DNA of 54,168 nucleotides from Clostridia bacterium (GTDB lineage Bacteria; Bacillota; Clostridia; TANB77; RGIG9151), in contig JAGBIO010000015.1 in NCBI GenBank assembly GCA_017934955.1, positions 1 through 54,168 on the forward strand, written 5' to 3'. Under the pieces are notes generated by a model. The model ran no database searches. It was not told the DNA's origin and worked only from the letters and a program-made list of their open reading frames with translations. The position numbers and the translations under genes are program-made. Numbering within the stretch: the first letter of the stretch is position 1; each line of letters begins with the position of its first letter. Shown here in pieces: positions 1-54,168 of the stretch.

Positions 1-140
1 CTTAACAGCTTATTATTTTCGTTAAAGCCTTGTACGGACAGCATTTATGCTGTCCTGCTTTCTGCCTTTTCTGTGGACAGCATGAATGCTGTCCCTACAA
101 TGATTGTGCCTTCTCTATAAATTTGAGTCTGACCTGTAAC
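1..140. repeat. MITE-like palindromic repeat, copy R1
   Basis: Two perfect 20-nt palindromes of the GGACAGCAT..ATGCTGTCC type (36-55 and 75-94) are separated by a 19-nt spacer. They are followed by an AT-rich tail that ends in GTCTGACCTGTAAC (127-140), the family's right end. The left flank (1-30) is the reverse complement of the right flank of copy R13 near 45230-45256, so cores and flanks have been exchanged or inverted between copies. Confidence 0.85.
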
Positions 141-425
141 CTCAATTTTTCTCGCATCACAATTTCCTTTTACTTTCTTTACCGTTTTATGATCATAATC
201 GTCCAATAAATTTAACGCTTTGGAATATTCGCCAATCACTTTTAATATTTCTTTTGCATCGCTATTTTCTAAGCGTTCATCCATCCGATTCGCAATATCA
301 ATTAACTTAATTGTTTTTTCTAAATACTCTAATCTTCTTTGATTAACAGCATAGCCTTTTACCATATACTCTTTTAAAATATTTGTCGCCCATCTTCTAA
401 ATGCTATACCTCTCTTACTTCTACT
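45..425 (-). pseudogene. RhuM-family (Fic/DOC-associated virulence protein) remnant
   Basis: The longest open stretch reads MVKGYAVNQRRLEYLEK and later ALNLLDDYDH. Reading upstream in the same frame adds SKRGIAFRRWATNILKEY, the signature block of RhuM-family proteins (family knowledge: usually about 330 residues). Just upstream there is an in-frame stop, and the expected YKV residues appear in another frame, which indicates a 1-nt frameshift. The N-terminal half of the family is absent. The C-terminus runs into the R1 repeat, so its last 30 or so residues (..VGTAFMLSTEKA..) are translated palindrome and not protein. I read this as a truncated, frameshifted gene decayed by repeat insertion. 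RhuM proteins are accessory genes often found beside restriction or toxin loci; no partner is visible here. Confidence 0.75.
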
Positions 426-500
426 TTATAAGCAATAAAATAAGTATATTTTTTTACCTATCGTTTAAATTTTCAAAAAACAACTACAAATCAGTAGCTG

Positions 501-1025
501 TCATTCATCAATCTTTAGCGACTTCACAATCTTTCCATTCAAAGTCTTTAACCAAATTTTATTCTCCTCATCCAACAACAAATAGCAACGCAAATCTACG
601 CCACGCGGTCTCGAAATCGAACCCGGATTCGCCACAATCGTATCTCTCCTCTTCTCTAACAACGGAACATGCGTATGTCCCTGTAAAAACACCGGCCCGC
701 AATTACTCGGCAAATTCATCGCATTATACAAATGCCCATGCGACATCGTCACAATTACACCATTCACATAAAGCCGATTCAACACCGGAAGTTCAAAAGA
801 AAAAAACTCATCTCCGCCACGGTCACAATTTCCCTCCACCGCCACAATCTCCGATGCCATCGAATTAAGCAAATCACAAACTTCCTGATCCTCCGAAGTC
901 CCGTAATACGACAAAAAATCCCCCAAAATCACTAACTTGTCCGCCTTTTCAAACCGATAACACTCTATCGCCTCTTTCAAATACTCAATCACGCCATGAA
1001 TATCCGATATCACCATAATTTTCAT
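501..1025 (-). CDS. YfcE-type metallophosphoesterase
   Basis: A calcineurin-fold phosphodiesterase of 174 residues, close to the usual length of the YfcE/MJ0936 family. The metal-binding series is complete and in order: SDIHG near residue 7, GDFL near 36, GNCD near 67, SHGH near 96 and GHTHVP near 116. The family hydrolyses phosphodiesters in vitro with Mn2+ or similar metals; the physiological substrate is unknown. I chose the ATG at 1025 and not the ATG 30 nt upstream because GGAGTGA lies at the right distance and MKIMVISDIHG is the normal family start. It is transcribed away from the RhuM remnant. A palindromic repeat (1075-1139) separates it from the alcohol dehydrogenase gene upstream. 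Confidence 0.9.
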   Translation of the reverse strand: MKIMVISDIHGVIEYLKEAIECYRFEKADKLVILGDFLSYYGTSEDQEVCDLLNSMASEIVAVEGNCDRGGDEFFSFELPVLNRLYVNGVIVTMSHGHLYNAMNLPSNCGPVFLQGHTHVPLLEKRRDTIVANPGSISRPRGVDLRCYLLLDEENKIWLKTLNGKIVKSLKIDE

Positions 1026-1074
1026 CAGTCTCACTCCGTTTCTAACAATTATCATACCATAATTTAAAACAAAA

Positions 1075-1139
1075 GGACAGCATAAATGCTGTCCCTACAA
1101 CAACTCTCATTTTCTGTACGGACAGCATTCATGCTGTCC
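1075..1139. repeat. Palindromic repeat pair, copy R2
   Basis: Two 20-nt palindromes (1075-1094 and 1120-1139) lie between the phosphoesterase and Fe-ADH genes. The second ends 3 nt from the stop codon of the Fe-ADH gene, so it would form a hairpin directly behind that message. No long terminal inverted repeat is visible here. Confidence 0.8.
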
Positions 1140-1142
1140 ACT

Positions 1143-2285
1143 CTACATCGCCTTTCTATATAAAGCAATAAAATCTTCCTTCGTCACTTCCCGCGGATTT
1201 CCCGGCTTACAAGGATCCTCCATCGCCTTATCCGCTAACATCTCTAAATCCTCTTCCTTCACACCGTAATCCGAAATTGTCATCGTAATACCAACCGACT
1301 GAGATAACGCCTTAATCTTCTCCACAAACTTCCGAATAACCTCTTCCTTACTGTCATTCGCTACATCATACCCCAAGCCGGTTAAAATCTCTCTAAAACG
1401 CTCATAACAAACTTCCCCGTTATACTCCATCACAACCGGTAACAACAACGCATTCGCAATGCCATGCGGCGTATCATACACAGCTCCCAACTGATGCGCC
1501 ATCGAATGAACAATACCAAGTCCCACATTCGAAAAGCCCATCCCGGCGATATACTGCGCCAATCCCATTTTCTCAATCGCCGCTTTATCCTTATTCACCG
1601 CCGCCGGCAGATTCTCAAAAATCATCTGAATCGCCTTCATATGAAACATATCCGACATCTCATTATGCCCTAACGTAATATACCCTTCCACCGCATGCGT
1701 CAACGCATCCATACCGGTCGCCGCCGCCAAACTCTTCGGCATCGACTCCATCAACTCCGAATCCACAATCGCCAAAATCGGAATACTGTTCGGATCCACA
1801 CAAACCATCTTCACTTGACGCTCCTCATCGGTAATCACATAATTAATCGTCACTTCCGCCGCCGTTCCTGCCGTCGTCGGCAACGCAATCAACGGCAATC
1901 CGCGATGCTCCGTATTCGATAACCCATTTAACGAACGCACATCCGAGCGCTCCGGATTCGCCATCACAATCGAAATCCCCTTCGCCGTATCGATACTCGA
2001 ACCGCCGCCAACAGCCACAATCACATCCGCACTCGACGCCTTACAAGCCGCAACCCCATCCGTTACATTCTGAATCGTCGGATTCGGCTTAATCTCATCA
2101 AACAACGAATACGCAATTCCCGACGCCTTCAATGTCGTCTCTACCTTTGCCGTCACCCCGGCCTCCACTAAAGCTTTATCACTCACCAAAAGAACCTTCT
2201 CAAACCCTCTGTTCTTAATCTCACTCACCAAATTCTCTCTCGCACCCGCACCAAAATACGACGTCTCATTCAACACAAACTTCAT
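1143..2285 (-). CDS. Iron-containing alcohol dehydrogenase
   Basis: A group III (Fe-ADH) NAD(P)-dependent alcohol dehydrogenase of 380 residues, the normal length. The nucleotide-binding GGGSSIDTAK lies near residue 93. Metal ligands appear as DALTHAVEGY near 193, HSMAHQLGA near 260 and HGIANALLLP near 274. The family interconverts primary or secondary alcohols and aldehydes or ketones in fermentation, for example butanol dehydrogenase, 1,3-propanediol dehydrogenase and lactaldehyde reductase. The substrate cannot be told from sequence. Start at ATG 2285 with GAGGAGGGA 7 nt upstream. It appears monocistronic. Its stop codon abuts palindrome R2. Confidence 0.92.
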   Translation of the reverse strand: MKFVLNETSYFGAGARENLVSEIKNRGFEKVLLVSDKALVEAGVTAKVETTLKASGIAYSLFDEIKPNPTIQNVTDGVAACKASSADVIVAVGGGSSIDTAKGISIVMANPERSDVRSLNGLSNTEHRGLPLIALPTTAGTAAEVTINYVITDEERQVKMVCVDPNSIPILAIVDSELMESMPKSLAAATGMDALTHAVEGYITLGHNEMSDMFHMKAIQMIFENLPAAVNKDKAAIEKMGLAQYIAGMGFSNVGLGIVHSMAHQLGAVYDTPHGIANALLLPVVMEYNGEVCYERFREILTGLGYDVANDSKEEVIRKFVEKIKALSQSVGITMTISDYGVKEEDLEMLADKAMEDPCKPGNPREVTKEDFIALYRKAM

Positions 2286-2502
2286 AAAAATCCCTCCTCA
2301 TTAGACTCTCAGATTTATTCTAACATATTTTTCTGCAAGATACACAATTTCATACAAAAGAAATGAATCGAATAGTTACCGTTCAAACTATCCTTTTTAT
2401 ATTTTCTAAAATAATGGCACAAAGATATAGTCCGAATTGTAATAAAAAAATTAAAATCACATCTAAACGGTTCCGAGCCAACAAAATAAGTTGGCTCATT
2501 TG

Positions 2503-3858
2503 TTATTCAATCCTACAAGCCTCCGCATCTTTTACCGAATTCTGAAAAAACATAACGAAATAAATCGGGAGATAGATAATCTTTCCTTTTTGGCTAATTT
2601 CTCTTTCATTGGACATCACATAAGCTTTTTGAATGCGATAATCTTCGTTTTTCACAAAGGTATTAAGAGCACTATGAACGGTATAATCCTTACCGGACTT
2701 CACCTCAATAGGAACAACGGACAGACTATTATAATCGTCTATTAAATAATCTACCTCTCCACGGCTTCGATTATCATAGTAAAAAAGTTTATACCCATGT
2801 GCAATCAACTCGTTTGCGACTACGCTTTCATATACCGAACCAAGATTTACACTCTTTACATCATCTAAAATTGCACGAATATTGTTTCCATATAAAATTC
2901 CTGTAAGAATTCCCACATCATTTAAATAAAGTTTCAGTAAATTCTTACCACTGGATTCAATCAACGGAAAAACAGGATTGGAAATTGCCTGAACATTTAA
3001 CGCAATTCCGGCACTGATAAGATACTCAAATTCATCTTGATAATCTGAAAAAGTTTTTCCCTTTTTATTTTCAATATTCTGTGCAATTACGCGTTTTTTC
3101 TTGTTTTCAAGATTAGAAGGGATCAAATCATAAATTCGTCTAATTTTAAGTTTTCGCTCTTCATCATACTTTGAAGCATCCGTCGCATAATAATCATGAA
3201 TCTCACTTTGAATTTCTCTGACCAATTGAATATTTTTAGAAGATAAATAAGCATTTACCGCATCCGGTAACCCTCCAACAAGAAGATACTTTCGAAATAA
3301 ATCCATCAACTTGGCATGCATTGATTCATCAAGTGATTCAAGACTTTCAAACTTCTTTTTTAATGAAGAAATGGTAAATTCATTCATGCCATTTGCATAT
3401 AGAAATTCTTCAAAATCAAGTGGAAACATCCGCACCTTACGAATACTTCCCATCGGAATAGAGGTCGTCTGCGAAAGCGTTACCCCGAGAAGCGAACCAC
3501 TAGCGATAAATGTAAATTTTCCATCCTGTGCCAAAAATTTTAACAACGTCAATAAATGAGGATATGCTTGAATTTCATCAATGAAAATCAATGTATTTTT
3601 CTTCTGTTTCATCTTATTTCCGGCAAGCATACTAAGCTGAAGATAAAAATCCTCTACCGTTTTTACCTTCGCAAACAGCCGTTCCCCCAAGAAATCTTCA
3701 ACCATATTGACTTCTATAAAATTTTCAAATAACTTTTTTCCCACATATCGAATAATATAGGTCTTTCCAACCTGTCTCGCTCCATCAATCAAAAGAATCT
3801 TCTTCGAATCAGAATTCAAATGCTCTTCAATCAAGCTTTCAATTTTTCGGTAAAGCAT
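2503..3858 (-). CDS. AAA-type ATPase with DUF4143
   Basis: A 451-residue P-loop ATPase of the AAA_14/DUF4143 family. Walker A GARQVGKTY lies near residue 27, Walker B LIFIDEIQAYP near 90, and the C-terminal DUF4143 domain resembles a PD-(D/E)XK nuclease fold (GEVDYLIDD ..VPIEVKSGK near 365-390). These proteins are common accessory genes in anaerobes; their role is not established. It stands alone with its own promoter: TTGAAA (3920-3915), 17 bp, TATAAT (3897-3892). Two copies of ATATTGAAAAGTTT flank the -10 and probably form an operator. Start ATG 3858 follows GGAGGTG. Confidence 0.88.
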   Translation of the reverse strand: MLYRKIESLIEEHLNSDSKKILLIDGARQVGKTYIIRYVGKKLFENFIEVNMVEDFLGERLFAKVKTVEDFYLQLSMLAGNKMKQKKNTLIFIDEIQAYPHLLTLLKFLAQDGKFTFIASGSLLGVTLSQTTSIPMGSIRKVRMFPLDFEEFLYANGMNEFTISSLKKKFESLESLDESMHAKLMDLFRKYLLVGGLPDAVNAYLSSKNIQLVREIQSEIHDYYATDASKYDEERKLKIRRIYDLIPSNLENKKKRVIAQNIENKKGKTFSDYQDEFEYLISAGIALNVQAISNPVFPLIESSGKNLLKLYLNDVGILTGILYGNNIRAILDDVKSVNLGSVYESVVANELIAHGYKLFYYDNRSRGEVDYLIDDYNSLSVVPIEVKSGKDYTVHSALNTFVKNEDYRIQKAYVMSNEREISQKGKIIYLPIYFVMFFQNSVKDAEACRIE

Positions 3859-3876
3859 GATTCACACCTCCATTTC

Positions 3877-3923
3877 AAACTTTTCAATATAATTATACCG
3901 TATAAACGTAAACTTTTCAATAT
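3877..3923 (-). promoter_or_regulatory. Promoter with twin direct repeats upstream of the DUF4143 ATPase
   Basis: On the minus strand the -35 TTGAAA (3920-3915) and -10 TATAAT (3897-3892) are 17 bp apart. The 14-bp sequence ATATTGAAAAGTTT occurs at 3923-3910, covering the -35, and again at 3890-3877, over the expected transcript start. Identical direct repeats on both sides of a -10 look like a repressor operator. The regulator is not identified. Confidence 0.65.
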
Positions 3924-4104
3924 GTATTTGATGTTATTTTTATGACTTTGCAATATCGTGGACAGACCTTGAGTGCAACGAACGGCTTGTACATCCATAT
4001 AAAGAAACTCCAAGAACGTAGTAAATGGGAAGTTTCGACTGTTAACGCTATTCCTACAAAAAAGAAGAACTTTTTCCAAAATGGAAACGTCCCCGCCTAA
4101 AATC

Positions 4105-4135
4105 AAAAAACAGGAAAACATCTCTGCTTCCCTGT
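4105..4135 (-). terminator. Terminator of the division cluster (after ftsZ)
   Basis: On the minus strand ACAGGGAA..TTTTCCTGT forms a stem followed by a run of six T. It lies 10 nt downstream of the ftsZ stop codon. Confidence 0.6.
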
Positions 4136-4144
4136 ATCATTCTC

Positions 4145-5326
4145 TTATTGTTTCTTATTTCTTCTCAAGAACGGCGGAATATCAATTTCGCTGTCCATAT
4201 CTGCCATCGGATTCGTAATCGGCTTTTGAACCGGATTAGAAGTCGATGTTGATGCTGTCGAAGTCGTTGAAGTGGTATTATTCAACGACGACATTGTATT
4301 ATTGGCCGGTTTGCTTCCAAAGAAAGAAGAAAATTCCGGTTTCTTTGCGGTCGGAATGTTAATAGATCCCAAACCTCTGTCAAACCCCGTCGCAATAACG
4401 GTAATCATCAATTCATCATTCAAGTTTTCATCAATTACGGCACCGAAAATAATATTCGCTTCCGGATCCGCAGATTTTTGAACCAATTCTGCTGCCGCAT
4501 TTACTTCCAACAACCCTAAATCCGCACCACCGGTAATATTTAACAACACGCCTCTTGCACCTTCAATAGAAGTTTCCAACAACGGGCTGTGAATTGCTTG
4601 TTTCGCAGCTTCTTCCGCTCTGTTTTCGCCGGAAGCATGTCCGATACCCATGTGTGCAATACCGGTATTCAACATAATTGTCTTAACATCGGCAAAGTCC
4701 AAGTTTACAAGGCCCGGTACCGCGATTAAATCCGAAATACCCTTTACACCTTGACGTAAGATATCGTCCGCCATCTTAAACGCTTCTACCATAGATGTAT
4801 TCTTTTGAATTACCTGTAATAAACGATCATTTGGAATAATCACCAAAGTATCTACATTTTCTTTTAATTGCTGAATTCCTTTTTCCGCCTGCGTCATTCT
4901 CTTGCGACCTTCAAAAGTAAACGGTTTTGTCACAACGCCAACGGTTAACACTCCCAATTCTTTCGCAACAGATGCAACAACCGGAGCCGCACCGGTACCG
5001 GTACCGCCACCCATTCCGGCAGTAACGAATACCATATCTGCGCCCTTTAATGCTTGCGCAATTTCATCACGATTTTCCTCCGCAGCCTTTTGTCCGATTT
5101 CCGGATCCGAACCCGCACCAAGACCACGAGTCAACTTGTCTCCAATTTGAATTTTCGTATTTGCTTTCGATAAAAATAGAGCTTGTTTATCTGTGTTTAC
5201 AGCTAAGAATTCAACTCCCTTTAATCCACCCTCGATCATTCTGTTGATAGCGTTATTTCCGCCGCCGCCAACACCAACAACCTTTATTTGGGCGAATTGT
5301 TCCATTTCAACATCAAAATCCAACAC
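4145..5326 (-). CDS. ftsZ: Cell division protein FtsZ
   Basis: The tubulin-like GTPase that polymerises into the Z ring at midcell. Of its 393 residues, the G-box [10 protein letters not shown] lies near 106, the T7 synergy loop [11 protein letters not shown] near 205, and the C-terminal peptide DIPPFLRR that binds FtsA/SepF near 382. A Ser/Thr-rich linker of about 60 residues precedes the tail. Start is GTG 5326 with AGGAGG 7-8 nt upstream; an ATG further in would cut the N-terminus. It is the last gene of murA-ftsQ-DUF881-sbp-ftsA-ftsZ and lies 16 nt after ftsA. A terminator follows. Confidence 0.98.
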
Positions 5327-5342
5327 ACAAATTCCTCCTCTT

Positions 5343-6593
5343 TCACTTTTTCCAAAAATTAATGAACTTATTCAAAAGCCCTACTTCCGAATGCTCGGTA
5401 ACTTCTTCGTTCACTTTCTCATGATTTAATATCTCAACATCTCTCTCCCCTAAACTCATTCCCGCAACATACTTCACAATTCCGAGAGATGTGATATAAC
5501 TTAATTTCAAATTCGCCGGAAGTTTCGGACTGACAAATCTTGTCGGAATCTGTAAAAATCTTTCTGCCACATTCTCAGAGCCGGCGATGTAATACACACC
5601 TTCTCCAACCAACACAACTCCCGCTTCAATCTGTTCTTTGATTCCGGACTCTGTTAAGCGATTATCCAGTATTTTAAATATTTCCGACACTCGATCTTCT
5701 ATCAATTCAATTACATCAGAAATCTTAATAATCTTTTGCTTATTTTCACCAATCGAATATATTGTAATACTTTGATCGTTATTTATCAAGGATTTTTGTG
5801 ACAAAGGAAACTGTTTTTTTAAACGATCCGCTTCATTATACGCTATTTTTAAACCAATCACAATATCATTTGTAATATGTTCTCCGCCAATCGGAATCGA
5901 GCCGTAATGCACAAGTCGTCCACCTTTGAAGAAAGAATAATCCGTCTTTCCTCCACCGATATCCACCTGTAACACACCCAATTCTTTCTCTTCCTCCGAT
6001 AAAATCACTTCACTCGTCGCCAACGCTTCCACCACAATCCCGGCAACCTGATAACCGGCTTTTTCCACGCTTTTTAACAAACTTTGCGTCGCAATGGAAC
6101 TCCCCAAAACTACGTCAGCATCTACTTCCACGACAGCTCCCATCATACCGGTCGGATCCACAATTTCATCATATCCGTCAATAATGTACTGATTCGGTAT
6201 AACATCCACTACCTGTCGATCATAAGGAATATCAAAACTCTTTGCATCCTTTAAAACACGACTCACATCTTCCGGCGTAATTTCCTTCATATTTCCTTCA
6301 AAGTTAATCTGTCCTCGCGACGGCACCATCAGCATATGCATTCCGGACAATGCCAAATGAACCGCATTTACCCGGCAATTCGCAGTCCGCTCCGCCGTAG
6401 AAATCGAATTTCTAACAGCCTTCGCAACTGCCTCAATATCCACAATCAGCCCCTTTTTAATTCCGCTGCACTCCGATATTCCATATCCGATTACTTCCAT
6501 CTGACTTTGTCTGTTTGCCTTCGCTATTACGGTACTGACTTTTGTTGTTCCTATATCTACTCCTACTATTATATCATTGTACAACCAAAACAC
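5343..6593 (-). CDS. ftsA: Cell division protein FtsA
   Basis: An actin-like ATPase that tethers FtsZ to the membrane and recruits late division proteins. The N-terminal phosphate-1 motif [11 protein letters not shown] starts near residue 10 and the second phosphate motif [15 protein letters not shown] near residue 210. The C-terminus ends in [11 protein letters not shown], an amphipathic membrane-targeting helix. Length 416 is normal. The start taken is GTG 6593 behind GGAG; a TTG three codons later, behind GGGGTG, is possible. ftsZ follows after 16 nt. Confidence 0.97.
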
Positions 6594-6683
6594 CCCGTTC
6601 TCCGATTACTGATTGGATCCAAGAGGCTTATCACAAAAGGAATCACTTCCTCTGTTAACCATTTTTTCTTTCGTGCTAACATA

Positions 6684-7031
6684 CTATATATTATCTTGTT
6701 TTTCAAATTTATTCAATAGGTAACGACGAATTATTGCAAAATTTAAAAACATCCGATTACCAAACACAAACACTGCCGCCAAATATAAATCCACGCCTAA
6801 TTTTTCTCCTAAAAACGTTAAACCCACGGCAAGAAGCGCATTTCCAAAAAAACCGCTTACAAAAATATGAATGTCAAACCGTTTCTCCATAAGCGCCGCA
6901 ATTCCGCCAAAAACAGAATCCAAACAAGCCAAAACCGCAATTGCCAAATATTTCGAATATGTAAAATCAATTGCCGGCATATATAGCGCCAAGATTACGC
7001 CGGCGACCAATCCAATTACAGGAATAAACAT
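6684..7031 (-). CDS. sbp: Small basic protein Sbp (DUF1290)
   Basis: A 115-residue membrane protein with three or four predicted hydrophobic segments (about 3-20, 27-47, 55-75, 80-100) and a basic tail (RRYLLNKFEKQ). It matches the Sbp family, which sits in division clusters of Firmicutes between DUF881 genes and ftsA/ftsZ. Its molecular function is not established. Start ATG 7031 follows AAGGAGATAAGATT. It lies 20 nt after the DUF881 gene. Confidence 0.88.
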   Translation of the reverse strand: MFIPVIGLVAGVILALYMPAIDFTYSKYLAIAVLACLDSVFGGIAALMEKRFDIHIFVSGFFGNALLAVGLTFLGEKLGVDLYLAAVFVFGNRMFLNFAIIRRYLLNKFEKQDNI

Positions 7032-7051
7032 AATCTTATCTCCTTCTCTTC

Positions 7052-7807
7052 TTAAACTCCGGTAGTCGTCTTACTATCCGCATCCGTCGTCGAATCCTCC
7101 GTAACCGTTGTGATATATTTCCCCGTTATCGTTTTATTATATTTCGGAATAAAAATATCGCTTTCCTTTGTAATGGTAATTCCGAGTCCCCATTCCTTAA
7201 TAATATCAACGTGTCCGCCTCTCATCGTCATTGCACTCTCTAAAAGAGCCGGATCTCCGATTGCTTTAATCGTAAACGGCGCGCCGATTCTCTCCCCGTT
7301 AACAAAAATCGTCGTACCGGCACAACGAATCTCAGAAGTACTGATAATTCTCTGGTCATTTACCGCAATCGCCTCAGCACCCGCACTTTTTAATTCATTC
7401 ACAACTTTCAAAATATCTTCATCATGCACCAAATAATTGTTTGGATCAATTCCGCTGCCGAAATCCGCTTTGCTGTCCTCTAACACAACGGTAAGCCCTG
7501 CGCCCCGAACATTGGTAAGCCCCGCATCCTGCAACGCCTTAGAAAGTTCTTTTTTCAGCAACTCCACAGTCTCTTCTTCCGACTCTACATTTCGGTATTC
7601 TTCCAAAACCTTATCTTTCTCTTCCAACTCCGCTACCTTCGCATCGTAATTCTTCTTTAACTCCGCATACTGCGCCTGCACATCCGAAACTCTCTTTGCA
7701 TTCGTCGCATCGGAATTGACTTTCACCGTCTTTAATTGCATCGTTAACATCAATCCCAAAATAAAACATACTATCGTAATAGTAATAACAAATTCTTTAT
7801 TCTTCAT
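7052..7807 (-). CDS. DUF881 family protein, division cluster
   Basis: A 251-residue protein with one N-terminal transmembrane helix (about 6-24), a coiled coil of roughly 45 residues rich in Lys/Glu, and the globular DUF881 domain (GAGLTVVLEDS ... IKAIGDP ... ITITKESDI). It is predicted extracytoplasmic. DUF881 proteins recur beside ftsQ and sbp in Firmicutes; their role is unknown. I start at ATG 7807 because GGGAGGTGG precedes MKNKEFVITI. That start overlaps the ftsQ 3' end by 11 nt, suggesting translational coupling. The upstream in-frame start would overlap further and lacks a site. Confidence 0.88.
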   Translation of the reverse strand: MKNKEFVITITIVCFILGLMLTMQLKTVKVNSDATNAKRVSDVQAQYAELKKNYDAKVAELEEKDKVLEEYRNVESEEETVELLKKELSKALQDAGLTNVRGAGLTVVLEDSKADFGSGIDPNNYLVHDEDILKVVNELKSAGAEAIAVNDQRIISTSEIRCAGTTIFVNGERIGAPFTIKAIGDPALLESAMTMRGGHVDIIKEWGLGITITKESDIFIPKYNKTITGKYITTVTEDSTTDADSKTTTGV

Positions 7808-8579
7808 TCGTACCACCTCCCGCCGCAGAATTGTCAAACAATCCCCACACCGGCTTTATAATCTTTCTCTCCAAATCATGCAAATCAATATAGGAAGCTG
7901 TCTCCTCCTTCGCCGCAATTTCCTTAAGCAGCAACATTTTATACGGCAAATTTTCCACATCCCCTAAATTAACAATATCCCCTTCATCCAAATACAATAA
8001 AATTCCATTATTCTCTACAATCTTGGTAACATTTTTTAAAATACCATTTTCCTCTGCACTTTTCAACACTTCTAAAAAATCTTCCAATTTTTCTTCTTCA
8101 TTTGCATGAATTTTTTCACCCAAAACAATCTCATTTAACGTAATTCCCAGCAATTGCGGAAAATTCGTAGGAATATCATCCGTCACCACTTCCAAAAGTT
8201 TCGCCTTCTCATCAATCATTAATTTCGAACCGTAAAACTCCACTTCCGCAACCGGATTGCTTTCCTTCACATGAATCACAATACCGTTTGGCCATTCCCG
8301 CCTAATCTTCACTTCATCTATGTAAGCAACCTTCTTAATATTTTCCGCAATTTCTTTTTTATTAATCCGAAAGATATTTTCCCCATAATGCAAATTAGAA
8401 TAGTCTATTATAGAATTCGCGGATAACCGCAAAACTCCTTCCACCTGAATTTTCTTTATTTGAAAAATCGGAGACAATAACAAAAAACAAAGCACAGCAA
8501 CAATAAAAATAAAGCCAAGAAAGAAACTTTCCGCCTTATTTCCCTTCTTAGCCTTAGAAATATTTACTATTTTACTCAT
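7797..8579 (-). CDS. ftsQ: Cell division protein FtsQ/DivIB
   Basis: A bitopic division protein of 260 residues. It has a short cytoplasmic basic tail (SKAKKGNKAE), one transmembrane helix (about 20-40), a POTRA domain starting at FQIKKIQVEGV, and a beta domain. In the FtsQ/DivIB family it bridges FtsL and FtsB to the divisome. Start ATG 8579. Upstream is murA, 70 nt away. The end overlaps the DUF881 gene. Confidence 0.9.
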   Translation of the reverse strand: MSKIVNISKAKKGNKAESFFLGFIFIVAVLCFLLLSPIFQIKKIQVEGVLRLSANSIIDYSNLHYGENIFRINKKEIAENIKKVAYIDEVKIRREWPNGIVIHVKESNPVAEVEFYGSKLMIDEKAKLLEVVTDDIPTNFPQLLGITLNEIVLGEKIHANEEEKLEDFLEVLKSAEENGILKNVTKIVENNGILLYLDEGDIVNLGDVENLPYKMLLLKEIAAKEETASYIDLHDLERKIIKPVWGLFDNSAAGGGTNEE

Positions 8580-8649
8580 CTTTTGTAATTCACTCCTTTA
8601 ATCCATACAGATTCTCTCCTTAGAGACACAATTGTGCAATATTTCGCAA

Positions 8650-9915
8650 TCATAACCTCTCATCTCGTATTTCAATGGACGCTCCAAGGTTTCTCAAATT
8701 CTCAACAAAATTCTCATAGCCACGCTCAATATACGTCACGCCCTCTACTGTCGTATATCCTTCCGCAACCAAGCCTGCAAGTACCAAGGCAGCACCGCCG
8801 CGCAAATCCTTCGCTTCTACCGTAGCCCCCAACAATTTCTTCGTACCCTTTACAATTGCAGTCTTCCCTTCTATTGTAATTTTCGCACCCATTTTTGTCA
8901 ATTCCGAAATATATTTATATCGATTTTCAAAAATATTTTCAATCACAATCGAAGTACCATCCGCCACCGACAACGCCGCCACGATCTGCGACTGCATATC
9001 GGTAGGAAAACCCGGAAAAGGCATCGTTTTAATGGTATTTACCGCCCGCAATCGCTGCGGTGCTTTTAAATAAACCGAATCTTCGCCAATCACTTTCACT
9101 ACACAATTCATTTCCTGTAATTTATGCAACGTAGAACGAATATATTCCGGAATAACCCCCTTTATCGTAATCTCGCCACCGGTAATCGCCGCCGCACATA
9201 AATACGTCCCCGCCACAATTCGGTCTCCATGCACGCGATACTTTGTTTCCTGCAAATGCTCCACACCGTCAATTTTAATCAAATTGCTCGACGCCCCGCT
9301 AATTTTAGCCCCCATGGAATTCAAATAATTCTGTAACTCCACAATCTCTGGCTCTCTCGCCGCATTCCGAATAATCGTACGTCCTTCCGCCAATACCGCC
9401 GCCAACATAATATTTTCCGTCGCACCCACACTCGGAAAGTCCAAATCAATCTCACACCCTGTTAAACGATCGGTACGACACACAATAAAGCCATGACTCT
9501 CCGTAATCTCCGCCCCTAATTTTCGAAGACCGTTCAAATGCAAATCAATCGGTCTTGCCCCGATTTCGCAACCTCCCGGGTAAGTCAAAACAAGCCTTTT
9601 ATGCCTTGCCAATAACGCTCCCATCAAAATAATCGACGAACGCATCTCTTTCATTAACTCCGAAGGGATTTCCTCCTTATCACACTGCGATGAATCAATC
9701 GTAAAACAATTTTCCTCAATCGCCACCTTACATCCCAATTCTTCCAGCAAATCCTTCATCACAATCGTGTCCCGAATAATCGGACAATTTTCAATCACAG
9801 ACTTTTTCCCCGACAAAATACTCCCCGCCAAAATCGGTAAAGAAGCATTTTTCGAACCCTGTATCTCAACTTCGCCTCGAAGACATTTGCCGCCATTAAT
9901 CCAATATGTACTCAT
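8650..9915 (-). CDS. murA: UDP-N-acetylglucosamine 1-carboxyvinyltransferase MurA
   Basis: The first committed step of peptidoglycan synthesis: it transfers enolpyruvate from PEP to UDP-GlcNAc in the cytoplasm. The 421-residue EPT-fold protein carries the N-terminal GSKNASLPIL with the active lysine near residue 22. The catalytic cysteine is Cys116 in PGGCEIGARPIDLH, the residue attacked by fosfomycin; it is Cys, not Asp, so the usual sensitivity would be expected. It heads the murA-ftsQ-DUF881-sbp-ftsA-ftsZ cluster, coupling wall precursor supply and septation. Confidence 0.97.
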   Translation of the reverse strand: MSTYWINGGKCLRGEVEIQGSKNASLPILAGSILSGKKSVIENCPIIRDTIVMKDLLEELGCKVAIEENCFTIDSSQCDKEEIPSELMKEMRSSIILMGALLARHKRLVLTYPGGCEIGARPIDLHLNGLRKLGAEITESHGFIVCRTDRLTGCEIDLDFPSVGATENIMLAAVLAEGRTIIRNAAREPEIVELQNYLNSMGAKISGASSNLIKIDGVEHLQETKYRVHGDRIVAGTYLCAAAITGGEITIKGVIPEYIRSTLHKLQEMNCVVKVIGEDSVYLKAPQRLRAVNTIKTMPFPGFPTDMQSQIVAALSVADGTSIVIENIFENRYKYISELTKMGAKITIEGKTAIVKGTKKLLGATVEAKDLRGGAALVLAGLVAEGYTTVEGVTYIERGYENFVENLRNLGASIEIRDERL

Positions 9916-10029
9916 TCTTTAACCCCCAAATAATGACTTTTCTCTACATATTATGATTACAAGACAACAAGTGTGAATCGCCTAACTTAAGTACTTACCC
10001 TATATTCCCTGCAAAACCACCCTTTTCTT

Positions 10030-11241
10030 TTATACTTTTTGAATTTTTTCAAAACATTCTATTCTTTTTCTATACCCGGCTACTATCATTTCTACTTCAT
10101 CATCAGTCAACTTGGTATATTCCTGATAATCTTTCAACATCTTTCCATATGCCTTGTCTAAACTTTTTAATCTTTCTATTTTTTCTTTGTCTATATTAAT
10201 ATCAAATATTTTTTCAAGCTCAAAACTTGAAATAAGTTCATTTGTGAAACATTTTACCTCACCTTCATTAAAATTCCAATAAGCTTTAGTAACGTTTGTA
10301 TTCATACATCTTCCTGTATCAAAAATCGGACATATTCTATCCCAATTTAAAGTTTTTACATTTCTTATAACTCCAAAATTAGCTAAATGTCTGTCTTCAT
10401 TCAATAGAATATAATCAAGCATAAGCATCTTTTGTAAATATTCTTTTGCATTAGGAACATTTTTTTCTTCTAATATTTCTAAATACAAATAATAATCATT
10501 TATGGTTTTTGTAACTTCATTAGCCCTTTCCGTTAATACTGAATATGCCGGTATAATTTCTTCATCTTTATTTATAGCACACTTACAAATGCTTACCACA
10601 GAATCTTGTCTTTTGGTATGTATTACATCTAACAAGTACCTCACGAACGGAACTTCAAGTATTTCACATATTTTACTCGCTAATACTTCATTAATCGGCT
10701 CAAAATTATGTATAGTCCCGGAACCCTTATACAAATAATTTTCGCCATCTTTTTTTATCCATACTTTCTTTAATTGACCACCCGAAGTATTATTAGGAGT
10801 CTTGTCCGAATTACGCACACTATTTTGTCCTAATACTTTTCCGGCACCACTTCCATAAGTTCCTTCTGCAAAAGTAAAACTATCATAATTTTTTTCAAAA
10901 TAATTTATATTTTTCCATTCTATATCCGATCCTTCCGGCTTAAACCAATATTGATCCGACACAGATAATGCATAATTTCTATTAATTAGTTGTTTTACAC
11001 TATCTATTCCAAAAATATCAATAATATCTTTAGCATTATCACGATACAAAGGAATACCTCTATCATTAAACCACGTATTTAAAGTCGAGCCTCTTTTTTC
11101 ATCTGATATATTTTTTATAGTAAGTGGTGCAAAATTTATATCATAAACCTCATCAATACTTATGATAACATTTAATTCTTTATCAAATTCAAATTTTAAT
11201 ACTTCTTTATTTTGATTCATTAAAATATATTTTTCACTCAT
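10030..11241 (-). CDS. HipA-like / CtkA-like kinase-fold protein
   Basis: About 403 residues, with a C-terminal HipA/PI3-4-kinase-like fold. KVWIKKDGENYLYKGSG holds the probable ATP-anchoring lysine, NEDRHLANFGV near 281-291 the catalytic loop, and FDTGR near 306 the metal-binding DFD-like motif (here F-D-T-G). The family includes Helicobacter CtkA and HipA toxins. There is no HipB-type HTH partner beside it, so a classical HipBA module is not supported. The N-terminal 100 residues are unlike HipA. I start at ATG 11241 (MSEKYILMNQ) behind AAAGAG; the upstream in-frame start adds 23 residues without a good site. Flanked by repeat R3 upstream. Confidence 0.7.
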   Translation of the reverse strand: MSEKYILMNQNKEVLKFEFDKELNVIISIDEVYDINFAPLTIKNISDEKRGSTLNTWFNDRGIPLYRDNAKDIIDIFGIDSVKQLINRNYALSVSDQYWFKPEGSDIEWKNINYFEKNYDSFTFAEGTYGSGAGKVLGQNSVRNSDKTPNNTSGGQLKKVWIKKDGENYLYKGSGTIHNFEPINEVLASKICEILEVPFVRYLLDVIHTKRQDSVVSICKCAINKDEEIIPAYSVLTERANEVTKTINDYYLYLEILEEKNVPNAKEYLQKMLMLDYILLNEDRHLANFGVIRNVKTLNWDRICPIFDTGRCMNTNVTKAYWNFNEGEVKCFTNELISSFELEKIFDINIDKEKIERLKSLDKAYGKMLKDYQEYTKLTDDEVEMIVAGYRKRIECFEKIQKV

Positions 11242-11334
11242 CAAAATCATCTCTTTCTGAACAATTCTTTGAAAACATTCTATCATAAGCAGTCTCTTAC
11301 GGTCAATCAATTCAAAATTTTTTACACAACATAC

Positions 11335-11521
11335 GTTACGTCAGACTTAAATTTATAAAAATGACACAATCTATTGTAGGGACAGCATTTATGCTGTCCA
11401 CAGGAAAGGCAGAAAGCAGGACAGCATGAATGCTGTCCCTACGATGATTGTGCCGTCATTGTAGGTGACGGCGTCCTCGACGTCCCGATATATTTGTAAC
11501 AATTTGAGTCTGACCTGTAAC
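11335..11521. repeat. MITE-like element R3, both ends present
   Basis: The left end GTTACGTCAGAC (11335-11346) and right end GTCTGACCTGTAAC (11508-11521) are inverted copies. Inside are palindromes at 11380-11399 and 11419-11438 plus a third, different imperfect one (GACGGCGTCCTCGACGTCC near 11467-11485). The 19-nt spacer between the first two is the reverse complement of the R1 spacer. With the fragment after it, this fills the gap between the HipA-like gene and the nucleotidyltransferase; nothing else is seen there. Confidence 0.85.
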
Positions 11522-11522
11522 C

Positions 11523-11612
11523 AACATACGTTACGTCAGACATAACCTTGTATCTTTCGAAAAATATTGTCAAAATGTGGTTTGTACGAACACAGTTTAT
11601 TGCATCAATTGT
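11523..11612. repeat. Decayed MITE fragment next to R3
   Basis: CAACATACGTTACGTCAGAC, also present at the left end of R3, recurs here. It is followed by the family's internal left segment CTTGTATCTTTCGAAAAATA (compare 30924-30943) and a mutated palindrome. It appears to be a second, truncated copy beside R3. Confidence 0.65.
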
Positions 11613-11623
11613 CTATAGACCGC

Positions 11624-11652
11624 AAAAAGCCGGCGTTATTCACGCCGGCTTC
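11624..11652 (-). terminator. Terminator after the nucleotidyltransferase gene
   Basis: On the minus strand AAGCCGGCGT and ACGCCGGCTT form a G+C-rich stem followed by T residues, overlapping the region just behind the stop codon. Confidence 0.8.
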
Positions 11653-11657
11653 ACACC

Positions 11658-12530
11658 TTACTTACCGAAAATCTTTTCCGTCTCTTCAATTCTTTCCCTG
11701 AAAACATACAACACATTCAGCGTTTCCTTGATGACATCATCCGTCAACGCTTCCACCGCGAAATCATCCTTCGCCACCAAGTAGCGCAGGAAAAACACAG
11801 TAAATGCGTCAGCATTTCCCAAGAACTTTTTTGCGAACGCATATCTCTCCTCAGGAACGGTATAACCGCTAAATCGGCAATAATTATACAAATTCCAAAG
11901 GAACTTATTCACCGAATAGAAACAGCTTTCGTTCTCCACGTCTTTCGGAAGCGGATCCGCATGATAAACAAAATCACACGTTTCACCGTTTTTCTCCCAG
12001 CACAAATACCGATATTCCTTCTTCTCCAACATATCAATACAGTACAGCAAACCCTCATGGCAGGTCCGCAACTCCTCCAAAGTATAGCGAACGTCCTTAA
12101 ACTGCGCCAAACAGTCCTCACCCGACACGATTCGGTACAACTTTCCATAGGTATACTGATGCGTCACAGGCAGGAAGCCGCGCAAATCGCTCTCCGCATG
12201 AATCAACGCGTGAATCAAGATATTGCATTTATCCTCACTCAAACAATGATTCGCCGGCGCAACCAACGTACTGTACCCAACGCAAATCTTGCTATCCGAA
12301 AGCCGCTTACAAGTTGCCCGCAACATTTCCTCAAAGTCATCCAAAAGCGCAGGAGTCACTTCCTTCACCACAATCCGAATATCATAGTCGTTGTTCTGAC
12401 GCGCCTTATAATTTCTTCTATCCGCCATCGACCCAACCACGAAAACCGAAAGCACATTAGGATCATCTCCATACCGCTTCACGAACTCCGCATCAATCTG
12501 AACAATTCGCTTCAGCACAATCCTTTTCAT
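11658..12530 (-). CDS. Nucleotidyltransferase-fold protein
   Basis: About 290 residues. The N-terminal region has a nucleotidyltransferase signature: GSMADRRNYKARQNNDYDIR near 40-60 (GS-x-A and the D-x-D pair), as in aminoglycoside or MNT-type transferases. The C-terminal half is helical (HEPN-like length) but not recognised. Substrate unknown; it may be a minimal nucleotidyltransferase involved in resistance or a toxin-antitoxin-like function. I start at ATG 12530 behind GGAGGACGGAAA. Base composition is visibly richer in G+C than its neighbours and codon choice differs (many GCG/CGC), which suggests transfer. Confidence 0.6.
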   Translation of the reverse strand: MKRIVLKRIVQIDAEFVKRYGDDPNVLSVFVVGSMADRRNYKARQNNDYDIRIVVKEVTPALLDDFEEMLRATCKRLSDSKICVGYSTLVAPANHCLSEDKCNILIHALIHAESDLRGFLPVTHQYTYGKLYRIVSGEDCLAQFKDVRYTLEELRTCHEGLLYCIDMLEKKEYRYLCWEKNGETCDFVYHADPLPKDVENESCFYSVNKFLWNLYNYCRFSGYTVPEERYAFAKKFLGNADAFTVFFLRYLVAKDDFAVEALTDDVIKETLNVLYVFRERIEETEKIFGK

Positions 12531-12647
12531 TTTCCGTCCTCCATTTCCTATCATCGGAATTCTCCGACTGTCCCACCGCCGAAAAAAATCAGCGGTTTAC
12601 TTAATTCTGTGCGACTTTCATTATCCTATCATCAAAGCCACCGTTTG

Positions 12648-13757
12648 TCAATTCCTTTTTTCTATTACAATTAGCGGAATCTTCACTTCCTCCTCCGCCC
12701 AACCGCCATGAATTGAGCGAAATAACGGTCCCTTCTCATTATCCCTCATACAAAAATCGCTTTTTGAAACTGCCAAATAATCTCCGATACAGCTTTCAAA
12801 CCTGTCTGACGATACTCCGTTCCCAAAAAATCTTCCCTTTTGCACTTCCTCTTTCGTAAAAAGATCAAATTTCTCCCCCAAGACTTCACGAAACTTTTTT
12901 TCAAAAGCCTCTTTCTCCACGTCCTCTCTTAAATATATTGCAAACGCCCGTAACTCAATCGAAATCATCCTTTTCAACATCGAATAAATCTCCGGATAAT
13001 CCGTCAACGTCAAAAAGCGATTTTCCACATGTCCATGGTCCGCCACTATAATCACAAGCGTATCCGATAATTTTTCGCACAAATTCTCCGTTTCCCGATT
13101 AATCTCCTCAATTACCGCTTTCGATTCCTTACTGTCAATTCCCGTCTCGTGCATAATTTTATCCGGATTTTCACAATAAGCATAAATAAACTTCTTTCCC
13201 TCCTGTGCACAAAGTTTTTCCACTCTCTGATGCACTTCCTTTAACGTAGGGCAAGGATGCTCCGCATCAAACGGCCAAGCAAAATACGCCGAATTCTCCG
13301 TCTCCTCATTAATTCTCTCCACAATACTCTTATAATTCATATCCGTATACTCTCTCGTCTTTTTCGAAGCAGGAAGCTCCGAATCCTTTAAAGTATTCAA
13401 AAATAACGTAACAATCTCATCGTTTTCCTTCAAATACATCTCCCAACCAAGCCAGCAATGCTCACAAGGCTCCAATCCGCTCAGAAAGCTCGTTGTCGCC
13501 GCTACCGTTGTCGCCGGAAACACAGAAGAAAAATCTCGACGCTTCCCCCGACGTAAAAAAGAATCCGCCGGCAAATGCTTCTCCAAAATACTGCTTCCCA
13601 ACCCATCATACAACATCACAACAATATTTTTCCAATCCCGTTTCGCTAAAACCTCATCCACATCTTTTAAAGTAGAATGAATCGGAGTTATCCCCATTTC
13701 TTTCAAAATCGATGACGATAAATTCACTAAACAATCCTCATAATCAATCTTCTTCAT
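12648..13757 (-). CDS. Alkaline phosphatase superfamily hydrolase
   Basis: A 369-residue protein with the metal ligands of the type I phosphodiesterase / nucleotide pyrophosphatase group: MLYDGLGSS near 48, the nucleophile threonine in PATTVAATTSFLSGLEP near 80, DAEHPCP near 165, ADHGHVENR near 236 and HGGWAEEE near 354. It probably hydrolyses a phosphomonoester or phosphodiester. No signal peptide is seen, so it is presumably cytoplasmic. Substrate unknown. Start ATG 13757 (MKKIDYED). The nucleotidyltransferase gene follows after about 115 nt. Confidence 0.82.
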   Translation of the reverse strand: MKKIDYEDCLVNLSSSILKEMGITPIHSTLKDVDEVLAKRDWKNIVVMLYDGLGSSILEKHLPADSFLRRGKRRDFSSVFPATTVAATTSFLSGLEPCEHCWLGWEMYLKENDEIVTLFLNTLKDSELPASKKTREYTDMNYKSIVERINEETENSAYFAWPFDAEHPCPTLKEVHQRVEKLCAQEGKKFIYAYCENPDKIMHETGIDSKESKAVIEEINRETENLCEKLSDTLVIIVADHGHVENRFLTLTDYPEIYSMLKRMISIELRAFAIYLREDVEKEAFEKKFREVLGEKFDLFTKEEVQKGRFFGNGVSSDRFESCIGDYLAVSKSDFCMRDNEKGPLFRSIHGGWAEEEVKIPLIVIEKRN

Positions 13758-13830
13758 AGCATCCGCTCCTTAGCCAAATTCTTCTATCCTCATTTTATAT
13801 AACATTTCAAAAGATAACAAGAATACACGT

Positions 13831-13868
13831 AAAAAAAAGCGGAAACCCATTTTCGGATTTCCCGCTTT
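13831..13868 (-). terminator. Terminator of rpsB-tsf
   Basis: A stem between AAAGCGG and CCGCTTT with further inner pairing lies directly behind the tsf stop codon. It is followed on the minus strand by eight T. Confidence 0.85.
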
Positions 13869-13874
13869 CTATTC

Positions 13875-14765
13875 TTACTTAATTTGCTTCATAACTTCTT
13901 CTGCAAAGTTTTCTTCTTTTTTCTGAAGACCTTCGCCCTTTTCGAAACGAACGAAATTATTTAATGTAACACCCTTAGAAGCCAAATATTTTTCAACTTT
14001 CAAATCGTTATCCTTTACAAACTCTTGTTGTAACAAGCAATTTGTTTCATAGAATTTATTGATTTTTCCGTCAACCATTTTTTCAATAATTTGTTCCGGT
14101 TTATTGGCATTTTTAGGATCTTCTTTAATCTGTGCCACGATAATCGACTTTTCATGTTCCACATCTGCTGTAGGAACACTTTCCTTCGATAAGTAAAGAG
14201 GATTGATTGCAGCAATTTGCATAGCAACATCTCTTGCAGCTTCATAAGCATTCGAATCTGCCAAAGAATTGTTTGCTTGCACCAATACACCGATTCTGCC
14301 TTCGCCGTGTGTATAAGAACAAACATTACCCGTTAAACGAGCAAAACGTCTGATATTCATATTTTCACCAATCTTAGCAATTAACGCTGTCAAAGCATCT
14401 CCAACGGTTTCGCTTCCAAGACTCATCGCCTTTAAAGCATCTACGTCAGCAGGATTCTTTTCAGCAACTACTTTCGCTACATCGCCAACGAATTTTTGGA
14501 ATTCATCATTCTTAGCAACGAAGTCGGTCTCGGAATTTACTTCCAACAAAACACCAACAGACTTATCATCGGATAAATATGCTTTTACGATACCTTCCGA
14601 AGCAATTCTGCCGGCCTTTTTCGCAGCCGTTGCCAATCCTTTTTCTCTCAAAAATTCAATTGCTTTATCCATATCGCCGTTTGTCTCTTTTAATGCCTTT
14701 TGGCAATCCAACATTCCGGCACTTGTGATTTCTCTTAACTCTTTTACCATTGCAGCAGTAATCAT
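13875..14765 (-). CDS. tsf: Elongation factor Ts
   Basis: Guanine nucleotide exchange factor that recycles EF-Tu from GDP. It has 296 residues, the N-terminal UBA-like domain ITAAMVKELREITSAGM, then the exchange motif SETDFVAKNDEF near 78. I start at ATG 14765 (MITAAMVKEL) behind AAGGAGTGACTTGT and not at the GTG 9 nt upstream that overlaps the ribosome binding site. It lies 24 nt after rpsB, the usual operon order. Confidence 0.97.
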   Translation of the reverse strand: MITAAMVKELREITSAGMLDCQKALKETNGDMDKAIEFLREKGLATAAKKAGRIASEGIVKAYLSDDKSVGVLLEVNSETDFVAKNDEFQKFVGDVAKVVAEKNPADVDALKAMSLGSETVGDALTALIAKIGENMNIRRFARLTGNVCSYTHGEGRIGVLVQANNSLADSNAYEAARDVAMQIAAINPLYLSKESVPTADVEHEKSIIVAQIKEDPKNANKPEQIIEKMVDGKINKFYETNCLLQQEFVKDNDLKVEKYLASKGVTLNNFVRFEKGEGLQKKEENFAEEVMKQIK

Positions 14766-14789
14766 ACAAGTCACTCCTTCTCTTTTTAA

Positions 14790-15527
14790 TTATTCTTGTA
14801 CAGAAACTTCTTCCTCAGCAACAGGAGCTGCTGTTTCATTCATTTCACCCTGATTTACTTCAATGATTCCGTCTGCCATTGCACCGGCGATTAATTTAAC
14901 CGCACGAATAGCATCATCGTTAGCAGGAATTACATAGTCTGTATCATCCGGATCGCAGTTTGTATCAACAATACCAACAACCGGAATATTCAATCTTCTT
15001 GCTTCCAAAACGGCAATGTGCTCTTTCTTAGGATCTACGATAAATAAAGCACCCGGTAATTTCTTCATTTCTTTAATACCGCCAAGGTTCTTCTCTAATT
15101 TTTCCATTTCACCCTTTAATTGAATAACTTCTTTCTTAGGAAGTACATCAAAAGTACCATCGGTAGCCATTTTTTCTAATTCTTTCAATCTTTCGATTCT
15201 CTTTCTGATGGTCTTAAAGTTTGTCAACATACCACCCAACCATCTTTGGTTAACATAGTACATTCCGCATCTTTCTGCTTCTTCTTTAATCGCATCTTGT
15301 GCTTGTTTCTTTGTTCCTACGAAAAGAATAGACTTTCCTTCTTCTACAACCGATTTAATGAAAGCATGTGCTTCATCAACCTTCTTAGAAGTTTTTTGTA
15401 AATCGATAATATAGATTCCGTTTCTTGCGGTAAAAATATATTCCGCCATCTTCGGATTCCATCTTCTTGTTTGGTGACCAAAATGTACACCGGCCTCAAG
15501 TAAAGCCTTCATTGCAATAACTGACAT
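14790..15527 (-). CDS. rpsB: 30S ribosomal protein S2
   Basis: Structural protein of the small subunit. It has 245 residues, begins [19 protein letters not shown], contains [12 protein letters not shown], and has the acidic C-terminal tail ..[13 protein letters not shown] seen in Clostridia. Start ATG 15527 has AAAGGAGGAAAAAG upstream; in-frame codons further upstream belong to the leader. First gene of rpsB-tsf. Confidence 0.98.
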
Positions 15528-15681
15528 TTCTTTTTCCTCCTTTAGGTTTTCCCTCCATAGCCGATCAACTGCACCGAACCAAGCCCCATGAAAAAATTTA
15601 GAACTCAGCACCAACGGCACATAACAGCCATGTGTGAATTTTTTCCTTCGGTATTATACCACATCAATAAAAAAAAAGCAA
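15528..15681 (-). promoter_or_regulatory. rpsB promoter and structured leader
   Basis: Minus-strand promoter: TTGCTT (15681-15676), 17 bp, TATAAT (15658-15653) preceded by TGTGG, an extended -10. The 120-nt leader between it and the rpsB start contains pairing G+C-rich segments (GGTGCTGAG, GGCTTGGTTCGG, GATCGGCTATGGAGG). An S2 autoregulatory leader is plausible but not shown. Confidence 0.6.
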
Positions 15682-15724
15682 GCGATTTTTTTCCACGACA
15701 TCGCCCGCTTTTCCTTTACCCTTC

Positions 15725-15879
15725 TGTACGGACAGCATTCATGCTGTCCTGCATTCCGCATTTTCTGTGGACAGCATAAATGCTGTCCCTACACTATTTA
15801 TGCTATTTCTATAATTTTAAGTCTGACCAGTAACGCTTTTCCCTCATCCCTTCTGTACGGACAGCATTCATGCTCTCCA
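15725..15879. repeat. MITE-like element R4 plus solo palindrome
   Basis: Palindromes at 15730-15749 and 15769-15788, with the right end GTCTGACCAGTAAC at 15821-15834. A further single imperfect palindrome follows at 15859-15878 and ends 4 nt from the stop codon of the UvsE-like gene. These fill the gap between the rpsB promoter and that gene; no other feature is seen. Confidence 0.8.
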
Positions 15880-15882
15880 TTC

Positions 15883-16710
15883 TCACTTTAATATAATATC
15901 CGAATCCCCCGTCATCTCCAACGACGCATTTAACGCATTCCACAACTCATCCATCTTCCGCTCCTTCAGCTGATTCAAACCATTCGCAAACCCCAATAAC
16001 GGCGGAACATTGCTGTTCTTCCAACTTTCATACGCTTTCTCCAACGTCGTCTCATCCACATTCTCACTCGCATCCATAAAAAACGGAATCGAAAACTGCT
16101 TACACATCTTTAATAATCGCTCGGTAGAAATCGAATTATCCTCATTTTCAATCACAATCCTTCTTCTCAACTTCTCATCTAACTTCTCAATAATCTCATA
16201 TAGCCGCTCAAAAGAACCATTTCTATGAAAATACAATCCCCCGATATTCACAATAATCTTATACGTCTCATTCAGTCCCATATAATCCAAAACCGCATTC
16301 TGATACTTTAATTCCTTTACGGCATCCATATACACCTTTTCCGAAAGCGACGCCAAAATAAACCCTTTTTCCAAATGAATATTTGCCCTCACTTGGTTTT
16401 CCTTCAAAAAGTTTCCCACTGCCTCCAATTCCGGCTGCAAGTCCTCGATATAATTAAAATACTCCAAATCCGGATAATTCGGTAACGGAAACAACTTTGG
16501 ACTGATTCCGTACACTTCGATACCCAACGATTTATTACTCTCTAAAATCCTTAACGTATTATTCAGATTCTCCCTCGCCACTTTAATCAACTTCCGGATC
16601 TTCTTCTCATACGTCGGAAGCTTATTTAATGCCATTACAGAAACTGTCTTATTCACCGGACAATTTTCCACAAACATACTGTTTCCCACATAACCCAATC
16701 TCAATTCCAT
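15883..16710 (-). CDS. Degenerate UvsE/UVDE-like TIM-barrel protein
   Basis: About 275 residues aligning with UV damage endonuclease UvsE: RLGYVGNSM at the start, SVMALNKL, ARENLNNTLRILESNK, YGISPKLFPL, then VNIGGLYFHR and RIVIENEDNS. Several residues that bind metal in UvsE are changed. The HVGG histidine is Asn (NIGG), the HPDH second histidine is lost (HLEKG), the DLHHH histidines are replaced (MDASEN), and the KIHxSS histidine is absent. The C-terminal D-x-M-x-E-x-K block stops at DSDIILK, beside a palindrome. It is probably not an active nuclease. Start ATG 16710 (MELRLGYV) behind GGGTGAGAGT; an upstream ATG is possible. Confidence 0.7.
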   Translation of the reverse strand: MELRLGYVGNSMFVENCPVNKTVSVMALNKLPTYEKKIRKLIKVARENLNNTLRILESNKSLGIEVYGISPKLFPLPNYPDLEYFNYIEDLQPELEAVGNFLKENQVRANIHLEKGFILASLSEKVYMDAVKELKYQNAVLDYMGLNETYKIIVNIGGLYFHRNGSFERLYEIIEKLDEKLRRRIVIENEDNSISTERLLKMCKQFSIPFFMDASENVDETTLEKAYESWKNSNVPPLLGFANGLNQLKERKMDELWNALNASLEMTGDSDIILK

Positions 16711-16856
16711 ACTCTCACCCATTTTTAGCATGAACAAAATGCATACATTTTATTCATGCTAAAAAATACAGATTTTTACATGGAAAATATTGTAATTCAC
16801 AAATTTCTATGATATACTACTACCGTTCCATGGAACAAATCCTTAAACGAACGGGG

Positions 16857-16937
16857 GTGAGTTCCACGAATACCTTACTTAAAACATTGTTACTGACTTT
16901 AATTCTTTTTATTTTACTTACCTCAAAAGCCTGTTAA
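16857..16937 (+). CDS. TA1 tiny hydrophobic toxin-like peptide
   Basis: Up to 26 codons encoding a basic or polar N-terminus (..NTLLKT) and a hydrophobic helix LLLTLILFILL, ending TSKAC. Promoter TTGTAA (16790-16795), 17 bp, TATACT (16813-16818). The 12-nt palindrome GTTCCATGGAAC lies at the expected 5' end and the SD GGGGGTGA at 16853-16860. The start is unclear: GTG 16857 is in frame but overlaps the SD, and ACG 16866 is the other candidate. The start region 16867-16888 recurs at 17013-17034. By layout it is one of four par/fst-like type I toxin loci; the peptide resembles a single-pass membrane toxin. Function is inferred. Confidence 0.7.
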   Translation: MSSTNTLLKTLLLTLILFILLTSKAC

Positions 16938-16951
16938 AGAATTACAGTAAT

Positions 16952-16981
16952 AAAAAACGGATGCGACAACATCCGTTTTTT
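16952..16981. terminator. TA1 bidirectional terminator
   Basis: AAAAAACGGATG and CATCCGTTTTTT form a perfect 12-bp stem with a 6-nt loop. An A run precedes it and a T run follows it, so it can stop the toxin mRNA and the convergent antisense RNA. The last T lies 163 bp after the -10 element, as in TA2-TA4. Confidence 0.9.
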
Positions 16982-17047
16982 ATTTGCTGAATCCGCGAAA
17001 TTCAGCAATTCTCGAATAGATTACTTAAAACATTTATCCTTCCTTAC
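16952..17047 (-). ncRNA. TA1 predicted antitoxin RNA
   Basis: A convergent promoter lies on the minus strand: TTGACA (17082-17077), 17 bp, TATAGT (17059-17054). A transcript of about 96 nt would run to the shared terminator. It contains the complement of CGAATAGATTACTTAAAACA (17013-17034), matching the toxin start region 16867-16888 at 20 of 22 positions. It also has a hairpin (GCTGAAT..ATTCAGC, 16986-17006) not found in the other loci. Confidence 0.75.
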
Positions 17048-17095
17048 AAATCTACTATATCATGGCTTCCTGCATTTGTCAAGTCTTTCCATTTT

Positions 17096-19897
17096 TCAAA
17101 TCCCCATCGGCAGAAATTCATACGTCAACTCGCCATCCGTCAATGTAAACAACACATACTTCTCATAAAATACTTTCGCCTTTACATGACTTTGCTTCTT
17201 ATTTCCCGCAAAAATATTCTTTCTGCCATCAATCATAGAAAATCCGCATTGATCCTCAAAAGAAAGGAAGGTCACCTTGGTATTGTTCTTTTCTTCATAT
17301 TTTGCAATCACTTCTTCAAACAGTAATCTCTCCTGTTTATCCGAAAAACTATTCTCAATCGTGTCCGGCATCAAAAGCAGCAAATGTTTCGCCGTCAACG
17401 TCTCTAACTTTCCAATCAGCCAAGTCCATTCCTCCGGATAAGTCGCCAAAATACCGGACCCGCTATTTGCAATCTTAATAATTGCCAAATCGCCTTCTTG
17501 ATAAATCCCATACTTTCCGTTCATCGTAAGGGTATCTTGTGCCAAAGTCAATTCGCCTTTTCCCAAAATCGTCAAAGGAACTTTTTCCGCCGCCTTATTT
17601 AAAGCCGCAATTTTCAATTCATCGTATAACGTTCCATCCGAAGTCGCATCTCCGCAGAAAATAAATTGGAAACTGTCTTCTTTTACTTCCGCCTCTCGCT
17701 GCGCCAAATCAATCGGACGAGTATTCTCCGGCAATACAATCGCACTCTCCGCTTCCGCCTTTTTCGTAATATACAGCGAATCAATAAAAATACTGCTGTC
17801 TACCCCTTTCTTTCCCTCAAGTTCTGCCACATAAATTCGTTGTAATTTCGTCGGCAACGAAAGATTCGCAATCGGAATCTCATATTCCGTCCATTTCGTC
17901 GAATCAATCGATTCCGCCACCTGAATCAAATGTTCCTTTCCTTCCGCATCCTCCACTTGAACTTTTAGCATAATATTCGGCTGCTTTTTCTTAGAATATG
18001 CCCAAAAGGTCACTTTCGTACTGTCTTTATCGATTAAAATCGGCTCTTCAAACACCAAATAAGCTCCTCTTGTCTTAGAAGTATCGGTAAAATCATAATC
18101 CAGCTTCGCCGACTTATTTCCGGTATGAGAAGTAGAAGATAATGTCACATCACCATCTACCGAATCGGTCGGATAGCCACGGAAGGTAAACTCCTTTTCC
18201 TCAAAGTCGCAAACCAGCTCCTCCACCTCTCCGGTAACCGTCACCTTCACAAACGCTCTCGCCGTCTCTCCTGCATAAATCGTTATCAAAGTAGAACCAT
18301 GTTCCTTCGCCGTAATGACACCTTCATCGCTAACCGTCACATACAAATTTGAAGTAGTAAACCGTAAATTGCTCGGCTTATACTCCGCCGTATATCCCTC
18401 TATATCCTTCGCCGTAATTTGTAATGCAAACGTCTGCCCTTTTGCCAACACAATTTCACGCTGATTCGTCTTTAACTCTCCGACGTCCCCCAACACACGA
18501 ACTTCAATACTCTCACTCACCCCGGCGTAAGTCGCCGTAATCTTCGCAATTCCCGATGTTTTTGCGGAAAAGGCACCACTATTATCCACGCTTCCGCTCA
18601 CACCGCTAACCTTCCATTTTACCTTATCAATCGGAATCTCTATCGGATTCACATATTTATCGTAGCCCTTAACCGATAAAGAAACTTCATGATTTACAAA
18701 CACATTTTCCGCCGACACCGAAAGTTTCAACTGACTCAAACTCGACTTCGGCGCCGTCGATAAAATTCCCAACGCATTAATCACTTTACGATTCTCCGTC
18801 GGTACATTTAACGTCGAAAGAACTCTATCCCCCGGAAGTCTTCCCACCATCTGCGTCGAGCCGCCGCCGTCTAAATTCACCGCATGATAACAGCCGATTT
18901 CCGCCATCAAATAAGCCAACTCCGTCTGCGTCACGCCCTTACTGAATCCACGACCATCCACCGTCACCATATAGAGCGTCTTGTTATCTTTACTCGTCCC
19001 AACCGCCGTTCTCGGATGATAGCCTGAAATGTCATGCGTAAAAGAATTCTCCAATGTCTGTCCGTTCGTCACCAACATCGTTCCGCCGGAGATCGCCGTC
19101 TTCATTTTCGACATATCAATATTATTCTCTACCACCAATTCCACTTTATCTCCAACGTTAAATAAGCACTTAATCTGATATGCCTTTTCTCCTCGCGCAC
19201 AAACCACATACCCGTTTTTCGGAATCGTTACTCCTTCCCTACAATCCCGAATTTCCTTCAATCTTCCGTCCTCTACCACAAACTCTACCATATCCCAAAA
19301 CTCAGAATTTCCAAAAGACGTTTTACTCCAGTAAGCATTAAAAACCACCGGATTCTCGTAATTGCTCGACACCTTGTTAATATCCGCCACCGCAATACTT
19401 TCGCCATTCTCATTGACTAACTTTATCTCCTCCGTCTTAATATAGTTATAAAACGGAAAGTTGTTTTCATCCAAAGAAAAGGTCAACATCGAATGTTCCA
19501 CCGCATTTTTATAATACGCACTGCTAACAATTTCTCCGTCCTTCATCTCAAAACCAATTGGTGAACCGTTCGACTTTCCCGAAACCCAAGAAAAGAAATC
19601 CGAATTGATCGCCGCAACCGCTCCGTTATTTACGGCATGCTCCTTCACTGTCGCCAACTGATAAATGCCCTCCGGATGAATCAGCATATCCATCTCGGTA
19701 TACTCGTCCTCTAAATCCACTTCCAAGATGTTAATATTCAGCCAGCCTTCCGTCGTAAGCCGCTTTATATTCTGATACGTCGTCCCCGACGCAATCGGCT
19801 GCTTCTCCGAGGTCATGTCATAAATCTTCGTATACCCAAACGCACAATTTATCAAAATGAGATATGTAAACACAAAACTCAGTAAAAATTTCTTCAT
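17096..19897 (-). CDS. Secreted phosphodiester glycosidase-like protein with Ig-like domains
   Basis: A 933-residue exported protein. Signal peptide about 1-22 (FLLSFVFTYLILINCAFGYT). An N-terminal NAGPA/DUF2233 domain follows to about residue 390, with RTAVGTSKDNKTLYMVTVDGR and the signature CYHAVNLDGGGSTQMV. Two bacterial Ig-like (Big_2) modules lie at about 395-560 (LSVSAENVFVNHE.., ..ITATYAGVSESIEV). A carbohydrate-binding-like region follows at about 565-720, then a C-terminal metallophosphoesterase-like domain that lacks obvious metal ligands. NAGPA-like proteins cleave glycosidic phosphodiesters; the extracellular substrate here is unknown. Start ATG 19897 behind GGAGGTTTTACGA. Confidence 0.82.
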   Translation of the reverse strand: MKKFLLSFVFTYLILINCAFGYTKIYDMTSEKQPIASGTTYQNIKRLTTEGWLNINILEVDLEDEYTEMDMLIHPEGIYQLATVKEHAVNNGAVAAINSDFFSWVSGKSNGSPIGFEMKDGEIVSSAYYKNAVEHSMLTFSLDENNFPFYNYIKTEEIKLVNENGESIAVADINKVSSNYENPVVFNAYWSKTSFGNSEFWDMVEFVVEDGRLKEIRDCREGVTIPKNGYVVCARGEKAYQIKCLFNVGDKVELVVENNIDMSKMKTAISGGTMLVTNGQTLENSFTHDISGYHPRTAVGTSKDNKTLYMVTVDGRGFSKGVTQTELAYLMAEIGCYHAVNLDGGGSTQMVGRLPGDRVLSTLNVPTENRKVINALGILSTAPKSSLSQLKLSVSAENVFVNHEVSLSVKGYDKYVNPIEIPIDKVKWKVSGVSGSVDNSGAFSAKTSGIAKITATYAGVSESIEVRVLGDVGELKTNQREIVLAKGQTFALQITAKDIEGYTAEYKPSNLRFTTSNLYVTVSDEGVITAKEHGSTLITIYAGETARAFVKVTVTGEVEELVCDFEEKEFTFRGYPTDSVDGDVTLSSTSHTGNKSAKLDYDFTDTSKTRGAYLVFEEPILIDKDSTKVTFWAYSKKKQPNIMLKVQVEDAEGKEHLIQVAESIDSTKWTEYEIPIANLSLPTKLQRIYVAELEGKKGVDSSIFIDSLYITKKAEAESAIVLPENTRPIDLAQREAEVKEDSFQFIFCGDATSDGTLYDELKIAALNKAAEKVPLTILGKGELTLAQDTLTMNGKYGIYQEGDLAIIKIANSGSGILATYPEEWTWLIGKLETLTAKHLLLLMPDTIENSFSDKQERLLFEEVIAKYEEKNNTKVTFLSFEDQCGFSMIDGRKNIFAGNKKQSHVKAKVFYEKYVLFTLTDGELTYEFLPMGI

Positions 19898-19911
19898 TCG
19901 TAAAACCTCCT

Positions 19912-20640
19912 TTAAGGCTTCTTATATAAACCTCTCCACTCTTCACTTCGGCAAATCGCCCCAAACAAACTCTCCCGCACACCGGAATTCTCTCTATCCA
20001 ACGTCCTTAACAAATCCTTCATATACTGCCTCTTCGTCTCTCCATCCGCCGGACACTTCGTCTTCACTGTCTGCAACTCATATTTCTTCATCAAATGCCG
20101 AATTTCACTCTCCGGCACATACACCATCGGTCGAATCATCGTAATCTCTTTTCGGCTCAAATACGTCACCGGCAAAAAAGTATGTATCCTTCCCTCATAC
20201 AACAAACTCATCAAAAACGTCTCCATCACATCATCCACGTGATGTCCCAACGCCACCTTGTTGCATCCTAATTTCTTCGCCGTATCATACAAAATCCCCC
20301 GACGCAAATTCGCACACAACGAACAAGGATTCTTCTCCTGTCTCACATCAAACACAATCTCCGCAATATGCGTCTTCTCCACAAAATACTCCACATCGTT
20401 CTCTTTACAAAGCTGCTGTAAATAAGAAGTATCAAACCCTTGAAGCCCCATATCCAACGTAATCGCAATCAACTCAAACTTCTTCGGATAAAAAGTCCTC
20501 ATCCTCGCCAAAGAAAGCAATAACAAAATACTATCCTTCCCCCCCGAAAGTCCAACCGCAATTTTATCTCCATCCTCAATCATTCCAAAATCATTAACCG
20601 CTTTTCGTATATAACCCAAAATATGTTTCATACTCTGCAA
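19912..20640 (-). CDS. ttcA: TtcA-like PP-loop tRNA thiolation enzyme
   Basis: A 242-residue adenine nucleotide alpha hydrolase. PP-loop SGGKDSILLLL lies near 29, the iron-sulfur CxxC in CSLCANLRRG near 121, and a third cysteine in KTKCPADGETKR near 190, as in TtcA, which 2-thiolates C32 of some tRNAs. It also has the family's GHHVDDVMETFLM. Specific substrate inferred from family. The end lies 14 nt from the start of the secreted protein, so the two may be cotranscribed. Confidence 0.85.
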   Translation of the reverse strand: MQSMKHILGYIRKAVNDFGMIEDGDKIAVGLSGGKDSILLLLSLARMRTFYPKKFELIAITLDMGLQGFDTSYLQQLCKENDVEYFVEKTHIAEIVFDVRQEKNPCSLCANLRRGILYDTAKKLGCNKVALGHHVDDVMETFLMSLLYEGRIHTFLPVTYLSRKEITMIRPMVYVPESEIRHLMKKYELQTVKTKCPADGETKRQYMKDLLRTLDRENSGVRESLFGAICRSEEWRGLYKKP

Positions 20641-20805
20641 CTCACTTTCATAGTAGTATTCTATTCCATTTTAAGCATTTTTTCAATCCACACAATATGG
20701 AAAAGAAAAATGTAATGAAAATGAAATAATTTCATCTTCATTACATTTCCCACTACTTCTTTCCGTGCTTTTCCTTTCCTTGAATCTCCAAAACCGGTGG
20801 CACTT
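20641..20805. other. Intergenic region with a long hairpin
   Basis: Upstream of the ttcA-like gene. AAATGTAATGAAAATGAAA and TTTCATCTTCATTACATTT (about 20709-20751) form a near-perfect hairpin with one mismatch and almost no loop. It may be a terminator for the small gene reading toward it from 21077. No ORF is supported here. Confidence 0.5.
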
Positions 20806-20957
20806 CATATATCCTTCGAAAAATATCGGCAGAATGCAATTTGTACGGACACAATTTATTGTGTCCTAATTCTACCATCTACCTATTCCACGGACACAAT
20901 GAATTGTGTCCCTACAGTATTTGTGCCTTCTCTATAAATTTGAGGCTGACCTGTAAC
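20806..20957. repeat. MITE-like element R5
   Basis: The internal left segment ATCCTTCGAAAAATATCG precedes two palindromes of the second type, GGACACAATTTATTGTGTCC (20847-20866) and GGACACAATGAATTGTGTCC (20892-20911). The right end GGCTGACCTGTAAC is at 20944-20957, one base before the stop codon of the small minus-strand gene. Confidence 0.85.
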
Positions 20958-21077
20958 CTAATTTTCCTGTTTTGTATTTTGTTTATTATTACTCATTTTA
21001 TTCTTACTATTTGCTTTTGTTTTGTTGTTTTCACAAGAATTTTGTGAATTTGCTAATCTCTCATTTTTATTTTTCAT
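20958..21077 (-). CDS. Small Asn/Lys-rich hydrophilic protein
   Basis: A 39-residue ORF starting MKNKNERLANSQNS and ending TKQEN. It is almost entirely Asn, Lys, Gln, Ser and Glu with a single Cys, and has no hydrophobic segment. The ATG at 21077 is preceded by GGGGGTGATAGGA, one of the best ribosome binding sites in the window, which is the main reason to call it. Composition resembles small acid-soluble or intrinsically disordered spore proteins, but no family motif is present. It ends exactly where repeat R5 begins. Function unknown. Confidence 0.6.
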   Translation of the reverse strand: MKNKNERLANSQNSCENNKTKANSKNKMSNNKQNTKQEN

Positions 21078-21135
21078 TCCTATCACCCCCACATTAGTAT
21101 TCACATATCTTATAAAATCATTCTGCATTTAAAAG

Positions 21136-21203
21136 AAAAGGAGCTTTAAAAAAACACCTCGGAAAAATAAAATTTTCCGAGGTGTTTTTTTAAAGCTCCT
21201 TTT
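21136..21203. terminator. Perfect 31-bp palindromic bidirectional terminator
   Basis: Two 31-nt arms (21136-21166 and 21173-21203) are exact complements around an ATAAAA loop, with A and T runs built into the stem. It terminates add on the minus strand. Its core (AAACACCTCGGAAAA / TTTTCCGAGGTGTTT) recurs at 43390-43445 with only two substitutions. Confidence 0.85.
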
Positions 21204-21209
21204 TTCCTG

Positions 21210-22262
21210 TTAAATCAACATCTTCTTCAACCACTCCTTCGTCGCATCATCTGCAAACGACGATTCGATTGCATTCAGCGTCAGCTGCTTCTGCTCGGCT
21301 TCCCCGATACCAACTTCCGAAAGCACCTCAAACTCCTTCTGCAGAGTCGTATTGCTCACCGTACGGTTGTCGGTATTCACGCTGACCAGCAGGCCTTCCT
21401 CAAGGAACATCGGCAAAGGATGATTCTTGATACCGCCACAGACGCCCTTCGTCTGCAGGTTAGAAACCGGACAACATTCAATTCCGATTCCCCGTTCCTT
21501 ACAAATCGCCCTCAGCTCCGGCGAATGCTCCAACGCAATGCCGTGTCCGATACGCTTCGCGCCGAACTCAATCGCACTGCGAAGACTTTCCATCCGCCAG
21601 TCGCGAGAACCCGCTTCTCCCGCATGAATCGTAAACGGAAGCTTCATCTCCTTCGCCATTTCGAAAAGCTTTCGGAACTCCGAAGTGGCATCACGTGCTT
21701 CCGCACCTGCCAAATCGACGGCCACAACGCCACTCCCAAGAAACTCCTCCGCCAACCGCAGAGTATTCCTATTGGGATCATATCCCAGCTTATGACGATC
21801 CGGCAGATTCCTCATGCAGCAGAGTATGAAGTTCGCCTTGATACCGGATACTCTGGAGGCAGTCTCAAGCATTGCCTCCATAATTTCACGTTCACGCATC
21901 AAGCGAGCTTTCTCACTCCATGCCGGCGAATGCAACTGAGGAGCGAAGCGAATCTCCGCATAGCGGACGCCCTCCTCCTTTAGTTCATTCAACAAACTGC
22001 CCACTGCAAGAGACATTGCAAACGGCGTCTGCAGGAGAGAAACCGGAAGATCAAATCGCTGCAGATACTCCTGCAAACTATTACAAGTCGCCGGTGCCTG
22101 AAGTTCCTGCATCAAGCGCGCCTTTCGCTCCTCCTCTCCAAGGTCAAGCAAAGGCTTAAAGGCTTCCGGTACGGCCCCCGGATAGATAGACAGCAACAAA
22201 TCTACCGCATTAAGCGGCAAAGAGCCATCCAAGTGCAGATGCAAATCAATAATGGGTTTCAT
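21210..22262 (-). CDS. add: Adenosine deaminase
   Basis: Zinc hydrolase that deaminates adenosine (and deoxyadenosine) to inosine in purine salvage. It has 350 residues, with metal-binding IDLHLHLDGSLP at 5, HAGEAGSRDW near 213, the catalytic RIGHGIALEHS near 236, and NTDNRTVSNT near 297. Start ATG 22262 behind GAGGTCGTTTAACA. Base and codon use are visibly richer in G+C than the flanking genes (many CTG/CTC/GCC), which suggests later acquisition. A long palindromic terminator follows. The amidase gene upstream is divergent. Confidence 0.95.
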   Translation of the reverse strand: MKPIIDLHLHLDGSLPLNAVDLLLSIYPGAVPEAFKPLLDLGEEERKARLMQELQAPATCNSLQEYLQRFDLPVSLLQTPFAMSLAVGSLLNELKEEGVRYAEIRFAPQLHSPAWSEKARLMREREIMEAMLETASRVSGIKANFILCCMRNLPDRHKLGYDPNRNTLRLAEEFLGSGVVAVDLAGAEARDATSEFRKLFEMAKEMKLPFTIHAGEAGSRDWRMESLRSAIEFGAKRIGHGIALEHSPELRAICKERGIGIECCPVSNLQTKGVCGGIKNHPLPMFLEEGLLVSVNTDNRTVSNTTLQKEFEVLSEVGIGEAEQKQLTLNAIESSFADDATKEWLKKMLI

Positions 22263-22410
22263 TGTTAAACGACCTCCTCATATGATAGTTTTGGGATTAG
22301 AAATACGAACATTCCGATATTATTTTACCATAAAATCAGCACTTTGTCTACATAATATCATAGAACATTCTCCCAAATTTTCTCATACTCTACACTAAGG
22401 AGGTTTTTCT

Positions 22411-22902
22411 ATGATTCTCATTCCTTATCAAAGAAAAGATGCCAAAAATTACGCAAGAAGATGGGCATTTTCACGAAATCCTGCCTACTACGCTTTCGAT
22501 AAAATCGGCGGAGACTGCACCAGTTTTATTTCCCAATGTATTTACGCCGGCGCAAAAGTAATGAACTATACTCCAACCTTTGGTTGGTATTATATCAATT
22601 CCACCAATCGAAGCCCCTCTTGGACCGGAGTCGAATACCTATATAACTTTTTAACCACAAACACCGGTGTCGGACCCTTCGCCGAAGAAGTCCTTTCTGA
22701 ACGCCAACTCGAAATCGGAGACGTCATCCAATTAGGAAATTCCGAAAAATACTATCACTCCCTGCTTGTCGTCGGAATGAATCGTTTCAATATTTTCGTC
22801 GCCGCCCATGACGACAACGCTTATATGCGAAATCTTTCCACTTATCGGTTTCAAAGAGCCCGCTTTCTCCATATTCAAGGCGTAAGAAAAGAACCGGCAT
22901 AA
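22411..22902 (+). CDS. Putative amidase (Amidase_6 family)
   Basis: A 163-residue CHAP/NlpC-like cysteine hydrolase. Near the start it reads YQRKDAKNYARRWA, then GGDCTSFISQCIYAGA with the likely nucleophile Cys, TFGWYYIN, and YYHSLLVV with the likely catalytic His. Amidase_6 proteins are predicted peptidoglycan or amide hydrolases; this one has no signal peptide. Start ATG 22411 with AAGGAGG 7 nt upstream. One of the few plus-strand genes. It converges on lgt and the two share a terminator. Confidence 0.85.
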   Translation: MILIPYQRKDAKNYARRWAFSRNPAYYAFDKIGGDCTSFISQCIYAGAKVMNYTPTFGWYYINSTNRSPSWTGVEYLYNFLTTNTGVGPFAEEVLSERQLEIGDVIQLGNSEKYYHSLLVVGMNRFNIFVAAHDDNAYMRNLSTYRFQRARFLHIQGVRKEPA

Positions 22903-22922
22903 TCACTGTGCCGGCTCTTTTT
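22887..22922. terminator. Shared terminator of amidase and lgt
   Basis: AGAACCGGCA and TGCCGGCTCT form a stem with an A run on the left and a T run on the right. It spans the stop codons of both convergent genes. Confidence 0.8.
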
Positions 22923-23691
22923 TTCTTCTATTCTTCACTAAAACAATAAGCGAAATAACACTTAAGACAATCGACAACACCATCGAAACTTTCCATCCGT
23001 TTAGTAAAAGACTATCTGCACGAAACCATTCTACAACCGCTCTTAAAATCCCATAACACAAGAAATACATCGCCGTTTTTTCACCGGAAAACTTTCTGCC
23101 GGAAAAAGACAATAACAAGAAGATCAGTAACATTCCCACCGACTCATAGAAAAAGGTCGGATGCACAGAAAGATACTCCCCGTTTCCTTGTAATAACTCC
23201 ATCCGGAAAAAACTATCGGTTTCAAAACCATACGCCTCACGATTGGTAAAGTTCCCCCAACGTCCGATACATTGTCCTAACGCCAAATACGGAACACAAT
23301 AATCTAACAAATCCCAAAGTTTGATTTTCTTTACCTTGCAATACACCAAAGCGGTCAACACCGCCCCGATAATTCCCCCATAGATTGCCAAACCGCCTTC
23401 CCAAACCGCGAAAATTTTTAGTGGCTGACTTCTATACGCCTCCCAAGAAAAAATCACATAATACAGTCTCGCGAAAATTACACTCACCGGAATCGCCCAT
23501 AAAATAAACTCTTCCACGTCGTTATAATAAACTCCAAACTTTCCGCTGTCCTTTCTTGCCAAAAGCAATCCCAATAATACCGCAAACGCAATAAAAATTC
23601 CATACCAATACACCGAAACATTTCCAATCGAAAACGCTACCGGATTAATGTTAAAATACAAATTCAAATTCGGGAACCCTATATTATACAC
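22903..23691 (-). CDS. lgt: Prolipoprotein diacylglyceryl transferase
   Basis: An integral membrane enzyme that transfers diacylglycerol from phosphatidylglycerol to the lipobox cysteine of prolipoproteins. It has 262 residues with about seven transmembrane segments, the conserved LGQCIGRWGNFTNREAYG (catalytic Arg and the H-bonding Asn/Glu) and HPTFFYES. The true start is GTG 23691 behind CGGAGGAAAAAA, giving an N-terminus near YNIGFPNLNLYFNINPVAF. An in-frame extension of 58 codons upstream exists, but it is only translated palindrome (MNAVRTE.. three times) and should not be annotated as protein. Confidence 0.95.
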   Translation of the reverse strand: MYNIGFPNLNLYFNINPVAFSIGNVSVYWYGIFIAFAVLLGLLLARKDSGKFGVYYNDVEEFILWAIPVSVIFARLYYVIFSWEAYRSQPLKIFAVWEGGLAIYGGIIGAVLTALVYCKVKKIKLWDLLDYCVPYLALGQCIGRWGNFTNREAYGFETDSFFRMELLQGNGEYLSVHPTFFYESVGMLLIFLLLSFSGRKFSGEKTAMYFLCYGILRAVVEWFRADSLLLNGWKVSMVLSIVLSVISLIVLVKNRRKKEPAQ

Positions 23692-23727
23692 TTTTTTCCT
23701 CCGTTCTATATCACTATCTTCCTTCTC

Positions 23728-23880
23728 GAACAGCATAAATGCTGTCCCTACGCATCCTGCCTTTTTTTCTGTACGGACAGCATTCATGCTGTCCTGCCTC
23801 TTTCCCTCTGTACGGACAGCATTCATGCTGTCCTGCCTCTCTTCCTCTGTACGGACAGCATTCATGCTGTCCCTATACTA
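23728..23880. repeat. Palindrome array R6 with 39-bp tandem units
   Basis: Four palindromes lie at 23728-23747, 23775-23794, 23814-23833 and 23853-23872. The last three are spaced exactly 39 bp apart and share the spacer TGCCTCT(T/C)TCCCTCTGTAC-type sequence, so they are a true tandem expansion of one hairpin unit, between ackA and lgt. Confidence 0.85.
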
Positions 23881-23889
23881 CTATAAATA

Positions 23890-23932
23890 GAAACCTTGCA
23901 AACACAGTTTCCACTCCATTTGCAAGGTTTTC
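23890..23932 (-). terminator. Terminator of ackA
   Basis: GAAACCTTGCAAA pairs with TTTGCAAGGTTTTC across a 16-nt loop just behind the ackA stop codon. Confidence 0.75.
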
Positions 23933-23934
23933 TA

Positions 23935-25125
23935 CTAAAGCAAAGCCATTGTCTCTTTTGCAATCATAAGCTCCTCATTTGTAGGAACAACAAGCACTTT
24001 CACTTTTCCACCCTCAGCTGTAATATCTGCCTGCTTTCCTCTTACTTTATTCTTTTCCAAATCAATCTTAATACCAAGATTCTCCATACCTTCTACTACT
24101 TCTGCTCTTACATCGGTATCGTTTTCCCCGATTCCCGCCGTGAATACTAACGCGTCAATTCCGTTTAAGGCTGCGATATAAGAACCAATATATTTACGAA
24201 CTTGGTAAGTAAACATTTCAAGTGCCAAAGTAGCCCTCTCATGTCCGGCATCCTTCGCATCCCTTAAATCTCTAAAGTCGCTGCTTACGCCGGAAATTCC
24301 CTGCACACCGCATTTTTTATTCATAAAATCATTTAACTCTTCTACCTTTACACCACAGTTTGCCACAATATACGGAATAATCGCCGGATCAATCGCACCG
24401 CAACGAGTTCCCATCATCAAGCCGTCAAGCGGCGTAAATCCCATCGTAGTATCCACACATTTTCCACCGTTAACCGCTGTAATACTGGAACCGTTTCCTA
24501 AGTGACAAACAACCATTTTCAAGTCTTCCGGCTTCTTTCCAAGCATTTCTGCTGCTTTTCCCGAAACATACTTGTGAGATGTACCGTGGAATCCGTATTT
24601 ACGAATCTTGTACTCTTCACACATATCATACGGAAGACCATACATATAAGCCTTAGCCGGCATCGTTTGATGGAAAGAAGTATCAAATACCACTACCATC
24701 GGCGTATTCGGCAACACTTCACGGCAAGCACGAATTCCGATAACATGTGCTTTGTTATGTAACGGTGCAAGAGGTGCATACTCCTCAATCTTGTTAATAA
24801 CTTCTTCTGTAACAATAGCAGGACCCTTAAAATAGCTTCCGCCTTGCACAATACGATGACCAACCGCATTGATTTCATCCAAAGAAGCAATCACACCCAC
24901 TTCTTTATCGGTAAGCGAACCAAGAACCGACTTTACAGCCTCTAAATGTGTAGGTAAAGCCTTTTGGTAAGTTACATCTACCCCTTTTTCTGTTTTATGT
25001 CTGTGGAAGGAATCCGAAAGACCGATCTTTTCACAGTTTCCTTTTGCCAAAACATTCTCAGTTTCCATATCAATTAATTGATATTTTAATGAAGAACTAC
25101 CGCAATTAATTACTAAAATCTTCAT
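23935..25125 (-). CDS. ackA: Acetate kinase
   Basis: Converts acetyl phosphate and ADP to acetate and ATP, the substrate-level step of acetate fermentation. It has 396 residues, with VINCGSSSLKYQL at 4, GHRIVQGG near 90, DTSFHQTMP near 148, GFHGTSHKYV near 177 and GIGEND near 331, all ASKHA-fold acetate kinase motifs. Start ATG 25125 with AAAGGAGT upstream. There is no pta next to it, which is unusual but not rare. Confidence 0.98.
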   Translation of the reverse strand: MKILVINCGSSSLKYQLIDMETENVLAKGNCEKIGLSDSFHRHKTEKGVDVTYQKALPTHLEAVKSVLGSLTDKEVGVIASLDEINAVGHRIVQGGSYFKGPAIVTEEVINKIEEYAPLAPLHNKAHVIGIRACREVLPNTPMVVVFDTSFHQTMPAKAYMYGLPYDMCEEYKIRKYGFHGTSHKYVSGKAAEMLGKKPEDLKMVVCHLGNGSSITAVNGGKCVDTTMGFTPLDGLMMGTRCGAIDPAIIPYIVANCGVKVEELNDFMNKKCGVQGISGVSSDFRDLRDAKDAGHERATLALEMFTYQVRKYIGSYIAALNGIDALVFTAGIGENDTDVRAEVVEGMENLGIKIDLEKNKVRGKQADITAEGGKVKVLVVPTNEELMIAKETMALL

Positions 25126-25289
25126 GATAACGACTCCTTTTTTAATAAATTCAACATGCCTATTGTAATATAAATTCCAAAAATTTTCAATAGAAAAATA
25201 TTTTTGTAAATTATTGTAATTATTTCCATATTATGATATATTACTTTTTGTCCGAAGGACACTCCAAAATTAGAAAGGGGGTGAAACCT

Positions 25290-25355
25290 TTGTACATAAA
25301 GTTATTGATACTTGTTATCATTTTCTTTTTATTGCTCACAGGAACTGCTTACTAA
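25290..25355 (+). CDS. TA2 tiny hydrophobic toxin-like peptide (21 aa)
   Basis: A 21-residue peptide: MYIK, then a run of 12 nearly all aliphatic or Phe residues (LLILVIIFFLLL), then TGTAY. Promoter TTGTAA (25214-25219), 17 bp, TATATT (25237-25242). The 5' hairpin GTCCGAAGGAC lies at 25250-25260. The SD AGAAAGGGGGTGA at 25272-25284 matches 12 of 13 positions of the ideal site and sits 5 nt before TTG 25290. The charge-hydrophobic-AY layout resembles E. coli Ibs type I toxins (comparison from memory). A near-copy, TA3, lies 536 bp downstream. Toxicity is inferred. Confidence 0.8.
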   Translation: MYIKLLILVIIFFLLLTGTAY

Positions 25356-25371
25356 AGAATTTGAAGGCAAG

Positions 25372-25405
25372 AAAAAAACGGGTGCGCGCAATGCATCCGT
25401 TTTTT
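25372..25405. terminator. TA2 bidirectional terminator
   Basis: AAAAAACGGGTGC and GCATCCGTTTTTT pair, with one G-T, across a GCGCAAT loop. A and T runs on both sides allow it to stop transcripts from either direction. The T run ends 163 bp after the -10. Confidence 0.9.
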
Positions 25406-25440
25406 CTTGTCCGACTGTACATAAAGCTATTGAACTTTCT
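25372..25440 (-). ncRNA. TA2 predicted antitoxin RNA
   Basis: Minus-strand promoter TTGACA (25475-25470), 17 bp, TAGTAT (25452-25447). A transcript of about 69 nt would end at the shared terminator. It carries the complement of TGTACATAAAGCTATTGA (25416-25433), a copy of the toxin start region 25291-25308 with one mismatch. It also carries the complement of TTGTCCGA (25407-25414), a copy of the 5' hairpin region 25249-25256. Size and layout match antitoxin RNAII of the par locus. Confidence 0.8.
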
Positions 25441-25502
25441 ATTTATATACTACTTCACACTTTTGTTTTTGTCAAGCTTTTTCCAAAAATGTCCAAATTT
25501 TG

Positions 25503-25640
25503 ATTACAGAGCAGACTATAATTTTGTATTCTACGAAAAATATCGGTAAAATGCAGTCTGTACGGACACAATTCATTGTGTCCTAATTCTACCGTCTGTC
25601 TATTCTGTGGACACAATAAATTGTGTCCGTACATCATTAT
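25503..25640. repeat. MITE-like element R7 between TA2 and TA3
   Basis: Left end ATTACAGAGCAGAC (25503-25516), internal segment TTCTACGAAAAATATCGG, and type-two palindromes at 25564-25583 and 25609-25628. The right end is eroded; a further left-type end (CTACAGATCAGAC) is seen near 25675. The repeat separates the two tandem toxin loci and begins close behind the TA2 antisense promoter. Confidence 0.75.
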
Positions 25641-25825
25641 AGGCAAATATATCTTACTATTAACGAATTTTCCCTACAGATCAGACTTGAATTTGCTATA
25701 AATAACTTGTAAGTACCACTGAAAAATAGAAAAATATTTTTGTAAATTATTGTAATTATTTCCATATTATGATATATTTCTTTTTGTCCGAAGGACACTC
25801 CAAAATTGGAAAGGGGGTGAAACCT

Positions 25826-25891
25826 TTGTACATAAGAATATTTTTACTTGTCATCATTTTCTTTCTATTACTCACAGGAACTGCTTACTAA
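25826..25891 (+). CDS. TA3 tiny hydrophobic toxin-like peptide (21 aa)
   Basis: 21 residues: MYIRIFLLVIIFFLLL then TGTAY. Promoter TTGTAA (25750-25755), 17 bp, TATATT (25773-25778). Hairpin GTCCGAAGGAC at 25786-25796. SD AAAGGGGGTGA, then TTG 25826. Nearly identical to TA2 except in codons 4-8, which lie in the segment that pairs with the antisense RNA; the downstream repeat has changed in step. This pattern points to selection for locus-specific pairing. Confidence 0.8.
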   Translation: MYIRIFLLVIIFFLLLTGTAY

Positions 25892-25907
25892 AGAATTTGA
25901 AGGCAAG

Positions 25908-25941
25908 AAAAAAACGGGTGCGCGCAATGCATCCGTTTTTT
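25908..25941. terminator. TA3 bidirectional terminator
   Basis: Same stem and GCGCAAT loop as TA2 with flanking A and T runs. The T run ends 163 bp after the -10. Confidence 0.9.
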
Positions 25942-25976
25942 CTTGTCCGACTGTACATAAAAATATTTGTCTTACT
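25908..25976 (-). ncRNA. TA3 predicted antitoxin RNA
   Basis: Minus-strand promoter TTGACA (26011-26006), 17 bp, TAGTAT (25988-25983). The approximately 69-nt RNA includes the complement of TGTACATAAAAATATTTG (25952-25969), a copy of the TA3 start region TGTACATAAGAATATTT (25827-25843) and unlike the TA2 version. Confidence 0.8.
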
Positions 25977-26040
25977 ATTTATATACTACTTCACTCTTTC
26001 ATTTTTGTCAAGCATTTTCCTAATTTTTACAAACATTCAC

Positions 26041-26126
26041 GTTACAGGTCAGACTATATCGTTCTTCAATGATGCTGTCCCTACAGTGTTTGTGTCTTTT
26101 CTATAAATTTGAGTCTGACCTGTAAC
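26041..26126. repeat. Minimal MITE R8 with perfect 14-bp terminal inverted repeats
   Basis: GTTACAGGTCAGAC (26041-26054) and GTCTGACCTGTAAC (26113-26126) are exact inverted copies bounding an 86-bp element that retains half a palindrome (ATGCTGTCC) and the tail CTACAGTGTTTGTG. It defines the ends of the whole family. No clear target-site duplication longer than 2-3 bp is visible. Confidence 0.9.
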
Positions 26127-26180
26127 ACCCGTATTCCTCCAAATGCTTTTTTTCCTGCTCAAACGCTATTGTTGTCCCTC

Positions 26181-27407
26181 TTATTCCTCAACAACAACTT
26201 TCTTAAAGTTCTTCTTACCACGTCTTAACAAGATACCGTCTCCTGCGAAATCTGCCTTCTTTAACAGCAATTTTACATCTGTCACTTTCTCGTCTCCAAC
26301 CAAAACGCCACCTTGCTCAACATTTCTTCTTGCCTCCGACTTCGAAGGTGCCAATTCTGCCTTTACCAATAAGGTCAAAATATCGATTTCCTCATTTACG
26401 AAATCTTCCGCCTTTAAGGCAACCGTCGGCACATTCACAGACACTCCGCCGCCAAACAAGCCTCTTGCAGCCTCTTGCGCTTTAGTAGCCTCTTCCTCGC
26501 TATGTACCAACTTGGTAAGTTCAAACGCCAAAATTTCCTTCGCTTTATTAAGCTCACTGCCTTCCCAATGATCCATTTCATCAATCTGTTCAAGCGGTAA
26601 GAACGTCAACATACGAATACACTTTAACACATCCGCATCCGCCACATTTCTCCAATATTGATAAAACTCAAACGGCGACGTTTTCTCCGGATCCAGCCAA
26701 ACCGCACCGGACTCCGTTTTTCCCATCTTCTTGCCTTCCGAATTCAACAACAAATTAATCGTCATCGCATACGCATCTTTTCCCAACTTACGACGAATCA
26801 ATTCGGTACCGCCAAGCATATTACTCCACTGATCGTCTCCACCAAATTGCATATTGCAACCGTATTTCTGGTACAACACATAAAAATCATAACTCTGCAT
26901 AATCATGTAGTTAAACTCCAAGAAGCTAAGACCTCTCTCCATTCTCTGTTTGTAACATTCTGCCGTAAGCATCCGATTCACACTAAAATGTGGTCCGACT
27001 TCTCTTAACATATCCACATAATTTAAATCCAACAACCAATCGCCGTTATTTACCATCAAGGCTTTTCCATCCGAAAAATCAATAAACTTGCTCATCTGCT
27101 TTTTAAAACATTCACAGTTGTGCTGAATATCTTCTTTTGTCAGCATCTTCCGCATATCTGTCTTTCCGGAAGGATCCCCAATCATACCGGTTCCGCCACC
27201 CAATAACGCAATCGGCTTATTTCCCGCCATCTGAAGTCTCTTCATCAAGCATAACGCCATAAAATGGCCAACATGCAAACTATCCGCCGTGGGATCAAAC
27301 CCGATATAAAATATCGCCTTTCCATTATTGATTAACTCCTTAATCTCCTCTTCATCCGTCAACTGTGCCAACAATCCTCTTGCTTTCAATTCATCAAAAA
27401 TTGTCAT
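26181..27407 (-). CDS. tyrS: Tyrosyl-tRNA synthetase
   Basis: Charges tRNA-Tyr. It has 408 residues with the class I Rossmann core: signature HVGH near 47 (HIGH), KMGKT near 234 (KMSKS), tyrosine-binding [13 protein letters not shown], and a C-terminal S4 RNA-binding domain (from about 340, [13 protein letters not shown]). Start ATG 27407 behind GGAGGGAAATGAT. Controlled by a T-box leader directly upstream. Confidence 0.98.
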
Positions 27408-27423
27408 ATCATTTCCCTCCTAT

Positions 27424-27727
27424 TAAAAAAATTCTCGTCCCTCTAAGAAAGGACGAGATTGTCTTCGTGTTACCACCTTTATTCACAAATAACTCACATT
27501 ACTTGTCTCACCGAGTACCAACATACTCTATCGCGATAACGTGCGAAATTCCGTCAACGCCTACTCAACTTCAGCGCGAAGCTCAAAGATGTATTCATAA
27601 TCAGCTTTCCATGCTCCTCTCATCCACCGGTCGCTTTCTGTTTGGTCTCACTCATTACTACTTCTTCTTATCATCGCTTTTGAAATATTCCAATATTTAG
27701 TATAATCCCCATTTGATGTTTTGTCAA
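27424..27727 (-). promoter_or_regulatory. Tyrosine T-box riboswitch with promoter
   Basis: Minus strand: promoter TTGACA (27727-27722), 17 bp, TATACT (27704-27699). Stem I region contains GAATACATC with UAC at 27593-27591 as the probable tyrosine specifier codon. The T-box core AAAGGTGGTAACACG lies near 27480-27466. The terminator stem TTCTCGTCC..GGACGAGA plus T run lies at 27460-27424. Uncharged tRNA-Tyr is expected to stabilise the antiterminator and switch tyrS on. Confidence 0.93.
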
Positions 27728-27846
27728 TAGTCCACCTTAAAGAATAAATTACAGAAATTTACATGTAAAATATTGTAATTTGTTCTTTGCCATGTTATAA
27801 TCCATTTGTCTCTAGAGATAAATCTTCAATAAGGAGGTGGACTCGA

Positions 27847-27924
27847 ATGAGGCAAATCATCAAAATTATACTTACCATTATTCTCTTCATTCTGTTACTT
27901 ACATTTATGAATTCTGCTTACTAA
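27847..27924 (+). CDS. TA4 tiny hydrophobic toxin-like peptide (25 aa)
   Basis: 25 residues: MRQIIK, hydrophobic IILTIILFILLLTFM, ending NSAY. Promoter TTGTAA (27773-27778), 17 bp, TATAAT (27796-27801). 5' palindrome TCTCTAGAGA at 27809-27818. SD AAGGAGGTGGA, then ATG 27847. Sequence outside the design elements has diverged widely from TA2/TA3, yet promoter, hairpin, peptide plan, terminator and overall length are kept, which argues that the unit is functional. Located between the tyrS T-box and the cation ATPase. Confidence 0.82.
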   Translation: MRQIIKIILTIILFILLLTFMNSAY

Positions 27925-27933
27925 ATACAGAAC

Positions 27934-27964
27934 AAAAAACGGATGCTACAGGCGTCCGTTTTTT
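27934..27964. terminator. TA4 bidirectional terminator
   Basis: AAAAAACGGATGC and GCGTCCGTTTTTT pair across TACAG. The T run ends 163 bp after the -10, as in TA1-TA3. The A run serves the opposite direction. Confidence 0.9.
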
Positions 27965-28004
27965 GTTTTTGTCAATGAGACAACTCATCAAAGTTTATCT
28001 CTCT
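27934..28004 (-). ncRNA. TA4 predicted antitoxin RNA
   Basis: Minus-strand promoter TTGACA (28039-28034), 17 bp, TAATAT (28016-28011), just behind the stop codon of the P-type ATPase gene. The approximately 71-nt RNA includes the complement of AATGAGACAACTCATCAAAG (27974-27993), a copy of AATGAGGCAAATCATCAAAA at the toxin start (27846-27865) with three mismatches. Confidence 0.8.
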
Positions 28005-28042
28005 ATAACTATATTACCAATAATATCCTTTCTTGTCAAGCA

Positions 28043-30679
28043 CTATTTTCCCAAACGTCTCTGAATAAACTTCGTCACTTCCATAATCGGAATAATGAAA
28101 AATGCCAATCCCATCGCAACGCCGTATTCCGGTAAGGAAATATGTTCAAAACCGAAGGCATTGGATAAGAACGGTATATAGATAACCGCTGTCGTGCAAA
28201 TAAGCGAAAGAATCATAGCCCCCCACAAGAAAATATTATGATGTGGTAAATTAAACACCGAATCTCTTCGAGAACGCATATTGAAAGAATGGAAAATTTC
28301 CACCATCGACAAGGTTAAAAACGCCATTGTCATTCCATCCGCACTATTCACAATCTCCCGCTTACCGGCCTCCATAAAGTGACCGACAAAATATGCCGTC
28401 ATGGTTAGTAACGTAATCAAAACGCCCTGAAAAGCAATATCAAATCCCATTCCGCCAGCAAAAATGCCATCACCGGCGTTCCGAGGCGCACGCTTCATAA
28501 TATTCTTTTCGCTCTTCTCCATTCCCAACGCCAAAGCCGGGAAACAATCCGTAATCAAGTTAATCCACAATAAATGCACCGGTTTTAAGATAGTAAATCC
28601 AAGTAATGTCGCAAAGAAAATCGCCAATACTTCGGATAAGTTCGAAGAAAGCAAGAACTGAATCGATTTACGAATATTGTCATAAATTCTTCTGCCCTCT
28701 TCTACCGCCGAAACGATGGTTGCAAAGTTATCGTCCGCCAAAACCATGTCCGCAACATTCTTCGTTACATCGGTACCGGTAATTCCCATACCAACGCCGA
28801 TATCCGCGCTCTTAATCGAAGGCGCGTCGTTTACACCGTCTCCGGTCATTGCCGTAATTTTTCCTTTCGCTTTCCATGCCTTCACAATTCGTACTTTATG
28901 TTCCGGCTGCACACGCGCATATACCGAATACTGTTCAATCTTCTCGTTGATTTCTTCCTCTGAAATATCGTTTAACTCCGCACCGGTAATCGCTTGATCG
29001 GCACTCTCGATAATTCCCAATTCCTTCGCAATCGCAACCGCGGTATCCTTGTGATCCCCCGTAATCATAATCGGACGAATTCCCGCTTCACCGCACTCTG
29101 CAATCGCCGCCTTTACCTCCGGACGCACCGGATCAATCATACCGCACAAACCCAAATAACATAAATTATTCTCCAACGTCGATACTTCAAAATCCGTAGG
29201 AACGCTCCCCCACTCCTTCTTTGCAGCACACAATACACGAAGTGCCTTATCTGCCATTGCTTTGTTAGCTTCCAATACCCTCTTCTTAATTTCCTCCGTC
29301 ATCGGAACCGCTTTTCCGTCAATCCACGCCGACGTACAGCATTTTAACACTTCATCCGGCGCACCCTTTGTAAATTGCACCAAAGAACCATCTTGTTTCT
29401 TATGAACCGTTGTCATCATCTTTCTCATCGAATCAAACGGCGCCTCTCCGATTCTCAAATACTCTCTTGATAAATCATTTTTCGATAATCCCAATTGATA
29501 AGCATCATTCACCAACGCACACTCCGTCGGCTCCCCGATTGCTTCGTGATTCTCATCTATCTCCGCATCACTGCATAAAGCCATCGCCGTCGCCAACAAC
29601 TTCTCATCGTCCCCGACATGCTCCACAACTGTCATCTTATTTTGCGTTAACGTTCCGGTTTTATCGGAACAAATAATCTGCGTACAGCCAAGCGTCTCAA
29701 CCGCCGTCAACTTACGAATGACAGCGTTTCTCTTCGACATATTTGTAACACCAATCGAAAGCACAATCGTCACAACCGCCGCAAGCCCTTCCGGAATCGC
29801 CGCAACCGCTAAACTAACCGCAACCATAAAGGTATCCAGCATACCTTCCCCGGTAATATTCGGATAAGAACGAATCAAATCAACCGCAAAAATCACGGCA
29901 CAAATTCCGATAACCAAGACGCTCAAAACCTTACTCAACTGATTTAATTTCTTCTGTAACGGCGTCTCATCATCCTTCGCATTCGCCAAAACATCCGCAA
30001 TCTTTCCCATTTCCGTCGTCATTCCGGTATCCGTTACAACCGCTTTACCACGTCCATAAACAACGGTACTTCCCATATACACCATATTCTTACGATCGCC
30101 AAGCGGAACATCCTTCTCATTTTCCGCCGTCAATACATCAATCTTTTTATTAACCGGAACCGATTCTCCCGTAAGAGCCGCTTCCTCCACCTTCATGCTC
30201 GCACACTCAATAATACGCGCATCTGCCGGAACCGCATCTCCCGCTTCTAACACAATAATATCTCCCGGAACCAATTCTTCACTCTTCAAAGTCACTTGAT
30301 GTCCGTCACGAATCACCTTAGAAGTCGCCTTCGTAATTTCCTGCAAAGCCTCAATCGCCTTTTCTGCCTTACTTTCCTGCACCACGCCCAATACAGCGTT
30401 AATAATCACCACAATCATAATAATAATCGTATCCGCAAACGATTCCCCGGAATAAAACGAGGTAATTCCCGAAATCACTGCCGCCACAATTAAAATAATA
30501 ATCATCGGATCCGACAACTCTCCTAAAAAACGCTCTAAAAGAGTAACTTTTTTCCCCTCTTTTAATTTGTTCGGTCCAAATTCCCCCAACCGCTTCTCCG
30601 CTTCTTCGGTAGATAGACCATTTTCAGACGATTTCTTTTCCTCAAGCACTTCCGAAATCTCCGACAAGTATTCCTTCAT
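28043..30679 (-). CDS. P-type cation ATPase (Ca2+/Mn2+ type, P2A)
   Basis: An 878-residue pump with the complete P-type plan: actuator TGES near 170, PEGL in the ion-binding M4 near 296, phosphorylation DKTGTLT with Asp339, nucleotide-binding KGAP, and hinge TGDGVNDAPSIK. About ten transmembrane segments. It groups by motifs with PMCA/SERCA-like bacterial pumps. Because a yybP-ykoY Mn2+ riboswitch precedes it, as for Lactococcus YoaB, Mn2+ export is at least as likely as Ca2+ export (inference). Start ATG 30679 with GGAGGAGAGGGT upstream. The TA4 antisense promoter lies just past its stop. Confidence 0.92.
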   Translation of the reverse strand: MKEYLSEISEVLEEKKSSENGLSTEEAEKRLGEFGPNKLKEGKKVTLLERFLGELSDPMIIILIVAAVISGITSFYSGESFADTIIIMIVVIINAVLGVVQESKAEKAIEALQEITKATSKVIRDGHQVTLKSEELVPGDIIVLEAGDAVPADARIIECASMKVEEAALTGESVPVNKKIDVLTAENEKDVPLGDRKNMVYMGSTVVYGRGKAVVTDTGMTTEMGKIADVLANAKDDETPLQKKLNQLSKVLSVLVIGICAVIFAVDLIRSYPNITGEGMLDTFMVAVSLAVAAIPEGLAAVVTIVLSIGVTNMSKRNAVIRKLTAVETLGCTQIICSDKTGTLTQNKMTVVEHVGDDEKLLATAMALCSDAEIDENHEAIGEPTECALVNDAYQLGLSKNDLSREYLRIGEAPFDSMRKMMTTVHKKQDGSLVQFTKGAPDEVLKCCTSAWIDGKAVPMTEEIKKRVLEANKAMADKALRVLCAAKKEWGSVPTDFEVSTLENNLCYLGLCGMIDPVRPEVKAAIAECGEAGIRPIMITGDHKDTAVAIAKELGIIESADQAITGAELNDISEEEINEKIEQYSVYARVQPEHKVRIVKAWKAKGKITAMTGDGVNDAPSIKSADIGVGMGITGTDVTKNVADMVLADDNFATIVSAVEEGRRIYDNIRKSIQFLLSSNLSEVLAIFFATLLGFTILKPVHLLWINLITDCFPALALGMEKSEKNIMKRAPRNAGDGIFAGGMGFDIAFQGVLITLLTMTAYFVGHFMEAGKREIVNSADGMTMAFLTLSMVEIFHSFNMRSRRDSVFNLPHHNIFLWGAMILSLICTTAVIYIPFLSNAFGFEHISLPEYGVAMGLAFFIIPIMEVTKFIQRRLGK

Positions 30680-30723
30680 ACCCTCTCCTCCTTTGCATGT
30701 ATAAGAGTAGGACAGTTCTTGAT

Positions 30724-30874
30724 AAAAAAAGACCTATCTGTGTTCATCACAGATAAGTCTCGTCATTTCATATAAAGCCAGGAATCCAATTCCATGCTGT
30801 TGACTTTATCGCATAATCTGCCGACTACTCCCTTAATCTAAACGTATCGTATAATAATTTTCAAGTCTTGTCAA
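30724..30874 (-). promoter_or_regulatory. yybP-ykoY (Mn2+) riboswitch with promoter and terminator
   Basis: Minus strand: promoter TTGACA (30874-30869), 17 bp, TACGAT (30851-30846). The aptamer contains the two hallmark segments AAGGGAGTAGTC and ATGACGAGACTTAT, with a helix between them. Then AGACTTATCTGTG pairs with CACAGATAGGTCT, followed by seven T, a terminator whose left arm overlaps the aptamer 3' end. The family is an ON switch sensing Mn2+, fitting the cation pump downstream. Confidence 0.82.
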
Positions 30875-30903
30875 CAAATTTTGCCAAGGAATTGTTTCAG
30901 TTC

Positions 30904-31112
30904 GTTACTAATCAGACTAAAATCTTGTATCTTTCGAAAAATATCGTCAGAATGCGGTTTGTACGGACACAATTCATTGTGTCCTAATTCTAATATCAGG
31001 CTATTTCATGGACACAATAAATTGTGTCCCTACAAAGATTATGCAGTCATTGTAGGGGACGGCGTCCTCGACGTCCCGATATATTTGTGACAACTTAAGT
31101 ATGACCTGTACC
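30904..31112. repeat. Full-length MITE-like element R9
   Basis: Left end GTTACTAATCAGAC (30904-30917) and right end TATGACCTGTA near 31100-31111. Internal segment CTTGTATCTTTCGAAAAATA, type-two palindromes at 30965-30984 and 31010-31029, and the third palindrome GGACGGCGTCCTCGACGTCC near 31059-31078. The most complete copy, about 209 bp. No ORF is supported in this gap. Confidence 0.85.
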
Positions 31113-31138
31113 GTTACTATCAAATGATGGTTTGTTGC

Positions 31139-31537
31139 TTATTTTGCTGAACAAATATACTCCTTACTTGACACTTTATTACTATTGTTTTTCTTAGCTG
31201 TATTTAATGTAGCCACAAGTAGTCTTTTGATTTCAAGACAATCCGAAATTAAAGATTTTCCCTCTGTTTCTTCTATATATTCTGACAAAATCAATAATCT
31301 CAACCAATACTCAGTTTCTGCTGTTTCTTTTAACGATATCTGTAATTTTGCAATAAAATCTGCCTTACTAATGCCATAAACTGCCTCATTCGCATTTGCC
31401 CCAATAGAAGTTGCACTTCTGATGATTTGCTTCGAAATAATACCTTCCTGTTTTTCTTTTATAAGATACTTATGAAGTTGAACGATTCTTGCTGCAAATT
31501 TTAATGATTTTTCGAGTAACACATTTTCTTTTTCCAC
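31139..31537 (-). CDS. Four-helix bundle protein (23S rRNA IVP family)
   Basis: A 132-residue, all-helical protein of the S23/four-helix bundle family: SLKFAARIVQLHKYL, then the signature IIRSATSIGANANEA, then KADFIAKLQISLKE and EYWLRLL. Members are found inside 23S rRNA intervening sequences or as solitary accessory genes, sometimes with diversity-generating retroelements. No such context is seen here, so the role is unknown. Start ATG 31537 behind AAGAGGTGTTGTTG. Confidence 0.85.
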   Translation of the reverse strand: MEKENVLLEKSLKFAARIVQLHKYLIKEKQEGIISKQIIRSATSIGANANEAVYGISKADFIAKLQISLKETAETEYWLRLLILSEYIEETEGKSLISDCLEIKRLLVATLNTAKKNNSNKVSSKEYICSAK

Positions 31538-31559
31538 AACAACACCTCTTTAAATAATA

Positions 31560-31650
31560 AAGAAAAAAGAATAGAGAATAAAGAATAATACAAAAGCAGC
31601 TTTACAAGTCAAATTTATTATTTATTATTTATTCACTATTCTTTTAGGCA
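31560..31650. repeat. AT-rich inverted repeat
   Basis: AAAAGAATAGAGAATAAAGA is answered downstream by TTTATTCACTATTCTTTT in inverted order. The motif AAAGAATAGAGAATAA also occurs at 54100-54116 at the other end of the window, so this is a second, unrelated small repeat family. Confidence 0.5.
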
Positions 31651-31669
31651 TACGTAGTATGCCGCTTTT

Positions 31670-32018
31670 GGTGGAGGCGAGGAGAGTTGAACTCCTGTCC
31701 AAGAATCCTGCCATACAGACTTCTCCGAGTGCAGTTTATACTTTCACATTCCCTTTGCCAACCGTCTATAAACAGACTGATGACATCAGTAGCTTCATAA
31801 ATACCCACCGATGCAAAGCTTTACCGGTTTTGTGGTCACCTGTCGACGCCAGACACTAAGCCGGTGACACTCTTAGGCTGACGTAGCCGCGCTTAGGCAG
31901 CTAATGCTAATTCATTATTATTAGCGTTTAATTTAAGTTTCCGCTTTTTTAAGTGGCCGGCGGAGCCCACTACTCGCTATCTGTATTTTAGAATACCTGT
32001 CAATACCAATACGCCCCC
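31670..32018 (-). ncRNA. ssrA: Transfer-messenger RNA (tmRNA)
   Basis: The minus-strand RNA begins GGGGGCGTATTGG..TTGACAGG and ends ..GAGTTCAACTCTCCTCGCCTCCACCA with encoded CCA. The termini form the 7-bp acceptor stem with one G-U pair. The tag frame reads ..NANNNELALAA then TAA (GCTAATAATAATGAATTAGC...), with the degradation signal ALAA. The resume codon is not certain. Length about 349 nt is typical. It starts only 3 nt after the smpB stop codon. Confidence 0.95.
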
Positions 32019-32021
32019 GTA

Positions 32022-32489
32022 TTAGGATTGGTTTCTTTCCTTTAATCGGATGGCCATCTCTTTTTCCGCGCTCTTTTTCGCCATGTCTTCTCTCTTATCG
32101 TAAAGTTTCTTCCCCTTACCGATACCGATTTTTAGTTTTGCCCATTTTCCTTTTAGATATAAGGAAATCGGCACCAAGGTAATTCCTTCTCGTTTTATCA
32201 TACCGATCAAACGATTGATTTCCGCTTTTGATACTAAGAGTTTTCTGGAACGAGTTGCATCCACATTAAAGATATTCCCTTTTTCGTACGGACTGATATG
32301 CATGTGATGAATAAAAAGTTCCCCTTGTGTAATCGAGGCATAACTATCCTTTAAATTCACTTTTCCCATTCGAATCGACTTAATCTCCGTTCCCGTCAAT
32401 ACAAGCCCTGCTTCAAAAGTCTCATTTATAAAATAATCATGATACGCCTTCTTATTCGAGGCAACTTCCTTAATTGCATATTTCTCCAT
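32022..32489 (-). CDS. smpB: SsrA-binding protein SmpB
   Basis: A small basic OB-fold protein that binds tmRNA and fits it into stalled ribosomes for trans-translation. It has 155 residues: KKAYHDYFINETFEAGLVL, GTEIKSIRMGKVNLKDSYA, and the basic tail KGKKLYDKREDMAKK that mimics the anticodon helix. I start at ATG 32489 behind GAGGGAGAAAAGT. Tightly linked to ssrA downstream, its RNA partner. Confidence 0.97.
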   Translation of the reverse strand: MEKYAIKEVASNKKAYHDYFINETFEAGLVLTGTEIKSIRMGKVNLKDSYASITQGELFIHHMHISPYEKGNIFNVDATRSRKLLVSKAEINRLIGMIKREGITLVPISLYLKGKWAKLKIGIGKGKKLYDKREDMAKKSAEKEMAIRLKERNQS

Positions 32490-32519
32490 ACTTTTCTCCC
32501 TCAATGAACTATTGTACCA

Positions 32520-32566
32520 CAAAAAAGAAGATGTGACAATAGCCTAAAACACCAAGTCACATCTCT
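32520..32566 (-). terminator. Terminator after the TadZ-like gene
   Basis: AGATGTGAC (32529-32537) pairs with GTCACATCT (32556-32564). On the minus strand it is followed by a T-rich run before smpB. Confidence 0.75.
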
Positions 32567-32571
32567 ATTTT

Positions 32572-34854
32572 TTATCTCTTTCTAAACAATCCCTTCAATC
32601 CGCTGTTGCTATCCGGCACATTTCTCGACATCGGTCTTCCGCCGATTGGGAAGATTTCCTGAATAATAATCGAAATTGCCTGCTTAAACTCATCTGAGAA
32701 ACCGGAAAAATTCATCTTAGAAGAATATAAGTTCTCAATATATCTCAAATAATTTTGTTCATCGAACGGAATAATAAACCGTTTCGTACTCTTCGGCAAC
32801 AACTCATCATACACCAGCATATCCGGATTCGGATTATTATAAAAAGCCAAAGCTTCCATAATTTTAGAAGGTGTCAAAGAAGACTTCATATACTTATTAA
32901 TAATTACCGAACATTTCTCCATATCCACTTCATGCTCTTTTAATTCCTTCAAAAACATGGTAATCGGCAAAATATTCATAACATCCATATCCTGTACAAC
33001 ATATACACTCTGCGCAAAACGAAAAACTTCCAACGGTGTCTCGAAATTACAGTCAATTAAAACAACCGAATTTTCACGTTTTACCAATTCTATCATCTTG
33101 TATACATCATACTTCATTCTGGATAATTTATCTGCACGAGGAATTCCGGTATATACGCTTAAAATTCCTAACTTTAACGGCTGTAACTGACCGATCACAA
33201 GATTATTCAAACTGTTAGCCGCTATTCTTGCATTCTCGCTGTCTCCTGCCGCATAAATCAAGAAGGAATCCTTGTTTCTTGTCAAATCAATAATCGCAGT
33301 CTTTACACCTTTCGCCGCAAGCACATTCGCAAGCGCGTTGATAATAAACGTCGTACCTGTCTTATGGGCACCGATAAAGCATACCGTCTTTTTATAATCC
33401 TTCGGTGTTTCATAAACCTCTTTAATGACCTCTTTTTCAATTACCTGCGTAACTGTCTGAATTTGAGGCTCCATCACAGAAGGACGAGGCGGTTGATAGC
33501 GACTCGGTGGTGCATAAGGCTGAGGCTCCGGTCTCGTAGGTCTCTCAATCACCGGCTCAACTTTTGGCATTACCGGTTTCGGTCTTTCTATTATCGGTTC
33601 TGCTTCCGGCATTACCGGTTCCACCTTCGGCATCACAGGCTGCGGTCTCTCAATTACCGGTTCCACTTTCGGCATTACCGGCTCTACCTTCGGCATCACA
33701 GGCTGCGGTCTCTCAATTACCGGTTCCACTTTCGGCATTACCGGCTCTACCTTCGGCATCACAGGCTGCGGTCTCTCAATTACCGGTTCTATTTCCGGCA
33801 TTACAGGTTCTACCTTCGGCAATTCCGGTTCCGGCTCTACCTCTGGAATTACAGGTTCTACCTTTGGCAATTCCGGTTCCGGCTCTACTTTCGGCATTAC
33901 AGGTTCTACTTTGGGTAATTCCGGTTTCGGAGGTTCTGGTTTTTCTACTATTTCAATCTTTTTCGGCATCTCAACTTTCGGTAATTCCGGTTCCGGTTCT
34001 ACTTCCGGCATCGGCTCTATCTTTGGTAATTCCGGTTCCGGCTTTACTTCCACTATCGGCTCTGCCTTCGGTAATTCCGGTTCCGGCTTCGGTTGTTCCA
34101 CTACAACCTCAATCGACTTCGGCATCTCAACTTTCGGCGGTTCCGGTTGCGGTTTTGGCTTTGGTTTCTCGATAACCGGCTCTGCTTCAGGAATGATCGG
34201 CTCTACCTTCGGAGTTACTCGTTCTACTTTCGGAATAACCGGCTCTACTTTCGGAGCCCTTACTACCGGCTCTATTTCCGGCGGTATTGCTTTTGGTTTT
34301 TCAACAACTTCTTCCTTCGGCTTTTCTTGTATATAAACCGGTACTTCAACAACCCTTACCTTTTCCTCCACCCTTGCATGCTTTCCGGTCTTTTGGGTAG
34401 GTGCACTCATAATAGCAATATACTTTTCAGACTCTGCCTGCAATATCTCTCTTGCCTTTTGCGGTAAAAAAGGAACAATTTGCTTCAACTTCTCAAAAGT
34501 ATATTGCTCGTATAAACTATCAAATCCCGAAACAATCTTTTCTCTGCTAAATATATTCTTTTCATAATAACGAATAATATTTCTAAGTTCTTCCTCGTCT
34601 GCCTTATCTGCAACATCATACGGATTTTCCTCAATATCCACATCCACAAACATTTTCGCTTCTTTTTTGGTACGCGGACGATTAATCAACTCAGCTAATT
34701 TTCCAACCGTACGATCCTGACCGGTCAACACATTATAAATTCCCAAATTAAAGAAACTCTTTAACAACTTATCATTCGGTCTTCTGTTTTCCGAACAAAT
34801 AAAAATGATATCCGCTCTTCCCGCTTCGTCGGTTATTCTATCTATATTCTTCAA
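32572..34854 (-). CDS. TadZ/CpaE-like NTPase with Pro/Glu repeat region (second part of split gene)
   Basis: An open frame of 760 residues. The first 130 or so continue an atypical receiver-like domain (ADIIFICSENRRPND, LGIYNVLTG, RPRTKKEAK). About 200-470 is a low-complexity region of repeated PKVEPV/PEPELPKVEP/VIERPQPVM units, predicted extended. About 480-760 is a MinD/ParA-type NTPase with GAHKTGTTFIINALA as the P-loop, the GTT form known from CpaE/TadZ. TadZ proteins position Tad pili; no tad genes are nearby. The frame opens at a TTG without a ribosome binding site. The real start is in the 34869-35072 frame, joined across an A6 run (see finding). Confidence 0.72.
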   Translation of the reverse strand: MKNIDRITDEAGRADIIFICSENRRPNDKLLKSFFNLGIYNVLTGQDRTVGKLAELINRPRTKKEAKMFVDVDIEENPYDVADKADEEELRNIIRYYEKNIFSREKIVSGFDSLYEQYTFEKLKQIVPFLPQKAREILQAESEKYIAIMSAPTQKTGKHARVEEKVRVVEVPVYIQEKPKEEVVEKPKAIPPEIEPVVRAPKVEPVIPKVERVTPKVEPIIPEAEPVIEKPKPKPQPEPPKVEMPKSIEVVVEQPKPEPELPKAEPIVEVKPEPELPKIEPMPEVEPEPELPKVEMPKKIEIVEKPEPPKPELPKVEPVMPKVEPEPELPKVEPVIPEVEPEPELPKVEPVMPEIEPVIERPQPVMPKVEPVMPKVEPVIERPQPVMPKVEPVMPKVEPVIERPQPVMPKVEPVMPEAEPIIERPKPVMPKVEPVIERPTRPEPQPYAPPSRYQPPRPSVMEPQIQTVTQVIEKEVIKEVYETPKDYKKTVCFIGAHKTGTTFIINALANVLAAKGVKTAIIDLTRNKDSFLIYAAGDSENARIAANSLNNLVIGQLQPLKLGILSVYTGIPRADKLSRMKYDVYKMIELVKRENSVVLIDCNFETPLEVFRFAQSVYVVQDMDVMNILPITMFLKELKEHEVDMEKCSVIINKYMKSSLTPSKIMEALAFYNNPNPDMLVYDELLPKSTKRFIIPFDEQNYLRYIENLYSSKMNFSGFSDEFKQAISIIIQEIFPIGGRPMSRNVPDSNSGLKGLFRKR

Positions 34855-34868
34855 TAAATTGGTATCAA

Positions 34869-35072
34869 TTAATCCTGATTTTTTCTTGCCGTAGGTTCCA
34901 ACTCTTCATGAATGACAATTCTGTCAAAAGTCTTATCCTTTTTCAAGGTTTCCGTTATATTCCTAAAAAAGTATACCTTTGTCGCATCAATCTTCTCGCC
35001 ATACGTCACTTTATAATGTTTAATAATACTATCAACAGTAGATTCATTATTAATCGCAAATAGAACTTTCAT
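34869..35072 (-). CDS. N-terminal part of the split TadZ-like gene
   Basis: 67 residues, MKVLFAINNESTVD.. through FDRIVIHEELEPTARK, ending 4 codons after an A6 run. It is the first half of a receiver-like domain whose second half is in the 32572-34854 frame. Inserting one A, or shifting -1 at A-AAA-AAT (about 34879-34885), joins the two with no internal stop. Start ATG 35072 has GGGGTGG upstream. Either a frameshift mutation, a sequencing error or programmed frameshifting. Confidence 0.7.
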   Translation of the reverse strand: MKVLFAINNESTVDSIIKHYKVTYGEKIDATKVYFFRNITETLKKDKTFDRIVIHEELEPTARKNQD

Positions 35073-35138
35073 TTTGCTCACCACCCCAATATACTTTTTT
35101 CAACTTCACACATTTAAGTGTTTATATGTACTCTGAAA

Positions 35139-35222
35139 ATTACAAATCAAACTATAGCGACAGAAAACAGTTTGTACGGACACAATTTATTGTGTCCAAA
35201 TTCTACTGTCTGCCGATTTCTG
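35139..35222. repeat. Truncated MITE copy R10
   Basis: Eroded left end ATTACAAATCAAAC, then one type-two palindrome (35178-35197). The second palindrome and right end are missing. It abuts the stop codon of the 35223-35603 gene. Confidence 0.7.
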
Positions 35223-35603
35223 CTAAAATCTTAAAGACACTAAAAACACAATCAAATATACAAACTTCGCAATTACCATAAATGTGAAGCTTCCCCACAT
35301 TAATAACATTCCATTACGTTTCTTATATAAATTTCGAATACCCATAATAAAATACTGAACCGCGCCCCAAAGAATTAACAATAAACAAATCGGCAAACTC
35401 TTATCACTAATTTGCCCTATTACCATCAATACAACATTGTTTACCGTATTTGCTGCTTCATCAATCGTTTCTTCTACCTTTTCGGTCGTAATCGCATTTT
35501 GTCCTTCCTTTGCAAAATCAAACTCGCCCTCTGCATAACAAAATTTTGGAACAAGCATTGTCACAAACATTAGTATAATAAAAACTGCTCCTATTTTTTT
35601 CAA
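35223..35603 (-). CDS. Exported small membrane protein, unknown
   Basis: About 126 residues. Signal peptide or first helix at about 4-24 (GAVFIILMFVTMLVPKFCYA), an acidic middle (GEFDFAKEGQNAITTEKVEE), then two further hydrophobic segments (SLPICLLLILWGAVQYFI and FTFMVIAKFVYLIVFLVSL) with a basic loop RNLYKKRNG between. The layout, a cleaved leader then two helices, recalls TrbC/VirB2-type pilins, but no family match can be claimed. I start at TTG 35603 behind GGAGGGG. It lies between atpC and the TadZ-like gene and may belong with the latter. Confidence 0.65.
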   Translation of the reverse strand: MKKIGAVFIILMFVTMLVPKFCYAEGEFDFAKEGQNAITTEKVEETIDEAANTVNNVVLMVIGQISDKSLPICLLLILWGAVQYFIMGIRNLYKKRNGMLLMWGSFTFMVIAKFVYLIVFLVSLRF

Positions 35604-35687
35604 TCCAAACCCCTCCAAACAAAATAACGCTAATTTTTTTCTTACTCATTATTTTACCACAAATTTGAGCTTAATTCAAGTCTTACC

Positions 35688-36101
35688 CTATTTTTGCGAG
35701 CTATTTGCAATATTTATTCTGTTTTTCGCTCTTTGAATTGATGCCTTTAATAAAACTTCCATTTCTTTATCCTTACGAAGTTCCTTCAATCTTGATTCTG
35801 CAGAGTCCTTCGCCCGAATTGCACGCTCCAAATCAATCTCCTCCGGCCATTCCGCACTATCCAAAATTGCCGTCACCTTCTGATCGGTAATCTCTAAGAA
35901 ACCCTCACCAACCGCAGCAACCGTAAACTGATTTTCTTTCTTTATTTGAAGTGCCCCGACATCGACCGAAACAAGCATCGGCATATGATCTGCCATAATT
36001 CCCATTTCTCCGTCTTCTCGATTAAAAATAACCATCTCCACATCATCGGAATAAAACACTCTGGTTGGCGTCACAACCTCAAAATGAAAAGTCTTTGCCA
36101 A
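35688..36101 (-). CDS. atpC: ATP synthase epsilon subunit
   Basis: F1 central-stalk subunit of 137 residues: the N-terminal beta barrel (FHFEVVTPTRVFYSDDVEMV, DGEMGIMADHMPM) and a C-terminal helical hairpin rich in Glu/Arg. Start is TTG 36101 behind GGTGATATAA, 16 nt after atpD. Last atp gene in the operon. Confidence 0.95.
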   Translation of the reverse strand: MAKTFHFEVVTPTRVFYSDDVEMVIFNREDGEMGIMADHMPMLVSVDVGALQIKKENQFTVAAVGEGFLEITDQKVTAILDSAEWPEEIDLERAIRAKDSAESRLKELRKDKEMEVLLKASIQRAKNRINIANSSQK

Positions 36102-36117
36102 TTATATCACCATACCT

Positions 36118-37539
<1,422 letters not shown>

Positions 37540-37546
37540 CTATCTG

Positions 37547-38410
37547 TTAAACATTCGCTGCGCCACCCAAAATCTCAGTAATTTCCTGCGTAATCGCAGC
37601 TTGTCTTGCTCTGTTATAAGTAAGCGTCAATTTCTTCACAATTTCCTCTGCATTATTCGTTGCATTATCCATCGCATTCATTCGCGCCGAATGTTCACTC
37701 ACATAAGACTCAATAAAACCGGAATACAAAATTCCCTTTACATACTTTCGCGCCAAGGTATTCAAAACCGACTCCGGAGTTGGCTCCAATGTTAAAGTAA
37801 TATGCTTACTCTCTTTCTTTTCGCTCATGAACTCCTCTTTTTCTAACGGTAAAAGATTCATCACACGCGGTTTTAAGGAAATCGCCGAAAGCATCTCGGT
37901 AAAAACGATTTTCACCTCGTCCAATCGCCCTTCCTCAAACATCTTAATCATATAATCTGCAATGTTTTGCGCCTGCTGAATATCTGTAATATCCCCGTCC
38001 AAGCCAAATTCCTTCACCACGTTATAATGATTTTTCTCCATGTGTTCCACAACAACATTACCAATCGGGAAAACAACCGCATGTTCTTTCTCCATCACAC
38101 TCTCCGCCAATTTGATAATGTTGTGATTATAACCACCATTTAAGCCCTTGTCCGACGCAATCACAATATACCCAACTTTTCGATCCGCCTTTTTTTCTCT
38201 CTTATCAAAATAAACCGACTCCATTTTAGGCAAATGAATCAAAATATCATTCATCGTCTCCTGTACCATCTTAAAATACGGTAAAGTCGCCTCATGCATC
38301 AACTTCGCCTTCTTCAACTTCGACGCCGAAATCAACTTCATCGCCTTCGTTATCTTTTTCGTTTCATTGATGCCTTTTATTCTGAGCTTTATTTCACGAG
38401 TATTCGCCAT
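37547..38410 (-). CDS. atpG: ATP synthase gamma subunit
   Basis: Rotor shaft of F1, 287 residues: N-terminal helix NTREIKLRIKGINETKKITKAMKL split as RIKGINETKKITKAM, GYIVIASDKGLNGGYN near 85, and C-terminal MNAMDNATNNAEEIVKKL.. RQAAITQEITEI. Start ATG 38410. It is normally the next gene after atpA; here about 640 bp containing a palindrome cluster and a foreign gene lie between. Confidence 0.96.
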   Translation of the reverse strand: MANTREIKLRIKGINETKKITKAMKLISASKLKKAKLMHEATLPYFKMVQETMNDILIHLPKMESVYFDKREKKADRKVGYIVIASDKGLNGGYNHNIIKLAESVMEKEHAVVFPIGNVVVEHMEKNHYNVVKEFGLDGDITDIQQAQNIADYMIKMFEEGRLDEVKIVFTEMLSAISLKPRVMNLLPLEKEEFMSEKKESKHITLTLEPTPESVLNTLARKYVKGILYSGFIESYVSEHSARMNAMDNATNNAEEIVKKLTLTYNRARQAAITQEITEILGGAANV

Positions 38411-38463
38411 GCCTAAAAATCAGTCCTTTCAATACGCACACATTTCTAACACAGTACTACTAT

Positions 38464-38612
38464 CACGGACAGCATAAATGCTGTCCCTACGCATCTCTAC
38501 ATTCTGTACGGACAGCATTCATGCTGTCCTGCCTTTTCCACGGACACAATAAATTGTGTCCCTACAATATTGTGCCTCTTTCTAACTGTACGGACAGCAT
38601 TCATGCTGTCCA
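38464..38612. repeat. Palindrome cluster R11 inside the atp operon
   Basis: Four palindromes: 38467-38486, 38510-38529, 38542-38561 (second type, GGACACAAT..) and 38592-38611. Types one and two are mixed within one array. It sits between atpG and the duplicated atpA end at 38617-38637. Confidence 0.8.
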
Positions 38613-38616
38613 TATT

Positions 38617-38637
38617 CTACACCTTGAACCAAGTCTT
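38617..38637 (-). repeat. 21-bp duplicate of the atpA 3' end
   Basis: The minus-strand sequence AAGACTTGGTTCAAGGTGTA(G) encoding the last residues of AtpA (KTWFKV and stop) occurs at 39072-39052 and again exactly here, 435 bp away. The pair brackets the small membrane gene at 38663-39040. Confidence 0.95.
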
Positions 38638-38662
38638 GATTTCTTATTCCATTTGCTAAACT

Positions 38663-39040
38663 TTATGGCATAAAAATTTTCCACGCAAAGTTAAAGAGAA
38701 TTATTTCAATAGCAGAAATCGTCAATAAAATTGTACCATACAATAGTTTGTTTTTAGCAAATATATATCCTAATACAATAACAATTATCGTGCAGATTAA
38801 CGAAATACATTGATTAACCGAATCTTTTAATTCCAAAGTATAAAAAAGTTCCTCGTAACGCGAAACAATTCTTGTAGGATAAGCAACACTCACATCTTCA
38901 GTTAACGTTTCTAAATCATATATTGTACTTTCCACATTAGCAAAAGGAACCAATGCTATTTTAAAAATATTTACTGCGTTCAAGAAAACAAATAAAGCCA
39001 CTCCTATTATTAGCACAGCATTTTTTTGCCACTCTTTCAT
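38663..39040 (-). CDS. Small membrane protein inserted in the atp operon, unknown
   Basis: About 125 residues with three hydrophobic helices: NAVLIIGVALFVFLNAVNI (about 6-26), CISLICTIIVIVLGYIFA (about 78-98), and YGTILLTISAIEIILFNFA (about 102-120). Between helix 1 and 2 is an outside or loop region of about 50 residues. No family recognised; it is not AtpI or AtpZ by position or motifs. Start ATG 39040 behind GGGGGGTTCACT. It lies between atpA and atpG, bracketed by a 21-bp direct repeat, so it is probably an insertion passenger now cotranscribed with the operon. Confidence 0.7.
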   Translation of the reverse strand: MKEWQKNAVLIIGVALFVFLNAVNIFKIALVPFANVESTIYDLETLTEDVSVAYPTRIVSRYEELFYTLELKDSVNQCISLICTIIVIVLGYIFAKNKLLYGTILLTISAIEIILFNFAWKIFMP

Positions 39041-39051
39041 AGTGAACCCCC

Positions 39052-40563
39052 CTACACCTTGAACCAAGTCTTATAGTCATCAATCGCCTTAATCAGCTTC
39101 TCTTCAATATCCGCCTTTAATTCCTTCGTCTCCACAATCGCCTGCAAAATCTCCGGCGCTTTCTCTTCTACATGTTTTACCAATCCCTCATTAAAACGAG
39201 CAACATCTTTTACATCAATATCTGCCAAATGCCCATTTACAACCGCATACAAAATCACAACTTGCTTTTCAACCGCCAATGTCTGATACTGCGGTTGCTT
39301 AATGGTTTCTAAGGTTCTCTGACCTTGTATCAATTTATCTCTTGTAAACTTATCCAAATCCGAACCAAACTGTGCAAATGCCGCCAGTTCACGGTACTGC
39401 GCCAAGTCGATACGAATTCTTCCAGCCAACTTCTTCATAGCCTTAATTTGAGCCGCACCACCTACACGAGATACAGAAAGTCCAGCGTTAATAGCCGGTC
39501 TTTGACCTGCGAAGAACAATTCACTCTCTAAGTAAATCTGACCATCAGTAATGGAAATAACGTTTGTCGGAATATACGCCGAAACGTCTCCCGCCAAGGT
39601 CTCAATAATCGGTAACGCCGTAATCGAACCGCCACCATGAGCCTTATCCATCTTCGCTGCACGCTCTAATAAACGAGAATGTAAATAGAATACATCTCCC
39701 GGATAAGCCTCACGTCCGGGCGGACGACGAAGAAGCAAAGACATTGCACGATAAGCCTGTGCATGCTTAGATAAATCATCATATACGATTAAAACATCTT
39801 TCCCTTTTTCATACATAAAATATTCCGCAATTGCGCAACCTGCATACGGCGCAATATACTGAACCGGCGCCAAGTCACTCGCCGTCGAAGAAACCACAAT
39901 CGTATGATCCATCGCGCCATATCTCTTTAAGGTTTCCACAACCCCCGCAACCGACGAACCCTTTTGACCGATTGCCACATAAATACAGATAACGTCTTGA
40001 TCTTTTTGATTGATAATCGTATCAATCGCAATCGCTGTTTTACCGGTCTGTCTGTCCCCGATAATCAACTCTCTCTGACCTCTGCCGATCGGAACCATCG
40101 AGTCAATCGCCAAAATACCGGTTTGAAGCGGTTTGTTAACTGACTCTCTCGTGGTAACGCCCGGAGCCAAAAACTCTACATCACGGTATCCCTCAATTTT
40201 ATAATCGCCTTTTCCGTCAATCGGACGACCAACCGCGTCAATGACTCTTCCGATTAACTCTTCCCCAACAGGAACACTCACCGATCTACCCGTTCTTCTT
40301 ACCTGCGTTCCCTCTTTAACGGTAGTTTCGCCACCTAAAAGAACACAACCGACGTTGTCCTCCTCTAAGTTCATCGCCATTCCCAAAATACCATCACCAA
40401 AATCAATCAATTCGCCGCACATACAATTATCCAAGCCATACACCTTCGCGATACCATCGCTCGCTTGAATGACATAACCGACTTCATCGCTCTTTATCTT
40501 GGCATCGAAATTTTCAATTTGTTTTCTTAATATCTCGCTGATTTCTTCCGGTCTTATCGTCAA
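39052..40563 (-). CDS. atpA: ATP synthase alpha subunit
   Basis: Non-catalytic nucleotide-binding F1 subunit, 503 residues: Walker [15 protein letters not shown] near 170, the conserved [11 protein letters not shown] near 262, and the alpha signature [14 protein letters not shown] with the arginine finger region near 370. Start GTG/ATG region at 40563 ([15 protein letters not shown]). The last 21 bp, including the stop, are duplicated 435 bp downstream. Confidence 0.97.
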
Positions 40564-40592
40564 GAAAATCTCCTCCCTACTCTAACATAAAA

Positions 40593-41111
40593 TCACAACA
40601 TATTCTCTAACTTTGTTCTGACGCTTCCGTCATAAACTTTGTTTCCCACAATCACTTTCACGCCACCCAATAAAGCGCTGTCAACCTCCGTCGCACACTT
40701 TACCGAACCGACGTTATAAATTCTTTTATATTTATCGGTTATCCCGTTAATTTCACCATCATTTAGAGGAACGGCAGACACAATCTTTATAAACAGCTCA
40801 TTATTTTTCTCTCGATTCATACTTTCGTACTCGTGAAAAATCTCTTCCACCCGGTCGATTCTTTTCTTATCAATCAGCAAACGAATAAAACTTAAAAACA
40901 GCTTATCCTCCTTGCCTTGAAAAAGTTCCTGCACCACACCGAATTTCATATTACTGTCAATTCGAGGATCTAAAATAATTTTTCGAAATTCTTCGTTCCC
41001 GAAAAAAATTCCGGTAAATTCCGACAGATATTCATTTAAGAGATTTCTTTTTTCAGAAGTCTGAGCCGCATCGATTAATGCTTTTGCATATCTTTTTCCT
41101 ATAACTGCCAT
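40593..41111 (-). CDS. atpH: ATP synthase delta subunit
   Basis: Peripheral-stalk subunit linking b to alpha; 172 residues starting AVIGKRYAKALIDAA, with the typical C-terminal NKVYDGSVRTKLENM. Start ATG 41111 behind AGGAGGTTCGT. 29 nt upstream of atpA. Confidence 0.95.
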   Translation of the reverse strand: MAVIGKRYAKALIDAAQTSEKRNLLNEYLSEFTGIFFGNEEFRKIILDPRIDSNMKFGVVQELFQGKEDKLFLSFIRLLIDKKRIDRVEEIFHEYESMNREKNNELFIKIVSAVPLNDGEINGITDKYKRIYNVGSVKCATEVDSALLGGVKVIVGNKVYDGSVRTKLENML

Positions 41112-41143
41112 ACGAACCTCCTATCCAAACACAACCCTGCTTG

Positions 41144-41635
41144 TTAAGCAACCGTATCATCTATAAATTCAGAAATCAGTTTCCGATTTGTCTCGCTATC
41201 GATATTCTTTTCAATTACCTTTTCGGTAGCCGAAATAACCAAATCACTTACTTCTTTCTTAATATCATTTATTGCACGAGTTTTCTCAGATTCGATCTCT
41301 TTTCTTGCCTCATCCACCAACTTCTGTGCATCTTTTTTCGCCGTACTAAGAGCCATATTATACTCATAGTTCGCTCTTTCTCTGTGCTCCTCAATAATTT
41401 TCTTACCTTCTCCGTCAGCAGACTTTAATCTTTCCATATACTCCAACTTCAATTTTTCAATCTCTTCTTTATTTGCCTCCGCCGATTCAATTGCCTCTTT
41501 CACACGCTCCGAACGGCTTTCCATAAACTTCGTAACCGGCTTAAACAATAACTTTTTTAAAATCCAATATAGAAATAATAAATTTATAATTGTAAAAATA
41601 AAATTACTAAAAAACGTTTCATCAAAATTAAACAT
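41144..41635 (-). CDS. atpF: ATP synthase b subunit
   Basis: Stator stalk, 163 residues: N-terminal membrane helix (FIFTIINLLFLYWILKKLLF) then a long charged coiled coil (ESRSERVKEAIESAEANKEE..). I start at ATG 41635 (MFNFDETFF) behind GGGAGGAAGAA; the upstream in-frame codons overlap the intergenic region. Confidence 0.95.
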   Translation of the reverse strand: MFNFDETFFSNFIFTIINLLFLYWILKKLLFKPVTKFMESRSERVKEAIESAEANKEEIEKLKLEYMERLKSADGEGKKIIEEHRERANYEYNMALSTAKKDAQKLVDEARKEIESEKTRAINDIKKEVSDLVISATEKVIEKNIDSETNRKLISEFIDDTVA

Positions 41636-41716
41636 TTCTTCCTCCCACCATAAAACCGTAAAGTTCGCAGTACGAGGCATGTCTGCAAAACATGCCTCCT
41701 AACCACCTTTATCAGC

Positions 41717-41926
41717 CTATCTAAAAAGAATCAATAATGCAATAACAAGTCCATAAATAGCTGTTGCTTCCGCCAACGCCGCACCAAGTAATAAAAGCAT
41801 TTGAATCTTTCCACTTGCTTCCGGCTGTCTCGAAACAGCTTCTGTTGCCTTACCCGTAGCAACACCGATACCGATTCCGGCACCAAGACCTGTGAAAACC
41901 GCAATAGCAGCTGCTAATAAATCCAT
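41717..41926 (-). CDS. atpE: ATP synthase c subunit
   Basis: Proteolipid ring subunit, 69 residues, two helices joined by the polar loop SRQPEAS. The ion-binding carboxylate is Glu in LAEATAIYG. Compared with Na+-binding c rings the first-helix glutamine (Q32 in Ilyobacter) is Ile here, and the Ser after the Glu is Ala, although Thr and Tyr are kept; proton coupling is more likely (inference). Start ATG 41926 behind AGGTGG. Confidence 0.95.
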
Positions 41927-41956
41927 TCCTTTCACCACCTTTCACTATTGCCTTTT

Positions 41957-42643
41957 CTACTCCTCTATTTCTACCTCTTCGGCAATATACAACGTACTTA
42001 AGAAAAAGAATACAAACGCCTGTAAACCACCATCAAACAAATCAAAATACAAACAAGCCACCGGCGGAACGATAATTGGTGCAACTTTTGTTAACATATG
42101 CATCAAAATAGCCGCTCCAAAAATATTTCCAAAAAGTCGCATACATAAGGAAAGCGGTTTAATCAAATATTCCATTAAGTTAATTGGGAAAAGGAAAAAG
42201 AAAGGCTTAAATAATTTTTTGAAAAAACCGCCAAAACCTCTCGTCTTAATTCCACTGCCAATTACAATAGAAATTGTCATAACGGCAAGAGCCACCGGAA
42301 TGGAAAAATCACGCGTCGGCGGTTTCGCAAAAAATAACGCTCCTAACGTATTGGATAATGCCAAATACAGAATCAATGTACCCAAATAAGGAGCATAACT
42401 CTTCCACTTATGCCCGATAATATTCTTTACAAAATTATTAATCGAATCCACGATAAATTCCGCCGAAAGTTGTAACTTCGACGGTACCAATTTCATATTT
42501 CTTGTCGCCAAATAAGCCCACAAAATAATCACTGCCATAATAATCCAAGACGTCACTATAATCTCGGTAATCACAATATTAAAACTAATTTGTGTAAACG
42601 GTATCGTAACCGGAATTTTAGCAAGAACTGCAACTTCCTCCAT
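41957..42643 (-). CDS. atpB: ATP synthase a subunit
   Basis: Membrane stator forming the ion half channels; 228 residues, five or six helices, with the essential arginine in LSLCMRLFGNIFGA near 172 and a C-terminal LSTLYIAEEVEIEE. Start ATG 42643 behind GTGAGGAAGAG. First gene of atpBEFHA-x-GDC; no atpI or atpZ precedes it in this window. Confidence 0.95.
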   Translation of the reverse strand: MEEVAVLAKIPVTIPFTQISFNIVITEIIVTSWIIMAVIILWAYLATRNMKLVPSKLQLSAEFIVDSINNFVKNIIGHKWKSYAPYLGTLILYLALSNTLGALFFAKPPTRDFSIPVALAVMTISIVIGSGIKTRGFGGFFKKLFKPFFFLFPINLMEYLIKPLSLCMRLFGNIFGAAILMHMLTKVAPIIVPPVACLYFDLFDGGLQAFVFFFLSTLYIAEEVEIEE

Positions 42644-42960
42644 ATCTCTTCCTCACTTCTCATTTGTAATATTCATCAATGTAGGTTATCGTCATTTAAG
42701 AAAAAAAGATTAGAGTTTTTTTGAAGAAAAAACGATTAAATCCTAACAATTGCGTATTCATCCTCGGACAGCATGAATGCTGTCACTACACGCTCTCATC
42801 GTCATAAGAATAGTATTCATTTTCAATCAATATAAATTCTTCCATACACATGCTCGTCTTCGTACGGACAGCATTTATGCTGTCCATCCCCAAATTACCT
42901 CTCTCCTATTTTCAAACTCTTCGTTCTATGATACAATCATCTCGTAAAGGAGGTCTTTCT
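42644..42960. other. Divergent intergenic region atpB/yceD with solo palindromes
   Basis: Two single palindromes of the repeat family: imperfect at 42766-42785 and perfect at 42866-42885. A plus-strand promoter for yceD is likely: TTTTCA (42909-42914), 17 bp, TACAAT (42932-42937). No clear atp promoter with good -35 and -10 elements could be picked on the minus strand. Confidence 0.55.
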
Positions 42961-43389
42961 ATGGAAATTCAATTAAAAGATATTCAAAATGAATTCGATT
43001 ATACCGGCGAACTCACAATAGCGCCATTCGAATGTAATAATGATGAAATAACCCCAACCAAGCCGGTTACCGTTCAGCTTCATTTCAAAAAAGAGAATGA
43101 CAAAATTCTTGTCACCGGAACAGCAAACACCACCTTCCAAGTCAACTGTCATCGTTGCGGGACGCCGTACGAAGAAACGTTACCGTTTGAAATCATCGAA
43201 ACCTTTGCTAATATGCCGGAGGAAGAAGAATATAAAATAGCAAGCGGAAAATTATTTTTAGATGATATGATTTTCGATAACTTCCGCCTCAACCTTCCGA
43301 TGCATTACCTCTGTAAAGAAGACTGTAAGGGAATCTGCTTTGGATGCGGAAAGAATTTAAATGTAGAAAATTGTGAATGTGGAAAATAG
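42961..43389 (+). CDS. yceD: YceD family protein (DUF177)
   Basis: A 142-residue protein of the YceD/DUF177 family, implicated in large-subunit rRNA accumulation. Zinc-like cysteine pairs: CHRCG near 61 and the C-terminal LCKEDCKGICFGCGK..CEC block, as in most Firmicute members. I start at ATG 42961 behind AAAGGAGG. The in-frame upstream extension is translated palindrome. Usually followed by rpmF; here it is followed by a long palindromic terminator, so rpmF must be elsewhere. Confidence 0.9.
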   Translation: MEIQLKDIQNEFDYTGELTIAPFECNNDEITPTKPVTVQLHFKKENDKILVTGTANTTFQVNCHRCGTPYEETLPFEIIETFANMPEEEEYKIASGKLFLDDMIFDNFRLNLPMHYLCKEDCKGICFGCGKNLNVENCECGK

Positions 43390-43445
43390 AGCTGCAAAAA
43401 AACACCTCGGAAAAATAAAATTTTCCGAAGTGTTTTTTTACAGCT
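43390..43445. terminator. Long palindromic terminator between yceD and spoIIID
   Basis: Arms 43390-43414 and 43421-43445 pair over 25 positions with two mismatches (G-U capable), loop ATAAAA. The core is shared with the perfect palindrome at 21136-21203. It serves both convergent genes. Confidence 0.85.
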
Positions 43446-43451
43446 TCTTTT

Positions 43452-43721
43452 TTAACCTCCCGCACTCATCTCCTCTAAATGTTTATATTTCTCCTTCGTC
43501 GCTTCTCCTCCACGAATATGCCGTTCCGCCTTATTTTCTTCTAAAATCATCTTCACTTCCTGCGCCAAGCTTAAATTAATTCCTCTCAGCCGCTCTGTCA
43601 CATCTTTATGCACCGTACTCTTACTGATTCCAAACTTCTTCGCCGCCGCCCGCACCGTCGCTTTATGTTCCACAATATACTGCGCCAATTCTACTGTTCT
43701 TTCCTCTATATATTCCCTCAT
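43452..43721 (-). CDS. spoIIID: Sporulation transcriptional regulator SpoIIID
   Basis: Mother-cell DNA-binding regulator of sporulation. It has 89 residues: YIEERTVELAQYIVEH, the helix-turn-helix TVRAAAKKFGISKSTVHKD, then TERL and the basic RHIRGGEATKEKYKH that contacts DNA in SpoIIID. I start at ATG 43721 (MREYIEERTV) with GGAGG 7 nt upstream. That ribosome binding site lies in one arm of a 20-bp inverted repeat (43720-43739 / 43758-43777) that could hide it. Direct evidence that the organism sporulates or descends from sporulators. Confidence 0.95.
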   Translation of the reverse strand: MREYIEERTVELAQYIVEHKATVRAAAKKFGISKSTVHKDVTERLRGINLSLAQEVKMILEENKAERHIRGGEATKEKYKHLEEMSAGG

Positions 43722-43777
43722 AAACAAACCTCCATGAATCTGATTTGTTACATTCATATTCATAGAGGTTTGTTTAT
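43720..43777 (-). promoter_or_regulatory. Inverted repeat covering the spoIIID ribosome binding site
   Basis: ATAAACAAACCTCCATGAAT (43720-43739) and ATTCATAGAGGTTTGTTTAT (43758-43777) are inverted with one mismatch that is G-U in RNA. In the mRNA a 20-bp stem with an 18-nt loop would enclose GGAGG and reach into the start codon. It may act on translation, or be a DNA operator. Confidence 0.75.
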
Positions 43778-43807
43778 ATTCGTTGCTTTTCTATGGCTTT
43801 TTTCGCA

Positions 43808-44638
43808 CTATTTTATACATTTTTCAAAAAATTCAAACATATATTTCGCCGCACTCTTCGGCGCTGTTTTCCCCGGTAATCCCAAAACCAAATTGGCTTC
43901 AATACCATACTTTTTAGCACTTTCAAAATCCACACCACCCGGTTTTGAAGCTAAATCAATGATAAAACAAGATTTTTTTAGTAACCGAATCTGTTCTTCT
44001 TTTAATACAAGTGCCGGAACCGTGTTAAAAATAACATCAAATTGATTCAATACCGCATTTAACTGTTCATAAGAAAGTGCCTGATTGCCTTCCAAAGACA
44101 CCCAACTCAAATCGCTTTCTTTTCTCACAGCTACCCTCACTTTTGCGCCAAGTGCCTTTAACACTCTGCCTAAATACTTTCCGATTCTTCCGTAGCCCAA
44201 AATCAAAATATCGCTATCAAATAATGTAAAATCCGTATTGCGTATTGCGAATTCAATTGCGCCCTCCACCGTCGGAATCACATTCATAATAGTCGTTCTC
44301 TCGTCCTCTAAGAAATCATAATACCGAATCTCCGAATCTTTAAAACGTTCTTTTATTTCCGGTTTCATACTTCCCGCAAAAAAAGTTTTCTCCTTTGACA
44401 GAAACGAAAAAACTTCCTCTATCGAAATCTCATTTTTCGAAAACGGAGCCTGTATCATTCGATTATCTTGACTAAACGGTATCCCCGAAATAATATAATC
44501 ACTCCGTTTCACCACATCCGAAAGCTCATTTTCCTCATCCGTCAAGCCGTATGTAGAAACCTCATACCCCTCCTCTGTAAGCATTTCTGCCAAATACCGA
44601 TTTCGTAAATCTCCGCCAATCATTCCGATTTTCTTCAT
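43808..44638 (-). CDS. dpaA: Dipicolinate synthase subunit A
   Basis: Oxidising subunit of dipicolinic acid synthase (SpoVFA). It has 276 residues: N-terminal MKKIGMIGGDLRNRYLAEML, SDYIISGIPFSQD, VEGAIEFAIRNTDFTL, NAD-binding ILGYGRIGKYLGRVLKALGA near 150, DLASKPGGVDF and ANLVLGLPGKTAPKSAAKY. I start at ATG 44638 behind GGGAGAGTGATAGA. The partner dpaB (spoVFB) normally follows; here spoIIID follows and dpaB is not in the window, which is odd. Confidence 0.93.
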   Translation of the reverse strand: MKKIGMIGGDLRNRYLAEMLTEEGYEVSTYGLTDEENELSDVVKRSDYIISGIPFSQDNRMIQAPFSKNEISIEEVFSFLSKEKTFFAGSMKPEIKERFKDSEIRYYDFLEDERTTIMNVIPTVEGAIEFAIRNTDFTLFDSDILILGYGRIGKYLGRVLKALGAKVRVAVRKESDLSWVSLEGNQALSYEQLNAVLNQFDVIFNTVPALVLKEEQIRLLKKSCFIIDLASKPGGVDFESAKKYGIEANLVLGLPGKTAPKSAAKYMFEFFEKCIK

Positions 44639-44691
44639 TCTATCACTCTCCCGAATCAATATATGTATCAAAGAGAGAAGAAGTTCGTCAT

Positions 44692-44722
44692 AAAAGAAAA
44701 GACAGCCACTTGGGGCTGTCTC
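44692..44722 (-). terminator. Terminator of csp
   Basis: AGACAGCC pairs with GGCTGTCT across CACTTGG-type loop sequence. A T-rich tract follows on the minus strand. Confidence 0.8.
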
Positions 44723-44767
44723 TATATTGAAAACGGACATCGAAATCATCTTCAAACAAATTTTTAA

Positions 44768-44968
44768 TTAAAGAGTTGTTACGTTAGCAGCTTGTGGTCC
44801 CTTAGCACCATCTACTACATCAAATTGAACTTCCATACCTTCGGATAAGCTCTTGTAGCCTTCCATGTTGATAGCTGAAAAATGAACGAATACGTCATTT
44901 CCGCCTTCTCTTTCGATAAATCCGAAACCTTTTTCTGCATTAAACCATTTAACTTTACCTTTTTCCAC
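44768..44968 (-). CDS. csp: Cold-shock protein
   Basis: A single cold-shock domain of 66 residues: [18 protein letters not shown] (RNP1), DVFVHFSAI (RNP2), and the ending [10 protein letters not shown]. Binds single-stranded RNA/DNA as a chaperone. GTG start 44968 behind AGGAGGAATGTAAAA. Promoter TTGACA (45087-45082), 17 bp, TAAATT (45064-45059), giving a leader of about 85 nt, as is usual for temperature-regulated csp genes. Confidence 0.96.
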
Positions 44969-45058
44969 TTTTACATTCCTCCTAAAACATATTTTATCAT
45001 AAGTTACCTTACGATAAATCTTGCGTTATTGCCGATGTCGTACAAAAACTACTCTTAT

Positions 45059-45087
45059 AATTTAACACACTAATTTTTGCTTGTCAA
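45059..45087 (-). promoter_or_regulatory. csp promoter
   Basis: TTGACA (45087-45082), 17 bp, TAAATT (45064-45059), preceded by an AT-rich up region. Only promoter seen for csp. Confidence 0.75.
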
Positions 45088-45102
45088 TTCATAAAAATAG
45101 AA

Positions 45103-45411
45103 TTTTATTTTATAAAATTACGGTCAGAATATCTCATCTTACAATGATACTGTAATTACTGTACGGACAGCATTTATGCTGTCCTGCTTTCTGCCTTTTC
45201 TGTGGACAGCATGAATGCTGTCCCTACAAGGCTTTCGCGAAAATAATAAGTTGTTAAGTCTGAACTGAAACTTTTATTTTATAAAATTACGGTCAAAATA
45301 TCTCATCTTGCAATGATGCTGTAATTACTGTACGGACAGCATTTATGCTGTCCTGCTTTCTGCCTTTTCTGTGGACAGCATGAATGCTGTCCCTACAGCG
45401 TTTGTGTCATT
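45103..45411. repeat. Tandem duplication of a repeat unit, copies R13 and R14
   Basis: The 169-bp unit beginning TTTTATTTTATAAAATTACG at 45103 starts again at 45272 with few changes. Each carries palindromes (45165-45184, 45204-45223; 45334-45353, 45373-45392) and the spacer TGCTTTCTGCCTTTTCTGT. The first unit ends GTCTGAACTGAAAC (45258-45271). The gap 44969-45504 holds nothing else apart from the csp promoter. Confidence 0.9.
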
Positions 45412-45504
45412 ATTGCACAAAGAACTTATAAAATTAATTGAAATACTTACCTAAAGGGATAAAGCTTGAAAAAACGAATATACTATTAGAAAGGTTGTGT
45501 TTTT

Positions 45505-45792
45505 ATGGCGATTGTTCTTAATTTAATTTCTGAAAAAGAAAATACCATTCAAAACTTCTTAGAAAGCTACTTTGAAAAAGATATGCTTGCCGATTCGCAA
45601 ACATACGAATGGAGTTACACCTTACCGGAACCTTTGGAAGCAATTAATCTCATCAGCGCGGTTTTAGACAATAACTTAAAAGATTTGACTTTATGGATTT
45701 CTTTTGATCCGAATGTCTTTCTGAAAGTAAAACCGGATAACTACAATGATATCATCAAATATATTGTTGAAAGATTTTCCAAAGCATCTTGA
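45505..45792 (+). CDS. Hypothetical protein
   Basis: A 95-residue acidic soluble protein: NLISEKENTIQNFLESYFEK, a central ISAVLDNNLKDLTLWISF and C-terminal YNDIIKYIVERFSKAS. No signal peptide or transmembrane segment. Start ATG 45505 behind AGAAAGGTTGTG. Not recognised. Followed after about 50 nt by the zinc-ribbon gene, which has its own likely promoter overlapping this stop codon. Possibly sporulation-related by neighbourhood, but nothing in the sequence shows it. Confidence 0.7.
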   Translation: MAIVLNLISEKENTIQNFLESYFEKDMLADSQTYEWSYTLPEPLEAINLISAVLDNNLKDLTLWISFDPNVFLKVKPDNYNDIIKYIVERFSKAS

Positions 45793-45843
45793 AATTAAGA
45801 AAAAATTGTAATACACTTTTTCTAAAAGGGAGGATGATATAAT

Positions 45844-46362
45844 ATGAATTTCGAAAAGTTAAATCATTTAGGAAAAAATGTTTCCAAAACGGTTACGAAA
45901 ACGTATAAAGCCGCTACCGAAAAGTCCGGAAAGCTGATTGAAGAAGCGAAACTTCGTCTGCAAATTGCAAGTGAGAACGATAAAATTTCCGAGAAATTAG
46001 AAGAAATCGGTGCAATCGTTTATGAAGATTATAAATCCGGCGAATCCAATTACACTTCTTTCGAAGATTTGTGTAAAGAAATTGAAGAATCAGAGCTTGC
46101 CGTTTCTACAATGAATGCAAAAATCCTCGAGATGAAAAAATTAAAACAATGCCCGATTTGCGAAAATGTCGTAGGCAGAAATGACAAATACTGCTCCAAA
46201 TGCGGTGCTGAACAAGAAGTCACGGAAGAACCGGAAGAAGAGGAAGAACCGTTGGAAAAGTGTCCTTACTGTGACAGTAAATTAGCTGCTAACGCAACTT
46301 TTTGTTCTAATTGCGGAACAAAATTAAACGAAAGTGAAGAAACTTCGGCTGACAAAGAATAA
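45844..46362 (+). CDS. Coiled-coil protein with two zinc ribbons
   Basis: 172 residues. The N-terminal 95 are a charged amphipathic/coiled-coil region (KTYKAATEKSGKLIEEAK..). Then two zinc ribbons: CPICENVVGRNDKYCSKCG near 103-121 and CPYCDSKLAANATFCSNCG near 141-159, separated by an acidic EEPEEEEEP linker. This architecture is common in Firmicutes; the function is unknown, probably a scaffold. Start ATG 45844 behind GGGAGGATGATATAAT. Promoter TTGAAA (45789-45794), 17 bp, TACACT (45812-45817). Confidence 0.8.
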   Translation: MNFEKLNHLGKNVSKTVTKTYKAATEKSGKLIEEAKLRLQIASENDKISEKLEEIGAIVYEDYKSGESNYTSFEDLCKEIEESELAVSTMNAKILEMKKLKQCPICENVVGRNDKYCSKCGAEQEVTEEPEEEEEPLEKCPYCDSKLAANATFCSNCGTKLNESEETSADKE

Positions 46363-46371
46363 TAGAATTAA

Positions 46372-46404
46372 GAAAGCGGATGATTAGATTCACCCGCTTT
46401 TTTT
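46372..46404. terminator. Shared terminator, zinc-ribbon gene and veg
   Basis: AAGCGGATGA and TCACCCGCTT pair across TTAGAT with a T run after it on the plus strand. It lies between two convergent genes. Confidence 0.75.
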
Positions 46405-46410
46405 GTTACT

Positions 46411-46680
46411 TTAATTCATCATATCTTGTATATTCAGATTATCCGAGCAACGGATAACTTCTACCGCATTTGTCAATACATCTGTATAGCTGTATGCGAT
46501 TCTACGCGAAGATTGTTCGCCTTCGAATTTTACGGTAAATACATTGGGATATGCGCTTTCTACGACTCCTTCTTTTGTAAGTACTTTCTTTTTTCCTTTG
46601 TTTGTTGTTAATCTTACTCTTTGACCGATACAAAATCCGATGTCTTCTTTCAACTTCGACAAATCGTTTTTTCTAATCAA
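46411..46680 (-). CDS. veg: Veg family protein
   Basis: 89 residues of the Veg family (Bacillus Veg stimulates biofilm matrix genes): DIGFCIGQRVRLTTNKGKKK, VVESAYPNVFTVKFE and RIAYSYTDVLTNAVE match family positions of a small SH3-like fold. I start at TTG 46680 behind GAGGTGATCGCA; the GTG 9 nt upstream overlaps the site. Strong promoter TTGACA (46741-46736), 17 bp, TATCGT (46718-46713), in keeping with the famously strong veg promoter of Bacillus. Confidence 0.88.
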   Translation of the reverse strand: MIRKNDLSKLKEDIGFCIGQRVRLTTNKGKKKVLTKEGVVESAYPNVFTVKFEGEQSSRRIAYSYTDVLTNAVEVIRCSDNLNIQDMMN

Positions 46681-46842
46681 TGCGATCACCTCATCCTATG
46701 TTTATGTTAGTTACGATATCACAAAAAAAATAAATTGTCAAAAGATGCCGATTTCGTTAAAATCGCCTATTCAAGCCATTCCAAGAGACTTTCTTTTATG
46801 TTAATCGTCATAAACCGTCTATTTATGCCAATAAAAAAATTA

Positions 46843-46871
46843 TTGTAAATTTGTCATAAAAATGTTACAAT
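46843..46871 (+). promoter_or_regulatory. Promoter of the DUF896 gene
   Basis: TTGTAA (46843-46848), 17 bp, TACAAT (46866-46871), 28 bp before the ATG at 46900. The same TTGTAA -35 and spacing are used by the four toxin loci. Confidence 0.75.
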
Positions 46872-46899
46872 TACATAAAATGTAGTTAGGAGGATTATA

Positions 46900-47097
46900 A
46901 TGGAACCACAAAAAATACAAAGAATCAACGAACTTGCCAAAAAAGAATACTTAACAGAAGAAGAAAAACAAGAACAGAAACAACTTCGCCAGGAATATAT
47001 CGACGAATACAAAGCGTCACTTGTCGCACAATTAGACAATACCTACATCATTGACAAAGACGGAACAAAAAAGAAACTGAAAAAAAAGGGGCTGTAA
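46900..47097 (+). CDS. DUF896 (YnzC/UPF0291) family protein
   Basis: 65 residues: IQRINELAKKEYLTEEEKQE, QLRQEYIDEYKASL and the basic end KDGTKKKLKKKGL, matching YnzC, a small two-helix protein of unknown role linked in Bacillus with SOS gene yneA. No yneA is seen here. Start ATG 46900 behind AGGAGGATTATA. The stop codon lies in the left arm of the terminator at 47089-47123. Confidence 0.88.
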   Translation: MEPQKIQRINELAKKEYLTEEEKQEQKQLRQEYIDEYKASLVAQLDNTYIIDKDGTKKKLKKKGL

Positions 47098-47130
47098 AAA
47101 CCACCTCGGTGGTTTTTACAACCTCTTTCT
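47089..47130. terminator. Shared terminator, DUF896 and HD genes
   Basis: GGCTGTAAAAACCACC and GGTGGTTTTTACAACC pair over 16 bp with one mismatch and a 2-nt loop. It overlaps the DUF896 stop codon. Confidence 0.8.
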
Positions 47131-47682
47131 TTACATATTCGGAATCGTTCTCATTGCTAAAATCGTTTCTTCGATTAAATGATCCAATTCCCATCCCAGC
47201 ATCTCGGCGCCTTTTGAAATTACCTCTCTTGAGCAACCTGCCGCGAAATTTAACGTCTTAAACTTTTTCTTCACCGACTTTAACTCTAAATCCTGCACAC
47301 TTTTCGATGGTCTCATAATCGCAACCGCACCAATCAACCCCGTCAATTCGTCCACAGCATATAAAGCCTTCTCCATCTCATGTTCCGGTTCAATATCCAC
47401 CGTCAATCCATACCCATGACTTGCCGTCGCATGAATCAAACGCTCATCCAATCCTCTTTCTCTCATAATTTCCTGACTTTTGATGCAATGTTCCTCCGGA
47501 TACATCTCAAAATCCAAATCATGAAGCAATCCAACCGTTCCCCAAAACTCTTTCTCTTCCCCATAACCGAGTTTCTCCGCAAAATACTCCATTACCGCCG
47601 AAACCACATGGGCATGCTGCAGATGGAAACTCTCCTTATTAAACTCCTGCAATAAATTTTCTGCCTCTGCTCTTGTCATCAT
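47131..47682 (-). CDS. HD-domain phosphohydrolase
   Basis: 183 residues, HD superfamily: HAHVVSAVMEYFAEKLG near 23, HD pair in GLLHDLDFEMYPEEH near 52, then HATASHGYG near 83 and DELTGLIGAV near 112. The family hydrolyses phosphate esters of nucleotides or other small molecules; the substrate is unknown. Start ATG 47682 (or 47679) behind GAGGAGAA. Begins immediately after the SDR gene stop, so the two are coupled. Confidence 0.85.
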   Translation of the reverse strand: MMTRAEAENLLQEFNKESFHLQHAHVVSAVMEYFAEKLGYGEEKEFWGTVGLLHDLDFEMYPEEHCIKSQEIMRERGLDERLIHATASHGYGLTVDIEPEHEMEKALYAVDELTGLIGAVAIMRPSKSVQDLELKSVKKKFKTLNFAAGCSREVISKGAEMLGWELDHLIEETILAMRTIPNM

Positions 47683-48441
47683 TCATTTCTCCTCTCTCTT
47701 CTTTTTCTGTTGATGATACGCCACTTTCAACAAAATTTTATCCGGCGTAACCTTCGTTAAAAAATGCATAAATTTCATCGTATTTCCCGGGACAATCACC
47801 AATTTTCCTTTTAACAACTTCTCAATCGCATATTTCGCCACATACTCACTGGATAACCCCTTTAGTGCAAACTTCACATTCGCTACATCGTTAAACTCGG
47901 TATCCACAGGTCCCGGACAAAGCACACTGATACCGACCTTACTCTTTTCATGCCTCAGTTCTTCATAAATCGCCTGCGAAAGCCGTAACACATACGCCTT
48001 TGACGCATAATAACCGGATAACAGCGGACCCGGCAAAAATCCGGCGCTTGACGCCACATTCAAAATCCTTCCCGCATTTCTCTTCTTAAAATCCTTCAAA
48101 AATAACTTTGTCAAAATCGTAACAGCCTTTATATTCACATCAATCATATTCAATTCACGCGATAAATCAATTTCAGTAAATTCTCCTAAAATTCCGAATC
48201 CCGCATTATTAATCAAAATATCGATTTTTTCCTCTTTCACCTGTTCATAAAGAGCCTCACATTCCTCCGGTTTCGACAAATCCGCACAAACAATCCGACA
48301 AGAAGTTTTTAACTCCTTCGCTAATTCCTCCAAACGTTCTTTTCTCCTCGCCACCAAAACCAAATCATACCCTTTTTCACTCAAAACACGAGCCATGTCC
48401 CGCCCAATTCCGGAACTCGCCCCCGTAATCAACGCCTTCAT
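47683..48441 (-). CDS. Short-chain dehydrogenase/reductase
   Basis: 252 residues of the classical SDR family (DltE/YdfG-like): NAD(P)-binding TGASSGIGRDMA near 6, NNAGFGILG near 80, catalytic Ser in NVASSAGFLPG near 133 and YYASKAY near 147, then LCPGPVDTEF. The arginines after the glycine motif (ARRKER) favour NADPH. Substrate unknown. I start at ATG 48441 behind GGGAGGGATTGG. The HD gene follows directly. Confidence 0.9.
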   Translation of the reverse strand: MKALITGASSGIGRDMARVLSEKGYDLVLVARRKERLEELAKELKTSCRIVCADLSKPEECEALYEQVKEEKIDILINNAGFGILGEFTEIDLSRELNMIDVNIKAVTILTKLFLKDFKKRNAGRILNVASSAGFLPGPLLSGYYASKAYVLRLSQAIYEELRHEKSKVGISVLCPGPVDTEFNDVANVKFALKGLSSEYVAKYAIEKLLKGKLVIVPGNTMKFMHFLTKVTPDKILLKVAYHQQKKKREEK

Positions 48442-48539
48442 CCAATCCCTCCCATCAAGGATTATCTTACCATATATTCTAACCAAGAACAAGAATTTCA
48501 ACACAACAGCATAAAAACCTATATGTTCTCAACCCATTG

Positions 48540-48625
48540 TACGGACACAATTTATTGTGTCCTAATTCTAAACATCTGCCCATTCCATGGACACAATAAA
48601 TTGTGTCCCTACAGTGTTTGTGCCA
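48540..48625. repeat. MITE-like fragment R15
   Basis: Type-two palindromes at 48543-48562 and 48589-48608 with spacer TAATTCTAAACATCTGCC.., then the tail CTACAGTGTTTGTGCC. Terminal inverted repeats are not preserved. It lies between the Lon-like and SDR genes. Confidence 0.75.
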
Positions 48626-48651
48626 TTTTTATAAAATTCATATTTTTGCCC

Positions 48652-48692
48652 TAAAAAGAAGGAGTGGAAATCCTCTTTCAGATTTTCCACCC
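48652..48692 (-). terminator. Terminator after the Lon-like protease gene
   Basis: GTGGAAATC pairs with GATTTTCCAC; a T-rich run follows on the minus strand. Confidence 0.75.
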
Positions 48693-48721
48693 CAACGATT
48701 CATTTAAAATCCTTTTCTTCA

Positions 48722-51145
48722 TCAATATTTCTTTGTACCGGCTTCCTCTTTACCGAAATTCGTAACTGTCAAAGCATACTTCTTTAACTTATCATACACA
48801 AGTTGATTAATGCTTCCCTTCGGATAAGTGCCGTCTTTTCTCTTCTTTCCTGCCGGAACGCCTGTCAAAATTTCAATTCCTTCATCTATCGACTTCACCG
48901 GCCAAATATGGAATTTACCTTCCTTAACCGCTTCAATCACTTCGTCCTTCAAGTGAAGATTCTTCACGTTCTGAATCGGGATAATAACACCCTGTTCTCC
49001 CGTCAACTTTCTTGACTTACATACGTCGAAGAATCCTTCAATCTTATGCGTCGCACCACCTATCGGCTGAATCTCGCCCTTCTGGTTTACTGAACCGGTA
49101 ACCGCAATTCCCTGCGAAATCGGAACTTCCGACAAACTCGATAAAATCGCATACACTTCGGTACTCGAAGCGCTATCGCCATCCACTCCGCTGTATAACT
49201 GCTCAAAGCAAAGACTCGCCGTAAGTGCCAACGGTAAATCCTGTGCATACTTTTCCCCAATATAGGCACTAATAATCAATGCACCCTTTGTATGAGAAGT
49301 ACCGCTCATATCCGCTTCTCTCTCGATACTTACAATACCGGACTTTCCGATAAACGTATTCGCCGTAATTCTTGCCGGCTTTCCAAACATACAATCTCCC
49401 AAATCCAACACCGAAAGACCGTTAATCTGTCCAACCGCTTTTCCGTTGGTATCTACCATAATGGTATTATCCAATATCATTTCTTGCATCCGCTTATCAT
49501 AATTATTTACACGATTTTTCTTTTCAAGCATCGCTTTTTTCACGTGGTCTGCTGTCACCAACTCAGCCTTGTCCGCTTTCGCCCATGCTGCCGATTCCGT
49601 CAACACTTGAATCAAATCGGTAAATCTCGCCGTCAACTTCGACTGGTCATCCGCCATCTGCGACGCTTCCTCAATCACCGCAGCCACGCCACTCGGTGCA
49701 AACGGCATTGTTTTATCTTTTTCACAAAATGCACTGATAAAAGCAGTTAACTTCTTAATATTCGCAGGAGTATTCTCCATTTCCTCTTCAAATTCCACTT
49801 TCACCTTAAAGAGTTTCACAAAATCATCATCTGCATCAAACAACAAATGATATATATCCGGCGTTCCAACCAAAATCACCTTCAAATTAAGCGGAATTGC
49901 CTCCGGCTTTAATCCTGACACCGGCACCACCGTCGTCTGATCCTTCATATTTTCAATCAAAATCTCGCCGGTCTTTAAGCATCTCTTTAACGCTTCCCAA
50001 GCCATCGGATTTAACAAAACATCCTTTACTTGAAGTACCAAGTATCCGCCGTTCGCCTTATGTAATAAGCCCGGTTTAATCTTCGTATAATCGGTTGCCA
50101 TCGTACCAAACTCATTTTCATACTCTGTTTTGCCGACCAAATTATGGAATGTCGGATTATAATCTACCACTAACGGCGCACCTTTTGTTTTCGAATGATC
50201 CACCAACAAATTCACCTTATAATTCTTTGTCGGAGATTCATTCTCTTTCTTCAGCATTCCCTGCAAAAACATCTGTGCTTCTTCCGGAATTTCTTCCTCT
50301 TCAAACTTATCCACATTATTTAAGATATCTTTTTGCACTTCGTATAAATAATTTACAATCTTAGGATATTCTTTATACTTCGACATCAAGTCATCAATAT
50401 GTACGCCAACCGCAAACAAAGCCGTCTGATTCTCCCATTCGGTAACTGCATCTTCGGTTTCCTTCTCAAGTTCTTTAATCTTACGAATCGTCTCCATCGT
50501 CTTTAACTGCACCTTGCCCGACTTCGCCATAATCCGATTTTTCACTTGATCGTCCAAATCGTTAAACTCTTCCTCGCTCAGTGCCTGTCCGTTAATAATC
50601 GGCAAAAAGTAAATTCCGTTCGGGGTTGTCTTAACCTTAAAACCCTGTTTCTCCGCAACTTTATTCAACTTTTCCACCAATTCAGCTCTCTGGTCTTGAA
50701 ATTCTTGCAGAATCCGATTCTTTTCATTCTCATAATCACTATTATCAAACGCCTTCGGTAACTCAACCGAAACCGTCTTCACCAAATCATCCATATCCGC
50801 CACAAACTCTTTTCCCATCCCTGCCGGAAGTGAAACCGCAATCGGCTGATTCGGATCCTCAAAATTATATAAATAGCACCAATCACAAGGGACCGGTTTC
50901 TTTTTCGCATATTTCTTTAAATAGTCCTTTGCAAAAGTCGTCTTTCCGGTACCTGTCGATCCGGACAAATAGATATGATATCCTTTTGCTTCTATATTTA
51001 AGCCAAATTCAAAAGCCTTTAAAGTCTTTCCCTGCCCGATAATCTCACGCGAAGGTGTCACTTCTTCCGTACTCTTAAATTTCAGCAATTTTTCATCACA
51101 AAAATACTTTAAATCTGTGTAATTTAACTCTTTCAATCTACTCAT
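48722..51145 (-). CDS. Lon-like ATP-dependent protease
   Basis: 807 residues. N-terminal AAA region with Walker A GSTGTGKTTFAKDYL near 61, a long coiled-coil insert (about 140-300), and a second nucleotide-binding half (GLLHKANGGYLVLQ.., Walker-B-like). The C-terminal Lon proteolytic domain has the catalytic serine in GDSASSTEVYAIL and lysine in GGATHKIEGFFD. It matches the LonB-like/AAA_32 group distinct from LonA (no LAN N-domain). It would degrade unfolded or regulatory proteins in the cytosol. Probably the last gene of sensor kinase-tsaB-rimI-lon. Start ATG 51145. Confidence 0.92.
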   Translation of the reverse strand: MSRLKELNYTDLKYFCDEKLLKFKSTEEVTPSREIIGQGKTLKAFEFGLNIEAKGYHIYLSGSTGTGKTTFAKDYLKKYAKKKPVPCDWCYLYNFEDPNQPIAVSLPAGMGKEFVADMDDLVKTVSVELPKAFDNSDYENEKNRILQEFQDQRAELVEKLNKVAEKQGFKVKTTPNGIYFLPIINGQALSEEEFNDLDDQVKNRIMAKSGKVQLKTMETIRKIKELEKETEDAVTEWENQTALFAVGVHIDDLMSKYKEYPKIVNYLYEVQKDILNNVDKFEEEEIPEEAQMFLQGMLKKENESPTKNYKVNLLVDHSKTKGAPLVVDYNPTFHNLVGKTEYENEFGTMATDYTKIKPGLLHKANGGYLVLQVKDVLLNPMAWEALKRCLKTGEILIENMKDQTTVVPVSGLKPEAIPLNLKVILVGTPDIYHLLFDADDDFVKLFKVKVEFEEEMENTPANIKKLTAFISAFCEKDKTMPFAPSGVAAVIEEASQMADDQSKLTARFTDLIQVLTESAAWAKADKAELVTADHVKKAMLEKKNRVNNYDKRMQEMILDNTIMVDTNGKAVGQINGLSVLDLGDCMFGKPARITANTFIGKSGIVSIEREADMSGTSHTKGALIISAYIGEKYAQDLPLALTASLCFEQLYSGVDGDSASSTEVYAILSSLSEVPISQGIAVTGSVNQKGEIQPIGGATHKIEGFFDVCKSRKLTGEQGVIIPIQNVKNLHLKDEVIEAVKEGKFHIWPVKSIDEGIEILTGVPAGKKRKDGTYPKGSINQLVYDKLKKYALTVTNFGKEEAGTKKY

Positions 51146-51173
51146 CCTCTCATCTTTGGTATACTATCTTCCT

Positions 51174-51620
51174 CTACAGATATTTCCACATAATAACCGC
51201 ATCTTCTCCGTTATCCTGATAATACCCTTTTCTTTTTCCACTCTCTTGAAAACCAAACTTTCTATACAATGCTTTTGCCGCTTCATTGGTTTCCCGAACT
51301 TCCAAAGTAAAACTATCGATTTCTTGTTTTTCGCACAAAGAAAGCAGCTCGGAAATCAAACGCTGAGCAATGCCCTGCCGTCGAAAGGCAGAATGAACCG
51401 CTACATTGGTAATATGACCCTCATTCATCACTTTCCAGACACCGATATATCCAACTGCTTTTTCTTCAACTTTCGCTACTAAATAAATGGCTAAATGATT
51501 TTTTGTAATTTCTCGTACAAAGGACTCTCTCGACCATGGAACGGAAAAACAATCCTTCTCAACTTCTACTACATCATCTATATCGTCAAGTTTCATCTCT
51601 TCAATAACTATTTTTTTCAT
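51174..51620 (-). CDS. rimI: Ribosomal protein alanine N-acetyltransferase RimI
   Basis: GNAT acetyltransferase of 148 residues: DVVEVEKDCFSVPWSRESF, acetyl-CoA loop HSAFRRQGIAQRLISEL near 82, EVRETNEAAKALYRKFGF near 108. The family acetylates the N-terminus of S18 and other proteins. I start at ATG 51620, 7 nt after the tsaB stop, behind GAGGAG. The tsaB-rimI pairing is standard in Bacillota. Confidence 0.92.
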   Translation of the reverse strand: MKKIVIEEMKLDDIDDVVEVEKDCFSVPWSRESFVREITKNHLAIYLVAKVEEKAVGYIGVWKVMNEGHITNVAVHSAFRRQGIAQRLISELLSLCEKQEIDSFTLEVRETNEAAKALYRKFGFQESGKRKGYYQDNGEDAVIMWKYL

Positions 51621-51627
51621 AAAAATC

Positions 51628-52287
51628 TTAAACTCCTCTGTCCGGTTGGGCTTTTCGCAAATAAATCGGTACAATCGCATGTGGCAAAACTGCAACTTTT
51701 TCATCCGCCAAATACTTATTTAGCGCCACTTTTCCAATATTTGAACTTGTTTGATAAAAATCATATAAAAAATCGGAATCACAATTATTTTTTATAAAAT
51801 TTTCAAATTCTTTTACGCCGTCCCCAACAAAGGTAAATTTTTCATCCGATTTCATTTTTTCGTTCAAAAGTTGCGAAATCGGCATAAAATCCGGTAATTC
51901 GTCACAATTTTTTCGACGAATCTGAAAATACACATTCTCATGTCTTGCATTAATAATCGCGCAAGCATTCTCGGAATCCGTCTTATTCAAAAGTCCTTCT
52001 AAAGAAGTCACCGGAATCACCTTTTTATTTAACGCTTGTGCAATTCCCTTCACCGTCGCTACTCCGATACGAATTCCGGTAAAAGAACCCGGACCCACAC
52101 AAACCGCAAACAAATCCATTTGCGCAATCTTTAAGCCAAGCTCCTCCAAAAGTGCCTCCATAATCGGCAACAACTTCTCCGAATGTGTCTTTTGATCCTC
52201 ACTCTTCTTTTCCCCAAATAATTCATGATCCTTAAAAACCGCAACCGACGCCACTACATTCGACGTATCCACTGCCATCAAATACAT
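51628..52287 (-). CDS. tsaB: tRNA threonylcarbamoyladenosine protein TsaB
   Basis: Partner of TsaD in making t6A37 on ANN-decoding tRNAs. ASKHA fold, 219 residues: MAVDTSNVVASVAV near 4, HSEKLLPIMEALL near 36, and the signature VCVGPGSFTGIRIGVATVKG near 64. tsaE and tsaD are not in the window. Start ATG 52287 behind GGGGCGAGAGAA. Confidence 0.95.
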   Translation of the reverse strand: MYLMAVDTSNVVASVAVFKDHELFGEKKSEDQKTHSEKLLPIMEALLEELGLKIAQMDLFAVCVGPGSFTGIRIGVATVKGIAQALNKKVIPVTSLEGLLNKTDSENACAIINARHENVYFQIRRKNCDELPDFMPISQLLNEKMKSDEKFTFVGDGVKEFENFIKNNCDSDFLYDFYQTSSNIGKVALNKYLADEKVAVLPHAIVPIYLRKAQPDRGV

Positions 52288-52304
52288 TTCTCTCGCCCCT
52301 TACA

Positions 52305-54074
52305 CTAACTCTGTTTCGTTTTTAGTACAATCCGAACTTCCGTACCGACACCCACTTCACTATCAATCGAAATTCTTCCGCCACTCGCCTTCACCATCTT
52401 CTTCGAAATCGACAGTCCCAAACCGGTCCCGCCCATCTCTCTGCTTCTCGCCTTATCCACACGATAAAACCGCTCAAACACTCTTCCTAAATCCTCCTTC
52501 GGAATCCCGATACCGTTATCCTTAATTAAAATCTCTACCTCATCCTCTTTTTTCTCCGCTGTAATTCCAATCTTGCCGCCCTCCGGCGTATACTTAATCG
52601 AATTCGAAAGAATATTCAAAATAACCTGTTCCATATCGGTTTCATTCGCAAAAGCCATAATCGATTCATTTTCATTAAAATTCACAAGTTGTTGCTTCTT
52701 TTTATTCGCCTCAATCGCCAGCTTATCCACATCATTCTTAATTACTTTTATAATATCAAATTCCGTCTTGCTAACCTCTTCCGGCTGAAAATCCATCTTA
52801 GACAGCTTCAATAAATCGCTCACCAAATGTGCCATTCTCTCTGCCTCATTATGAATCACTGTCAAAAATTTATTCTCTGTCTCACTGTCTAAACTTCCGG
52901 CATTCTCCAAAAGCGTCTCAGAATAACCGCTAATCGACGTAATCGGTGTCTTCAACTCATGCGACACATTCGCCACAAATTCCTTTCGCATTCTTTCCAA
53001 TTTCTCTTGTTCGGTATAATCTTGAATTACCGCAATTACCCCAATATTGTTTTCCTCATCCACTTCCAACTTCGCAAACAATAAATTTAAAACTTTTCCG
53101 TCAAACTCAAACTGCACACCACTATGCTTTTCCTTGTCAGACATCACTTTTTCAAAAGTAATCGGCAACTCCAATGCAGCAAAGACATCATCAAACCGTA
53201 ACGATTCGCCTGAAATCCGCAACAATTCCTGTCCCAACGGATTCGCATGAATCAATTCACCCTCCGCATTAAAAGCCACAACACCATCACTCATATTCTG
53301 AAGAACCGCTTCTAATTTTACTTTTTCTCTCGAAATCTCCCCTAAAGTCGATTGCAAACGTTTCGCCATATAGTTAAACTTACTGGCAAGTAACGAAATC
53401 TCATCCCCCGATTTAATCTCCTTAATTCCGGAAAAATCTCCATTCGCCATTTTTTCCGCACTCTTCGTCAGTTTATAAACCGGAATGGTAATCGCTTTCG
53501 ATAAAATATAGCTAATCACCACAGAAATCAATAACGCCGCCAACATAACATACAAAATGCTCTTCTTCAACGAAGAAATAATCTCTTTTATGGTAGCCTT
53601 ATCCTGTTTCAAATAAAAGATATACGCGACCTCATCATTAATCATGATTGGCTTCGCATAATCAAAATACTCCGCCTCAAGATTCAAATTTCCGACCTTT
53701 CCGCTCTCCGCCAAAACAATATTATCGGTTATCTCCAAAGCCTCATTCAAAATCGCCTTATCCTTCGGCAAAATAATCGCACCGGTATCTGACAACAGAT
53801 ATCCTTTTTTCGTCGTCCCGTCAATCTGGTAATACGTTTTAAACACCTTAAACAACTCATCCTTGTATTCTTCATCATTCGAAACCACATTTGCCGACAA
53901 AATTTTCGAATTGTTCAATTCCGCCTCAAATCTCGCCATATCCGAAATAAAACTGTTGGAATAGGTATCTTCGATTGTTGTAATCAAAAAAGTACCAACC
54001 GTCATCATCAAACAGATAATCAATAAAAATAAAATCGCCATCAATCTCCACTGAAGAGTTCTGAAAAATTTCAA
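52305..54074 (-). CDS. Membrane sensor histidine kinase (WalK/PhoR-like)
   Basis: About 589 residues. Two transmembrane helices (about 8-30 and 170-193) enclose an extracytoplasmic sensor domain of some 140 residues. HAMP at about 194-245, a PAS domain at about 255-350, HisKA with phospho-accepting His372 in ANVSHELKTPITSISG, and HATPase with N box LNILSNSIKYTPEGG, G1 DNGIGIPKEDLG and G2 GGTGLGLSISKKMV. I start at TTG 54074 behind GGGGTG. The response regulator gene should lie just upstream, outside the window. WalK versus PhoR cannot be decided. Confidence 0.92.
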   Translation of the reverse strand: MKFFRTLQWRLMAILFLLIICLMMTVGTFLITTIEDTYSNSFISDMARFEAELNNSKILSANVVSNDEEYKDELFKVFKTYYQIDGTTKKGYLLSDTGAIILPKDKAILNEALEITDNIVLAESGKVGNLNLEAEYFDYAKPIMINDEVAYIFYLKQDKATIKEIISSLKKSILYVMLAALLISVVISYILSKAITIPVYKLTKSAEKMANGDFSGIKEIKSGDEISLLASKFNYMAKRLQSTLGEISREKVKLEAVLQNMSDGVVAFNAEGELIHANPLGQELLRISGESLRFDDVFAALELPITFEKVMSDKEKHSGVQFEFDGKVLNLLFAKLEVDEENNIGVIAVIQDYTEQEKLERMRKEFVANVSHELKTPITSISGYSETLLENAGSLDSETENKFLTVIHNEAERMAHLVSDLLKLSKMDFQPEEVSKTEFDIIKVIKNDVDKLAIEANKKKQQLVNFNENESIMAFANETDMEQVILNILSNSIKYTPEGGKIGITAEKKEDEVEILIKDNGIGIPKEDLGRVFERFYRVDKARSREMGGTGLGLSISKKMVKASGGRISIDSEVGVGTEVRIVLKTKQS

Positions 54075-54089
54075 AATAACACCCCACAA

Positions 54090-54168
54090 AAAAAAGCGTT
54101 AAAGAATAGAGAATAATGAATAATGAATAAATAATAAATATCCTATATTTATTATTTACCTTTTTAAA
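54090..54168. repeat. AT-rich repeat at the window end
   Basis: AAAGAATAGAGAATAA.. followed by GAATAAT repeats and an inverted ATTTATTATTTA stretch; related to 31560-31650. No gene is seen. Confidence 0.45.

Follow-up and report, generated by a model that had tools for sequence, protein, structure and literature searches.

A probable isolated one-base frame disruption in a conserved ATPase-like gene beside an A6 heptamer that looks coincidental

The window, a stretch of 54,168 bases that makes up one complete contig (C2) of a 1.57 Mb genome in 35 contigs, contains two overlapping minus-strand frames that most probably represent a single gene interrupted by an isolated one-base frame disruption. 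We put the probability of this reading at about 85%; it takes the disruption to be a recent mutation or an assembly error in an otherwise constrained gene, and the A6 run nearby to be a coincidence. The gene has uncut homologues, its break amounts to a single base and the break is isolated, as in a frame-disrupted gene. The finding is an ordinary one, and a recoding reading, as proposed in the original prediction of a shift or slip on an A_AAA_AAT heptamer, is not supported.

Rereading of the minus-strand codons recovered the heptamer and both frames as they had been described. An ATG at 35072, with a plausible ribosome binding site (GGGGTGGTGAG), opens a 67-codon frame (34869–35072, minus strand) that ends in EELEPTARKNQD and a stop, encoded as AGA AAA AAT CAG GAT TAA. 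One base back, a second frame reads KKKSGLIDTNLLKNIDR and is open for 777 codons, to 32572 (downstream frame, 32572–34887, minus strand); it overlaps the upstream frame by about 11 codons, A6 included, and in its −1 relative register carries the same protein onward as SGLIDTNLLKNIDR. In G002, a member of the same family but of another genus and the nearest relative in which the gene is whole, a single uncut frame of 701 residues encodes the protein. The upstream frame, which forms the start of the N-terminal domain and is in the native frame as far as its stop, has 63% identity to residues 1–67 of the G002 protein, and the downstream frame is homologous to the remainder, comprising the rest of the N-terminal domain, a Pro/Glu/Val repeat linker and a P-loop domain (alignments A2 and A3). 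With the G002 frame as query, tblastn returned two abutting pieces, 17–83 (63% identity) and 80–717, so the two frames are halves of one homologous protein, as had been proposed, and not a chance arrangement. Both halves also keep the coding character ascribed to them, with a nonsynonymous proportion against G002 of 0.24–0.25 in each and synonymous sites near saturation, and the downstream frame has not decayed. This equal constraint is compatible alike with a very recent break, with an error and with continued synthesis of the product.

Our alignments place the frame change beyond the A6 run. The heptamer lies at 34878–34884 (minus strand), and the break, a premature TAA next to a one-column gap in the DNA and protein alignments with G002, lies at 34866–34875 (minus strand). 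Across this site the G002 protein reads EELEPISYKNQDLIDNYIFKNVDNIT, joining YKNQD directly to LIDN; in the window the upstream frame reads RKNQD up to the stop and the downstream frame resumes at LIDT (LIDTNLLKNIDRIT). The single gap column of the nucleotide alignment falls after CAG GA, outside the A run and about 10 bases past A6, and the stretch KNQD that separates A6 from the stop is read in the native frame and matches G002 residue for residue. A shift at A6 turns NQD into KSG; scored against the family of 29 relatives, RKNQD, as read in the upstream frame, obtains +4.0 bits, against −9.3 bits for the slipped RKKSG, a difference of about 13 bits. Because KNQD matches G002, the gap lies later and RKNQD outscores RKKSG, the native frame runs through and past A6 to the stop. 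Homology thus switches frame after KNQD, beside the stop, and not at the heptamer, where programmed −1 frameshifting would place the switch. The comparison does not support a frame change located at A6, whether by a shift or by an extra A.

The original prediction had also named a duller alternative, a mutation or sequencing error within the homopolymer. A mutation or error is what we favour, but not its placement in the A run: errors are common in homopolymers and an A7 run would join the frames too, but the native sequence would then read RKKSG instead of RKNQD, the version that scores 13 bits worse against the family, and G002 reads KNQD. We consider a loss of one A from an original A7 extremely unlikely.

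The gene is widespread in the order, with a match in 373 of the 385 genomes sampled, and the matches listed, the window's own gene aside, are all without internal stops. At the site itself, codons were read in 29 relatives including G002 (TAT AAA AAT CAA GAT TTA); every one is uncut, and the A6 run is found in 0 of 29. As these relatives have neither A6 nor A7, the suggested comparison of the two run lengths among them is inapplicable. In G001, of the same genus, only the last 81 residues are present, at a contig edge, and the genome is uninformative on the site because an assembly gap falls there. The C-terminal domain used as a query against genome contigs found no relative. A pattern spanning the junction matched 8 records from unrelated taxa in genome contigs, which are taken as chance matches, and none in viral contigs; it turned up no further genome of the species.

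In the reading that we prefer, the intact gene would encode one protein, composed of an N-terminal domain, a repeat linker and a ParA/MinD-like P-loop domain, and the loss of one base beside the GAT-TAA codons, some 10 bases downstream of A6, would break its frame. That loss may have arisen by recent mutation in the sampled strain or as a consensus or assembly error; the two appear nearly even, with error slightly ahead. The break is probably recent, and a fixed loss of the gene is less likely because the gene is near-universal in the order. Among about 190 comparable frames (682 kb of this genome versus 764 kb of G002), this gene is the only one for which the split lies in this genome, so a generally indel-ridden assembly was rejected as an explanation. 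An alternative genetic code was likewise rejected, since it is the frame that changes and not the meaning of one codon. Separately, G002 has a possible split gene of its own (L141:4092–4693), matched in two frames at 43–44% identity by an uncut frame of this genome (L126:3413–4024). In a survey of prokaryotic frame transitions, 146 recoding clusters were set against 4010 pseudogene clusters, and singletons validated by homology are expected to come from sequencing error, not from true indels (PMC3711429). The window's gene resembles these GeneTack singletons: a one-base split affects one gene of a single genome, homology extends across the break and the site is not conserved. Nothing notable sets the gene apart from them.

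Programmed −1 ribosomal frameshifting at A_AAA_AAT, which would yield the 67-residue and full-length products in a set ratio, is by comparison very unlikely. A slippery heptamer of the right form does lie in frame within the overlap, as in dnaX and the IS3-family transposases (PMC4066793, PMC5009743), and the downstream frame is intact; unlike those systems, the window has no conserved site and no stimulators, and its homology breaks downstream of the heptamer. The site is missing from all 29 relatives read, none of the other full-length members listed is split, and KNQD is conserved when read without a shift. For the 81 bases downstream, folding is no more stable than in shuffled sequences (z −0.27), and none of the Shine–Dalgarno (SD)-like motifs of PMC4066793 was seen in the sequence upstream of the heptamer. 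In the same E. coli study A_AAA_AAC was of low efficiency, and A_AAA_AAU falls outside its list of 18 selected motifs, those that are underrepresented and give more than 0.10% shift without stimulators (PMC4066793). With no site in relatives, native-frame residues on its flanks and no structure 3′ of it, we judge the heptamer incidental. Within the window's own genes, A_AAA_AAN occurs in frame in 1.2% of 11-codon stretches and any X_XXY_YYZ in 8.1%, and the A6 run beside the break looks coincidental.

Because such a heptamer has only about a 1% chance of falling in so short an overlap, some rescue at A6 is conceivable, and a real recent mutation partly compensated by unprogrammed slippage of the ribosome or RNA polymerase on the A6 run is unlikely but the least improbable of the rivals. 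The slipped frame would yield a full-length protein with three residues changed, and A runs provide a precedent in the rescue of Citrobacter rodentium tssM, where a premature stop also follows soon after the run (PMC4256274). That case of transcriptional rescue, proven by experiment, depends on 11 A's against the 6 at this site, and nothing indicates that the break is real. Such rescue, if it did occur, would exemplify incipient recoding; we see only a slender chance that A6 slippage is here rescuing an ATPase gene that is conserved across the order and newly split, as a compensatory recoding site at birth. It is hardly credible that the halves are separate working proteins, the second made by reinitiation past the TAA. 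The second frame is intact and has a TTG 15 bases beyond the stop, but inspection of the sequence found no suitably spaced ribosome binding site for this codon (34854), as the original prediction had noted for the downstream frame. In the alignment, moreover, one conserved domain would be cut in two, and the gene is split in no relative among the matches listed. The one-base disruption outside the A run is the reading that we retain, and its lesson is mostly cautionary: a recoding site can be mimicked by an A-rich heptamer close to a break in frame, while relatives place the frame change elsewhere.

The protein begins with a strongly conserved N-terminal domain of about 230 residues (75% mean column identity, alignment A3). 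Tandem repeats at 33551–34256 (minus strand) encode the Pro/Glu/Val-rich linker; Tandem Repeats Finder gave periods of 63, 48, 45 and 21 among others, most of them divisible by three. The C-terminal P-loop domain has a Walker-A-like motif, G[AT]xK[TN]GT[ST] (alignment A2). Searches gave no Pfam or NCBIfam match above cut-off and no PDB profile match to any solved chain; weak matches below cut-off are to the ParA/MinD class (CbiA, E 0.041; MipZ, 0.048; BcsQ, 0.058). A single-sequence structure model of the C-terminal domain has a pLDDT of 40. TadZ proteins combine an N-terminal domain with a ParA/MinD-like P-loop domain that has an atypical Walker A. The window protein is like the TadZ/CpaE pilus-localising ATPases in this general layout; it differs in its long repeat linker and in having no profile match to a curated family or solved chain. 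The 'TadZ' and 'receiver' labels first given to it find no support in the profile searches, with no TadZ or ParA/MinD family match above cut-off, and the name TadZ is best regarded as unproven. Nor is there linkage to tadA, tadB or tadC: the neighbours are a small membrane protein gene and atp genes, in the window and G002 alike upstream, and IreB and RuvX genes in other genomes. In G000 the T2SSE and T2SSF genes are on other contigs; G079 carries the ATPase-like gene but lacks T2SSF, and no T2SSE match there exceeds the cut-off.

The conserved partner is a small two-helix membrane protein encoded upstream at 35223–35618 (minus strand). In 8 of 8 genomes compared, its homologue is adjacent and precedes the ATPase-like gene, followed in most by IreB and RuvX; a weak T4SS_pilin match, below cut-off, was obtained for its G002 homologue only. 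Our best guess is that the ATPase works with this small protein to position or assemble a pilus-like or membrane structure. The pair, at 32572–35618 here and at the order-wide loci L064–L069, is uncharacterised, gives no Pfam or NCBIfam match above cut-off, is nearly universal in the order and often lies beside IreB/RuvX.

Other features of the contig were recorded in passing. The gene at 31139–31537 encodes a member of the 23S rRNA-intervening-sequence four-helix family (PF05635, E 1.5e-23) and is situated outside an rRNA gene. Palindromes of 20 bases, GGACAGCATNNATGCTGTCC and GGACACAATNNATTGTGTCC, occur 29 times in the window (positions include 36, 1075, 11380, 20847, 35178, 38467, 45165 and 48543), often paired 39–46 bases apart, against 0.15 in the shuffled window. 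A further 378 were counted in 628 kb from elsewhere in the genome, but G002 has only 2 in 764 kb and the two G001 pieces have none. Between the two forms, changes in one arm are paired with changes in the other, and the set appears to be a REP- or MITE-like repeat whose expansion is specific to the species or genus. Four of these palindromes lie between atpG and atpA (38411–39051), where about 640 extra bases, compared with a spacing of about 57 in G002, also hold a 134-residue membrane-protein-like frame (38663–39067) with no Pfam match.
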